Of a stretch of DNA of 64,000 bases, positions 1 through 64,000 are shown in pieces. Both the position numbers and the translations under genes were made by a program. Location of the stretch: positions 11,791,001-11,855,000 of the forward strand of contig CM076948.1 in the NCBI GenBank assembly GCA_039566865.1, written 5' to 3'. How positions within the stretch are numbered: position 1 is the stretch's first letter; each line of letters starts with the position of its first letter. The notes under the pieces were generated by a model that saw only the letters and a list, made by a program, of their open reading frames with translations, did no database searches and was not told where the DNA came from. This stretch comes from Aurelia coerulea. Its lineage: Eukaryota; Cnidaria; Scyphozoa; Semaeostomeae; Ulmaridae.

Positions 1-256
1 GTTAGACGGAATATTGGGGCATTTACGAAACCACGACAGCAGCTACCATGATAAACAAACAGAGGCGTACTGGCAGAAAATACCCAGGGTTGCTACCTTC
101 ACAAGGGGCCTGCAATTCTCGGGGTGCCATCGCCCCTTGAACAGCGGCATGGCTACTGAAAATTAATTAGGGGTATGAAATTACAATTCTGTTGGTAATA
201 CAAAATTCGAAGATTGATGCCTGTCTTTATTGCCCGTCTCAATAATCATTCAGCTA

Positions 257-590
257 CCGGGTGTCCCAAAAAAGTATACAGATTTGGTTGACTCCAGTGA
301 TGTGAATTTAGCTTTAATCAATGGCTAATCACTCTCAAAATGTTCCTGGATAGTTAACTTGAACATAGATACCTCATTTGTCTGATTTCAATTGTCGTCA
401 CAATACGGGTTTCATGGGTGATTGAAGTTGGCCATTCCTGATGAACAATCTTGAAAGTAGTACCGGGTGTCCCAAAAAAAGTATACGGATTTGGTTGACT
501 CAAGCGATGTGAATTTAGCTTCAATCAATGTCTCATCATTCCAAAAATGTCGAGCGATAGGTAACTTGAACATAGGTACCTCGTTTGTTG
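257..590 (+). repeat. Two direct copies of a TA-flanked transposon end
   Basis: A sequence beginning CCGGGTGTCCCAAAAAA occurs at 257 and again at 463, each preceded by TA. The two copies run in the same direction and match for about 125 bp. The end resembles the CCGGGTGTCTC end of the MITE at 3370 and suggests the Tc1/mariner group, whose target duplication is TA. No matching inverted end follows, so these are solo or truncated ends, not a complete element. Confidence 0.6.
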
Positions 591-734
591 GTATTTGTTT
601 GTTGGTAACGTGCTAAGGGATTTATCCAGGAAGCTTTGTTTTCTCTACAGAAATTTCAACTTGTCATTTATTTTTCCGAGCATTTTAGTTGCCACTAACT
701 CACTCCCAGAGAGATTTTCATCTGGAACACATAT

Positions 735-1065
735 GAGGTATATGACCATTGAGTGTTGTCTAATTTCTATTTCGTCCTTCCTAATGTTCAGCTTTTTCAG
801 GTTTTTGCATTTTTTCGTCGGGAAAGAATAAATTTGGTTATGTCTTCGCCAAAGTGAATGCTAAGCTTGCTTTCCACAAACCAATTGTAGACAGAGTTAA
901 AGTTTCTGTTCCAGTTGGTCTCTATGTGCTCAATATCTTCAAAGATTAAGCAGGAATCATCTGCGTACAGAAGCAGGTCACAGTCGACAGCTCGTGTCAT
1001 ATTCTTATTATTATTCATATTATTCACATCAAAGAGGAATATGAGTGGACCAAGAAATGACCCCT
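735..1065 (-). pseudogene. LINE reverse transcriptase fragment (YADD box)
   Basis: Read on the minus strand, 1065 to about 797 encodes GSFLGPLIFLF followed by LLLYADDSCLIF. These are the RT motif before the catalytic loop and the YADD catalytic box of jockey/CR1-type non-LTR retrotransposons. A frameshift near 797 moves the continuation (LNIRKDEIEI...) to another frame, ending about 735. Only about 110 residues of a palm domain normally several times longer remain. Upstream of GSF the frame is closed by a stop. It is a dead relic with no endonuclease and no 3' end. The family call rests on the RT motifs; the exact clade is not determined. Confidence 0.75.
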
Positions 1066-2632
<1,567 letters not shown>

Positions 2633-2899
2633 TTTCTGTCTGCTTCTCTGCTGACAGCCTCGCTTGACAGGAAACAAGAACAATTAGGCCGTTTAAATTT
2701 GAAAAAACATTAGCTTTGAGCTTAGATTGCTGCACGGAAAAGCTGACAGAAACAACGATACAAATGCATGTATGATTTATGTATACATTTTATGAAACAA
2801 TAAATAATCTTCTTTCCTAGGTAGAGGAGCTTTCGATGGATAGAGGAGCTTTCTCCTCGATTATCATATCTTCTGGGAGAGCTCACATGTAAGATTTAA

Positions 2900-3241
2900 C
2901 CCGGGGGGGGGAGGGTAACTTCAATAGGCGAATGCTGGGGGTGTGCCATTTTGAATTGTAATATCATACCCTAAAATTTATGAATTTTTCAAAAACCATA
3001 CCCCAAAATTTACGGGCCATTCAAACTAGATACCCTAAAATTGTGACCAAAATTCGAAATTCTAACCAAGTATCTGAAATTAGATCAAATTCAATACCCT
3101 GAAGCGTTTTTCTTCCAAACTGACACCCCGAAATTTATGTTCATTTGTGACTTTACCAAAAATGATACCTAAAATATATTTTCAGCCCAAAAAATGGCAC
3201 ATCCCGCACTGGTACATATGGTAGTGACCCCCCCCCCCGGG
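2900..3241. mobile_element. hAT-like MITE with C/G-run ends, 8-bp target duplication
   Basis: The element starts CCCGGGGGGGGG and ends CCCCCCCCCCCGGG. It is flanked by identical octamers AGATTTAA at 2892-2899 and 3242-3249. An 8-bp duplication is the hallmark of the hAT superfamily. The 342-bp body carries several degenerate repeats of a phrase like CATACCCCAAAATTTA and no reading frame, so it is non-autonomous. Confidence 0.75.
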
Positions 3242-3369
3242 AGATTTAAATCCATACAATCCATCTCGTTCCTCTTTGCACTTGTAAATAGTATCAATGT
3301 TCTGTAGAAGTTTATCAATTTTCTGTAATATTATCTTGTATCGTTTTAGTTTAGTTATTTGTGTGTATA

Positions 3370-4161
3370 CCGGGTGTCTCAGAAAAAAGTACCCCCTTTT
3401 GACTGGAAATAGGAACCAAGCAATAAGATATCATTGCTCCCCGACTTCGCAACTAAATCTAACAATGTTCAACTTAGATGCACGTACCTTGCATTTAGAA
3501 ATCGTCCACCAAACACCGGAGATACAGATTCGCAAAGTCAAAATTTACAGTGCACCCAAAACCAGAGGTTTTGAAAAAGGGCCTAGTCATGATGTGTATC
3601 GTGGACATTTTCCAAAGTACCTGTAGACTTTAAGTTTCCGTGTTTTGCTTTTGAAAAGAATAAAAGATGCATGGACATGGCCCTGATTAAACAAATACAG
3701 TAAAAATTTGGTAAGAATGATAAAGTCGTGCCACATCTCCAAAATAAGCGTGCAAGTGCTCCTTTTCCTCTTCTTTAATACAAAACACTTGGGATCGAAT
3801 GCAATGCAAGGACCGTTTCTTCAAAAGAAAAGTCACTTTAAGAACAATTGAATTAATTCAAGGTATAAATCTTTTCAAAAATAAAAAGTAAAGGTCAAAG
3901 TCGAAAATTCGTTTGCAAAATGCCTGTTTGTTGTCAAATTGTGGCTAGGCCATTTCTCAAAACCTCTGGTTTCAGGTGCACTCCAAATTTTGACCTTGGG
4001 AGCTCATATCTCCGGTGTTTGGTGATCGATTTCCAAATGCAAGGTATGTGCTTTTAAGTTGAAGACCAACAAATGTAGCCTTGAATTCAAAAAGTTCCGA
4101 AATATTATCGCTTTGTTGACTTGTTAAGTCAAAAGGGGGTACTTTTTTCTGAGACACCCGG
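3370..4161 (+). mobile_element. Foldback MITE family A, copy 1
   Basis: The ends are CCGGGTGTCTCAGAAAAAAG and its complement, flanked by TA (3368-3369 and 4162-4163). The terminal inverted repeats extend about 215 bp, so the single strand could fold on itself. The element is 792 bp and has no coding capacity. Two more copies are at 22393 (inverted) and 28502 (same orientation). TA flanks suggest mobilisation by a Tc1/mariner-type transposase not encoded here. Confidence 0.9.
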
Positions 4162-4263
4162 TAGTAAATAATAATAATATGAAACTAAACTGAGCTGAAC
4201 CAGTCAAAGTGCCGTAAATCTATATACAGGGCGTCCCCAAAAACTCCCGCGTTGTCGTTAAAA

Positions 4264-4543
4264 AATCACCAAACATTATATTATTACGAATAGCATTTAT
4301 AAACTGCTTCGTCAATTGTCCTATTGTCTTTAAAGGGGATAAAATATTTTTTCTCATTACTCAAAGAAAATAAAAAGACAAGCTGAGAAAACCTTTCTTT
4401 TGCAATCACCAAACATTATATTATTACGAATAGCATTTATAAACTGCTTCGGCAATTGTCCTATTGTCTTTAAAGGTGATAAAATATTTTTTCTCATTAC
4501 TCAAAGAAAATAAAAAGACAAGCTGAGAAAACCTTTCTTTTGC
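4264..4543 (+). repeat. 140-bp tandem duplication
   Basis: Two adjacent 140-bp units (4264-4403 and 4404-4543) differ at about two positions, indicating a recent duplication. Just upstream, near 4226, is a solo transposon-like end (CAGGGCGTCCCCAAAAAC) preceded by TA, with no partner visible. Confidence 0.9.
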
Positions 4544-5710
4544 AATTATACTCATTAAGCAACATAGTAAATCTTCCTAAGAGATAGCATTTTGAAATAT
4601 TTACTCATCGTTCAATACTCAGACGATGCTGCACATTTCCTGATGACCTTCATGGCCAATTTTAAAGCTTAATGTACGCAAAGAAATTAACGTGATAGTC
4701 AGCGGTGTTCTGCACTATGTTTCATAGACAGGCAGCTCTAAAATGATCCACATTTACTTATGCTTAAAATCAATCAAAGAGGTAAAGCATAGATCTAATG
4801 TATGTTTCTGTAGTTTTGAAGGGTAACGATATAAAAATGTGATGAGCAAAGCCTGACATATGGCTAGTTCTTGACAACCTTTGGGATTGCATAAAGAAAA
4901 ATTGGTCAATCAGTATTCCCCGATTCGGCTCAAGAAAGGAATAAATATCAATGTCAAAGTATTTGGCGTTGAGAGGAGAGCGCTGTGCAAAACTAACCTT
5001 TCATTCTCTTCAGGTGAGCTAGGTTTTGGAGGAGTTTCTTCGAACTGCGAGGCCTATAAAAGATGCAGGTTGGATGAATATGAATGCGCAACACAGCTGT
5101 TAAAATGGCAGAGAAGCACTCGTCATTTGGTCTGACAAGGCTTGAACCAAAGATCACAAAACCGGTCCAGTGAAAAGCGCGTATCCAAAAATCTGTGCTG
5201 TTATCACGTGAGGTATCGGGCGAATGAAAAAGCTACGCCATATGGTAAGATGTACGTTGGTGAATCTTAAAACGTTTCCGTGGAACCATTTCTGAAAATG
5301 CCCGAAAAAAGACCAAAAATATCGACTAGTTTTGCTCGTTTTGAGCTTGCAACCATGGCAATTAAATCATTTATGCTTTGACAAACTGAAACAAACGGAA
5401 GCAGTTATTATTACATGAATATTTACAGCTACAAATTAAAGGATACGTTTGTCTTAAGTTTGCCTTTCTAGAGGACGGTTCTGGTCAATGCCGTTGTTTC
5501 GTTGTTTCTGTCGCTGTGTAAAATCAATAGCAAATGTTACATGTCTAATAATTTCATAAACAAGGCTGCAAAAATTATGATGCACTATGTTCAGCCACAA
5601 ATGAGAGCATCCAAGGGGCTCATTTTTCCATGGTAATATTTGCGTGCGTTTTAGTAGTAGCATAAACATTGCCAACAAGTGCAAAATAGCATGGATTCCA
5701 AATCTTTAAA
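4544..5710. other. No gene recognised
   Basis: Open frames at 4881-5135 (plus) and 5454-5684 (minus) show no known motif, signal peptide or domain. I see no repeat structure that identifies this stretch. Confidence 0.3.
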
Positions 5711-6165
5711 AGGGTTGGTGTAAACGTCTATGACATATTTCTTTGAACTGGATAACTTGAAAAAAACTTTAGCAGGTTTGTTATAATTCTACCGCAAAAC
5801 TTTTCAGAAGTCTTGAAGAACTTTCTTGAATTATAACGTAGTTTATATTTCAACTCATTTGAGGATGTGACGTCATCAAATTTCTAATTCGTAAACCAGA
5901 AGAGTGAAAAACTATAGCTTGATACCATATACCATGTTCTAAACAATCGTAAACTATGACTTTCTTGAACATCATTCTATGTTCCCTCGAAAAGTTTAGA
6001 AATCATAACGGTTTTAAGTATACTTTTCAAAACATTCTTGAATTTTACAAAGATGAAGAAGAACAATCTAATTCTGAAGATGTTGAGGATTTCAGAAAGA
6101 AAAGTAGCTAAAATGCCTTTCCAGCTATTGAATTCAAAGAAATGTCATAGAATTTACACCAAAGG
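5711..6165. mobile_element. Foldback MITE, about 455 bp
   Basis: The left end TTGGTGTAAACGTCTATGAC at about 5715 is mirrored by TGTCATAGAATTTACACCAA at about 6143-6162. The inverted similarity runs about 45 bp, and further weakly inverted AACTTTCTTGAATT-type phrases lie inside. No reading frame is present. The target duplication is not clear, so no superfamily is assigned. Confidence 0.6.
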
Positions 6166-8300
6166 GTTTCGAACACATGCTTTGCAAAATATAGTCACCA
6201 TGAGCAATTAAAGGCAGTTTGTCACGCATCTGATTGGGTGAAAAGGACAATGCAAGGAATAAGACATTTGAATAGCTGGTGATCCTACTGACTTTCTACG
6301 GACGTAGAAAGTGACAACGACCAGCCTCCCATCATTCCAAGTGCACAGATTCACAAAGACATCTGTTGTGTTGAGCTCTAACTTTATTGCAGCCATTCAG
6401 AAGTGTGACAGATCACGAAGTACATACACATCAAGCAGTAGATACCTCATACGTCGTGAAATGAGACAAAGCGGCTTTTCTTTCGCTGTCCCTTACTGAT
6501 CGGTCATCTAACAAGAGGAATTGAATTTATTGTAATGAGAATTGAAAAATAAATTCAGTGAAAAAGTCTTCATGGAATGCTTCTCTAGTTCTAGGACCCA
6601 ACGACTTTCTTGCAGGGAAAACACCTAAAGCCAACAGAAAGATTTGTCTTCGGTCTTTTAAAAAATCCCTCTCCTGCAAAAACTAGGATCTCCCGAATGA
6701 GCTAAGGACCAACTAGTTTCTCATTGAAAGGATAGTGTAATGTGCTTCAAAATAATTCACTGTTTCTCTTGCAGGATTTAATAGTTTTCTCCCTTGATAC
6801 ATGCTAGGACTTAACAGTTTCTTTCCATTGATTACAGTGTCAAATGCTGCATGTGTGAATCTATTACGATGAGTCCGTTATTTAAAGCTATTTGGAAATT
6901 CCGTACCGAAAAGCATTCTTACCAAGTATCTTGACATTTGGAATCATGTGTATAACAAATAGCCGATAATCAGGTTCATTTTTCGTCAGTGGATTCAACC
7001 TCAGGTCAATCTCCTGCAAATGAAATGGTCATAACAGCATTGTCGCAAAGTATATGAGTCCCCTTATTCGCAACAAGAAATGATGGCTTAATATACTATC
7101 TCCTTGTTTCAAGGGTTCACTGACTTCAATAAGAGGTAAAATATGAACTTCTTGTAACTACAAAATCAGATTGATACTGGAAGTGAAGAAGTTCAAAGGC
7201 CGTTCAATAGAATACACCGTGTCTCTAGAATTAAACTAGACCTTGACATAATAACACAGAAGGAAACTTTTATAAATCATGCGAGCATCAAATTCTAGTT
7301 ATTTTGTTAAGCCGTAACATTTTGGTCCGCCAGACATAAGCAACAGCTTTCCGTAAAAACGTGTATTTGATAAAAGTAGGCAAAAAGGTAGTAGATAGTT
7401 GCCATAATTAAAAAAACCGTGCTCGGTAATTCAAGTTATACCACTGATTTACAAATTGAAAAGTTTCCTGTCCTGCTTGGATACAGTTTTGTAAATATCA
7501 AGGTTTTGTTTCCTTATTTTAATTCGATCTTTATATCGAGCTATACATATACATATATACACAGATACAACTAATCTAAATCGAATCTACTAGCAAATGA
7601 AAAAAGGAACAACTAAGGAACTAAGCAATGCTGCGTTGGAGAAACAAACTTTTCTGTATCAAAAGACAATAAATTTGAGGTCAAATTCTTAGGGTATGTT
7701 TACAAGGAGAGGGAGTCCAGCGGCTCCCTTCATTTATAATCCGAGGGCTAGGATCATCCTACTACAACGAGTAGATATGTCAAGCCTTCATCAAAGGCTT
7801 TTCACGGTAGGATCATACTAGTATTAGATCGTCGAAGAACAATGGATTCGAACAACTATTGTATAGTTACTTTTCAAGACCGCCTGCATAAGATCTATCG
7901 AAAACAAATCCAACTTTAAGTTCTACTCATAAATAATCCTTAGCCTTTTTAATAGAAGAAAAGTTACTACCAGCACCAGGAGGCCGCTTCAGGAGGGATG
8001 TAGTATATGATTAACAAGGACAGATTTGCAACGAAATAGCATCAGTTGCTCTTTACGCTCGGATCAGTATTCACAGAAAAAAGATATATCTAAACATCTG
8101 CCATGGGCATCCTATTTTTTTAGAAGCGGAGCAGAAATGTTTCAATTACACCAACAAAAAACACGAGAATCGAATTGCCTCCCAATCGGCTTCTGAAACA
8201 AAAAAATGAAATGCCCGAGGCAGATGTTTTAAACCAGTGGCTGAAGGGGGAGCATTGCCAATCGAATGGGCAATTAACGGAATAGTGTTTTCTGGCGTAG
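6166..8300. other. No gene recognised
   Basis: AT-rich sequence with many stops in all frames. The overlapping short open frames at 6208-6499 on both strands have no recognisable domain. No clear repeat boundaries were found. Confidence 0.3.
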
Positions 8301-8587
8301 TTTAGGGCGTAGAAGTTAAATCTGGAAGTTGATCATGCGTACGAGGGGGCATTTCCGAAATATGGAGGGGGGTCGAGGGCGAAACATTCATAATTAGTTG
8401 TATCAATCGATTTTGCAAGGTAAATACCACATAGCGATGTCCAAAGCACTCTGCTTGCAAGTTTAGGCAATGTATTGCTGTGGTATGACATGAAATATGC
8501 ATTCCTGATTTTTGGGGGGTGTGGCGAAAATTGTTTGGCGGAATATAACAACATGGCTATAGATTTACTATCTACACATCGCGAATT

Positions 8588-8714
8588 GTCTTCGTGGTCT
8601 GTTTGGTTTCGGTCATTCTCTCCATCAACCTTATCCCAATTCTCTACTCTAAATCTACATTTTCGCTGACGAAAAATTCGGATATACCAGGACATATCCT
8701 TGGGGTATAGGGGT
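8588..8714 (-). repeat. Dispersed repeat, paralogue of 18478-18745
   Basis: On the minus strand this reads GGACCCCTATACCCCAAGGA, then a TTTCGTCAGCGAAAATGTAG phrase. The same order occurs on the plus strand at 18478-18745, where a 154-bp MITE interrupts it. This copy is the uninterrupted, empty-site version. Confidence 0.8.
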
Positions 8715-9220
8715 CCTATATCTAATTAACAGTTAAGTCATTATTATTATAATTATTAGTATTATTATCAAATTATTCATAGTTGGATTGCAAAATACTA
8801 TAGCTAAATACAATAGTAGCTAATTAATTACAACGTTAAAAAATATATATAATATCGCATAAAAAAGTAGTGGGTAAAATATTTACAAGTTATCAAAGTA
8901 TACAATTTAAAACGGATATTTAAAAATATTTGTCATAAATATCCCAAGTTTGTAATAGAAATGTGATCCTATATCCAATTAACAGTTAAGTCATTATTAT
9001 CATAATTATTAGTATTATTGTCAAATTACTTATCGTTGGATTGCAAAATGCTATAGCTAAATACAATAGCAGCTAATTAATTAAAACGTTAAAAAAATAT
9101 ATAATATCGCATAAAAAAGTAGTGCGTAAAATATTTACAAGTTATCAAAGTATACAATTTAAAACGGATATACAAAAATATTTGTCATAAATAGCCCAAG
9201 TTTGTAATAGGAATGTGATC
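8715..9220 (-). repeat. 253-bp tandem duplication of a LINE 3' tail
   Basis: Two units (8715-8967 and 8968-9220) match closely with a period of 253 bp. Each carries the AT-rich 3' untranslated region and terminal AAT-rich tract (minus strand) of the LINE whose coding end overlaps the second unit at 9185. A related 3' region is at 16895-17100. Confidence 0.8.
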
Positions 9221-9960
9221 ATAAGAAGCCCAAATTAGGGATAGAAATGCGGCATAATTTGCATGAACAATTTTCTCCGTACCAATCTTTATCTTTGTTT
9301 TAAACTGATAAAGGGATTCTGAATTCTGTATCTTTGGTGGCAGCGTTTGCCACAGCTGAGGGACTTCAAATCGGACGCTTTCTGTACCGTTGTTGACTGA
9401 TCTCAACATTGGTTGAAAAAATTCGTTATTGTTTCGCAAATTGTAGTGAATTGTATCTTCACAGAATAATTCCTGCATAAATCAAGGATTTAGGTCATTT
9501 CTATTTTTGTACATCTCGGTCATAAGTATTTGCAAATTCCTTGTATGAATAGTAACTGCACAGTCCTTTTGCAATAGCTCACTAAAAGAAGATTCACAGT
9601 CCTTGTATGTAATTCTTTAGACCCTTTCCTGTATTTTATCAATTTCTTGGTTGAGCTGTCTTTTGTGAAACATCCAGATTAAAGGGCAGTATTCAAACTG
9701 ACTTGTAATGAACGCCCTCGTCCAGTTTCTTAATTTGTTCTGACCATGCAAATTTGGCACCTTTGATATAATACCGATTGCTTCCATATCCTTGCAGCAA
9801 AGTTCGCACGCCTTATGCGCCTTTCAAGGCTGCTCCTACATAATGAAGGCAAAGACAGATCAGTAATTTTCTTACTGATTGCAAATTTTTTTCAAGATGT
9901 TGCTTTTCTTGCATCATCAATGGATTCTAACCTATTTTCTCCATAAATAGAGCCAGCATA
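9185..9960 (-). pseudogene. LINE ORF2 C-terminal region
   Basis: The open frame 9185-9478 encodes the extreme C-terminus of a jockey/CR1-type ORF2 (HYNLRNNNEFFQP, then LWQTLPPKIQNSESL). Reading upstream to about 9960 across stops gives FEYCPLIWMFHKRQL and further thumb-domain phrases, so the coding relic is about 250 residues long. The RT palm with its catalytic box is missing. It is 5' truncated, as is usual for LINE copies. The same family recurs at 16895-17815 and, more distantly, at 43450, 58080 and 59967. Confidence 0.8.
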
Positions 9961-10893
9961 TGAATTTGTCTCGTCTAGAGCAACATTTTCACTGGGTGAC
10001 TTTCTTCATCAAGATCACTGAAGGCTGCAGCGTACTCTTGCCTATCTTTCATTGTCTTCCAACAAGCATTCTTTCCTTTTCGAAAAATGGACGAGAAGTG
10101 CCTTTTTCTGTGCATGGGATAGGTTGCATGGCATATGATTAAGGAGCTTTCTTGCTTTACAAGTACCATTGTCGATAAATACTTCCTGATTGTAGATTTT
10201 ATTTGCTGAAAGAATTATTGGAAAATAAATGTCTACTAAAGTCGAATGGGCAACAGATACCGTTTCTTGACTACCGGGTGAGCCAGAAAAAAGTTCCCAC
10301 TTTCGAAAATTCGTAGCACCACAAGTGCTTCATGGATTTGAATGATTCAAATTCTAGTTGAAAGCCAAAAGATCAAAGTATGTTTGCGATTTTTCTCGTC
10401 TTCTTAGAAGCACTGCAAATATAGGTTAAGTCAACTTTACAAAATTTCATGTTTTCAAAATGACTGAAAAAGGGCCTAAAACACTTGATCAAATCGTTAG
10501 GACTCTCCTCGCACAGAACGACACACACGGGCGTTTCACCTCTCTCTAGAGTAATAAGCCAGATTCTCAAACAGATACTAAAGATTTTCAATCCCATGGC
10601 AATAAATGTGCAGACGATATCTCTCATCCATGAGAAATTGCTTTTTACCAGTGGCTTTTTCGCCGTCGTCAACGAGAGCGGCCATGCTTACAGTCGCTCT
10701 CTAAATAACAAGCTATTTTGCTTGTTCTGGGTTGATTTATGAATAAAAGATAAAGGAAAACGTTATAGATAAGGACAAAGTGCATGTTTAACAAGTTGCA
10801 GAAAGTTTATGCTGTCAAAATATTGTATTAAACCAGTTAAATCATCCAGCACGAGGCAATCTAGGCCCGCAGCACGTCTATCTTGAAATCCTG
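9961..10893. other. No gene recognised; solo transposon end near 10276
   Basis: A TA followed by CCGGGTGAGCCAGAAAAAAG at about 10276 resembles a Tc1/mariner-type end, but I find no inverted partner. Open frames at 9960-10169 and 10373-10742 on both strands carry no known motif; the minus-strand one at 10373-10672 merely contains a hydrophobic run. Confidence 0.35.
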
Positions 10894-11715
10894 ATGCCAC
10901 CCAAACGAGTAACTCAAACTCCTAACATGGATGAGGAAACTATCAAGAAGATCATTAACGATGCCGTTGCAAACCTTGTCAGCAAAGACCACATGGATAC
11001 TCTTATCGAGAAATTACAAAATAATATCGAAGAGATGATGAACAGGAAAATTGCTGAAGCAACGGAGCCTCTGAAGCAAGAAATATTGGGGTTCGAGGGG
11101 AAACTAGAAGTATTCCAGGCACATTTATCCGAGTTGGAAACAAGGCTCCATGACACGGAGCAATATAGTAGAAGGTGATGCTTACGTGTATTTGGAGTTC
11201 CACTACCAGCCAATGGCAAAGAATCAAACAGCGACTGTGTTGCCATCGCTAAAAAGGTCTTTGCAGAAATGGAAGTCACCGTTTCTGACGATGGATTCGA
11301 CAGAATTCATCGTATTGGCAAAAAGGAAAAGAATGCAGCTAGAATTGTGGAGCAAGCTCTAATTATGAAGTTCACATCGTGGAAGTACCGCACCGCTGTA
11401 TTTAGAGGTACGAAAAAATTAAAGAACCCAGACAGAACCAAACCATCCAAATTTTCCCATAGTGCTTGACTTCCCTCGTTATTGTACCGTCCAGTTGCTA
11501 TGTGATGGTACAAAGATGATTGAAGTCTACAATATAAAAGGGTTAGACCCACTGCATGGTTGAATAGAAACAAAAATTAAAGAATCAGAAAATTCTATTG
11601 GATCTGACTCGAAGAAGAGCAAAGCTACTCTCAAAGGCCCGATTGATGGTGAAAGACAACGCCGGCGTCGATTATTCGTTCGCAGATGTTAAAGGTAATG
11701 TGTCCATGTAATTAC
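10894..11715 (+). pseudogene. LINE ORF1 (coiled coil and RRM-like) with internal stop
   Basis: Translation begins MPPKRVTQTPNMDEETIKK and continues in one frame to 11469, broken only by TGA at 11176-11178. Residues about 20-90 form a charged heptad-type coiled coil ending LETRLHDTEQYSRR. After the stop comes CLRVFGVP and then DRIHRIGKK, the layout of LINE ORF1 RNA-binding proteins (coiled coil then RRM-like fold). Beyond 11469 the frame shifts, but FADVKGNVSM near 11683-11710 matches the distal part of such proteins. ORF1 normally coats the LINE RNA. No ORF2 follows; a 2.9-kb transposon begins at 11899. Confidence 0.75.
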
Positions 11716-11898
11716 AGCGACTTTGCAATTTTCACGTGATACTTCATGTGATCATCTAACCGATGGCCAGCTATAATATAAGCAGACTGATGACTTACTT
11801 GCGGTTGCGATTCCAGAGCTGAACCCGAATCTCACAGCAGGCAGCCTCGTTGTGAAATTTAAGTTCTAGTTTTGCATGTGATCAGTTAAATTCTACTA

Positions 11899-14845
11899 GT
11901 AGAGGAAAATACTAGGAATCCGTGACCAATTTCAGCAGACCTTGTTTTGAAGGTGTTTTCTATATCAGAAAAATGGGCTTGGGGGACCCTCTCAAAAATT
12001 TGAGCGTTTTTGGCCAGCCAGGGGGTAATGTCTGAAATTGGCCTAATTTTCTCAAAACATCAGCATAATAATCGACTCCATGCTGTATAAAACACAAAAT
12101 TGATATGAAATGAACCAATCCAAGGGCCTACGCCTATAAGATACCATCCCTTAGCCACAATACCCTTTTGATGGCATTTTGACACAAATGACACGGGGGT
12201 GTTGTACCCCAACATCCACTATTTCAATTATCATTGTCATGTTCCACTAACCTATACTATGGCAATTAGATACCGTTGAAATACGTTGTGTTACACCCTT
12301 AAAAGGAGGGACTAAAAGTCTGGACCTTAGAATCTAGCCAATTGCTATTTTTAGAAACTTTGGAGCTTTGACCCATTCCCCTTCAAAGAGTTTCTCGCTT
12401 GATCAGGTACTTGTAAAGACAAATTTATAATGGATAAGTGGAATAATATCGCCCATTGTTACCAATCGTTTATCAGCGCGACTTTTCTTAAGTATTGAAG
12501 GTCATAGGCATCAATCAAATTGCCAAAATTGCATTAAGCCTGGTACACTGTAGGTCTTTTGCAATCACTGGAGTCACTGTGGTCGTTAGACGAACTATTC
12601 AAAAAACTCCAAAGACTTGTGAACGACAAAACTCAGTCACTGGGGTCGGTAGGGTTGTTGAGGAGTTTGTTTGCCATTCATATTCAGTTGTTTGTGTGTC
12701 TTGTGTCATTTTGAATGATTGTTCCAGCAATTTCAACGACTTCAAAGATCTAATGCGAACCAGGCTTTACAGTACTTTACTGATGCCACTGTTTTCTATT
12801 TGGAAACGTTTCATCGTTATAGCGCTGTTGCAGATGAGGATGAAATCATTAATGGTTGCCAGAGCATGTATAAACCATCCCACTTCAAGCAAATCTGCCA
12901 ATAAAATCGTCGCTTCTTAGCTCCTTCATACAAAATTGGTTGTTTGACGCAAGTGTTGTTTTACTCTCATGAAAGTTGAAATGGATGCTGAATTACTGCA
13001 GTTCTTTTGATAAATCGGGTTGTAGCATGTTCCTACAGAGTACTTTTTATTATATGTACAGACACGTATCTTATTTAGGGCCAGAGCTGCATTCATCTGG
13101 TCGCAGAAAATTTATCTTTGTTGAAATATCGATAGAATCACTACGAATAAGATGCAGCAATTAGACTTTCAGTGATTATGCATTGCACATGATTCTTAGT
13201 GACTTCTGGCAGGGACAGCAAAAGCTTAAAAGATTAAGTTAATATTTTCAAGCTAAATAATTCCCTTACCAATTACTCAAGAAACAATGTGGTTTCGTTT
13301 GCAATTTAACCTGCAGCAAATTTACATATGAAACAGCAAGTTTCGGACAAATCACGTTCCTCCTTCCATATTTTTCTCTTGGCGCACTTTCTGCTTGAAA
13401 CAACGCTAAATTTTGTGACACGCTGCGCTATCTGCCCTTTTCTTCAGGTTCGGATCTCATCTGATACCAGTGTCGAACAAAAAGTTAGCATATGGCTCAG
13501 TTCCCTAACACGATTTATAAGTCTATAAATCTAAGCAATCCGCAAAGAACTTGATGATTCTTAGAGACATCCAACCAACCTTGAGCCCAAGCTTCTGATA
13601 AAGAGTGCGTATTTCACTTTTGGTGTCCACTTCATGCACACGTTAGCCTTAACCGTTACCATTGGAAGCTTTGTTGTGGCCAGTGTCATGCGAACAAAAT
13701 CAGCGAATGATGAACTTTCAAATAAGAGAATGCGCTTGCAGTGCTGTGCCCATATGTTTAGGATGCTTCCTACGGTCCTGACTTTGTACCATGGGCTAAT
13801 CTGCTCCTTTCATTTATCGATCGATCTGAATTGGTACAATATTCCAGTATACATGTTACACCTTGTTGCTTTGCTGAGAAATTTCTTTCAAAAATAAAGT
13901 TTTTCAATTATTCTAAGACGCAACCATACACTGAGAACAAGAGCGGCTGTACATAAGTTGAGGTGAGGGAAGTCTTCAGAACATTTTGAAAAATTGTATT
14001 GAAAATGTATCTATTGGAGAGGTGCTGTACTCAGAGGCGGAAATTGAGGGGGTTTGTGAGGGCAAATGCCCTCAGTTCTCACGAAAAGGTCTGGAAAGTT
14101 AGCAAAACAATGGATTTATTGGAAATTCAAAGCTTGAATCAGACAATTTGACCAGTTTTTCGACGTTTACCTCCCACTAGAAAACAAAATTCCGCAACTG
14201 GCTGCACTTAATTCAATACAAATTATGGTGCAGAAGAGATTTCCGTGCTCACCATAGCAGAAAGCAGATTCACCCTAAATTTAGTAACATCTGCAGTAAC
14301 AAAGCACTTATGGTGAATTCTTGTCAGTTTGGTTCTACATGATATTCTCTAGGGGACTGGGTAAGAGTTCCCAAGTTTCTGAAAGTAGCATTTGGCTAGA
14401 TTTTAGAATCCAGACATAAATTCCCTCCTTTTCAGGGTGTAAAACAATGTATATTAACGGCGTCTAATGGTCATGGTATAGGTTTGTTCAACATAACAAT
14501 GATAATTGAAATAGTGGATGTTGGGGTGCAACACCCCCGTGTCATTTGTGTCAAAATGCCATCAAAAGGGTATTTTGGCCAAGGGATGATATCTCACAGG
14601 TTTTGGCCCTTTGATTGGTTCATTTCATATCAATTTTGCGCTTTTTTACAGTCTAGAGTTGATCATTATGCTGATGTTTTGAGAAAATTAGGCCCATTTC
14701 AGACATTACCCCCTGGCCAAAAACGCTCAACTTTTTGAGAGGGTCCCCCAAGCCCATTTTGTTCAGCACATTTTTCTGATATAGAAAACACCTTCAAAAC
14801 AAGGTCTGCTGAAATTGGTCACGGATTCCTAGTATTTTCCTCTAC
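11899..14845. mobile_element. 2.95-kb transposon with about 500-bp inverted ends
   Basis: It begins GTAGAGGAAAATACTAGG and ends with the complement, flanked by TA (11897-11898 and 14846-14847). Inverted similarity extends about 500 bp (11899-12400 with 14345-14845) at perhaps 80-85 percent by eye. The 1.9-kb centre contains open frames such as 12495-12920 (141 codons) and 13634-13897 (87 codons), but I recognise no transposase motif or any other domain. It is probably a non-autonomous foldback element; TA flanks suggest Tc1/mariner-like mobilisation. The centre could include captured host sequence, which I cannot test. Confidence 0.8.
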
Positions 14846-15468
14846 TATACCAATCACAGTGCGCTCTTCGAGGCTTTTCGTCAGCATCGCGTCAGCAAAT
14901 TTTGACAAAAGTGTATACGCAGCTATACTTACATGGACACATTACCTTTAACTGTCGTTTGGGCCTCAAAACACTCAGTGGAGACTTCAAATTTTTAATT
15001 GCGGAGAAGAACTCTTGGATATTCTTTCCGAAATTGGAACAAATTGAGACTTATCGTACTTTTCCATTTTTTCCAGGTATTTTTCCGTTTTCCGCGTCGG
15101 TTTTCTTGTATTGTTTTTTAGCTTGTGCAAACTTTGTCAACACAAATCATGGATTTGCGAAATCGCTTTTCGTTTGTTGAGAAGATTAATGTTTCGTGAT
15201 GCCGGTTGATACAAATCATTGGCGAGCTGCAATAGCATCGTTCCGTTTATTCCTAAACACAAAGGCTAACATGCATCTGCAAGTCAAACCTTTATCAATG
15301 CTTCTTTCAATCTTCAAATTATACATGTTTTGCCGTATTCTGGTTTTAACTTCAATTCCTGTCTTGCCACTCACGATGGTTGTCCAGATCGCAGCAAATT
15401 TTTCGTTTTATCCAAACACTCGTTTTATGCATGTATTTGCCTGGTTGTACTCGTCTGTCAAAGCAATA
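14846..15468. other. No gene recognised; half of a 24-bp inverted pair
   Basis: Bases 14929-14952 are a perfect reverse complement of 11688-11711, lying outside both ends of the 2.9-kb transposon. Open frames at 14902-15180 and 15196-15474 have no recognisable domain. Confidence 0.35.
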
Positions 15469-16454
15469 GGGTAGGGTGGGGTAATGTGGGTCTACGGGGT
15501 AAAGTGGGTCTACTGAGCTTTTCGCCAGAAATATCCTTCCTCGTTAAATGGAAGAATGGCTCGCTATTTTTCTTTTAACGTCTGCATAATAAACTGCCTT
15601 TTTACATAAAAAATTCGTCTCAGATGTATCTCCACTCGTTTTATAAAATAACTTTACTGAACGGCCTATTGTGCAAGAATTTTTAAGCCCAGAAAAACTT
15701 TCTCCTGCCACTGTTCTTTTTCTTTTCTGGTCAATTTAATGACCATGAGGTAAAAGTTTGGTCTTTTACAAATGAAATAACGTTTGTTTTGAAATCATTG
15801 ACGCGATCATACTTTTTATTTTTTTTTTACCAGGTGGGGTAATGTGGGTCTACTGAGAATTTAGCCATAATTCCAATTCAATTTTCGCACTTGTATTCAT
15901 CCTGCCATGTTATTTTCTGTCTAAAATGCGAAAACGGGTTTCCTATTGCCGCAGTTACTGTCTTGTAACTAGTAAATTGGGGTAAACATACTGCAAACAT
16001 CTTTATTTGACTGTTATTATCAAATTCGATCACTGACTTGCAAGTCGCAACGATGGTGGATCACAGCATAACGACCGTAGTTTTATTTTCGTCGCGGGAA
16101 CGGGATTGCTTGCGATAAAAGGCAAAGACTGTGATCTTACTGAATAGAGAATAGTTGGGAAATGTAAGTCCATTAATTTTTCTAATCATTTAGCCTTTCA
16201 TATTCCGATTTTGTACAAGTTTTGAAAATAGACCCACGTCGAAAAAAGTGGGCCTATTTTAGTAGCCAAAAGAAAAAATTTTTTAAAAATATTTAGCTGC
16301 CTTTGTCAGAGCTGAGATTTTTCCCCAAGAAAGAAGAAGCATTGAATGTCAATTAAACGAAACTTTTGAAATTTTTCTCATTTTCGTCTCGTGTTACCAG
16401 CTATCCATTTTGAGATTTTGCTCATTTTAGACCCACATTACCCCCACCCTACCC
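15469..16454. mobile_element. TA-flanked non-autonomous transposon, 986 bp
   Basis: The left end GGGTAGGGTGGGGTAATGTG (15469) is mirrored at the right by CACATTACCCCCACCCTACC ending 16454, with TA on both sides (15467-15468 and 16455-16456). A second copy of the end phrase (GGTGGGGTAATGTGGGTCTA) lies inside near 15834. There is no coding sequence. The element sits directly at the left edge of a LINE endonuclease fragment. Confidence 0.8.
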
Positions 16455-16887
16455 TAGATCTCATAGGTTACACATTCATGAAAAGCAACCAACCACATAA
16501 TGTAAAACGAGGAGGAGTGGGGCTTTATGTCAAAGATTCGTTTCCTGCAATAAGTCGGCAGGACCTCGCGATCCTACCTGAATGTATTGTGTATGTAGTT
16601 CAGCTTGATAAAAAGAAATATTTTTTGCAATACTCTACCGTAGTCCCAGTCAAAGCCAAACTGAATTCCAGGACTTCATGAATAATTTCAAACTCATGTT
16701 TTCCAAGATGGCTAGCAAAAATCCCTACTGTGTTATTATAACTGGTGATTTTAACTGCCGTTCTACAAACTGGTGGGAAAATGATATCGAAAATGTAACT
16801 TCAGTTGCTCAGTTTCATAAAGCAACATTTTGTATAATAAGCTGTCCAAATAAGAAATCAGATCAGCACTTCATGAAATTTCATTAA
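16455..16887 (+). pseudogene. LINE apurinic-type endonuclease fragment
   Basis: About 140 residues of the exonuclease-endonuclease-phosphatase (EEP) domain of a jockey/CR1-type ORF2 remain. I can read KRGGVGLYVKDSF (about 16506-16545), then after a frameshift near 16665 FSKMASKNPYCVIITGDFN (about 16700-16758). GDFN is a conserved active-site strand of this family, which nicks target DNA for target-primed reverse transcription. The sequence loses similarity after about 16800, and no RT follows. It resembles the GDFNCRSSQWW region of the LINE at 53959. Confidence 0.75.
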
Positions 16888-16894
16888 ACTTATT

Positions 16895-17815
16895 TTATTA
16901 TTATAAATTTCTTTATAGTTGGATAAAATACAAAGATAGCTAAAAGTAATTAGCTAATTAATTCCAAATTTAAAACTTAAAATTTAAAACTTTAAAATAC
17001 AAATATTACCTAAGAAAATAGTGGATAAAATATTTACACGTCATCAAAAGTATTCAGAATAAAAGCAGATATCTAAAAATATTTATCATAAAAAGCCCAT
17101 ATTTTGAATAAAAATGCGGCATAATTTGCATGGACAGCTTTCTCCGTACCAATGTTTATCTTTATTTTAAACTCACGAAGGGATTCTGAATTGCGAATTG
17201 TTGGTAACGTTTGCCACAGCTGCGGACCTCTTAGGCCTGAGTTACACGACGCCGGATTGGGTTCACTGCGGATTGCTTTTCACTTCGGATAGGGGTTTCA
17301 GTTACACGACGCCGAGGCAATCCGAAGCACTTCGGTGGGTGAAACCGAAGTGAAAGTCACTCCGCTCTGGAGGTGAAGTGAAAATCAATCCGAAGTACTT
17401 CGCTTCGCATTCCATTTCGTGTAACAACTGAATCCGAAGTGATTTTCACTCCGAAACCTCATTCCTAGTCACTTTGCCTCCTCCGCCCTCCGCCAAAATA
17501 CGAAAGAGAGGTTTTTGTCTGCGCAGTACATTACAATCCGACATCGTGTAACAGCGACGCAAAACGGAGCAAAAGGCAATCCGAAGTCGTGTAATCACTT
17601 CAAAAAGCGTAGTGCTTTTGCTTCGGATTGGGGAAGGCAATCTGAAGTGAAAACCAATCCGACGTCGTGTAATTTGGGCCTTAATCGGACGCTTTCTGTC
17701 CCGTTGTTGACAGATCTCACTCTTGGTTGAATAAATTTATTATTGTCATGCAAATTGTAGTGACTTGTATTTTCGCAGAAGATTTCCTGCATAAATGAAG
17801 GGTTATCCAAAGCAA
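16895..17815 (-). pseudogene. LINE ORF2 C-terminus and 3' tail, split by a MITE
   Basis: On the minus strand 17815-17684 encodes SFMQEIFCENTSHYNLHD and VNNGTESVR. After the MITE at 17234-17680 the same protein resumes with QLWQTLP and NSEFLREFKIKI down to about 17100, followed by an AT-rich 3' untranslated region to about 16895. It is the same family as 9185-9960. It is 5' truncated near 17815. The interruption allows the MITE target site to be read exactly. Confidence 0.75.
17234..17680. mobile_element. PIF/Harbinger-like MITE, TTA target duplication
   Basis: The ends are GGCCTGAGTTACACGACG and, as reverse complement of the right end, GGCCCAAATTACACGACG. TTA occurs at 17231-17233 and 17681-17683. 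The undisturbed relative at about 9358-9376 supports the host sequence. A 3-bp TTA/TWA duplication is characteristic of PIF/Harbinger. The 447-bp body is built of many CCGAAGTGA-type phrases in both orientations and has no reading frame. Confidence 0.85.
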
Positions 17816-18477
17816 GCCTTAAGTTCCAAGTTTTGAATAAACTTGATGATGAGGATGCTGTGTTTTAACATTGCTAAATAAATGCATGTTGACTTGGCCT
17901 ACCTATTAGGCCGAGTGACTGTTATTAGCTGATAAGTGCATCAGCACATCAATCAGAGCAGTGCTTGTTTTGATCTTGGTATAAAATATACTACGTCACT
18001 TCATTGGATCAAAGAGCAAAAGACGTTCTTCTTACATTCTTTGTGGCAGATGCAACGTCAACTATCAAAAACGTCTTCTAAAAATATTTGATTTGATTTA
18101 AAAAATCATCGCCATTTTTAAACCGAAAACGATACTTTTGGCGCGATTTCTCTCCATTGAAATCGAGGCATGCAACAGACTCTTCTGCTTCCATTTTAAC
18201 GTTTAATACCACAGTAAATGATATGGAAGTAAACACAAAGAGTTGATATTTTTACCACCTGCGAAATTTTGCAGAAATTTTTCGGCAATAAACCTAAGTT
18301 CCCAGGAAAGGAAAATATTGTTCCAAGTCTGCCTGGCTGTCCCCATGCAGGAACAGCATTGAACGGCACACAAGGCGTGCGATTTTGCCGTAAGGATATG
18401 GAAGCAATCTTCACGTCCAATTATTGACTCAGAGGTGCCAAAGTTGCATGGTTGGAACAATGATTTCACTGTTGATT
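17816..18477. other. No gene recognised
   Basis: Open frames on the minus strand at 18196-18469 overlap in two frames and show no known domain. No repeat boundary was identified. Confidence 0.3.
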
Positions 18478-18518
18478 GGATATAGGACCCCTATACCCCA
18501 AGGATATATCCTGATATA

Positions 18519-18672
18519 CAGTAAAGTCCTGCCTTTTAGAAACTCGTTTTTTTTTACCTCTGCCTATTGCTCCCCCTTAATTACTCCTTAATAACTGTTT
18601 TCTTACTGTTCTCCCAAATATTCAGGGTCTTAGTTTCTTATAGAGTAGTTTCTCAAAGGCGGGACTTTACTG
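18519..18672. mobile_element. 154-bp TA-flanked MITE
   Basis: The left end CAGTAAAGTCCTGCCTTT is mirrored at the right (AAAGGCGGGACTTTACTG), with TA at 18517-18518 and 18673-18674. The related sequence at 8588-8714 lacks the insertion and shows a single TA at the point of insertion. Related ends (CAGTAAAAACCCGC) occur at 48843 and 23470. Confidence 0.9.
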
Positions 18673-18724
18673 TATCCGAGTTTTTCATCAGCGAAAATGT
18701 AGATGTAGAGTAGGGAATTGGGAT

Positions 18725-20310
18725 AAGGTTAATGGAAAGAATCTTGTCAACCAGTTTTTCGAGTAGAATTCGAATCCGGCTGTTGATCGGGAGGGAGAGG
18801 ACGCTTTTCTGAGATATAGAGGGGTTTCAGTCCATAAAAACGGGACAAAAATGTGAATTAGCGGTGAATGGTCTACCATGGGGGACTTTTCCAGACAAAC
18901 TTTTCTCCAGATCAGTTTTTTTGCGTAGAACTCGAATCCAAATGTTAATTGGGTGGGAAAGGGTGCTTTCCGAAATATAAGGGGTTTTGGTCCAAAAATC
19001 GGAACAAAGCGGTGAATTTGCTGTGAATCGCCAGCCGTGGCGGGATTTTTCTAGACCAACCTTTTTTAGATCAGTTTTTGGTTTAGAACTCAAATCTGAA
19101 TGTTTACTGAGGGGTGTTTTTCCAAGATACAGGGGGCAGGGGCGAACTGCCCCGGATGGCTAGGTGAGATCGCCACCCAGGCCCCTCAGAATGACAGCGG
19201 GCCCTGCATAAGAAGAAAGTAGGTATATGTTCATAACCTTTTGCATACGCCAAGCAAACTGATTCGAATAATTGGTTATTAAGTACAAGTTCTGTATTTA
19301 GAGTAATTGTCTCTTACTGCGGTGTAACAGACGGAAGTTGGATTTAGAGCCACTCCGAAGGGCCCCCGAGATGTAGGGCCCAAAGAGACTATTACTATTC
19401 ATTAAAGCGAGCTGTTCATTAAAGTAGTGAAGCGCTACTATCGTAGAAAGAGACAGCTTATTGACTTACCTTACTCTTTATAGTTTAGGGTCCCCAGGAG
19501 GCCCAAAGGCTTCACGTGAATTGAAAGGCATTACCAGGTAAAACTTATTGAGAAACGCTGTACGTCAACTCGTGTACTAGGGTAGCAAAGAAACTCTTAA
19601 ACACTGAACTATCATTATCACCAATATAATGAAACGCAGAATTATCATTATTCTTACCACTGAACTATCATGGGAAAATGTTCGCTAAACCTTCATTTTT
19701 CAGTGATTTTCACTGTCATTTTACGTTTTGAGACAACTGAAACTCTTCTATCTCTTAAAATTGTGCTGCAAAATAATAATAGTTTGTTATTTTAACTTTC
19801 TTTTTATGTACGGCCAGCTGTCATTCTGAGGGCCTGGGTGGCGATCCGACCTAGCCATCCGGGGTAGTCCGCCCCTGTCCCCCCTTTATCTTGAAAAAGC
19901 ACCCTCCCCCACCCAATTAACATCTTGGTTCGAGTTATATACAAAAACTGATCTACAAAAGTTTGTCTAGAAAAGTCCCCTAAGGCTGACCATTCACAGC
20001 TGATTCATTGCTTTATCCCGGTTTTTGGTCAGAAACCCCCTATATCTCGCAAGAGTGTCCTCTACCATTCAATTAACATTCAGATTCCAAATCTACTTAA
20101 AAAAACTGATCAAGAAAATGTTTGTCTAGAAAAGTCTCCCTACAGTTGACCATTCACAGCTAATTTACAGTTTTATCCCGGTTTTTGGACTAAAACCCCC
20201 TAGATCTGAGAAGAACGTCCTCTCCCACCCGATCAACATCCGGCTTCGAATTCCACACTAAAATTGGTCTTGATAACTTTTGGTCTCGTAAAGTCCCTCC
20301 TCGGGTGACA
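18725..20310. repeat. Foldback structure made of about 165-bp repeats
   Basis: The left arm (18725-19198) and right arm (19815-20310) are inverted copies. Each arm holds about 2.5 to 3 units of a repeat of about 165 bp containing phrases such as TAGAACTCGAATCC and GATATAGGGGGTTTT. The innermost inverted block (19136-19196 with 19817-19878) is GC-rich and contains CCCCGGATGGCTAGGT. A 620-bp unpaired centre lies between. No coding frame is found. It may be a foldback transposon or a palindromic rearrangement. Confidence 0.8.
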
Positions 20311-20507
20311 ATGCTCCCCCTTGTGCCTGGAGTAATGTAGTTACGCTCGGCTAAATTTTTTCGCCGTCCACCCCCCCCCCCCCCCCAAAGATCAGCAATG
20401 CATTCCATGCAGATTAGATTGACATTCTAATCGGAGTCAAAGCAATGACCATGCAATTTATTGTTTATTACAGATTTACACCTCAGGTGATTTGAAGTAT
20501 CACAGGT

Positions 20508-21310
20508 TCACAATAACTCTCGAGAGATGTCAAAATAAATGTATCAGGTTTTGCTTAAGTATGAATAACAGAGCACACATAGGAATCAAAGAATTTAAAA
20601 ATATAAATTGGCTCCCTACTAAAGAGAGGTTTAAACAATGTACTGCTACAAACGTTTACAAATTTTTCGATAATTCAGCCCCATCCTATATGTCGGAGAT
20701 GTTCTTACCAGCTGGCCAGAGTCGGATTACTCGAAGGTCTAAAAACAAATTAAATCAACCATTCCGAAAGAGCAACATAGGGCAAAGTGGTCTATCTTAC
20801 CTAGGACCTAAGATCTGGAACAATCTACACTCTGACCTAAAGTCTGCTAAAAACGTTAACAGTTTCAAACATAAGATAAAGGACAATTTCTTTAAAGACC
20901 TCCAAAATCAAGAAAACAGTCCCTATATATATTATTAAATTTCTAAAAACTGCATAAATAACAAGCCCAACAGGCTGTTACACTTTCTTATGAACGTCTC
21001 TTTTTTTTTCATGAAAACTTTTCTTTTCTATAATACCCCTGGAGGGACCATTATGGAAACAAGGTTGCACTGACCTTTTAATGCTATCCCTGCCATTTTA
21101 AACTAGGGGTATTTTTATACTAGATCTTTAGTTTTTATTACCATTTTATACATGTAAATAGCCTTTCTTTCCTTTATTACATTTTCAATTTTTACTTTGT
21201 ATGGCAAAATTTTACATACATACATACATACATGTCATGTGTTTTATTACTTACGCGTTCATCGATAGACGTGCATGCAGCATGATATCTTCTATGCGGA
21301 ATAAAACAGA
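20508..21310 (+). pseudogene. LINE ORF2 C-terminus with 3' untranslated region
   Basis: An open frame ending at 20938 encodes the C-terminal region of a non-LTR ORF2 after the RT domain: CQNKCIRFCLSMNNRAHIG, INWLPTKERFKQC, and LSYLGPKIWNNLHSDLKS. The natural start is absent, since homology begins inside the frame near 20508, so it is a 5'-truncated copy with an intact tail. After the TAA the 3' untranslated region runs through a (TACA)n run at about 21212-21234 to GAATAAAACAG near 21299, a possible polyadenylation signal. It is a different LINE family from 9185. Confidence 0.8.
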
Positions 21311-22138
21311 GTTTGATTTGAGAATTTAGTAAACTTTGCACACTCATACGGAGTGGCTGCAAATTACGTTGCTAAAAGTTTTGACAGCGAGTCGAGCAAT
21401 GCTTGTTGAACTGGCCTTCAGGCTTGCTTGTGTGTTTTTGTGTTATTTTGGTGAGAAATTTCATTTTCATTAATATAATGTGCTCTTTCGCCTCTGGTTG
21501 GCAATGCAGGTATTTCAAGGTATCATGCTAGCTATCGCTTACTGAGGTTGCATTTTCTCTAATATCGCTTCGACCTTATTTGGATTTAGCTTTGTCCATT
21601 CATGCTGAGTTTTTAGAAAATTTAATCGACGTTTTTTTATCGTTGTCAATGTTTTCGAAAACGAAAATTTTAAGAAGCTCGCTTGTAGCTCTAAAAATTG
21701 AAAACGGAAAAATTTGCAAAAAATCCAGAATTTAATTCAGGCTTTCTGCTAAAGATTAAGTCACAAACCTTCAAAATCGGTCCAGTGTACGATTTATTGC
21801 AGCAGGCATAGTATATTTTAGCGCACTCGGTATAAAGTTTCTTATAAAATGAATAGATTTAAAAGCAGGCTGATAAGACTGTCTGATAAAAATTGCAAGA
21901 CCAAGCCGGAAAGGCAAAACTCCATGATTACCGTAAAAGCTCTATAAACCCCCCTCTCTATTTAGCGCCCTTCTCTAATAAGCCCCTCCTCGCTGAACCG
22001 AAATCTTAAACAAAACTCCCTCCCTAATCAAGCCCCCCCCCCCACTTATATCAAATGCCAGAGGCTACCAAAGATATTCCATTCATTTAGCTAAACAAGT
22101 TTGCATGTTAATTTGATATGGTTTGGGATAACTGTGGC
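21311..22138. other. No gene recognised; C-rich repeat near 21937-22045
   Basis: No coding sequence. The stretch 21937-22045 contains repeated C-rich phrases (TAAGCCCCTCC, CAAGCCCCCCCC) that look like part of an unassigned repeat. Confidence 0.3.
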
Positions 22139-22387
22139 GAATAGACGTTTTAGCTATTCTACAAAAGAGCCTGGATCGAGCGTTATTTTTATACACGAGG
22201 TTCGATAGAGTGGCGTTAGAGCTTCTATCAATATTCTGCATATTCGAAAATTCTACAAAGTGCACTTTGTAGAATTTTCGAATTTGCACAATAGTGATAG
22301 AAGCTCTTAACACCACTCTATCGAGCCTTGCGTATAAAAATAACGCTCGATCCAGGATCTTTTGTAGAATAGCTAAAAGGTCTATTT
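22139..22387. repeat. Near-perfect 250-bp palindrome
   Basis: Two arms of about 124 bp meet at GTGCAC (22260-22265) with no loop. The arms differ at only a few positions and one indel. A transcript would form a long hairpin. The outer ends are AATAGAC and GTCTATT, and MITE copy 2 begins 6 bp beyond. Mirror-image open frames over it are by-products of the symmetry. Confidence 0.95.
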
Positions 22388-22392
22388 ATGTA

Positions 22393-23175
22393 CCGGGTGC
22401 CTCAAAAAAGTACCCCCTTTTGACCGAACTAGGGAACAAAACGATAAAATTTCGGGATTTTTATAGTTCATGGCTACATTTGTCCATCTTCAACTTAAAT
22501 GCACATACCTAGCACTTCAAAATCGTCCACCGAACGACGGAGATATGAGTTCACAAGATCAAAATTTGGAGTGCACCTGAAACCAGAGGTTTTGAGAAAG
22601 GGCCTAGCCATGATTTGACAACGTAAACATTTTGCCAAAGAATGATCAACTTTGAACGGGCTTTGAACTTTACTTCTTACTTTTGAAAAGAATTATACCT
22701 TGAATTGCTTCAATTGTTCTTGAAATTACTTTTCTTTTGACGAATTGGTCGGCCCTTGCAATGCGTTCCATGCCAAGTGTTTTGAAGACGAGGAAAAGGA
22801 GCGCATGCATGCTTATTTTGGAGTTGTGGCACGACTTTATCATTCTTACCACATTTTTATTACATTTGTTTAATTAGGGCCATGCCCATGCGTCTTTGAT
22901 TCTTTTCAAAAGCAAAAACTGAAAATTAGGGTTTACAGGTCCATAATGCAAATCATGACTAGGCCCTTTTCAAAACCTCTGGTTTTGGGCTACCTGTAAA
23001 TTTTGACTTCGCAAAATTGTATCTCCGGCGTTTGGTGTACAATTTTCAAATGCAAGGTATGTGCATCTAAGTTGAAGATTGATACATTTAGCTGTGAACT
23101 GAGAGAGCAATGATATCTTATCGTTTTTGTCCCCATTGCCAGTCAAAAGGGGGTACTTTTTTCTGAGACACCCGG
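22393..23175 (-). mobile_element. Foldback MITE family A, copy 2 (inverted)
   Basis: It is flanked by TA (22391-22392 and 23176-23177), with ends CCGGGTGCCTC and GAGACACCCGG. It is 783 bp long and in opposite orientation to the copies at 3370 and 28502, as shown by the order of the arm phrases. Inverted arms span about 215 bp. No coding sequence. Confidence 0.9.
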
Positions 23176-23269
23176 TATTGACTCGTAAAATAGTCGAAAC
23201 AGCAAAATATGGGGTAAAGAACTAAAAAGCCATCACATATATCTTTGTCATAAAAAGGGCACACTTACA

Positions 23270-23485
23270 GTAATTTCAATCAGTATTGGAAACTAGAAAC
23301 TTGGCACTGGAAACTTGTTCTTGGCAAATTGCTTCTTACATTCATTTTGTTTAACAAGTATTTTTTCTAAGATAACAACTGATAAGAAACTTCAGGCTCA
23401 CCAGTTTCTTATCTTTTGGAACATAAATTTAAAAAATTCAGTCTGCAGTTTCTTATAAATGAGTTCCTTGTATGCGGGTTTTTAC
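23270..23485. mobile_element. Partial MITE related to 48843
   Basis: The right end TATGCGGGTTTTTACTA resembles the TGTGCGGGTTTTTACTG end of the MITE at 48843-49248, and internal phrases such as GAAACTTCAGGC and TTTCTTAT recur. The left end (CAGTAATTTC near 23269) is poorly conserved. A second MITE starts at 23488, apparently nested at this end. Confidence 0.4.
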
Positions 23486-23487
23486 TA

Positions 23488-23697
23488 CCAGGTGTCCCAA
23501 AATGATGTATTATTGTTTGATTGCTTGTATGTCCATAACCAGTGAACGGATTTTCAAAACTTTGTTTTATTTGATTGCCTAAAGGCTAAATTGGATGTTA
23601 AGATGTTGGTCGTGGTTTTACCAGTTTTTGAAAATCGGTTCATCGGTTATGGACATATAAGCAATCAAACGATAATACGTCATTTTGGGACACCCGG
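23488..23697. mobile_element. 210-bp foldback MITE with TA flanks
   Basis: The ends are CCAGGTGTCCCAAAATGA and its near-complement, TCATTTTGGGACACCCGG being the right side. TA occurs at 23486-23487 and 23698-23699. The arms of about 75 bp pair almost completely, leaving a small loop. End sequence links it to the CCGGGTGTC group, but the interior differs from family A. Confidence 0.9.
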
Positions 23698-23699
23698 TA

Positions 23700-25882
23700 T
23701 ATTACAAAATCTTTCCATGGTAGGATGATTGCGAGTAGGAGGCATCAGGGCTTCCTCGTAAAAAAAATCCAGAATAACAATAGACGGTGGATGGTCCTTT
23801 TTATAGGGATAAGAATGAAATTTTATATCCCAGTTAATTCGCGGAAGATGCTGCGAGCGTTTGCTTATAAAAGGTGTCCCACAACCTTGATTACGATTCA
23901 TTTTGTAACGACATGGGTAACTACACGTATCACTCAATTATCAGCAGATCGTTTTATTCACTTTTCTAATAATTTAGCACGCTGCATGCATTGCGCCTTG
24001 TTGTTTTTGCAAACGAAAACTTTTCAGCAATCAGTCTTTGTGCTCGGTGATTCGTAAATTTGTTCGTTGTTACATGCGTAAAAACACGTATCACTCAATT
24101 CCCAGAAGATTGTTTATTCACTTTTTAAATTATTTGGAACACTGCTTGCCTCGCATTTGGCTGGTTTTCAAAAGAATACCTTTACCAGAAGCGTAGAAAT
24201 AGGTTGACCAACAAAGCAGTCAATCTTTCGCAGTATGCGTTTTGTAGACAATAGATTTGAAAATCTTTCGATTTGGTTTTCGCATTCAGTTTAAAAGCCA
24301 AAATTGTGTCAAGTTGCCTTCGCATTTCAGAAAAGGCAAAGCAGAAAGGCGTGGTAAAGATCTGGCATTTCGTAAGGTTTTGCGATTTCTTTCACCCGCC
24401 CACCCACAACCTAACCTAAAATCGTACCATGCTCCTTCATTTTCATGACAGGGATGTCTGTCTCTGCCATGGACATTGAGTGCACTGGTTTGTGGAGAAG
24501 AAATCTAAACATTTTTCTCTAACCCCCAACTATTTCGGTTGCTGCGGGAGTGCACATTTGACCAGTGCATTTAAAACCCCAAACTTTGGCCCCGGTGATG
24601 AGAGAACACTGCCATTGGTATCTGGCAACTGGCAAATTTTATATTTGCGATTGTTCATATCTGAGGGGCCAAATTATTTTTATCTGAAGCAAGAATTAAA
24701 CAGGATTATCTTACTGCTAGGATGATTCTCTCTCCCATATAACCACGCCCTATAGATATGAGCTATACTAGTTTTTCTCTGATAAATAAGATATACATAG
24801 TTGGGTTACCTTTAAATTTGAATTGTGTCTTAACTTTTGCAGCTCCTTTAAACTTGATATGCTGTTGTAATATCTTTCCAATTAACGTTAAGAGGGAAAA
24901 AAGCTGGGACCCAAAGCTATAGATGTAATGAATATGTATGGATCTTAGTTCTACGATTGGTAATCACTCAGCCAAGCAGCCAAAAACAGCCAAAAACTGA
25001 ATTTCGTTGCAAACATTATTGCTTTTACGTTTGCAAGAAAATTATGCTCTTAAAATCATTATCTTTTCCAGTGAAAGGTTTACATCTTCAGGGATAAATA
25101 CACTCGCGCAACAACATTTTGTAAAAGTATCGATCCTGACAATTTCTATTAATCATTGATGTTAGAATCTGGCATAAAAGAATGCAGAGAAAAATAACAT
25201 ATCGCTCATGGCATAGCAAAACAAGAAGCGTGGAGCTCAACTAGGCCCTACCTCAAAAGGTAAGCTCTTAGTTATTGCTTAAGAGTTTGGTCAAATTATT
25301 CTAACTCAAATCAAATAAGTTCTCTAGATTCGTAGTTACAACAAGTACTAAAGGATACAGATTTAATGATTCCAGTAGCTTCAGGTGATCCAAACCCTAG
25401 AAAAAAGAAATCTGCTTAGGCATGACAAACGGTGAAGGAATTAAAGGAAATGAAAATAAATTGAGAAGAGAGCAACTCAATGAACGAAGCAATGGACAAT
25501 TAGTCTATATTTTCAAAAACATATGCTATATCCATTATCCTGATCTTTTGCGAATTTTGCATGATTATAGAATTAATATGATCTTGCATTCTGAAGGGAT
25601 CCTCGGGAAAGTTCTTGAGATTTGAGGAGACTTGTTGTCACCGAACCTCAAGGAAAAATAACTCTACTGACATAGACAGTATGCGATATGACCATAGTAT
25701 TTAAAATACTTAAATACGAAAGATTTGAAGAGGGTAGCTTCTAATAATTTATCTACAAAGAGAACAAATATTTACAACAGGGCCTTAAAACTTCAAACAA
25801 CCAGCCAATATTAGAAGATATACTTAAATCATAAAACTGGTAACATTGCTGTTTAATTAATGGAATATTTACTGTCAAGCAG
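23700..25882. other. No gene recognised; one imperfect local duplication
   Basis: The phrase CACGTATCACTCAATT and about 70 bp around it occur at 23925 and again at 24080, an imperfect duplication with a spacing of about 155 bp. Open frames at 23725-24057, 24257-24448, 24480-24725 and 25422-25625 show no known motif. No gene is called. Confidence 0.35.
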
Positions 25883-26843
25883 CATAGGAATCATTCGTCG
25901 TACATAGCCGATTGCTCATGGCCCATGGTCAAAACCGCTAAAGCCTCATTTTCACGGACCAATCAGACGGCTGAAAAGCGAAGGAGACAAAAGAAACCTG
26001 TGAAGATTTTTCTAAATTTTACCGACCTTCATAAAAGGCACCCAGGACGAAAAACTGCTTGAGAATTCCCGAACTTTTTAAAGCAATCTACTCTCCAGAT
26101 GTTTGGGAGTACAATTTTGGATGCCGATTAAAATATCTCCAGGATTGGCGGAGTTATGGCCACAAACATACCGATAAGACACTGAACCTTGAACAATAGA
26201 ACTTCTGGCCGGGAGACAATAGTAATAATAATAATGATTGTATGTTGCAAGAACGACCCGAAAACGCCACAATCTGCGTTTTCAATTGTTCTTGCTATTG
26301 TCTTTCGCTAAATTTTCTTTTATTTACGATTCAATGTGAATTGAAAAAGTCTACAAAGGCTTATTCGCGCATTTCAAGTCATGTGGCAATACTCTAGGGA
26401 AGTTCCTGTATTGTACTACTTTTTTGCATTCATGGCACAAGTTTGCTCCTTGCAAAATAACTTATAAAATTCAAAAGACGTTTTATCAAGAGGCTTAATC
26501 ACCTGACTTGAAGTGGCGTAAACTTGCCTCGACAAGCCTTCGCCGATTTTGTCTATTGGAGAGGCCATAACTCCGCCAACCCTGGAGATATTTCAACCGG
26601 CATCCAAATTTGTACTCCCAAACATCTGGAGAGTAGATTGCTTTAAAAAAAATTCGCGAAATCTCAAGCAGTTTTTTGTCCTGGTTGCGTTTTATGAAGG
26701 TAGGTAAAATTTAGAAACATCTTCAAGGGTTTCTTTCGTCTCCTTCGCTTTTTAGCCGTCTGATTGGTCCGTGAAAATGAGGCTTTGGCGGTTTCGGCCA
26801 TGGGCCACGAGCATTCGGCTATGTACGACGAATGATTCCTATG
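25883..26843. repeat. Inverted repeat with about 280-bp arms
   Basis: The left arm 25883-26163 and right arm 26562-26843 are inverted copies (for example CATCTGGAGAGTAGATTGCT at the right matches its complement at the left). They are separated by about 400 bp. The flanks carry TGTCAAGC on both sides in direct orientation (25873 and 26847), a possible target duplication. No coding frame. It is probably a non-autonomous foldback element. Confidence 0.75.
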
Positions 26844-27464
26844 TTCTGTCAAGCAAAGTAACAAACTAACAAAGTAGCAAACTAACAAAGGGGGTGTTCT
26901 CTCCTCGATTAGCTTTCCTATTTTCATTGGAAAGGTCCATTCAAATTACAGATGAGCTTAAGTCCCTAAGGAACAAAACAATAGAAGCATGACATGGTTT
27001 CCCCAGGGACTTGTCCAACATATATAAGACAAAGGTCAGCCTCGTGTCGCCCCTTTTCAAGTAAACAGTCCAGAAAGTATATCGCGAATCGGTGCACAAA
27101 CGTCCAGCTCGCTGCCACTGACAAGGATGGCGCCCCGAAGTTTAAGACAACGTGGCAGTGAAACCAGATGCAATGAAGCTGTTCTGAAAGATTTTGTTTG
27201 TCAGTTTGTCTGCAGATGACCATGAAACTGTGAGATTTATTTCAGTTTGCTTTATCTTTCCCATGTCGTATTCTCTTGGCTCAAGAAATTAGGCCTATTT
27301 GCGTTGCTTGCTGCTTTTTAAACTGTTACTTGCTTGCTCTTGAATGTAATTTAATTGTTCTCGCTTTTAGTGCGTAGATAATGCTCAAATTTTGGCACAG
27401 GCCTAGGCCTAAACTCACAAAACCGTTCCTATCATTTGCCCGCATGCTGTGTAAGGAGGTATTT
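26844..27464. other. No gene recognised
   Basis: A minus-strand open frame at 26966-27223 has no recognisable motif. The short phrase AACTAACAAAG repeats at about 26864-26890. Confidence 0.3.
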
Positions 27465-27850
27465 AGCATGGGGGGAGGTGGGGTTCTCCCATAGTAAAGG
27501 TACCTGGGATGTGCCGCGACGAAGGGTATATTTTTTCGGACTTTTAGTTCAGGCGAAGGGTATACTTTTTTTGCAATGTTGGCCTAGCAGCGGTCTAGCC
27601 AAGGGCATCATTTTTGACAATGTTGGTCTAAGCGAACGGTCATGATATCATATTTGGTACAAATTTGACGATATTGGTCAAGAGAAAGCTCAAGGTTGGT
27701 CCAGCGAGGGGTGCAGTTTGTGTAAATTTGGTGCAGGGAGTGGTCGGATTCGTCTGGCCGAGGGTACCTTTTTTCGTAAATTAATCTAGCCAACGGTGCC
27801 GTTTTGGGTGTGCTTGCGGCGGGCCCTTGCCCGGGCTTTGGCCGGGGGTC
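27465..27850. repeat. Degenerate minisatellite bounded by G-rich ends
   Basis: GGGGGGAGGTGGGGTTCTCC at about 27469 opens a stretch of loosely repeated 50-65-bp phrases such as GTTGGTCTA, GCCAAGGG and AGCGAAGGG, closing in GGCCGGGGGTCCCCTC (about 27840-27856). The layout, with G-rich left and C-rich right ends around internal repeats, resembles an old non-autonomous element. Confidence 0.5.
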
Positions 27851-27879
27851 CCCTCATGGTATTTTAGTTTGAAAGTTTG

Positions 27880-29545
27880 ATCTGTTCAAGCTAGTTTGCT
27901 GCAGGCCAATATTTTGCTGCAGTCCTTAGTATTTTGCAGGCTAGGTATTTTACATTTTACCCCAAGACTGCTTGTTCGAGCTAGTTTCTTGCAGGTTTTG
28001 AATTTTTACATTTTAACCTTAACAGCCCATTCGAGCTGAATTGCTGTGGGTTTTTTAACTTTTACATTTGACCTAAAACAGCCCGTTCGAGCTGAATTGC
28101 GGCGGGTTTTTGAATTTTTTACATTTTATCTAAAACATCCCGTTCGAGCTGAATTGCTGCGGGTTTTGAATTTTTACATTTTATCTAAAACATCCCGTTC
28201 GAGCTGAATTGCTGCGGGTTTTGAATGTTTACATTTTATCTAAAACATCCCGTTCGAAATGAATTGCTGCGGGTTTTGAACTTTTTACATTTAACTAAAA
28301 CATCCCGTTCGAGCTGAATTTCTGTGGGGTTTTGAACTTTTACATTTTAACTAAAACAGCCCGTATGATCTGAATTGCTGCGGGATTTTGAAGTTTTACA
28401 TTTTACCTGAAATTGCTGCAGGTTTTGAATTTTCACATCTCACATAGAATGGCCTGTTTGAGCTGAATTGCTGCAGGTTTTGAATTTGTACATTTTACAT
28501 ACCGGTTGTCTCGGAAAACGTACCCCCTTTTGACTGGAAAGAGGAACCAAGCAATAAGATATCATTGCTCCCCGACTTCACAGCTAAATTTATCAATGTT
28601 CAACTTAGATGCACGTACCTTGCATTTAGAAATCCTCCACCAAACACCGGAGTTACAGGTTCGCAAAGTCAACATTTACAGTGCATTCAAAACCAGAGGT
28701 TTTGAAAAAGGGCCTAGTCATGATTTGTATCGTGAACATTTTCCAAAGTACCTGTAGACTTTAAGTTTCCGTGTTTTGCTTTTGAAGAGAGTAAAAGATG
28801 CATGGACTTGGCGCTGATTAAACAAATATAGTAAAAATGTGGTAAGAATGATAAAGTCGTGCCACGTCTCCAAAATAAGCGTGCATGTGCTCGTTTTCCT
28901 CTTCTTTGATACAAAACACTTGGGATCGAATGCAATGCAAGGACCATTTCCTCAAAAGAAAAGTTACTTCAAGAACAATTGAAGTAATTCAAGGTATATA
29001 TACTTTCAAAAATAGAAAATAAAGGTCAAAGTCGAAAATTCGTTTGCAAAATGCCTGTTTGTTGTCAAATTATGGCTAGGCCATTTCTCAAAACCTCTGG
29101 TTTCAGGTGCACTCCAAATTTTGACCTTGTGAATTCATATCTCTGGTGTTTGGTGGTCGATTTCCAAATGCAAGGTATGTGCATTTAAGTTGAAGACCAA
29201 CAAATGTAGCCATGAATTCAAAAAGTACCGAAATATTATCGTTTTGCTGCCTTGTTGAGTCAAAAGGGGGTACTTTTTTTAGACACCCGGTAGAATGGCC
29301 TGTTCGAGCTGAATTGCTGCAGGTTTTCAATTTTTACATTTTACCTAGAGTGGCCTGTTCGAGCTGAATTGCTGCAGGTTTTAAATTTTTTACATTTTAC
29401 ATAGAATAACCTGTTCGAGCTGAATTGCTGCAGGTTTTGAATCTTTGCATTTTACCTAGAATGGCCTGTCCGAGCTGAATTGCTGCATGTGTTGAATTTT
29501 TACATTTTACCTAAAACAGCTTGTTAAACTGCATTTTACCCCTGG
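27880..29545 (+). repeat. 55-bp satellite array interrupted by MITE copy 3
   Basis: About 15 units of roughly 52-58 bp have the core CGAGCTGAATTGCTGCGGG and a TTTACATTTTA spacer. Early units (27887, 27972) are more divergent. The array stops at 28501 and resumes at 29291 on the other side of the inserted MITE. Confidence 0.9.
28502..29290 (+). mobile_element. Foldback MITE family A, copy 3, inside the satellite
   Basis: It is 789 bp with TA at 28500-28501 and 29291-29292. Removing the element and one TA restores an uninterrupted satellite junction (TTTTACATAGAATGGCC), so TA duplication is shown directly. Sequence and orientation match copy 1. No coding sequence. Confidence 0.95.
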
Positions 29546-30620
29546 GATTTTAATTTGGTTGCTATGCTTATCCTTTCCTGTGCTAATTATGACCTTAGTT
29601 AAAAAAATTAGACCTAACAAACAATTATCTTCTGAGACTCTTCTCATACATTGGATAGCCTGTGCTCTTTTTCTGTCTATCTTGAAGAATTCCTTTCTCA
29701 GTTGCTAGCACGCTCAAAAGATCTTTTTCATCCTTCCTATCCGGGGGTCTAGCTAAAGACCTTTACACTCGGTGTCATGCTGGGTTCCGGGTAGTCTTCT
29801 TGTTGCTCTCCAGCACCTTTCTGTTTTTATAATGACTTGTTTACCTTTTCTCTTTTCATGTCTAGGTAGCTCTTATTTGATAATTTATTGGTAAGAACAA
29901 TTGCAGGACCTGTAGTATGATTGTATCAGTAGAAATTGAACTATGACCAATGCTATACAGTATAGCTTTTATTAAATCTATATAGGATCGTTTTGAAGGA
30001 GAGCTTCCTTTTGCTGGACTACCCAGGAACCTAAACGCGGTCCGAGATGACTGAAGATCAGTAGCAGATAATCCATATTTAGCTTTCATACCAGAATGCT
30101 TAGCGGTAACAATGTTATTAGTGTTGATAATTTGGCACATTGATAACTGAAAATGAACCCACCATTGAAGATGACATGTGGATTTTAGATCAAATAGAAG
30201 TTGAAATGGACAGCCACGGCATATAAGATCCATAAGATCTTTATCTACTGCCTATGTAAACCTGTTTGTAAACGTTACAGTACTTGCAGTGAGCTATTTT
30301 CACCTTTCGTTTGACTGATACTCTTTGTCATTTGCAGTCTCTCTGTCTTGGAAGGAGCAGGCAATTATTATCTGGGCTTTTGCAGCATCACACATACAAC
30401 ATTTTTCCAGTTCTTACATTTTTTGTAATTTCCAGCTCTTTATACCGTGTACTGTTTAGCATTAGTAATTATTTTTGTTGTTGTTGTTATTATTATTTTT
30501 TCATTGAGATATTTTTGCAACTCTCCTCATTGTGGTGACGATACTCCAGTATCTTATTTATTATTATCTTGTCTGTTACAATTGTAAATTATATCTTATT
30601 TTAATGTGCACGTATTGTGA
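29546..30620. other. No gene recognised
   Basis: A minus-strand open frame 29862-30233 (123 codons) and a plus-strand hydrophobic frame 30311-30538 lack recognisable domains. No repeat identified. Confidence 0.3.
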
Positions 30621-30624
30621 TGTA

Positions 30625-30720
30625 AATATTTTATTTACTATAAATACGTGGCTGTCCTAGCTCAAGTTGAAAAAGATTGTATATCGAAACGTTTGGTCAA
30701 ATAACAGTTGTGTTTTTTAG
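30625..30720 (+). other. Penelope-like terminal module (degenerate)
   Basis: The series TATAAATACGTGGCTGTCC, then AAGATTGTATATCGAAACG, then AATAACAGTTGTGTTTTTTA matches the order seen near 37000-37080 and, on the minus strand, 38265-38345. Here the CTGATGA box is eroded. The module lies just before a Penelope-like coding region, so it may be a remnant of a left pseudo-LTR. Confidence 0.5.
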
Positions 30721-31427
30721 ACTCTATTTCTGTTATCATTGAAGATGGTTTAGTTTATTATAATTATTATTATTATCAGAAATTCAAAGGAATTTCTAAA
30801 CTATTGCACGGGAACTATCGGACCATGATTGATGAACATCCAAAGCTTAAAAATGTATTTCCAGAGCCTCCAATCGTTTCCTTCAGAAGAAATACTAATA
30901 TTCGAGCCACACTAATTCAATCTGAACAAAAGATCAGACGAAATGGTTACAGCGTCAGATGCACGCAGAAAGGCACAAAGAAGCGGGGCCGGCCCTGCAA
31001 ACTGTGCAGTCACATGGGTCAAGTGGACAAATTGCACAACATAAATTCAGGTAAATCATGCCTCATCGAAGGAGGGAATTGTTCCACAAAAAATGTTATT
31101 TATGCCGCCGAGTGCAGAAAACACAAACAGTTATACGTAGGCTACGCATCGACAACATTGAGTCAAAGATTCAACAAGCATAGAAGCGATGCAAAGCATG
31201 ATCCGGACGCCACAGAAAAGGGAAGACACTTTTTCGAAAGCCACGATTGTGATTTCGACAGAGACTTAACTGTACACATCTTGCAAAATGTAGAGGGTGA
31301 TCATAACACTCTGGAATTTTATGAAAATGTCTGGATGACTAGGCTCGACACGAGAGAACCTCGTGGTCTTAACAATACCATGAATGAATTCGGAAGGACA
31401 TATTACAAGCTTTTTCCTAAAACCTGA
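30708..31427 (+). pseudogene. Penelope-like element, GIY-YIG endonuclease end
   Basis: The last 215 or so codons of this 239-codon frame are the C-terminal part of a Penelope-like retroelement polyprotein. Residues 30-85 are the linker after the RT. C97-K-L-C100 is part of the zinc-binding segment. Residues 130-160 hold the GIY-YIG nuclease core (VIYAAEC then YVGYAS, with R154 and H158), and E203 fits the metal-binding glutamate. The nuclease nicks DNA to prime reverse transcription. The RT itself is absent, and the first 24 residues translate AT-rich seam sequence, so the copy is 5' truncated at an ATT-rich junction. The C-terminus is intact. Confidence 0.88.
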
Positions 31428-31555
31428 TCATAATTTGTATTTACTTTATCTGTTTCGCCACATTAATCGAACTTTACAGTTTAGCGAACTCTTAATTCGA
31501 TAGTTCATAGAACGCTACTTAACGTTTTAGTTATTTATAGAACGCTTAATTATGA

Positions 31556-31582
31556 CTGAAGAAGATCTACGAAAGATCGAAA
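31556..31582 (+). ncRNA. Hammerhead-like core in Penelope 3' region
   Basis: CTGAAGA, a potential stem AGATC...GATC around TACGAAA, then GAAAA. This has the order of hammerhead boxes, with CTGATGA altered to CTGAAGA. It lies about 130 bp after the Penelope stop and 30 bp before an ATT tract. Full three-helix folding is not established. Confidence 0.35.
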
Positions 31583-31612
31583 ATTTTCATGAAAATATCT
31601 TGTTTTCCTTGC

Positions 31613-31690
31613 GTATTATTATTATTATGATTATTATGATTATTATGATTATTATGATTATTATGATTATTATTATTATCATTATTATTA
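31613..31690 (+). repeat. (ATT/ATG)n microsatellite
   Basis: TATTATTATGATTATTATGA-type repeats directly follow the Penelope-like 3' end at about 31612. They end at TTATTAGAGACTGG. Confidence 0.95.
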
Positions 31691-31950
31691 GAGACTGGAG
31701 ACCTTGGAGACTGCAATGGGGGTCTTTTCGAGGGGCGGGTGATTCTGGGTCTCTTGGGGGTTGGGTCAGTGATTGGTCTGGTCCACTGGGGTGGATTTTA
31801 GCTAACGCTTTAAACTATAATAATGCTTCAAACTTGTTTACTCCAAAAAGATCAAACTTTAGCATCATTTTTATCCCCATTTGGGTCTTATTTCAATGGT
31901 AGTCACGCTTACTTAGGATGGATTTTAAAGTTTTTCGCTTTCAAGTTTAA
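31691..31950. other. No gene recognised; G-rich left part
   Basis: The first 110 bp are G-rich (GGGGGTCTTTTCGAGGGGC), and the rest is ordinary AT-rich sequence. Confidence 0.3.
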
Positions 31951-32030
31951 TCTAGGTTTCGATTTAAAAATCTTCTTCAGCTAAACTTTACAAAGGTAAA
32001 GTTTAGCTGAAGAAGATTTTTAAATCGAAA
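31951..32030. repeat. 36-bp perfect inverted repeat of Penelope 3' core
   Basis: GTTTCGATTTAAAAATCTTC and its continuation to 31987 are repeated as a perfect complement at 31994-32030 around a short AAAGG-type spacer. The right arm holds CTGAAGA (32007-32013), a short stem AGATTTTTAAATC and GAAAC, the hammerhead-like phrase seen in other Penelope 3' ends here. This looks like two element ends joined head to head. Confidence 0.85.
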
Positions 32031-32059
32031 CGTACGAAATTTTAACAGTGTTGTTTTTA

Positions 32060-32080
32060 TATTATTATTATTATTATTAC

Positions 32081-32124
<44 letters not shown>

Positions 32125-32235
32125 GAAACACCTCCAGAAACAACTGCAGAAGATACCACTGAAGAAAAATACCCAATAGAATTATCATTGAAGATGGTTT
32201 AGTTTATCATTATTATCATTATTATTATTATTATA
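32060..32235 (+). repeat. (ATT)n tracts enclosing a 60-bp unique block
   Basis: ATT repeats (32060-32125 and 32206-32235) surround 32126-32185, a block beginning GAAACACCTCCAGAAACAAC. The same block lies between ATT tracts at 38092-38150. In one frame it reads ETPPETTAEDTTEEKYPIEL without stops. Confidence 0.9.
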
Positions 32236-32245
32236 AACAGTTCCC

Positions 32246-33195
32246 TTGAAAATATTTACATCATTTCTTAGAAACAGAATCTACGAATTCCTGAAGGATA
32301 ACAATTATATAGAGTCAGAAATTCAGAAGGGTTTTTTCCCCAAAATGTCAGGGACCTTTGAACACACATATCACCTCGCGCACCTGATCAACCACGCCCG
32401 TAAAAAGCAAAGATTTTTGACAGTTACATTGCTCGATTTAAGAAATGCTTTCGGCGAAGTACATCACAGTTTGATAAAAACAGTATTAGAGTATCACCAT
32501 CTTCCTAATGAAACTAACACTTTGATTCAGCAACTTTATACTAACTTCTTTACCTGTATTACAACTGATTCCTACAGAACAGATTATATACATGTTGGTA
32601 AAGGGGTCCTACAAGGAGACTGTCTGAGTCCACTTTTATTCAACCTGATAATAAACACCTTCATCCAACATGTAAAAAGTGCGAGCTACCGACAACTGGG
32701 TTACCAGTTCAGCAAATATTTCCAGCCCCGTCACTGGTATCAGTTTGCAGACGATGCTGCAGTCATTTCCGGCCAGCAGAGTGAAAATCAAGTGCTGTTA
32801 AATGCTTTCACGAGTTGGTGTTCCTGGGCAGATATGCTGATAAGAGTCGATAAATGCAAGGCCTTTGGAATGGAAAAGGTTGGTTCCAATGCAAAACAAG
32901 TCCCCACAAAGTTGTACGTCAACAATGACTTGATCCCAGCCGTTGGACAAGGCGAAGATTTTGTTTATTTGGGTCGCTCTTTCAATTATGAAATGGACAA
33001 TAAGAGCCACAAAGACAAGTTAGTTGGACTAACTCGGGATATCATGCAGCAAATCAACAGTCTCCCCCTGCATCCAAAAAATTGCTCTTTACTCCAGATA
33101 CTTGCTGGCACCTGACAGTTGCTGATCTGTCAAAAACGTGGGTTATACAATCACTAGATAGCTTGTGTAACCAATATATCCGTGATTGGCTCCGT
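32246..33195 (+). pseudogene. R2/NeSL-like reverse transcriptase, 5' truncated
   Basis: The frame 32246-33115 (289 codons) is an RT of the REL-bearing non-LTR group. Residues 28-41 read KGFFPKMSGTFEH; 62-70 are LLDLRNAFG (first catalytic Asp region); 122-133 are LQGDCLSPLLFN; and 167-170 are FADD (catalytic pair). It begins TTG right after an ATT tract, so the N-terminus and fingers are lost. A frameshift near 33095 moves the continuation (WHLTVADLSKTWVIQSLDSL) to another frame up to about 33170. It copies element RNA at a nicked target in living relatives. The assignment to R2/NeSL rather than another REL clade is by recollection of motif style. Confidence 0.8.
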
Positions 33196-33200
33196 GATCC

Positions 33201-33752
33201 GTGATGGACATAATTAGCTTGCCAAAAAGTAAATCTGGGCTAAACTTCATACCTGTCTCAATAAAATTCACCCAATGTCAAGCAACAGTAAGAAACTGCC
33301 TAAAAAATTCAGTCAATGAGGATATTCGGCATATTCATGAAGCTTCTAGCTATGGTACTAACGCTCAATATGACCAGTACAAGACCACTCGAGGTGTTCT
33401 CAAAGACATGAGAGCAGCCACAACTGATCACATAATGACCAAACTTACGTCGCAGGGTTTCATCATTCGCGCAATTTGGGATGCAGTGATGCCAGCTTAC
33501 AAGGGACATTGGCTGTCAACATTTGACAAAATGCCAAGAAACATATTCAACTTTTGTATACGGTATTTAAACAATACACTAGCCACGAATAAAAATATGT
33601 TTACTTGGAAAAAATCAGCTAGTGCTCAATGCAGTGTATGTAGTGCTCCACAAACACTAGGTCACGTAATTGGTGGATGTGCCGCTCATTTGAATGAGGG
33701 AGATACACATGGAGACATGATTCTATTCTTAAGAACCTGGCTGATTATCTGA
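33201..33752 (+). pseudogene. R2/NeSL-like linker with zinc knuckle
   Basis: This 183-codon frame continues the same element after the RT. ISLPKSKSGLNFIPVSIKF opens the thumb/linker region. Near the C-terminus, C144-S-V-C147, H155 and C160 form the CCHC zinc knuckle that precedes the restriction-like endonuclease in R2-type proteins. A frameshift near 33700 puts the natural continuation (WRHDSILKNLADYLKV) in the frame used by the next entry. Together, 32246-34201 is one damaged open reading frame with at least three frame changes. Confidence 0.78.
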
Positions 33753-33754
33753 AA

Positions 33755-34201
33755 GTGATAGGAAATGTAACTGTTTACGCTGATTTAGATGGATACCCAT
33801 CACCTTCGGTAATAACTGGTGATGAATTGCGACCTGACATAGTGGTAATCAAAGGAAATTTGCTATACATACTGGAACTAACTGTTGGATTTGAAACTAA
33901 TATCTCCAAGAATGCTGAGAGGAAGGAACAAAAATATGCAGATCTGATTGAGAATTTACGAGGAAGTCGTGGACAAAATAAGTATAACAACGTTCACTTT
34001 ATAAATCTATCATTAGGAGCCTTAGGAATAATTGGAAAAGAAAGTCAAAATCTGAAGACTATGCTGCAAGAAATCGGTCTGTCAAAGAGTGCAGAGGATT
34101 ATATTGTTAAGAAACTAATAAATGTTTGTATAAGATGCACATACTTTTTGTTTTGTAAAAAGGACAGCGATTGGCCAGAGACTGAACTGCTTTCATGGTA
34201 A
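33755..34201 (+). pseudogene. R2/NeSL-like restriction-like endonuclease (REL)
   Basis: Residues 26-28 are RPD and 41-43 are ELT (with YILELTVGFETN around them), the PD-(D/E)XK-type active-site pattern of the C-terminal nuclease in R2-like LINEs. This domain makes the site-specific nick at insertion. The remaining C-terminal part (SLGALGIIGKESQNL and onward) is intact to a stop at 34201. About 240 bp of AT-rich sequence, probably the 3' untranslated region, follows to 34440. The proximity of three further REL fragments downstream on the other strand is unusual. Confidence 0.78.
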
Positions 34202-34514
34202 ATCTTTTTGTGCTATATAGTAAAATGCAAAAATAGGTTTGTATGAATTCATGTTGTTATTCTTTTATTTCGTTTTATTTTTAACTAGTATATTTTAGCC
34301 TTTGTACGTTCCAGTGCAGCTTGCCAGATTTGAGATTGCTGTAATGGTTTTTAACTCTTAGCTTGTATTTTAATGGATTTTTGATTAAAATGATACATGA
34401 TGTTTTAAAAAAATTACTCAATTGTACATGCTCGGGTTAGATGTTTTCCGGTTTATGCCTTGAAAGCAAGTTGCAACAAGCAACTAAAGGTTTCAAAGTC
34501 AATGTCCATCTTCT

Positions 34515-35240
34515 TCAGGTTTCAAGCACCTTCCTCAGTATTCTTCCTGTTCCTAACAATGCTGTTTTTTGCACCTGTCCTACTCTCAAATTAATCCCAA
34601 TTTTCTCTATCCATTTATCAAATTCTTTCGATACAGCTCCCAGTGCTCCAATAACTACAGGTATGACAATCACTTTCTTCATGCCCCACATAGTGGCTAC
34701 TTCTCTTTTCAAGTCTCCATACTTTTCCATCTTTTCTCGCTCTTTCGCTCTTACTCGGGAATCCCACGGCACTGCTACGTCAATGATCTTGCATTCCTTT
34801 ACATCTTCCTTTACCACCACAATGTCTGGTCTTCGTGCTTCAATCTCATGGTCGCACTGGATATTGAAATCCCACAATACCTTGATATTTCCCTTTCTTG
34901 AAACACCCTCTGGTTCATGTTCGTACCACTTATTTGCCCTTTCGATGTCAAGCTCTCCACACAACTCCCAGTGTATATTTCTTGCAATGTTATCATGCCT
35001 TCTCTTGTATTCTCGCTGGGCTAGCATTTTACATTCACTCACAATATGGTTGATCGTCTCTCCTTTTTCGCCACATAACCTGCACAGAGGTGACTCCAGG
35101 GTGTTATCAATATGATGTTTCACATAGTTTGTTCTCAATGCCTGGTCTTGTGCAGCACATATTAATGCTTCTGTACAAGCTTTCAAGTCACCATTTTTGA
35201 GCCATTCCCAGGTCTTATCTTTATCAATGTTTTCATCCAT
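34515..35240 (-). pseudogene. REL-type LINE C-terminus, fragment 1
   Basis: This 241-codon frame encodes the end of a different REL-bearing LINE from 32246. Zinc knuckle: C53, C56, H65, C70 (LCRLCGEKGETINHIVSEC). Nuclease: RRPD at 136-139 and IIDVAVPWD at 152-160, then VVIGALG and a conserved end LGTGRILRKVLE. The RT is missing. The 5' side reaches an ATT tract at 35277 via a short duplication of ATGGATGAAAACATTGA. I recall this family as common in cnidarian genomes and close to R4/Dong-like elements, but cannot check it. Confidence 0.8.
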
Positions 35241-35275
35241 TTTTGAGCCATTAGGTCTTATTCAATGTTTTCATC

Positions 35276-35276
<1 letters not shown>

Positions 35277-35339
<63 letters not shown>
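35277..35339 (+). repeat. (TTA)n microsatellite, seam 1
   Basis: Pure TTA repeats lie between the 5' end of REL fragment 1 and the 3' end of fragment 2. Confidence 0.97.
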
Positions 35340-35414
35340 GAATTATCGCACACTGATAAAATGTCATTTCATTCAGCGGTAATGTCTCCTTGATATTGGT
35401 GACAGCAAGTCTCC

Positions 35415-35802
35415 TCAATTTTCAAGGACTTTTCTCAGGATCCGTGCAGTTTGCAGGATTACAGTCTTCTGCACCTCTTCAATTCTGGTCTCAATTCCCA
35501 GTTCTTCTATTCTCCTTTTGATGTCTTTTGGTGGTGTTCCTAATGCCCCGATGACTATGGGTACTACTTTCACCTTCATATTCCATAGTTTCTGTAGTTC
35601 TCTCTTTAAATCCTGGTATTTCTCGACTTTCTCTTTCTCCTTCTGCTCTATCCGGGTATCATATGGGATGGCAAAGTCAACGATGATGCAGTTGTTTTCC
35701 TCCTTCTTGATCAAAAAAAAATCTGGCCTTCTAGCTTCAATTACATGATCGGTCTGGATGGTAAAGTCCCACAGTACCTTGCAAGTATCATTTTCAACCA
35801 CA
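35415..35802 (-). pseudogene. REL-type LINE C-terminus, fragment 2
   Basis: Homology starts at VVENDTCKVLWDFTIQTD immediately after an ATT tract and covers the nuclease (EARRPDFFLIKK, then IIVDFAIPYDTR) to the conserved end ARILRKVLEN. It is about 129 residues long and lacks the zinc knuckle and RT. It differs from fragments 1, 3 and 4 at many residues, so it is an independent copy and not a recent duplication. The predicted start inside the microsatellite (poly-Ile) is not biological. Confidence 0.8.
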
Positions 35803-35803
35803 C

Positions 35804-35849
<46 letters not shown>

Positions 35850-35892
35850 CATTATTATTCTTATTATTATTACTATTATTATTATTATTATC
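35803..35892 (+). repeat. (ATT)n microsatellite, seam 2
   Basis: About 90 bp of ATT with a few C/A interruptions separates REL fragments 2 and 3. Confidence 0.97.
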
Positions 35893-35972
35893 TTCGAGTT
35901 CACTCCTAAAGTTCATAGTTTGGAGGAATTGTTAATTGTTCATCATCAAGCGTCAAGCTCCAACAAGTAGCC

Positions 35973-36384
35973 TCAGACACTCAATACTTTTCTCAGTATT
36001 CCAGCTGTTCCAAGGAGGGCTGATTTCTGGATGCAGTGAATATCATCTGGCAATCCTAAACTCTTCAAGTGTTCTCTTAACTTTTTTGGGATGGAACCAA
36101 GTGCCCCAACCACTATTGGAATCACTTTCGTTTTAATAATATTCCATAATCTCATTACTTCCAGCTTTAGCTCACTATATTTGCTGATCTTCTCCCATTC
36201 TTTGTCTTCAATGTTTTGGTCGCCAGGAATAGCTACATCTATAATGGAGCATTCTTTTTCTTTCCAGTCGACAATGACAATGTCCGGTCTTCTATGCTCA
36301 ATGACTCGATCAGTTTGCATGGAGAAATCCCACAGAAGTTTGTGTCGGTCATTTTCTACAACAGGAGCCGGCTGGTGTTGATAC
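35973..36384 (-). pseudogene. REL-type LINE C-terminus, fragment 3
   Basis: The relic starts at YQHQPAPVVENDRHK, directly after an ATT tract, and reads through KLLWDFSMQTDRVIEHRRPD, CSIIDVAIPGDQN, VIPIVVGALGS to LGTAGILRKVLSV. It holds RRPD and IIDVAIP, the nuclease active-site region. The zinc knuckle and RT are absent. Its 5' breakpoint is about nine residues upstream of that of fragment 2. The frame is open from the seam to the stop at 35973. Confidence 0.8.
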
Positions 36385-36385
<1 letters not shown>

Positions 36386-36449
<64 letters not shown>

Positions 36450-36463
36450 CATTATTATTGTTA
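36386..36463 (+). repeat. (ATT)n microsatellite, seam 3
   Basis: ATT repeats with single interruptions form the seam between REL fragment 3 (minus strand) and a Penelope-like fragment (plus strand). Confidence 0.97.
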
Positions 36464-36465
36464 CT

Positions 36466-37083
36466 ACAGCATAAAAATCATTGATGGGGCTTCAGATGTT
36501 TACTCACTTCGTAGAAAAGAATTATTTTGGCAATACAAATTGGGAACCTTTGCACCCAACGGTCTCAATGAAAAAGCGGCTGATGTTAAATTGGATATGT
36601 TCGCCTGTGGGGTCGCCTGAATATAGTCATTACATTTGAAAAAGTCTTAGGCTTTATCTTGGGGGCATGCTTCCTTTCGTATTTCGTGTCAGTGTGCAAG
36701 TGGTGTCAGGGTGGAATTCCCTGTCTTGCCATCTAGGGATTTAGCAATTTAAGCAAATCCCAGGAGGGTCGTTGGGAGGCGTGCTTCTTCGTTTGCTTGA
36801 GACTTTATATACGCAGAGCTTCCATTCCGATGTCGAGAACTAAAGGATTAGGAAATTTACTATGAACTTTTATTTGAATTGGAAGTTTTGGCTGGCTAAG
36901 AAAACTTGAAATAGTTTAGTTGTGTTGTTTGGCATTGTTTTTAAGGGGGGCCTCGGGGGGATTTTATCACGATTTTATGTAAATGTTATTTTGTCCTATA
37001 AATACTTGGCTGTCCTGGGGTTGTAAACAACTGATGAAGATTTTATAATCGAAACGCTTTGCTTTTAACAGCTTTGTTTTTCA

Positions 37084-37084
<1 letters not shown>
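36466..37084 (+). pseudogene. Penelope-like C-terminus and 3' region
   Basis: The first 155 bp encode IKIIDGASDVYSLRRKELFW, then KLGTFAPNGLNEKAADVKL and a stop at about 36620. This is the last part of a GIY-YIG Penelope-like protein of the same family as 38774-39187. The nuclease core is lost to 5' truncation at the ATT seam. About 460 bp of 3' region follow, including TATAAATACTTGGCTGTCCT and a hammerhead-like core at 37031, and the copy ends in GTTTTTCATATTATT at the next ATT tract. Confidence 0.8.
37031..37055 (+). ncRNA. Hammerhead-like core in Penelope 3' region
   Basis: CTGATGA (37031-37037) is followed by a possible stem-loop AGATT-TTAT-AATC and GAAAC (37051-37055). The first and last boxes equal the hammerhead ribozyme core, and the stem pairs. 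Penelope-like elements of animals are known to carry hammerhead motifs in their terminal repeats. I could not place helices I and III with confidence, so catalysis is unproven. Confidence 0.45.

Positions 37085-37121
<37 letters not shown>
37085..37121 (+). repeat. (ATT)n microsatellite, seam 4
   Basis: ATT repeats join the 3' end of a Penelope-like fragment (plus strand) to the 3' end of REL fragment 4 (minus strand). Confidence 0.97.
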
Positions 37122-37122
<1 letters not shown>

Positions 37123-37188
37123 GTACATTTGTTGCTCACTAAATGTCAGTGGTAATGTGTTCTCGGGGTTTGGCATCAACAAGATTTC

Positions 37189-38013
37189 TCAAATCTCGAG
37201 AACCTTCCTCAGGATCCTGGCAGAATGTAAGATCACAGTTTTCTGCAACTCAGTAGCCCGTGTCTCTATTCCAATGTCCTCCAATCTTTTCTTCAGTTTC
37301 TTTTGTGTTGTTCCAAGTGCCCCTATCACTATTGGGATGACTGTCACCCTCATGCCCCATAACGTTTTTATCTCTCGTGCAAGGTCTTGATATTTTTCAA
37401 TCTTTTCTACCTCCTTAGCGTTCACTCTCGTATCGTAGGGAATGGCAAAGTCTATGATTGTAGCGAACTTTGTTTCTTTATCTATCGCAATCATATGAGG
37501 ACGTCTAGCTTCAATCACATGGTCAGTTTGGATGTTAAAATCCCACAATATCTTGCATATCTCATTTTCTTGTACAGGTTCTGGCTGATGTTCGTACCAC
37601 TTTGGCTTTACTTCGATTCCATTTTTACGACACACTTCCCAATGGATTCGTTTTCCAACCCAATCATGTCGACGTTTGTACTCTTTTTGAGCCAACTTAC
37701 TGCATTTACTAATGATATGGTTCACCGTTTCATCTACCTGTCCACACATTCTGCATTTACTTTCTTCTTGTGTTTTATCGATCTTTGCTTTAATGATATT
37801 GGTGCGTATTGCTTGTTTAATCTGCTCTGCCTGCAGTATACCGAGGTATTTATATTCTTCATTCTCTTCCAAAGATCTCATCTTTTTGTTATCTGGCAAC
37901 TTTATTCCTTCTGATTTTACAACTTTTCCCCTTTTCGATACTAGTATGGCGCACTTTTCAATACCAAATTCCATTTTTATATCGTTGCTGAAGATACGCA
38001 CAGTCTGGATCAA
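37189..38013 (-). pseudogene. REL-type LINE, RT end fused to nuclease, fragment 4
   Basis: This 274-codon open frame has two parts. Residues 4-64 match the end of an RT domain (VRIFSNDIKMEFGIEKCAIL, then EEYKYLGIL). From about residue 67 the sequence jumps to the pre-nuclease region (AIRTNIIKAKIDKT), so some 200 or more residues are missing in frame. Zinc knuckle: C87, C90, H99, C104. The usual RRPD reads RRPH (H173), a change at an active-site aspartate, while IIDFAIPYD is kept. The 5' end lies at an ATT tract at 38027. It is a dead but still open fusion frame. Confidence 0.82.
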
Positions 38014-38024
38014 AGAATCAAGTG

Positions 38025-38026
<2 letters not shown>

Positions 38027-38091
<65 letters not shown>

Positions 38092-38216
38092 GAAACACCT
38101 CCAGAAACAACTGCAGAAGATACCACTGAAGAAAAATACCCAATAGAATTATTATTATTATTATTATAATTATTATTAAGATAATATAAGAATTATTATT
38201 ATTATTATTATTATTG
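38027..38216 (+). repeat. (TTA)n tracts with second copy of the 60-bp block
   Basis: TTA repeats (38027-38091 and about 38147-38216, the latter interrupted by AAGATAATATAAG) flank 38092-38150, which repeats the block at 32126-32185 without visible change. Confidence 0.95.
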
Positions 38217-38289
38217 AATTAAACTAAAAGCACCATCAAAAAACAACAGAAAATAAAATATATAAAAACACACTGTTATTTGTCAAGAC

Positions 38290-38312
38290 GTTTCGATTAA
38301 AATCTTCATCAG
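38290..38312 (-). ncRNA. Hammerhead-like core, minus strand
   Basis: Read on the minus strand: AACTGATGAAGATTTTAATC then GAAACG. Both core boxes match hammerhead consensus, with stem AGATT/AATC. It is preceded, as at 37000, by CTGGCTGTCC and GTTGTAAA, and followed by AAATAACAGTGTGTTTTT, so the module is conserved between copies. Confidence 0.45.
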
Positions 38313-38773
38313 TTTACTTTACAACTCCGGACAGCCAGGTTTATATACAATGTAAATAAATTAGATTAACATAAAATTTACATAAAATCAAAATTACGAT
38401 ACCCTTGATACATTCCAAACTATAGACTTACAATAATACAGACGCTTTACAGCGTAAACAAAATTAACATAAACTTATTTAGATAAAAACAAAACTAACC
38501 TAGACACATTCCAAACCATAAAATTACAATCATACAGCCTATCTTTTAACCTTTTACCCACATGGGATTGAGAGTGTCAGCCGAAATATAAATGTTTACA
38601 AGGAAACAGGAAAACAGACGCCAGCCAGTAACCCTCCAAGGATTTGCTTAAGTTGCTAAATCCCGAATGGCCTGATGGGGAATTCCACCCCAACACCACG
38701 TGCAAATTGCACGAAGTTAACCAGCCAGCATCTCCTCCCCTTCCCCTGAGATCTAAGTGCAACGGTAGAAGGA
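38313..38773 (-). other. Penelope-like 3' untranslated region
   Basis: This lies between the Penelope-like stop codon at 38774 and the hammerhead-like core. It has no reading frame. GTTTATATACAATGTAAATA and similar AT-rich phrases match the arrangement of the plus-strand copy at 36620-37030. Confidence 0.5.
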
Positions 38774-39186
38774 TTAAGCGCTCCCGCAGGCAAACAAGTC
38801 CAACTCGACATCCGCTACCCTTTCATTTAGGCCCTGTGGAGAAAAGAAACCCAATTTATACTGCCAAAAAAGCTCCTTTCAACGGAGCGAATATACGTCA
38901 CCTGCACCATCGATGATGCTTATTTTTACCAAAAACTCATCCCGATGATTTTGTTCAAAAAAGTGAGAGAAAAGGCTTGCCTGTGGGACCGGCTTACCCG
39001 TATGAAGATTACCACTGAGACGCTTTTGTTTGTAGGTCCGAAAATACGATTTATAGACGTTAAATCTCTGGCGAAATTTAGTCTTCGTACTACCGACATA
39101 CTTTTTATTGCAACATTCGCATTGTAGCAAGTATACTACATAATCCGAGTTGCAGTCATACGCCCCTGAAAAGTTCCTAAAAAACA

Positions 39187-39187
<1 letters not shown>
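38774..39187 (-). pseudogene. Penelope-like GIY-YIG endonuclease, one in-frame stop
   Basis: Homology begins FFRNFSGAYDCNSDYVVYLL right after an ATT tract. The GIY-YIG core is VVYLLQCECCNKKYVGSTKT, then FRQRFN and later ASLFSHFFEQNH. At 38879-38881 a TGA replaces an expected Arg codon (DVYSLR-stop-KELFWQY), after which the frame remains open to LFACGSA and a stop at 38774-38776. The RT is absent. The family is shared with 36466-36620 and differs from the Penelope-like copy at 30708. The upstream poly-Asn of the longer frame is microsatellite. Confidence 0.85.
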
Positions 39188-39267
<80 letters not shown>

Positions 39268-39280
39268 CATTATCTTTGTG
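39188..39280 (+). repeat. (ATT)n microsatellite, seam 5
   Basis: About 30 ATT units sit at the 5' truncation point of the Penelope-like copy. Confidence 0.97.
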
Positions 39281-40042
39281 TACCCAACAGGCCAATCGAA
39301 TCGCTTGAAACTTGGCACACAGAGTCACAATGCATATAACTACGAAACTGTGTCAGCGATTTGTGATAGATCCACTGGTCTGATTTTTACAAAGGTCTGA
39401 AAGTTAAGAAAGACATGTAAGATATTTACATTAATTTAAAATGATATCATTTCAGTACCTTTTATCAAAAATTCGTGGCAAGGTTTTGCAGTTCAGGGCC
39501 TTAAGTCTCTGGGAAATAGATAGTCGTGGTCCAACGATTATCATTGGCGTACACAAAGATTTTTTCGCAAGGGTGGTCGGTCGATTTTGCCTAAAATCTA
39601 GAATAAATCATTCGCGATTTTATCAAATCAACTGAATATATTTTCATGATATTCGACGCTTAATTCTGCGTCGAATGATGCATAAGTTTGTTTGGTATAT
39701 TTTGACGAACGGTCGTAGTAAACGGAGTTTCTTAATCACCGCCTGAACCGTTACAGTAACCTTAAAACCCTACTTTTTCGAGCAAAAACCCCACCTCTTC
39801 AGCAATAAATCCATTTAATTGATTGAAAAACCATATTTATCAGTGAAAAACATAGTCTTTCGATCAAAAAAGTGGGTTTCTGGGCGATAAAGTGGCTTTG
39901 AAAATTGGGTTTTCGGCAGATACAGATAAAGTAAATTTCTCTTCTTTTCTATGATAAATAAAAGTTAAAATGCAAGTAACAATACAACCCAATTTCATCT
40001 ACTGTTGATGTATCGTCCTAACTTAACAAATCAACTTAACTA
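39281..40042. other. No gene recognised
   Basis: AT-rich sequence with no domain or clear repeat; a short frame at 39441-39635 is uninformative. Confidence 0.3.
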
Positions 40043-41105
40043 GAGAGGCTTCGCCCTAAATGGTCAGGTTTCGCAACAAAATCGATTTGAAAATAAGGAA
40101 ACGCCCTAAGACTGGGCAAATTACGATAAACATGTTCATTAACTCTTTCTGAAAGCTAAACTTAAATATAACGACTAGGTTCTTGTTTGTCTTGGTAAAT
40201 TTTCAGTTCAAACGCAAGCCGGTCTGAACGGCCTAATCTTTGGCATGGCGTCTAGTTTGGACGTACCTTTAATTCATAACGATGCCTTTGCAGTTACCTG
40301 GTTGAACTTATCTCGTCGCAGCAAACCTAAGCAGGATCATTAAACTGTGAGTGCCGGGGGAAGGAATAAGGAGGTCTACGGGATATTTTTGAAAATGAAG
40401 CAAGGGAGAAGGGGTTTGCAAGAAGCATGAATTGATATGGTTACATTTCAAATTATTGATAGATGAAATGATGAAATTGACTACAACGGGAAGTTAGTTC
40501 GTGAATGAAACCTTACACAAATGAAATCAACAAGGCAGTAATTGACAAAAAGATCAAGATTTATAATTTTACCATTATCTTGAGGATTATGACTTTTACC
40601 TTATGACTTCTAACAGTGTGGTTGACAGGGGGGTCAGTAAGGGAAGTCAGAATCAACAGGCTGACCAATAGGGGCGCAGGTTGGCCAGTCTGACCACAAC
40701 AGAAATAAAGCCCCTGGCTTTTACATTCAATGCAAATTTCTGATATTTTTCTTCAAAAATAACCTTTGGAGGGTTGGAGTTGTCTGAAAACAAACTTTAG
40801 TTGTACTTTATACAAAATCCTGAGGCAACGCGAAGAAAACAAATATTGGGCTTGGAAAACAACAAGGACATAAAATAGTCTTACCTTTATCCTTTTCAGG
40901 TAAGTGCTTTAAAAACATCCTTCAGGACAAGGATAGGCGGTACAAAACGACAACAACAAGACAAAATCTGAGAACTGGCATCAGCGAATAATTTTAACGC
41001 ACTTTCCTGCAAAATCCAGGCCCGAACTCCTTTTGAAACAAAGTTTTTGCAGCGCGGTCAGATATGATGAAAAACGTTGGTCGACCATTTAGGGCGATGC
41101 TCCTC
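40043..41105. mobile_element. TA-flanked non-autonomous transposon, 1,063 bp
   Basis: The left end GAGAGGCTTCGCCCTAAATG is mirrored at the right by CATTTAGGGCGATGCTCCTC (about 19 of 23 end positions agree), with TA at 40041-40042 and 41106-41107. There is no reading frame of note inside. The inverted ends are short compared with the other elements here. Confidence 0.6.
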
Positions 41106-41204
41106 TATATTTTGCAACATATGATAAAATTACACTACTTAAAAGGCGATAAATAAACAAAAACTATTATACATACAACAAAAAGATACTTTATTCACAT
41201 CATC

Positions 41205-41440
41205 GTAGTCCAAGACCACATGTTTGGGACCACTCTGCTCCCATCACAACGAGCGCGAAAAACCGGCCCGAAATCCCCCAAGCAACCATCAATCTCCCGG
41301 GAGCCAATCGACGTCCCGAAACCCAGGAACGAACGCTGCTCCATGGAATCCCGAACGACCGACCGGCCCCAGCGCAGCCAACAGCCACCCAGAGAAGAGG
41401 ACCAAAAGCCGGCCAACCGGACGCACCCATCAGACCGGAA
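41205..41440. other. GC-rich island of unknown origin
   Basis: About 235 bp with clearly higher GC than the surroundings. Overlapping frames are open on both strands (41220-41447 plus; 41195-41430 minus). The plus frame gives a Pro/Arg/Ser-rich peptide with no domain. It abuts the 5' truncation point of a LINE at 41441. It could be a short captured fragment or a piece of an unrelated element. Confidence 0.4.
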
Positions 41441-42168
41441 CTTATAAATCTTTGAATTCGCTTGCCCCAGACTACTTGAACAAATTATTCATAAAACGTT
41501 CGGACGGTAGAGAGCGGTTTCTGCGCTCATCAGAAACTGATCTTAAAGAGGCTGGGTCACGTAACCGTAAACAAATCTGTTATCTTTATAATCTATATTG
41601 TTGCCCGCACGCGCCGGCACGCGCCCATTGTGTTCTGCACAGATTTTGGTGGATGGGGTGAATCCAAGATAAAGTTACTTCTAAAAATCTATCAATATCT
41701 TTGCAATCTTACAAGATATGGTTGTTTCGTTTGTTTCTCTCTGAAGTTCAAGAGTTCATCTTCAAAATAGAACTTTCATTTTGAGAAAAATAGTGGAAAA
41801 TCTGTGTGATATGGAATGTCAAAAAAACTGCAACATCGCCGTTTCGAAAGAAGTTTGTTTACTTTACGTGACCCAGCCCCTTTAAGATACCGTTCCTAAA
41901 AACTCTCAATGGCCAAAAGGCTTTTTCTTATCGCGGTGCGAAACTGTGGAACCCTCCCTAAAAACCTTCAAAGGACAACTATAGACAGGGACAACTTTTA
42001 TTTTATTAATTAGTCTTAGTTTTGTATAATATTGTAAATTAGGCATGTGAATTTATTTTGTTCTTAGTTTTGGTGGTTAGGGTTTTTTCTTTTTGTTGAA
42101 ACAGTTCAGGTTGAAAAACATATTTATATATGAATCCTATTAACCTGTATAACTACTGTAAAATGAAA
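41441..42168 (+). pseudogene. LINE ORF2 C-terminus split by a TTAA MITE
   Basis: YKSLNSLAPDYLNKLF and RFLRSSETDLK (41441-41546) are followed, after a 335-bp insertion, by IPFLKTLNGQKAFSYRGAKL (from about 41885). These join as one C-terminal segment of a jockey/CR1-like ORF2, close in sequence to that at 52006-52371. A later base change disrupts the frame near WNPP. The 3' tail ends in GAAATGAAAATGAAAG near 42168. It is 5' truncated. Confidence 0.8.
41547..41881. mobile_element. piggyBac-like MITE with TTAA duplication
   Basis: The ends are AGAGGCTGGGTCACGTAA and AGGGGCTGGGTCACGTAA (right end read as complement). TTAA is at 41543-41546 and 41882-41885. Deleting the element plus one TTAA restores the LINE frame ...TDLK-IPF..., so the target duplication is directly supported. 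TTAA specificity is the signature of piggyBac transposases, none of which is encoded here. Confidence 0.88.
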
Positions 42169-42349
42169 TGAAAATGAAAGCAGAGCCACCCCAATCTACG
42201 TGATACAGAAGGGAATGACGAAGTTATCTAAAATGTTTTGTTGGCTCTATGTAAGCTTTGTTATCTAAAACGAATTTGACAGTGCATTTCAATATCTATT
42301 CATTCGATTTTTCATTATAAGCTTTACTACCGTATCATATAAATGGTCA

Positions 42350-42860
42350 TCAGGTAATTGGGAAAATATCATTGCCAACTATATCAGATACTTCATCAAA
42401 CAGGCTACTCCCCTGAGCTTTATAGAGACAGCAATGCAGGAAATAATGGATCGTTGATTCGACTGCAAGATTACAGTTACACGTAGGGCTTTCACAAGCA
42501 AAATTTTGATCAAATCTGCGTTCGTTTAAGTCAGAAAAGTGCACACCAAGTGTTGTCATAAGAGCTGACTCATTGTTGTTGGTTATACCAAACAGTGACT
42601 TCTTGATGGGTCGAATGATAGAAATTAGCAACTCCTTAAACGAGGATATCGTCAGAGCACTTCGCATGTCGGGGGTCAGGTTGTTCCATGCGTTGGTGCA
42701 GAATGGGAAAAGGTTTCTGAGAATCTAAGTGTATGTGATATGTTTTCTCTAAGCAAAGGAGGATGCCGTAGATTGTATTGGATTATGGATTTCAATGCTA
42801 ATTGGTCACGTGGTTCGTTGCCAAGCGACCAAACAATGAGACCATTTTAGATATAAGCTT
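42350..42860 (-). pseudogene. LINE ORF2 C-terminus with CCHC-type end
   Basis: The frame 42350-42667 encodes SSFKELLISIIRPIKKSLFG, then LGVHFSDLNERRFDQNF and a C-terminal CNCNLAVESTIHYFLHC zinc-type motif typical of some jockey-like ORF2 ends. Upstream to 42860, across frame changes, I read YNLRHPPLLRENI and NAWNNLTPDMRSAL-type phrases. RT and endonuclease are missing. It resembles the ends at 56368-56841 and 61633-62050. Confidence 0.78.
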
Positions 42861-43449
42861 CAATACTGAAAACAAAAAAAGTGCTAATTAATTCAAATAA
42901 AATGTATGAAAACCTCAATAAACTACTCAAAAATGAAGAGAATATGTTTATCCATCGATTTATATCAAAATTTAAAAATTTTGTCTTTCTTTATTAGGGA
43001 TATGACGTCATCAATTTGCATGACGTCATGGAATCTATAATTTGCTGATGTCAGCAAATATGAATAGTGTATATATCAAACGAAAGTACTTCGCAAGGGG
43101 AATCGCTTGATACCAACCACAACTTCATCAAGGTTAAGACAAAGGGATTGTGACTGTTTTTGTGATTTTCTCTGTAACTTCTTTCCAAGTATGGGTCTCT
43201 ACTGGTCACGTGACTTAAATTATGACAATTGAAAGTCTAAAATTCAATTGCCAATTAAAAATTAGGAAAAGTCATGGATGTTTCAGCTCATTTTTCTATT
43301 TCCTCTCTGTTTATAATCAAAAGTTTGATTGGGGTGCATTTTGTGTCCCCCAGGTACAATAGGGTTAATTGCAGGCTCGTAGGAAGCTGGGGGCAGGGGG
43401 GGCTGAAGACCTCCTCAATAATTTTGAGAACAATGGTGCTACGTCACAA
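42861..43449. other. No gene recognised
   Basis: AT-rich spacer. It contains ATGACGTCATCAATTTGCAT followed by a second GACGTCAT near 43020-43030, a short local repeat. Confidence 0.3.
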
Positions 43450-44433
43450 GCATTAATTAGATGTATGTAGGTGAAAGTTGGATCCGAGTTTAGTGAATGG
43501 ATAGGGATCAAATCAGGTGTTCCACAAGGGTCAGTACTTGGACCACTTTTTTTCAATATCTTCATTAACGATCTGCTTCTCGCAGTTAAAGAATCTGAAG
43601 TTTGTAACTTTGCAGATGACACTACGATATATACGTTTGGGAAGGATATTGAAAGTATGATACTGAACCTTGAGGAAGACCTGTGTAACACCCTTAACTG
43701 GTTCAGAGATAATCATATGGCAGCCAACCCTGCAAAATTTCAGGTTATGTTTTTAGGGCTGAGAGAGGAACCAAAATTCATCCTCGAAATTAATGACAAA
43801 ATCATCCCCCTTACAGACAAAGTTAAATTGCTAGGAGTCACTGTTGACTCTCAGTTGAAATTTGATGACCATACAAAAGCCCTCTGTCAGAAAGCGAACA
43901 GGAAAGTGAGTGCTTTTTCGCGCGTGGCTCCCTATCTGAACCACGAAAAGGGTAAGATCCTCTATAATACATTTATTATGTCTAATTTCAATTATTGCCG
44001 TTTGATCTGGATTTACCATGGGACGACATCAAACAACCCGATAGACCGTGTCCAAAAAAGAGCATTAAGAATTTTGTACAATGATTTCAATATGCCATTT
44101 GAAGTACTCCTGGAAAGAACAGATGAACGAAAAGTCCACATCAAGAATTTGCAAAAATTGATGCTTCAAATCTTTAAGTGCCTTTCAGAAGAAAATCCAT
44201 CATTTATGTGGACATTCTTTGAAAGAAACCACATAAAATATGAATTACGAACAAAGAATCTGTTGCAATTACCGAAAAGAAATGCAAACACATTCGGAGT
44301 TAATTCACTTGCATTCAAAGGCACTCTCCTATGGAACACTCTACCAGATACCATAAAAAATTCAAACTCAACAGCGATATTTAAAAACTGATCAAAGAAT
44401 GGAATGGGCAAAATTGTACATGCAAAATCTGCA
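43450..44433 (+). pseudogene. LINE RT C-terminal half, copy on plus strand
   Basis: An open frame 43471-44391 (306 codons) covers the RT from motif 4 on: GVPQGSVLGPLFFNIFINDL (residues 16-35), FADDTTIY (47-54, catalytic pair at 49-50), NYCRLIWIYHG in the thumb, and the C-terminal YELRTKNLLQLPKRN and LLWNTLPDTIKNSN. It is 5' truncated at 43450 (no endonuclease, no RT fingers). A second copy, about 95 percent identical at protein level by eye, lies on the minus strand at 59967-60868. The 3' untranslated region is cut at 44434 by a 7-kb transposon and resumes at 51411. Confidence 0.9.
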
Positions 44434-44434
44434 A

Positions 44435-45600
44435 TAGACCATTTGCCAACTAAGAAAAAGGGATTGAGGCGAGCGCGGCCAATTCCGACAGCCCTAGTAA
44501 CAGTCAGAAATTCGCAACCTGGTTCCTAGGGCCAGCTTCCTACGTCAGTACTGACCCTGGTACCGGGCAGGTCAAATTCGCAATTTGATTGGCTATTTGG
44601 TAACAAAGGCCTCGTTAATTATTCCAAATTCCAAAGACTTATTGCTTGGCAGAAAATCAGTCAACTTTGGGTCGCTGTCACCGGAAAACGGGACAAAAAA
44701 TTGAAAAACAGATTTTTGGTATACCTTAAAAGTCATAATGTTCCCTAGTTGATGGGGGTTTCAACCCCATCCGTCTGCGCTTGCGGGAGAAATTTGGCAT
44801 ATTTGGTCATTTTGGGGCCCATCCCTATTGATTCCCATTCAAAAATGGCCTCCATTTGATCACTATTTCAAAAACATTAGTAGCAATCATGGAGCAGAGA
44901 AGGCGCTTACAAGGGGAAAAAGACAACGGCGCGTCTGAATTTTGAGGTTTCAAGAAATTTGGCGTTCGTTATGACGTCATAAAAGGGGGTTGAAAAAAAT
45001 GTTCCGATTTTTTTACCCGAGGTTACGTTTGGAGTTGATGCTCCATGGTTACTTGACCAATTTCAAAACGGAAAAAAGTTTACAAGAGCCAACTCATCTG
45101 CAAATCTTATAACGAAATTCGGAATTGGATACCGCCTTCAGGGGCTCCGCGCGGGCGCCTTGAAAATGGGGGTAAATTTTAGCCTACCCCATTTTGCACG
45201 TTAAGTCAGAGTTGCGCTCGGAAAATGGCCTCAAAATGTCAAAATTAGACGGAAAACCACATTCTTTACACTTCATTTTCGAAGCTGCGGTGAAATTTTC
45301 GAAAAATTTCGACTTAGGCCCATTTTCCACTAAAACAAATCGTGCTTATTTTCCTATTAAATGCACTTGCTAACCCCGGATTAATGTTTAAATACCTTTA
45401 AAATGGTCGATAAGAGGACCTCAAAGTGTTTGTTTTTAGTTTTTCGAATCATCTACTGCATTATTAGCGTTAGAGCAACGGCCATTTTTCGTCACAATTC
45501 ACAGTGATCCAGAGCATGTAATAAATTGCAAAAAATGAATTTTCGAAAATTGAAAAAATACTCGACAGACTTTATGGAGGACATCCTGAGGATTAACATG
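44435..45600 (+). repeat. Left terminal inverted repeat of the 7-kb transposon
   Basis: It matches 50230-51409 in reverse, with shared landmarks such as GCACTTGCTAACCCCGGATT (about 45365) against its complement near 50860, and TGGAGGACATCCTGAGGATT (45574) against AATCCTCAGGATGTCCTC (50238). The identity is moderate, so the arms have diverged and the insertion is not very recent. Confidence 0.85.
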
Positions 45601-46479
45601 AAACAAACAGTTCGCTAAACGCTAATTCGCTAAACAATAAATTATCCAAAATACCGGATGTCTCATAGCGTTCCTTATTCTGTAGAAAATAAATCATCAA
45701 TGATATTACTACCATTATCGCAAAACTGCTTGTTATATTAGCTCCAACTGCTACAAAGCCATGGCAAAATGTACTGAGAATTGTGACATAAGGGGGGGGG
45801 GCAGACACAACAATGGCAGCCAATTAGAATGAACCAATAAGTACATGTGCATGTAAAGAGTGTCACAAATATTCATTTGATCATAAATAAGATTAACAAG
45901 AAAGAATCGAGACACTTGTGGCGTGTGACTCTTTTTAGCAGAACTGCAGAGTTCGTCTCATATTTAGGAACAAAGCTTTTATTTTTGATGCTCTTGAAAA
46001 TATCCTCAAACAATTTTCTGACAAAAAATATTTTCGCATCCAATCCGATGAATTATTCTATCCATTATGTCTGTAAACTTTATTTATGCTTTGAGAAAAC
46101 TCCAAGGAAAATTATTGGGATTTTGCTCTTTGTTTTTAGCATAAAGGAATTGATAAATTGCCTGACTAAAGTATCATCATAATCATCATAATCTTTCACC
46201 AACGATTTTGAAATAATTTTTGACAATTCATTTGAACGACTCAGAACGAAACATTTCAGAGAAGCATTCACAAGACGTTAGAGTTTAATGAAAAATTAGT
46301 CGATAAGGCTTGCAAACGCTTGCTTTTTTTGTTTTCAACTTTTAAGTCAAAGTTCCTAGTTTTGAAAAAGGATTCTTGGGTAGAGTACAAGGGACATAAC
46401 TTTGCATAGTTCTTGGATAACCCTTTAATGTATGAATCCAGCAACTAGATGGTATTAAAGACAGTCAGGGCTGTTAGAA
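45601..46479. other. Interior of the 7-kb transposon, no gene recognised
   Basis: A plus-strand frame 45847-46182 (111 codons) is rich in Leu, Ile and Lys without any known motif. A G-run lies at about 45792-45801. Confidence 0.3.
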
Positions 46480-47535
46480 CCAAAATATTGCTGAATTGTG
46501 CAAATTGTGATAGAAGCATGAAACTTGGATAGGATACACAGTTCGATATGCCGAAAAAGATAGGATGCAGACCCCTTCGAAAAATGCCCCCTAAAGCTAT
46601 TTTTAGACTGGGGTACTAGGTTCCAGGCCTTCACAGTTGTTATTATTATAACATTGCTGCAAATTGTGATGTTAGAATCAAACTTGGTAGGGATACACAG
46701 TTTGATACGCTGAAAAAGAAAGGATACAGATCCCTTCAAAAATTTGCCCCCTAAAGCTATTTTTAGACTGGGGTACTAGTTTCCAGGCCTTCACAGTTGT
46801 TGTTATAATAACATTGCTGCAAATTGTGATACTAACATGAAACTTGGTAAGGACACACAGTTTGATACACTGAAAAAGAAAGGATGCAGACCCTTTAAAA
46901 AATTGCCCCCTAATTCTATTTTTAGACTGGGGTACTAGTTTCCAGGCCTTCACAGTTGTTGTTATAATAACATTGCTGCAAAATGTGATATTAACATGAA
47001 ACTTGGTAAGGATACACAGTTTGATACACTGAAAAAGAAAGGATGCAGACCCTTTCAAAAAATTGCCCCCTGATGCTATTTTTAGACTGGGGTACTAGGT
47101 TTCAGACCTCAAGTGGTTGTTATGATAATATTGCTGCAAATTGTGATATTAGCATGAAACTTGGCAAGGATACACAGTTTCATACGCTGAAATAGATGAG
47201 ATACAGACCCTTTCGAAAAAGTTCCCCCTAATGCTATTTTTAGACTGGGGTACTAGGGTCCAGGCCTCCACAGTGGTTATTATCATAATATTGCTGCAAA
47301 TTGAAATATTATCATAGAACTTGATAATGACACCCAGTAAAATACACTGCCCTGAATTCTATTTTTAGACTGGGGTAATAGGTTCCAGGACTGGTTATTA
47401 TAACATTGCTGCAAATTGTGATCGAAACAGTTTGATAATCTAAAAATGGTGAGGTGTAGACCCCTTCAGAAAAATGTCCCCTTTTGCTACTTTTAGTATC
47501 GGGTACAAGATTCGGTGCCTCTACAATAGTTATCA
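46480..47535 (+). repeat. Tandem array of about 160-bp units, left side
   Basis: About six to seven units contain ATTGCTGCAAATTGTGAT (46653, 46813, 46973, 47131 and 47293) and TTTTTAGACTGGGGTACTAG. The period is about 160 bp. The array is repeated in inverted orientation at 49290-50062. Confidence 0.9.
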
Positions 47536-47689
47536 AGATAACTTAACAGACTCGTTTCTTATGCCATACCCAAAGGCTCCTGACCTGATAAATGCTGATA
47601 CTGTTGAATTGTCTAGCCCTAAATGTTACCAAAACAATATTTTCAGTAAGAGACTGTCATCGTAAACGGGACTGCTTTAAACACCGTGG
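47536..47689. other. Transposon interior, no gene recognised
   Basis: Unassigned short spacer between the tandem array and the SINE head. Confidence 0.3.
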
Positions 47690-47890
47690 CACAGGTGTTG
47701 TGGCGCAGTGGTGTAATCCTCTTACTTTGCAGCCAGAACAGTCAAGCAGACAGGGTTCAATACCCGGTAGTGCCCCAACACTTGAGCGTCATGACGAGGG
47801 GTCGCGGACTCGAATAGCGCTTAGTACTTCTGTGATCCCAGCGCTTGGCGCTAAAAACCGCAACTTCACCTTCACCCTCACCTTAAAACA
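47690..47890 (+). repeat. tRNA-derived SINE (pol III A and B boxes)
   Basis: TGGCGCAGTGG at 47701-47711 fits the A box of tRNA promoters, and GGTTCAATACC at 47754-47764 fits the B box, with a spacing of about 43 bp. The sequence between does not keep a full cloverleaf. A body of about 110 bp follows, and the copy ends in a CTTCACCTTCACCCTCACCT-type tail near 47883. This is the layout of a tRNA-derived SINE. No target duplication was found. Confidence 0.65.
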
Positions 47891-48089
47891 TGAAATGTGC
47901 ACTTGTTGGATACTTTCCATGCACCGTAAGGACTAAGGTTGGTCGTTGGCAATTCAGCTTGAATAATGAGATCCCGGGAATTGAATCGTCTCCTCTGCTT
48001 GATAATTGTCTCTAGAGTATTCAAGAATGTCACCGAGAACCATCCCTGCAATAATACCTAGCTTTCTGCTTTCTCGGCATTATCTGTTC

Positions 48090-48400
48090 CACGAATTCCT
48101 CGAAGACAACTGTTTGGTGCCGCTACACAGGAAAGATAAATGGGAAAAGAGCCTCAGTAGCAGCCAGATTTCCTTCGTTCAATCTTGCCAGCAATCTTTA
48201 ATCCATAAATGCAATTATGCAATTGCGAACCTTTTTGTCAAGTCCTAGAGTTTGCACTTTCGTAAGACTATCATCTGCATCTTCTTTTTCACAAAAAAGA
48301 AACACTTCAATTGCAAGTTGATTGCACTGTATCTTGCACGTGTTCTTGGTGGAGCTGAAGAGTCTCGGTCCTTGGCAAGTGGCTGTTTTTGTTGTTCCTG
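48090..48400 (-). pseudogene. Decayed zinc-finger-like coding fragment
   Basis: On the minus strand, RTRARYSAINLQLKC is followed across a T-run frameshift by FCEKEDADDSLTKVQTLGLD, then KKVRNCIIAFMD, a stop, and RLLARLNEGNLAATEA, with a YHLSCVAA-type phrase in another frame. The spacing of Cys and His and the phrase order recall a lineage-specific family in cnidarian genomes with a CxxC...KYHxxC pattern, but this is recollection and unverified. Several frame breaks show it is dead. It lies inside the 7-kb transposon, so it may be captured or be the remains of the element's own gene. Confidence 0.4.
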
Positions 48401-48545
48401 ATAGTGGTAACGATCATATATATTGGTACCACTTGTGAAATTTCATTTCTGTTGGTCCTAAACTGATTAGAAAGATTGCTGCAGCTAGTATTGCCTATTC
48501 TACTTTCATTATTCGCATAAAATTCTCCAACTGCCTAAAATTTCT

Positions 48546-48815
48546 TCAATTGATCTGCCACATTTCTGTATCCTGGTCTTTGTCGACATGCGTACTTACT
48601 TGCTTGGCACTGATTCGATGCTTCTTGACAAATGGAGCAGAGTGATTTGGTTTGGCTCCTTCCTTTTCCACTTGCACCTGTTTCAAAGCCTTCCTCCACT
48701 TCTTGTAAATATGATTTTTCATATCATACAATAGATTCTGTCCACAAACAATTGTTAAAAAATGATAGGAGAAGAGTGTTTGGGCTTTCGTTTGTTTTGA
48801 AGTGAAACCTTTCAA
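48546..48815 (-). CDS. Unidentified 89-codon open frame
   Basis: It encodes a basic peptide (LYDMKNHIYKKWRKALKQVQ and on) without a motif I recognise. It lies upstream, on the same strand, of the decayed fragment at 48090-48400, so the two may be pieces of one former gene within the 7-kb transposon. There is no independent support for expression. It could be chance. Confidence 0.25.
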   Translation of the reverse strand: MKGFTSKQTKAQTLFSYHFLTIVCGQNLLYDMKNHIYKKWRKALKQVQVEKEGAKPNHSAPFVKKHRISAKQVSTHVDKDQDTEMWQIN

Positions 48816-48842
48816 TTTTAACCCCTTACTGAAAAGGCACTA

Positions 48843-49248
48843 CAGTAAAAACCCGCACATAAGAGCCTTCACTTATTAAGAACCTACAGCCTGAAATCAC
48901 ATATTTTTGGACCCAATGGATAAGAACTATTTCAGCCTGATATCATAACAAGGTTCTTAATAAAGGGTTTCATTCATTCATTGGGAAATAAATGCAATCT
49001 GTTTGCCAATCAACCACTTTCGTGAACTTCAAAACATAACTTACAGAACTGTGATAGGCAGGACCTCCAAGGTAAGCTTTAGTTGAAATAGATAGGGCAA
49101 AGAGTGTACATAAGTTTGGCTAAGATTTAGATTCTCGTATGTCCCTCTGTTACGAAACCACACCCTGAATACTGGATGTGCCTCGTTGCATAAGAACTTA
49201 AACAGGCTGAGCTCAAAATCTTAGGTTCTTGTGTGCGGGTTTTTACTG
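48843..49248. mobile_element. 406-bp MITE (CAGTAAAAACCCGC ends)
   Basis: The left end CAGTAAAAACCCGCACATAA is mirrored by TTGTGTGCGGGTTTTTACTG at the right, with TA at 48841-48842 and 49249-49250. Internal phrases TAAGAACCT and AGGTTCTTA pair further in. It is nested in the 7-kb transposon and related to the partial copy at 23270 and, by its ends, to 18519. Confidence 0.85.
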
Positions 49249-49289
49249 TATTTGATACCCTCTTGCAAGTAATCAAGAGTACCAGAGCC

Positions 49290-50062
49290 TATATCATTAG
49301 GTGGAAAGCTTTCGAATTTCAAGCATTAGGTGGCAAATTTTCGAAGGGTCTGTATCTTATCTTTTTCAGCGTATCAAACTGTGTGTCCTTATCAAGTTTC
49401 ATGCTAATATCATAATTTGCAGCAATGTTACGATAACAACCACCGTGAAGGCCTGGAAACTAGTACCCCAGTCTTAAAATAGCATTAGGGGGAATTTTGT
49501 CGAAGGGGTCTGTATTCTATCATTTTCAGCGTATCAAACTGTGTATCCTTACCAAGTTTCATGCTAATATCATAATTTGCAGCAATGTTATTATAACAAT
49601 CACTGTGAAGGCCTGGAAACTAGTACCCCAGTCTAAAAATAGCATTAGGGGGAATTTTTTCGAAGGAGTCTGTATCCTTTCATTAGCAGCGTATCAAAAT
49701 GTGTATCCTTGCCAAGTTTCATGCTAATATCACAATTTGCAGCAATGTTATTATAACAACCACTGTAAGGCCTGGAAACTAGTACCCCAGTCTAAAAATA
49801 GCTTTATGGGGCAAATTTTCGAAGGGTCTTTATCCTATCTTTTTCAGTGTATCAAACTGTGTGTCCTTATCAAGTTTCATGCTAATATCATAATTTGCAG
49901 CAATGTTCTGATAACAACCACCGCGAAGGCCTGGAAACTAGTACCCCAGTCTAAAAATAGCATTGGGGGCATTTTTTCGAAGGGGTCTGCATCCTATCTT
50001 TTTCAGTGCATCAAAATGTGCATCCTTTCCAAGTTTCATGCTTCTATCACAATGTGCACGAT
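49290..50062 (-). repeat. Tandem array of about 158-bp units, right side
   Basis: About five units contain ATAATTTGCAGCAATGTT and CTGGAAACTAGTACCCCAGT, the reverse complement of the left array at 46480-47535. The two arrays form a second, inner inverted structure. Confidence 0.9.
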
Positions 50063-50229
50063 TTTTTCACTAACATCGGACAAAGGCAAGATGACCTTTC
50101 GACATTTTGAAATTTACGTTATTTTGACACTTGTACCGGAAATGTCAGTGTAAACAACCATATGAAATTTAGGCCAACTTCAAAAATACATTTCTCCGCA
50201 CTCAGTGGTCCGATTTTAAAACGGTTTGT

Positions 50230-51409
50230 TTTTGCTAATCCTCAGGATGTCCTCTATAAAGACTGTCGTGTATTTGTTGCATTTTCGAAAATTCATTTTT
50301 TGCAGTTTATTCCCTAATTTTCGTATTCTGGATCACTGTGCAATTTCATACTTTTTCCTCGATGTTTCCGACTTATTACATTGTATGTTATGGATCAAAA
50401 TCAGCTGACATGCAGTCGTATCTGTCGGACTCAGTTTCCATATGGAGACAAGAGAGTGTTGGTAATAAACTGTACTTGATAATTTATGCAAAACAAAATG
50501 GCGCCCAAATGGCCACTTTTGCGGCAACCGGTACCAGGGCCAACATCGATGACCTAAGGAAGACAATGGTGGGCCTGGGAACGAGGTTGAGAAATTGGAG
50601 GAATCCTCTCCACTTCAGAATATCTTATTCGATGTATTTCCCTCGATCGATTTGTAGAGTAGGGCACATAAACAAGCGATCAGCTGATTTTCACCCCTTA
50701 GTTCACATGTAATAAGTCCACAAATTGAGAGAAAATCTTGAAAAATCAACGAAAACTGGCCGATCGTCTTGGGCTGATTCTGAAGTGGATAAATCGAGAA
50801 ACTGAAAACAAACTTTTGGAGGACCTTATTTAAACCCCTTTTAAGGTATTTAATCATTAATCTGGAGTTAGCAAGTGCATTTGGTAGGAAAACGAGCACG
50901 ATCCATTTGGGAGGAAAAAGGGCCTAAGTGGAAATTTTCGGGATTTTCCCCACAGCTTTGAAAAAAGAAAGGCTCGTTATTCTGCGAATTTTAGAGATAA
51001 ATTCGAGATTAAAAGTGTTTTAGTGAAAGAATATGGTTTCCCGTCGATTTTTGACATGCCAAGGCCGTTTACCCCTCGCAAAACGGAGTTAGGGCCCAAA
51101 ATGGGGTAGGCCAAAATTTTTCCCCATTTTCGCGGCCCCCGCGCTCCGCCCCTGGGAGCAATATTGAGCCCCAAATTGCGTGATTAGACTCGCAAACAAG
51201 TCATCTCTAGTATATTTTTTCTTTTTTGAAATTGGTTGAGTAACCATCGAGCATCGGCTCCAAATGCAGCCTCGGGTCAGGAAATTGGGCCAGGTCGGGG
51301 CCGTTTACACTGTAATGCAGAGGACTCCCCGGATTTCCGACTGTTGCTAGGGCTGTCGGAATTGGCCGCGCTAGCGCCAATCCCTTTTTCTTAATTGGCA
51401 AATGGTCTA
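50230..51409 (-). repeat. Right terminal inverted repeat of the 7-kb transposon
   Basis: It mirrors 44435-45600. Open frames here (50338-50712 and 50615-50899) do not match any family and overlap the arm, so they are not called. Confidence 0.85.
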
Positions 51410-51410
51410 T

Positions 51411-51562
51411 TAAATAAGAAACTTAGGTGATAGTGAGGATCCCATATTTTTACTTTTATTAATTCGTAGTATTGTAAATAGTTGGTTTGAATTAGTGTTT
51501 TTACTATGTATTATACCAACTGTAAATAATTTGATAATAATAATAATAATAATAATAATAAA
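51411..51562 (+). pseudogene. LINE 3' end continuing 43450-44433
   Basis: TAAATAAGAAACTTAGGTGA onward matches the LINE tail on the minus strand at 58080-58200 and ends in TTTGATAATAATAATAAT. The (AAT)n at 51535-51562 is the natural 3' terminal repeat of this family. Confidence 0.85.
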
Positions 51563-51869
51563 AGGTCTATTGTTTTAAGAACAATTGCCCCCCAATCAGA
51601 AGCTGCTTTCATTTCATTTCATTTCATTTTCATTTTAATTCTTTTAAGGAGAGTTGCCCTTCAACCAGTTGATTTTCAAGGGGCCCTCCGATAAAAACAT
51701 TAATTACAATCTAATGGGTGAATGTGGTTCAAGATATACACAGAGTGCTCAAGTTGTCACAAGAACAACGAGCGTAATACATGTAGTCAAGAAACCCAAT
51801 GTGCCCTCCCGGTTATCACCATGCTGGCTGCATGACAACTCGTGAACTTGGGCACACGATGTACGGTTG
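51563..51869. other. No gene recognised; (TTTCA)n run
   Basis: ATTTCATTTCATTTCATTTT at about 51610-51630 is a short pentanucleotide run. The remainder is unassigned. Confidence 0.35.
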
Positions 51870-53460
51870 TAAGGTAAGGTACAACGGTACAAAATAGAAG
51901 CTATTAATTAAATAAAACTATAAAACCTTATTTACAATATTTTTAATCTATGTACAATAATGGTCAAAATTACAATAAAGACGTAAGAAAGAAAAGTGCC
52001 TGTTTCTAAATAGTTTTCTTAAAACTATACAGAGAGGTTGCCTGTTTTGACTCGACTGACAGGCTATTCCATAGTTTTGCACCTCTGTAAGAGAAACATC
52101 TCTGGCCATTTGCTGACCTTTTCATCGGCAACTTCAGGTCGGTCCCCGTATTGCGAAGGCTATATGATGAGCAGAGCGCATTTCTTGTGAAGAGATCACA
52201 CAGGTATTGTGGAGCAAGCTCATTCAGGGACTTGAAGACCATTGTCTTAGATTCACCAGTAACCAGCTGGTCAACGGTCTTCCATCCTAGCCCTTCAATA
52301 AGTGGTTTGCCTGGGGCATCGAAGTTGCTATTCGTTATTATCCTAGCAGCACGGTTTTGAAGTTTTTGCAACTGATTAATTTCAGTTAAACCGGCGCAGC
52401 CCCAGACAGAACAGCATTATCGAAAGTGAGGCTCAACAATACCTGTGTAGAGAGTTTGCAATGTTTCTTTCGGAAGAAAAGACTTGGCATGTCTTAAAAA
52501 GCCAACTGCCCTTGAGACCTTGCAAGAAACTGCCTTGATTTGCTCTTTCCAATCCAAGGAGCAGTCGATTTGGACACCAAGGTATTTTGTCTTTTTGACT
52601 ACTTCAAGCTCACTATCGCGAATTTTCAGATCCAAGTCTCTATTTTGATTTTTGAGGATCTTGTGCTTCTGCTTTGTAGAAATAAGCATAGAATGAGTTT
52701 TTGCAAAATTCAGGGAAAGCTTGTTGCCTTGCAGCCAAGTGTCCAATTTCCTGAGGTCGCTATTAATAGCCTCATTCAGCCGAGTCAAATCGTGAGACTG
52801 GTAGCACAAACTGGTGTCATCAGCATACATGGACACGGTAGAATCTTCGACAGCTTGTGGGAGGTCATTGATATAGATGAGGAAGAGAAGAGGGCCAAGA
52901 CATGAGCCCTGTGGAACACCAACTTCTATGTCCCCAATGTTGGAATCAATCCCATTAACCCTACAAAATTGTTTCCTGTTGGTTAGGTAAGATTTAAACC
53001 AAGAAAGTTCACGTTGTTGAACACCGTAAAGCTCGAGCTTTTTGCAGAGAATATTGTGGTTTACGGTATCGAATGCCTTTTTAAGGTCAATGAATACTAG
53101 ACCCACAAGCTTTCCAAGGTCCATTCCATTGTACCAGTCATCAGTATTTTTAAGTAAGCATGTTACTGTTGAATGAAGGCGCAAAAAGCCGGATTGGCCA
53201 GATGAAAAGTGACAGTTATCATTCATAAACTGGTACAATTGATTTGTTACTAGTTTTTCAAAGAGCCTTGAGATGACGGGCAAGACTGATATTGGTCGAT
53301 AGTTAGACTTTCAGTCTTATCTCCATCCTTGAAAATTGGAGTAACTCTAGCAACTTTCCATGAGTCGGGAAAACGACTTGTTTCAATGGATGTATTGAAC
53401 ATGAAAGCGAGCGCTGTAAATTGTTGATTTGTGAGACAAGTAAAGTCCAAATAACTCGTT
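51870..53460 (-). pseudogene. LINE RT and C-terminus, one stop and one frameshift
   Basis: On the minus strand 53450-53320 encodes the start of the RT (FPDSWKVARVTPIFKDGDKT). A one-base shift near 53300 leads into the frame 53283-52417, with VGLVFIDLKKAFDTVNH, GVPQGSCLGPLLFLIYINDL and YADDTSLC (catalytic box at residues 153-156). A TAA at 52417-52419, in place of an aromatic codon (PHFR-stop-CCSVWG), is the only break before the same frame runs to 52006 through LQKLQNRAARI and CFSYRGAKLWNSLS. The endonuclease is missing. The 3' end lies near 51870 with a short ACCTT-type repeat. It is closely related to 41441-42168. Confidence 0.9.
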
Positions 53461-53949
53461 GCCTCAAAACCAAGGATTCAATAATCTCTATCAATGTCAA
53501 AATCAAAGTAATTGACTGAAAAAAACGTGCCAACCCTGATTTTCTAATTTCCATGAGTGAAGCACGAATTCAAAATTCACAAATTAGATTTTGGAAAGAG
53601 AAAGACACCGGAAAAAGTGCACGAAGCCATGAAACACTTTCACACGAAGCGTGTTTGTCTTGCAGGAAGAAATGGGGAAGAAATAGAGCAAGCTGAACAA
53701 TGGGAAAAAAGGACACAAACATGGAAGGGAGGAAAGAAAAAATGAAGGAAAAGAAAGAAAAGAACGAAGAGGTGAGGAAAAATGAAACGCGGAAAGGGGA
53801 AAGAAGACAGGATGAAAGATCTTCCCAGATCTCCAGCATAATGCCAGATCTTGAGCATTGTCTTACATTTTCTTTCATTTCAAATAGATATTTATTATGC
53901 CTAGATTTTGTATCAAAATATTGCAATTTTGTAGTTTTTTTATATTTAA
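53461..53949. other. Purine-rich spacer, no gene recognised
   Basis: 53690-53825 is almost all A and G on the plus strand. It gives Lys/Glu-rich or Phe/Ser-rich peptides, depending on strand, that reflect composition only. Confidence 0.5.
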
Positions 53950-53958
53950 CAGGGCAGT

Positions 53959-56841
53959 TTGCAAACCAGTGATCAATTTGAGGAGTTTATCAATCAACTG
54001 CAGGCGACTCTCGATCAGCTTCGAAGGGAAAGATATCATTCTCTGGTCTTGACTGGAGATTTTAATTGTAGGTCATCTCAGTGGTGGGATAATGATGTTG
54101 AAAACCCCGAGGGAACTGCTTTGGATGAGCTAATGGAAATGAATAACCTTTACCAGTTTATTGATGAACCCACCAATATTCGAGGCGAAGGAATGTCCTG
54201 TATTGACCTTATTATAACCGACCAACCCAACATGTTTGTGGAATCCGAGGTTCATCATTCCTTAGATGAACACTGCCAGCATCAACTGATTTATGGTAAA
54301 CTAAACTATTCTTTACCCACTCCACCTCCATACAAAAGAACGATCTGGGATTATTCAAAAGCCGACACCGGCACAATCAGAGATGTACTGAACTGCGTTG
54401 ACTGGAATTCGCGATTTAATGGCCTAGGGTCCGAAGAAATGGCGGAGGTTTTCACCAGTGCCCTGCATTCTACTCTTTCGTCGCATATACCTAACAAAAT
54501 CATAAAATGTAATGATAAAGATCCACCATGGATAACACCGGAGCTAAAATCTGCGATCAAGCGTAAACACAGAGTTTATAGAAAGTTTGTGCAGAGTGGA
54601 AGAAGGCAAGAGGACTGGAACCTAGTTAAGGAAACACGAAATAGAACATCCAAAATGATTATTCATGAAAAAGAAAGCTATTACTTGCACCTTGGAAGAA
54701 AATTGTCTGATCCTAACCAAGGCATTAAAACCTATTGGGCCACCCTAAACAGGTTAATCAATAAGAAAAAAGTCTCAAATATCCCTCCTTTGCTGGAAAA
54801 TGGACTATTTGTGACGAACGTTCAAACCAAAGCTAACATTTTAAACGAATATTTTGTAAAGCAATGCTGTATGATAGCAACGGGGAGTTCTCTTCCTAAT
54901 TTCCGGCCAAGATGTAACTCTGTCTTAGAAAACATGAATATTGATAGGGAAAAAGTTCTTCAACTGATTCGCGCTCTAGATTCTAAAAAAGCAAGTGGAT
55001 GTGACAATATCTCTGTTTTCATGATAAAGATATGCGATAGTTCAATTGTTGAGCCCCTGTGCCTGATCTTTGAAAAATGCCTTGAGACAGGAATCTATCC
55101 ATCTGTCTGGAAGAAAGCCAATATTATTCCAGTGCATAAAAAAGAAAGCAGGCAAAACAAAAAAAATTATCGACCCATCTCACTGTTACCAATTTTCGGA
55201 AAAGTCTTTGAAAAAATATTATTTGATGGAATATACGGACATCTTAACGAAAATGGACTTATAACTTCAAGACAGTCTGGCTTTCGACCAGGTGACTCGA
55301 CAATTAATCAGTTATTATCTATAACTCACAAGATCTACAGTGCGTTCGAAGAAATTCCCAGCCATGAAACTAGAGCTGTCTTTCTTGACTTGTCGAAGGC
55401 ATTTGATAGGGTCTGGCATGAGGGTTTACTATACAAATTGCAATGCAGTGGCATAGATGGAAACCTTCTCTCGTTGATTCGGAATTATTTGGTAAATCGA
55501 AAACAGCGTGTAGTGCTGAATGGCAAAAGCTCAGAATGGGCATCAATATCTGCAGGAGTGCCACAAGGCTCAGTATTAGGACAATTGTTTTTTCTAGTGT
55601 ACACAAATGACCTTGTCGATAATGTTCACTCCGATGCGAGAATGTTTGCGGATGACACATCTCTTTTTTCGGTTGTAAATGAAGTCAATAGAACTGCAGA
55701 GGACTTAAATAGGGACCTTGAGACGGTACGTTTGTGGGCATGGCAATGGAAAATGCAGTTCAATGCGGATAAAACTGAAGAAGTTATTTTTTCTTGCAAG
55801 AGACGTAAGCCCTCCCATCCTCCCCTGTCTTTGGGATCCAACGAGATAGATACAAAATACGAGCACAAACACCTGGGACTAACTCTTGACTCTAAATTAA
55901 ATTTTGAAAGCCATATTCGAGAAGCTAGTTTAAAAGCAAGAAGGGGTATCGGTATGATAAAATATCTTTCGAAATATGTTTCTAGAAATGTGCTCGATCA
56001 GATATATAAGCTCTATGTGAGGCCCCACCTGGATTATGGAGACATCATATATCATAGATATGATCCTGAAATGCAATCTGCTTTCACTCAAAGACTGGAG
56101 CATATTCAATATTCAGCTGCCCTGGCAGTCACTGGAGCATGGAGAGGTACGAGTAGACAAAGACTCTACGAGGAATTAGGTTGGGAAAACTTGTATCATA
56201 GAAGATGGTATCGACGTTTGTGTCATTTTTTCAACGTGAAAAAGTCACAATCCCCTCATTACTTGTTTGCGGAAATTCCAGATGAACGCGAACTTACCTA
56301 CAATCTCAGAGCAACACGCGCTTACAACCAAAATTTTGGGCGAACTGTCCGTTTTTCGAATACGTAATTCCAAAATACTCTTTTTGAATGGAATCTTCTT
56401 TGTGATGATATAAAACATTCTGTAAGCATTGCTGAATTCAAACGTAAACTTCTTGCAACCATACGACCATTAGGAAACTCTACTTATAACATTCATGACA
56501 TTGACGGTGTTAGATCTTTAACAAAACTTCGCTTGAATTTTAGTGCATTAAACGAACATAGATTCCGGCATAACTTTGACTGTCTAAACCCGATTTGTAG
56601 TTGTGGAACTGGAAAAGAGGACAATGAACACTATCTCCTGCACTGCCCACAGTTTGATTTGATGCGTGCAGATCTCTTTGGTCATCTCTCAGAAATCCCT
56701 GCCCTGGACATTAATGATATGGATACAACAGCCTTGTCCGATCTCCTTTTATATGGCAGTTCACACTTGAATATAATTAGCAATAGAATGATCATGGATG
56801 CCACTATATTATACATTAAGACTACTCAACGCTTTAAGTGA
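53959..56841 (+). pseudogene. Nearly complete LINE ORF2 (endonuclease end, RT), one stop
   Basis: The same frame runs from 53950 to 56841, about 960 codons, broken only by TAA at 56365-56367 (FSNT-stop-FQNTLF). The EEP endonuclease C-terminal part is residues 1-115 (GDFN 33-36; CIDLIITDQP 81-90; SLDEHCQHQLI 101-111). RT: KKASGCDNISVFMIKI (343-358), NYRPISLLPIFGKVFEKIL (403-421), VFLDLSKAFDRVWH (474-487), GVPQGSVLG (533-541) and FADD (563-566). GQL replaces the usual GPL at 541-543. The C-terminal zinc-type motif CSCGTGKEDNEHYLLHC lies after the stop. It is 5' truncated near 53950, losing the endonuclease N-terminus and ORF1. This is the best preserved retroelement gene in the window. Confidence 0.95.
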
Positions 56842-57118
56842 AACTCCAAACAGCAGCTACCCCCCCCCCCTTTTTTTATTTTGTTGTATATATTCTTTGT
56901 AATGGATTGTTTATTGTAAGTGTCCCTCATAGTGGGAACACGATGACCTTGGGTCTTTTCCCGCTATGAGGGGCACAGTTGAATGTAAATATTAGAGTTG
57001 TAGTTGTTTTAAGTTGATAAAAAAAAAAAAAAAAAGTTTGTAAATCAATTCTGCATACACGTTGAATACTTACTCTGTGTAAATGTTATAAAATCAAATC
57101 AAATAAAAATCAAACCAA
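56842..57118 (+). other. 3' untranslated region of the LINE at 53959
   Basis: It includes a stem-loop (56922-56938 with 56958-56974; arms TCCCTCATAGTGGGAA and TTCCCGCTATGAGGGG), a run of 15 or more A near 57020, and an end rich in AAATCAAATCAAATAAAAAT typical of LINE 3' termini. Such a 3' hairpin may be what the RT recognises, which I infer only. Confidence 0.6.
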
Positions 57119-57286
57119 AAGAGAAAATGAAGATTAACAATTTAAACAGGAAAGCAGGGAAGAAGGAAGGATAAAACACAAGAAAAGGGCAGTTTTTGGT
57201 CATGTTTTTGTAACTGCCAAATATGTGTTGTGCAACAGTTCAATGGTGCTTTGAAATCTGCCTCATGAAAAAATTGATAAAACAAT

Positions 57287-57573
57287 AAAGGGTGTCCCAA
57301 AAAACATGTGCGCTGTTTGAGTGGCTGCTGCGGAGCAGCTATAAATCCAATTGTTCTGTTCTTCAGATATTTTATAGAAGAGATTTCAACTTAAAGTTTC
57401 ACACCGAATTTGAATAAATCTGGTAAGTACAGGGTGTCCCAAAAACATGTACACTGTTTGAATGGCTACTGTGAAGGAGCCATACATCTAACTTGACCCA
57501 TTTTTCAAATTTTGAATAGACGAGATTTCAACTTAGAGTTTGGCACCAAGTTTGAGCAAATCTAGTAAGTGGT
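57287..57573 (+). repeat. Two direct copies of a transposon end
   Basis: GGGTGTCCCAAAAAACATGT at about 57290 and CAGGGTGTCCCAAAAACATG at about 57430 start two units of about 142 bp that match throughout (TTTGAGTGGCTGCTG against TTTGAATGGCTACTG). The second is preceded by TA. No inverted partner was found. The arrangement parallels 257-590. Confidence 0.7.
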
Positions 57574-57986
57574 TGCTGATTTATTGAGAATGAAAGTCAA
57601 AATCAGCGGTTGTTTCAAAACTAAAGGATTATATTTCTGTACTTAACCTTATAATTTGAATTTTACCATCCAATGGACTTAAACTTTGGAGTTATGTCAG
57701 GAAACACATTTGGGAGTAATTAATGACCACATAACTCAATGAATATTGACCAGGCAGCCTGCTGAATGCAATATTCTTGGTTTAAAACGACTTTATCACT
57801 TTAGAGAAGCGAATAACTGATGGAAGCATGTCATGGCCTGCAGCACTTGTGTTCCAGATCAACATTTCTAGCCGCCCTGGCTATGTTCAATATTCTTGGC
57901 TATCGAAAATCTAATTCATGAATATCTATCTCATTTGTGAACATCAGAGAACCGGGCTAGGTTTGTTTTTTCAATCAATTTCTTTG
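57574..57986. other. No gene recognised
   Basis: AT-rich sequence. CAATATTCTTGG occurs at about 57770 and again near 57888. Confidence 0.3.
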
Positions 57987-58024
57987 ATGATTATTATTAT
58001 TATTATTGTTATTATTGTTATTAC

Positions 58025-58055
<31 letters not shown>

Positions 58056-58312
58056 GTTATTATTATTATTATTATTATCAAATTATTTACAGTTGGTATA
58101 ATACAAAGTAAAAAAACTAATTCAAACAAATTATTTACAATACTACGAATTAATAAAATAAAAATATGGGATCCTCACTATCACCTAAGTTTCTTATTTA
58201 ATTGCAGATCTTGCATGTACAATTTTGCCCATTCTATTCTTTGATCATTCTTTTAAATATCGCTGTTGAGTTTGAATTTTTTATGGTATCTGGTAGAGTG
58301 TTCCATATAACA
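57987..58312 (-). pseudogene. LINE 3' end with (AAT)n tail, minus strand
   Basis: Bases 58080-58312 on the minus strand give CACTCTACCAGATACCATAA and the last coding bases of the same family as 43450, then an intact 3' untranslated region ending in an (AAT)n tract (57987-58079, seen as ATT on the plus strand). Only the tail is present. It shows the uninterrupted sequence at which the 7-kb transposon inserted in the other copy. Confidence 0.85.
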
Positions 58313-59032
58313 CAGCACTTACCTCGAACATAGGGCTTTGACTTCGCTAAATTTATTTGACTGCGGCCTTCTTCGTGATTGACACCCAATTACAAGCTAG
58401 TAGACCCCTGCCCCTCTTTTCGATTGCTAGAAATGTGCATACGGTTTATTTTCAAAATGAAGGTCCCTCATACCTTTGTTTCAAATTCCAAAAAGTCTCA
58501 TTGCCGTATCTTTCTTCCTTCAAACAAAATACGCTTGTATCATTTCACTTTCTGTGTTTGAGGCTCTGTCTGTTCTCAAATCGATTCGAACGCATCTATG
58601 AAACCCTTCCGAAACTGTCTGGAAATGTCACCAAATGCATCAGGGGGTAAGCCAAGGGGTGAACCAAGTAGGGGACAGGGACAAAGTTTCCAGAAACAGA
58701 TCTATTCTTGATAAAACTTGACCAGCCATTTTCCTTTTGAGCATGTTTAAATGCCAAGAAACATATCTGCAGCAGTATTGGAGACAGCATGACAATTCAT
58801 GAATTAAACAATAAGAAACAAATTAAGAAACTTGCGGTACTAAAATGCGAAAAATATCATGTTAAACTGAGAAACCTTTAATACTATCGCCTGATCCAAA
58901 GTTCTCATTAGAAATAAGTGATACCTTTTAATTTAGTACAACAAAGATGACAACAACAAAAGAAGGGCCCTTAAAATCTTATTGAGGAGGTGGACAGGGT
59001 CCACGCAAAGTTTTTCTATATCAATAGAAATA
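58313..59032. other. No gene recognised
   Basis: Open frames 58357-58650 (plus) and 58596-58790 (minus) have no recognisable domain. Confidence 0.3.
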
Positions 59033-59367
59033 CACTCATTTTTTTTATAAGAAACTGCTTATAAGAAACGGTAGGCTCAATTTGTCGAAAGCTAAGAAAC
59101 AACCCGACCTGAATTGAAAAAGCTAAGAAACTTTTTGTAATTTTCAGTTTTAATTTTCCTATCACACTCAAAAAATATTTTGACATTGTACAGCTAAAGC
59201 AACTGTTTGGACATTATTTTGAGTGCGAATTATGTTATTTACTCGTTTGAGAGACTTACTAAAAATATAAGAAACACGTAAGAAACTTTTGGTAGCAAAA
59301 TGACCCAAAAACTTAAGAAACTGCCTACCAGCCGCGGACCTTAGTTTCTTATAAAAAAAAATGAGTG
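59033..59367. mobile_element. 335-bp MITE with TA flanks
   Basis: The left end CACTCATTTTTTTTATAAGA is mirrored at the right by TCTTATAAAAAAAAATGAGTG, with TA at 59031-59032 and 59368-59369. An inner pair (CACTCAAAAAATATTTTGAC with a TTATTTTGAGTG phrase) suggests a nested or duplicated inverted structure. Many TAAGAAAC phrases. No reading frame. Confidence 0.8.
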
Positions 59368-59369
59368 TA

Positions 59370-59966
59370 TCTACCTCCTACCCTGATCCTCTCATACACT
59401 CTTTCTTTATAAGAATAATATTTATGAGAATATTCAGGCTTGGATTCATCCAACTTTTAAGAATATCATAAGAATATCGCTCAGCCTCAGCTGGCATATT
59501 TGTGTCTCATTTTTCATATTTTTCAGCAGTTGCCTGCTTTGCGATGTTTGTTATAGCTGCTTAAATTTATCTGTCGTTCCACCATTTCCTCGTACTACTT
59601 TTGCCTGGAACCATATCAGATTTGAAAAAAAAACAAGAATACTTTAATACTGTTTTCAGATTTATAATGAAAATTTCTATAGCGAGGCTGGAATTAATAG
59701 CATTTTTTTAAAAAAGGAGCGAATGTAGTTTCTGTTGGAAGAGTTGTTGAAGGATGCTAGAAATACGAGGTATCGGAGGGGTCAAATGCAGACGGGTTTG
59801 AATGAGAAGAGCAATTTCAAGTGATAGGAAACGGCCTGCAAGAAAGAGTCTAGAAATGGGGTTTAGTCAACTCTGATGAAGCTCCATTTGGGTTTATTGA
59901 ATGTGCTCTTTTTTATAAGAATAATGTTCATAAAAACATTCGACTCAGAATCATCCAATTTTTAAG
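59370..59966. other. No gene recognised; 60-bp direct repeat
   Basis: The phrase TTATAAGAATAAT...TCATCCAACTTTTAAGAAT at about 59408-59465 recurs at about 59912-59968, right at the 3' border of the next LINE. It could be an old repeat. Confidence 0.4.
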
Positions 59967-60868
59967 AATGGTATCTGGTAGAGTGTTCCATAGGAGAGCG
60001 CCTTTGAATGCAAATGAATTAACTCCGAATGTGTCTGCATTTCTTTTCGGTAATTGCAACAGATTCTTTGTTCGTAATTCATATTTTATGTGTTTTCTTT
60101 CAAAGAATGTCCACATAAATGATGGATTTTCTTCTGAAAGGCACTTAAAGATTTGAAGCATCAATTTTTGCAAATTCTTAATGTGGACTTTTCGTTCATC
60201 TGTTCTTTCCAGTAGTACTTCAAATGGCATATTGAAATCATTGTGCAAAATTCTTAATGCTCTTTTTTGGACACGGTCTATCTGGTTGTTTGATGTCTTC
60301 CCATGGTACATCCAGATCAAAGGGCAATAATTGAAATTAGACATAATAAATGTAATATAGAGGATCTCACCCTTTTCTTGGTTCAGATAGGGAGCCACGC
60401 GCGAAAAAGCACTCACTTTCCTGTTCGCTTTCTGACAGAGGGCTCTTGTATGGTCATCAAATTTCAGCTGAGAGTCAACAGTGACTCCTAGCAATTTAAC
60501 TTTGTCTGTAAGGGGGATGATTTTGTCATTAATTTCGAGGATGAATTTTGGTTCCTCTCTCAGCCCTAAAAACATAACCTGAAATTTTGCAGGGTTGGCT
60601 GCCATATGATTATCTCTGAACCAGTTAAGGGTGTTACACAGGTCTTCCTCAAGGTTCAATATCACACTTTCAATATCCTTCCCAAACGTATATATCGTAG
60701 TGTCATCTGCAAAGTTACAAACTTCAGATTCTTTAACTGCGAGAAGCAGATCATTAATGAAGATATTGAAAAAAGTGGTCCAAGTACTGACCCTTGTGGA
60801 ACACCTGATTTGATCCCAAGCCATTCACTAAACTCGGATCCAACTTTCACGCGCTGTTTTCTATTATA
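59967..60868 (-). pseudogene. LINE RT C-terminal half, copy on minus strand
   Basis: This is a second copy of the element at 43450. It starts (5' side) at KQRVKVGSEFSEWLG near 60868, beside an AT-rich microsatellite. A T-run near 60770 has six T against seven in the other copy, giving a frameshift after GVPQGSVLGPLF. The frame then continues (residues from FFNIFINDL) through FADDTTIY, NYCPLIWMYHG and LLWNTLPDTI. It loses similarity at 59967, so the 3' tail is missing. About 15 amino-acid differences from the plus-strand copy in some 290 residues. Confidence 0.9.
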
Positions 60869-60890
60869 GATATTATATTATTGATATAGA

Positions 60891-61007
60891 TATCATATTA
60901 TATTATATTATATTATATTATATTATATTATATTACATTATATTATATTATATTATATTATATTATATTATATTATATTATATTATATTATATTATACTA
61001 TATTATA
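60891..61007 (+). repeat. (TTATA)n pentanucleotide microsatellite
   Basis: About 23 near-perfect TTATA units with rare C substitutions lie next to the 5' truncation point of the minus-strand LINE. Confidence 0.97.
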
Positions 61008-61068
61008 GATATCTGATTTTGACATAATGGAGAATAATGGCAAGCTATCGATTCGACTAATTAACTCA

Positions 61069-61096
61069 CTGATGAGGCTGCCGATGGGCAGCGAAA
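61069..61096 (+). ncRNA. Hammerhead-like core with strong stem II
   Basis: CTGATGA (61069-61075), then G, GCTGCC-GATG-GGCAGC forming six pairs with a tetraloop, then GAAA (61093-61096). Both conserved core boxes are exact, and the stem between them is fully paired. It is followed by TATTTGAGGTAACAATAAAAA. Helices I and III cannot be assigned with confidence, and no Penelope-like coding sequence is adjacent. Confidence 0.45.
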
Positions 61097-61632
61097 TATT
61101 TGAGGTAACAATAAAAACAATGGTCACCAAAACAAAATTACCAAATTACAACTAGGAGAATAATGAATCCTCTGGTTTTGAGACAGCCAATGATTTTGAC
61201 TTTCTTGCTCCATAAATCAGCACCTACTGTACATGAACTGAAATTTCCTGCGAAAAATATGCAGGTGGGAATGACCATAGCCTGACTAATATCTTCAAGC
61301 AAACAAAATGAATCACAGGGGATAAATATAAACTCATACGTCTATAACATTGATATCATTTCTTGAGAGATCCAAATGTTTCAGCCGTGTAAAGCCTCTT
61401 AGAGCATTTCCAAGATGAGAAATTTTTTGGTGATATGATCCAGGAAGTGACAATGATTTGACATCATCTGTAAACAAATAAAACTGTATAAAAAACCAAT
61501 GTTATTGCACTTATTATATAATGTTATTGCATTTATTTCCCGCATTTGCTAATAGAGTTGAAGCCTTGAAAATTATCGACTTTCTCTCGAAATTGATTAA
61601 ATGAAATTATATGATAATTCTTTTATATTCAA
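61097..61632. other. No gene recognised
   Basis: AT-rich spacer with a repeated ATAATGTTATTGCA phrase near 61500-61530. Confidence 0.3.
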
Positions 61633-62050
61633 AAGCTATATGCAGAGCTTGGCTGGGAATCACTAAGTTCCCGTAGGTGGAGCAGACGCCTTACCTTGTT
61701 TTACAAGATTATAAACAATCCAGCCTCTGATTATACGATGGATCCAATCCCTCAGCTTCATCAGTCGCATTACCCTCTTCGCAATCGTGATGTCATAGGG
61801 CAAATAATGGCAAGGACAGAAAAATTCAAATCTAGTTTTTATCCTAACTGCTTAGCTGAATGGAACGATATTGAACCAGAACTTAGACGTACACCAACTT
61901 TCGCTGTTTTTAAGAAAGAGATTTTGTCAATCATCCGCCCCCCTGCAAACTCTGTCTTCGGAATTCTTGACCCGATAGGTTTGTCTTTTCTTACTCAACT
62001 TAGAGTCGGTCTAAGCAAATTAAACTTCCACAACACAGTGATAAAGATCG
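61633..62050 (+). pseudogene. LINE ORF2 C-terminus
   Basis: From 61633 the frame encodes KLYAELGWESLSSRRWSRRL, then YPLRNRDVIGQIMARTEKFK, FKKEILSIIRPPANSVFGIL and LTQLRVGLSKLNFH, the C-terminal region of a jockey-like ORF2. Similarity stops at LNFH; the final zinc-type motif seen at 56533-56841 is replaced by a short unrelated tail to a stop at 62067. Truncated at both ends, with no RT. Confidence 0.85.
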
Positions 62051-62067
62051 ACGAAATTATGGAATAA

Positions 62068-62855
62068 ATAGAAAAAAAATGAAATTTCAAAAAAATGCCA
62101 ATTTTTACATGCCCATTAAAGAGGGTAGACTTGGGCTTAACAGAAAGCAAAAATTTTCAAAATCGGACTGTCCAATGATGAGAAATAGAATTTTGAAGTT
62201 TGTCACAATTTCAAGTGGTTGTTTACTTTAGAATTTCCCGTGCAATGTAGAGTTTTGAGCCAAGGAATTTTGAAGTTTGTCACAATTTCAATTGGTTGTT
62301 TACTTTAGAATTTCCGGTGCAATAAAGTGTGATAAATCAGCTTAGAAAAGACCGATTATCATGATTTTTGTACGAAATGGTCAGCAATTTAGTTGTGGTT
62401 AACATATGTAAAAATATTGTACATTGGGTGTAAGATTATGGGTAGATGAACCCTGTTTAGATCCTTACTTTTTACGAAAAATTTCGTGAAAAATTGCCAC
62501 TTAAAGTTGAAAGCAAAAATTCTAGGTAATTCTAGGTGTTAGCTATTAATATATTGAAATACTAGAACCTATGTGGAGCATTTCTGCCAAAGGGCCTGTT
62601 TCAAATCGTTCTAATTTTTTTGCAAAAAACTTTGAAGATTGCATGTGACATAGGTTTTTCTTTCCTGATTTCCTTGCAAAACTGTAGTGGTGCAATGCCT
62701 TGACTCTTTTCTTCAAGGCAAGAGCTCTAAATTTGCGAAATTGGTTCTCAAAAATTCAAAAGAGGTATTCTCGATGCCATGATAAAAATAATGGCCGATT
62801 TTTGTGAAACAATAGCTTGATGCTTTGAAAGAGTAGAAAGAAAGAATAGAAAGAA
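62068..62855. repeat. No gene; 76-bp tandem duplication inside
   Basis: 62190-62250 and 62266-62326 share GAATTTTGAAGTTTGTCACA and the following 40 bp (period 76). The rest is unassigned AT-rich sequence. Confidence 0.7.
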
Positions 62856-63330
62856 TATCTCCAATATCAATTGTACTCTCATTCGCATGTCTTCGTTTGT
62901 CTGCGTACTCCTTATTGTAACTCTGACTCTTTAGTTCATTTTCACGAGCTTCTTTGTGCTTGTTCAAAACACATTTCTTTTCGAGAGAAGGAAGTTTAAG
63001 GTATTGATCAAAATCATCGCCTCAGAATGGTGGTCCATTGTCCGTCTTCACAGTTTCTGGAACATCGTGTACTGAGAAAATCTTATTCAATTTAGGAATC
63101 ACTACTGATGCTTTTGTCCTTCTGACAATCTCGACTTCAGGAAACCGAGAGTAACAATCTATTACGACAAGCAAGTAGTCCCCTGACGGCAAAGGTCCAT
63201 AAAAATCGATATGAATTTTCTCCCAGGGTCCTTTAGGCATGTCTTGTAGATGCAATGGTTCAGGTGGTGCTGGTCTGCCGACTGCTTGGCATGCAATACA
63301 TGATTGAAGTGTCTTTGCGCAAGCTCATCA
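62856..63330 (-). pseudogene. Ty3/gypsy-type integrase, core deleted
   Basis: On the minus strand the frame reads CIACQAVGRPAPPEPLH (second half of the HHCC zinc finger, after a one-base shift near 63320), then KGPWEKIHIDFYGPLPSGDY and KTDNGPPF (first two acidic residues of the DDE catalytic triad). After NGPPF a stop and GDDFDQYLK follow, and the sequence then jumps to LPSLEKK and NKHKEARENELKSQ, the post-catalytic region. The segment with the catalytic Glu is deleted, so this integrase cannot be active. Similarity ends near 62856 (STIDIGD). Confidence 0.85.
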
Positions 63331-64000
63331 ATACCGGGGAACCACACCTTTTCTCGAAGTAGTGCTTTTGTCTTGGATAAAACTTGGTGGTTTTCATGGG
63401 CAATGTCTATTGCTCGTTGATGAAGCGATGACGGTATGATTATACGTGTTCCTCTAAGTAAAACTCCTTGTGATCCGACTGTAAGCTCGTCTTTAATGCA
63501 ACGGTATGGCTTTAGGCAATCGGTGTCCCACATGTTTAAACGTATTGCTGCGTGCAATGTTTGTAATGTGGTATCAGACTTGGTTTCACGTGCTATCTCT
63601 TCTAATGGCATTGCTTTTGGTACTGAATGACGCGTCAGGGAATTTACGTATTCTTCTGCTAGCTTCTCTTGTTGCTTCTCTCCTTTCTTGAACGGATGCC
63701 GTGACAAATAATCGGCTGCGTTTTCACTACCGCTTAGGTATTGAATCTTGAACGCGTATGGTTGTAATCGGAGAACCCACCGTTCTATCCTTGCCGATGG
63801 TTTGGATGTAGCACTCCCGTAAATCACCTCTAATGGCCTATGGTCAGTGATTAATGTGAATTATTTTCCGTATAGGAACAAATGGAAGTGTTCAACACCC
63901 CCAGATGATACTTAACGCTTCTTTCTCCGTCTGTGAATATCTCTTTTCAACATCAGAAAGGGCTCTGCTAGCATAAGCGAGTACTGTGTATTCGTCAGAT
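63331..64000 (-). pseudogene. Ty3/gypsy-type RNase H and integrase zinc finger, partial
   Basis: From the window end, YTVLAYASRALSDVEKRYSQ and TEKEALSIIWG belong to the RNase H domain of a Ty3/gypsy-type pol. A frameshift follows near 63905, and the frame 63827-63162 resumes with KPSARIERWVLRLQPYAFKI and NAADYLSRHP, the end of RNase H. Then come the linker and the first half of the integrase zinc finger (IDIAHENHQVLSKTKALLRE, WFPGID). RT and protease would lie beyond the window. No LTR is seen. At least two frameshifts show decay. Confidence 0.88.

Follow-up and report, generated by a model that had tools for sequence, protein, structure and literature searches.

The block between positions 44436 and 51408 of the window, by which we mean the whole 64,000-nucleotide stretch of Aurelia coerulea DNA analyzed, very probably consists of four DNA transposons, each sitting within the previous one, the outermost being lodged in the 3' tail of a LINE (Table 1). 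This reading, which was drawn from sequence comparison, confines the mirrored arrays of the block to the innermost transposon (46463-50075), probably a non-autonomous internal-deletion derivative within a family that has 15-bp terminal inverted repeats (TIRs; T/AGTCAGGGCTGTTAG), TA duplications and facing subterminal arrays of ~160-bp units. The nesting was resolved from empty sites and from further copies elsewhere in the host's 574-Mb assembly. The transposons are numbered from layer 1 (outermost) to layer 4 (innermost).

Table 1. Features of the nested block and of its host LINE (positions in the window)
Feature	Position	Strand	Basis or remark
Host LINE, 5' part: reverse-transcriptase frame and start of 3' tail	43471..44435	+	RVT_1, E 2.6e-14; second copy on minus strand 97.5% identical
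Layer 1, left TIR (AGACCATTTGCCAA...)	44436..44514		91% to 51408-51330; uninterrupted copy in L052
Layer 2, left part, CAACCTGGTTCC end	44515..45499		Start sites of genome matches; 9-bp duplications
Layer 3, left part	45500..46462		Start shared by 30 loci including own copy; structure
Layer 4, innermost array-ended transposon	46463..50075		Left terminus AGTCAGGGCTGTTAG intact; right terminus without outermost ~9 bp
Left 160-bp array, 5.3 units	46495..47349	+	Decaying units on to 47542
SINE-type dispersed repeat in core	47693..47884	+	Copies in L021/L050 (one place, 87%), L045 (partial), two on C18
Decayed N-terminal coding remnant (homologue residues 19-204)	48144..48681	-	tblastn with P0121: E 2.9e-24, three matches in collinear order
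410-bp MITE-like inverted segment, TACAGTAAAAACCCGCACA ends	48841..49250		C18, C4 and C5 alignments run across segment
Right 160-bp array, 4.6 units	49322..50063	-	Inverted versus left array
Layer 3, right part, TIR ...GGATCACTGTG	50076..50340		Boundary with layer 4 uncertain by ~6 bp
Layer 2, right part, end ...GGAACGAGGTTG	50341..50591		94-98% to element's 3' part in 7/7 loci
Layer 1, right part and right TIR	50592..51408		Layer-2 loci; L052 copy
Host LINE, remainder of 3' tail	51409..51561	+	Second LINE copy; junction
Uninterrupted paralogous LINE tail, empty site CTGCAATTAAATAAG	58051..58307	-	Comparison with interrupted LINE copy

The innermost element and its copies

The two 160-bp arrays in opposite orientation, already described in the first-pass annotation, were confirmed. 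Of 41 inverted pairs, the 25 longest included array pairs, and these were 78-90% complementary. The 15-bp terminus AGTCAGGGCTGTTAG occurred 82 times in the 574-Mb assembly, versus no occurrence of the reversed pattern. These termini formed 24 convergent pairs with a spacing of 0.45-11 kb, while neither divergent nor same-direction neighbours were present within 12 kb; in 2000 random placements of the termini at most one convergent pair arose. TA was found on both flanks in 22 of 23 pairs tested, the remaining pair having no TA on the left, and unlike ends (A/B) were likewise seen in 22 of 23. In the family the 15-bp TIR is followed by end-specific sequence and then by the arrays, which were mirrored at both ends in all five copies read at length (window, C4, C5, C18 and the coding copy L115). 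Viral contigs contained neither the terminus nor the array pattern. Since the 3.6-kb element proved to have further copies, a target duplication and a coding relative, a large array-ended family does exist, as had been suspected for a foldback family; it is, however, smaller, has other ends, and its TIRs measure 15 bp, not 1.15 kb.

No TA duplication surrounds the copy in the window: GAC flanks it on the left, the right terminus is short by ~9 bp, and layer 3 has lost ~35-40 bp. Taken together, the missing TA, the lost terminus and the lost bases of layer 3 suggest that layer 4 entered and a deletion followed, or that its entry was not a clean transposition. The left end of the copy on C18 is also broken and adjoins a CACAGTG element.

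No recognisable transposase had been reported for the block, which held for intact genes but not for the core, where the minus strand retains the decayed N-terminal part of a transposon protein. The same tblastn query (P0121) gave no match on 50 shuffled cores. Remnants of this N-terminus were present in five of six non-autonomous copies searched (window, C4, C5, C18 and C7c), the exception being the 449-bp copy L107. By its sequence, layer 4 of the window is a deletion derivative that retains the decayed N-terminus of the family protein. The remnant was recognised only with the help of the coding copy and P0121; a Pfam scan of the window's small open reading frames (ORFs) and the decayed core gave nothing above the cut-off inside the block, none of 213 candidates from a protein search with the decayed core had E<=10, and Rfam and tRNA scans yielded no hits. 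The SINE-type repeat of the core lies at the same position in the C18 copy. Box A/B-like sequence, read by eye, points to a tRNA origin of this repeat, in which ARAGORN found no tRNA. Array units may be gained or lost as whole units by unequal exchange within one arm.

A coding relative and its putative protein

The coding copy (L115) comprises 7,238 bp and shares the TIR and the TA with the short copies. It carries 161-bp arrays and ORFs of 470 and 809 amino acids, and its two arms agree at 88% over the 800 bp that run inwards from the tip. Its subterminal sequence differs from that of the short copies and its arrays diverge from theirs by ~23-30%, so L115 may serve a sister subfamily. Of 7991 proteins scored, 732 were homologues at E<=1e-3. 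Most of the 120 listed homologues are nameless, some are termed 'hypothetical' or 'uncharacterized', and two take their names from an AWS and a CXC domain, respectively. A single one carries a match to PF13359 (DDE_Tnp_4), which counts against the favoured reading.

In the predicted fold of the homologue P0134 (821 amino acids), residues 550-821 matched XRN, EXO1, FEN1, XPG and GEN1 with Z up to 14.7, and the C-terminal part is predicted to be a nuclease domain of the FEN1/XPG/XRN type. Foldseek gave no PDB match at E<=0.001, the best being GEN1 (E 0.025). A profile run against PDB sequences returned no relative; its sole match, a phosphoribosyltransferase, was not accepted (E 0.54). The putative protein may consist of a Cys/His-containing N-terminus, a helical middle, a FEN1/XPG-type nuclease and a Cys-rich, CXC-like tail. 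It would bind the repeated array units, cut at the TIR and insert at TA, and the short copies would have retained termini and arrays since both are recognised in trans.

Whether this protein is the one that moves the family bears on a rather unlikely alternative, according to which a Tc1/mariner-type transposase does so, the nuclease ORFs carried by the 7.2-kb copy being passengers or part of a sister element. TA duplication is a mark of Tc1/mariner and its frequency among the pairs suits this explanation, but the remnants of one and the same N-terminus in most non-autonomous copies searched, as well as the TIR, arrays and TA shared by the 7.2-kb copy, argue against it. In the four ORFs of L115 that were scanned, Pfam found no transposase, and none of Tc1/mariner or IS630-Tc1-mariner type. 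We prefer mobilisation by the nuclease-containing protein. Somewhat speculatively, layer 4 could even represent a separate superfamily of animal DNA transposons that targets TA, bears paired mirror-image subterminal arrays and is mobilised by a protein of ~1,400 amino acids with a helical DUF6589-like core, a FEN1/XPG-type nuclease sharing in the cutting and a CXC-like tail, its hundreds of homologues in public data being mostly unnamed or labelled hypothetical. DUF6589 is not mentioned among the literature matches listed. The analysis links a large protein family (732 matches) to an actual mobile element whose ends, target and arrays are defined, which makes its transposition and nuclease role testable.

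The outer layers and the LINE

Layer 3 is a high-copy element with CACAGTG ends (CACAGTGATCCAGA) and 5-bp duplications. All of the best 30 of 369 candidate loci, its own copy included, began with CACAGTG, and exact 5-bp duplications were found at 15 of 20 loci, one of the 15 (CCCCC in a C run) being uninformative. In the window the left part is without positions ~114-777 of the common form, and the element is surrounded by a CAATT duplication (45495-45499 and 50341-50345). Seven of seven layer-2 loci are continuous across the point at which layer 3 and this duplication are found in the window. Layer 2 itself is a separate high-copy element of ~1.28 kb. Apart from the window, all 39 scored genome matches started at the equivalent of 44515 or up to 8 bp before, and exact 9-bp duplications were present at each of the seven loci. 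In the window one copy of this duplication is formed by the last 9 bases of the left TIR of layer 1, and the second (50592-50600) matches in eight of nine bases. Layer 1 measures ~0.89 kb (~0.86-0.89 kb), has 79-bp TIRs and lies within an AT duplication in A/AT/T, found at 44434-44435 and 51409-51410 against the empty site of the LINE. One copy of it without inserts was seen (L052).

The borders inside the LINE 3' part had been correctly recognised in the first-pass annotation, the continuous copy lying at 58051-58307 (given there as 58080-58312). The block between them had been read as one 7-kb foldback transposon whose inverted ends measure 1.15 kb, an explanation to which the outer TIRs, the AT duplication and the approximate mirror symmetry lend some appeal. 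However, these ends turned out to be a mosaic of three families: the arm match 44435-44514/51409-51330 (91%) is the TIR of layer 1, 45004-45492/51288-50749 (68%) represents the bodies of two different elements resembling each other at 73-75%, and 45520-45612/50311-50220 (88%) is the TIR of layer 3. Judged by its outer ends the 7-kb unit does not hold, since these belong to the ~0.86-0.89-kb element. With 44515-45499 and 50341-50591 forming a dispersed element that generates duplications of its own, the CACAGTG element doing likewise, and layer 1 existing without any insert, separate copies of each layer refute the single foldback, which we regard as highly improbable. Nested insertion can mimic a giant foldback element, and caution is warranted when repeats are annotated by self-comparison. 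A local segmental inversion, suggested by the mirrored arrays, is still less credible and is refuted by the other copies of layer 4, in which the same termini enclose the same mirrored arrays at other sites on the chromosomes, and by the 24 convergent pairs.

Comparison with known systems

Mutator-like elements, whose autonomous members encode a MULE transposase, create target duplications of 9-11 bp, a range that includes the 9 bp of layer 2 at its seven loci, the target duplication being the sole feature compared. Layer 1 resembles ISL2EU (PHIS superfamily) in its target site, the feature compared: both of its copies (window and L052) show an AT duplication within A/AT/T, which excerpts of PMC4482050 give as the ISL2EU target. 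Autonomous ISL2EU elements have a THAP/DDE transposase and a YqaJ gene; in layer 1 no transposase gene was seen. Layer 3 is, to judge from its sequence, Transib/RAG-like in its ends, sharing with these systems, as excerpted in PMC9435367 and PMC8289069, the 5-bp duplications, a bipartite TIR with unequal spacers and a CACAGTG end identical to the RSS heptamer. It differs in being non-coding as far as read and in its TIRs of ~690 bp. A RAG1-like gene with layer-3 ends was not found; the genome contains two RAG1-like fragments, neither of which is enclosed by such ends in the sequence read. The abundant CACAGTG layer may provide a natural substrate set for Transib/RAG-type transposases.

For layer 4, the likeness to Tc1/mariner is the TA target duplication. 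With Foldback, Galileo and Tetris of Drosophila, as these are described, the family shares inverted repeats in both ends. Galileo is reported to combine long TIRs of internally repetitive structure with a P-superfamily transposase, in contrast to the 15-bp TIRs and subterminal arrays of layer 4 and to the four scanned ORFs of L115 with no Pfam transposase. Long repetitive TIRs do not form the ends of layer 4, yet the arms of L115 are alike over 800 bp. The coral CMITEs are piggyBac-linked MITEs in the excerpt of PMC2872659, and no link to this block was found. Among the literature matches listed, no description of the layer 4 family occurred, and no match joined Academ, XPG, TA and arrays. Compared by description, the nuclease-encoding Academ elements (AcademX), whose nuclease is presumably XPG-like, are the closest known kind to the layer 4 family. 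According to excerpts of PMC10045372, AcademX encodes a nuclease and its target duplication of 3-4 bp is a misfit to the 2-bp TA (22 of 23 pairs) of layer 4; common to both are the nature of a DNA transposon, TIRs and a nuclease-containing protein, the nuclease of the layer 4 family being the fold predicted for P0134.

Outer element and the 9-bp duplication element

The inverted matches, arrays and LINE borders from which the first-pass annotation had derived a single 7-kb foldback transposon (44435..51409) were all recovered in the window; we interpret the interval as four DNA transposons nested within a LINE (layers 1 to 4, from outermost to innermost). The filled site reads CTGCAAT/AGACC...GGTCT/ATTAAATAAG, while the paralogous LINE tail reads CTGCAATTAAATAAG, indicating an AT duplication inside AATT made by the outermost insert. 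At another locus of the host genome (L052), layer 1 is uninterrupted (860 bp) and is flanked on each side by AT, within an A/AT/T context. Its right body resembles the reversed layer-2 body (73-75% over ~610 bp), and this likeness explains the 68% stretch in the apparent arms.

The 574-Mb assembly containing the window was searched with the query 44435-44700. Out of 733 candidates 40 matches were scored, all of which except the window's own started at query base 73-81, the end of the outer TIR. At seven loci (L002-L008) layer 2 starts with CAACCTGGTTCC, ends with GGAACGAGGTTG and is bordered by an exact 9-bp duplication (7/7); its length is 1,283 bp (four loci), 1,289-1,292 bp (two) or 1,447 bp (one). 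On the basis of its boundaries in the window, layer 2 was placed at the inner edge of the layer-1 left TIR.

In a second LINE copy of the window, the sequence is broken by a 1.66-kb stretch that has ~25 bp of the LINE at either side. The window also contains three copies of an element of ~0.8 kb with ~230-bp inverted ends, one of them located within a tandem array.

Coordinates of the repeats and coding fragments
Feature	Position	Remarks
Layer 2	44515-45499 + 50341-50591	edges AGAAATTCG/AGAAATTGG
Layer 3	45500-46462 + 50076-50340	other copies L040-L059
Layer 4	46463-50075	
Second LINE copy	60850-58051	minus strand; interruption 58308-59967
~0.8-kb element	3367-4164, 22391-23178, 28499-29293	third copy within array 27948-28501 and 29291-29525
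LINE-like ORF, C18 copy of layer 4	L060 5150-6323	SGDVETNPGP
RAG1-like coding fragment (L064)	C9:10807493-10807978	PF12940
RAG1-like coding fragment (L063)	C9:2908979-2909785	PF12940

The CACAGTG element

The insertion site of layer 3 is uninterrupted in the seven layer-2 loci (GTCACAATTTCATAC) and reads GTCACAATT/CACAGTG...CACTGTG/CAATTTCATAC in the window, a 5-bp duplication. With the left 113 bp as query, 369 candidates were obtained in the host genome and 40 were scored; all 30 loci fetched, the window's own among them, begin with CACAGTGATCC. Twenty loci were read over 6 kb each. Fifteen disclosed an exact 5-bp duplication, one of which (CCCCC within a C run) is barely informative, four (L040, L045, L052, L056) possess the right end without an exact duplication, and in the 6 kb of L059 no right end was seen. 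The common form of this high-copy element measures ~1.92 kb with TIRs of ~690 bp, of which the window copy lacks positions ~114-777. The outermost TIR is bipartite, comprising a 14-bp block (CACAGTGATCCAGA) and a second block, and the spacer is ~9 bp longer on the right than on the left.

The array-ended innermost element

Layer 4 occupies the place of about 35-40 bp of layer 3. The right end of a second copy, on C18, is the reverse complement of AGTCAGGGCTGTTAG, and its left end adjoins a CACAGTG element. By eye, two stretches with LINE-like ORFs were identified in this copy; one such ORF contains SGDVETNPGP, a 2A-like motif.

The 15-mer AGTCAGGGCTGTTAG occurs 82 times in the host genome, its reversed control not at all. 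Neighbouring sites within 12 kb formed 24 convergent, no divergent and no same-direction pairs, whereas 2000 random placements gave at most one convergent pair per run. Among the 23 pairs read at both ends, 22 have TA on both sides (exception L077/L078) and 22 combine one type A with one type B end, the two unlike sequences behind the TIR; here the exception is the 7,238-bp coding copy on C7. The remaining pair (L107, 449 bp), inspected by eye, has TA and retains array-unit sequence. In the window the TA duplication and ~9 bp of the right terminus are gone. Two pairs on C5 (C5:1998401, C5:12011766) have identical flanks and are probably a single, duplicated insertion. Equal-scoring matches were found on C23, C164 and C225. 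In these cases and on C5, two or three places are involved, which means either that the region is segmentally duplicated or that the assembly left its haplotypes uncollapsed.

The two ends carry 5.9 + 4.5 array units in C4 (3,622 bp), 5.6 + 4.9 in C5 (4,995 bp) and 5.3 + 4.6 in the window. We compared 31 units out of four copies. Left-arm units of the window and C5 match position by position, C5 being one unit short, and the inner units of C4 (A2-A5, B2-B4) are alike within their own arm. As within one element same-arm units also share a higher mean identity (88.2%, 54 comparisons) than opposite-arm units (84.9%, 60), we concluded that units turn over within the arm. No conversion of one arm by the other was visible in these sequences.

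Comparison with known transposons

The window's layer 4 is an internally deleted member of a family with the observed termini and arrays, whose protein is predicted to include a domain with a FEN1/XPG/XRN-type nuclease fold. The arrays may serve as binding sites, and the nuclease may cut during transposition. AcademX is the nearest described kind; layer 4 was not assigned to it because the duplication length differs (PMC10045372).

The RAG1 profile (PF12940) gave two matches in the host genome, both partial. A complete CACAGTG element has one of these fragments at 1.6 kb upstream, but the element's own TGGCA duplication marks it as a separate insertion. A tie of layer 3 to a RAG-type transposase is thus a lead and not a result. 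Transib/RAG-like elements are described with 5-bp duplications, heptamer-like ends, bipartite TIRs and unequal spacers (PMC9435367, PMC8289069, PMC7204232), and layer 3 has all of these in common with them.
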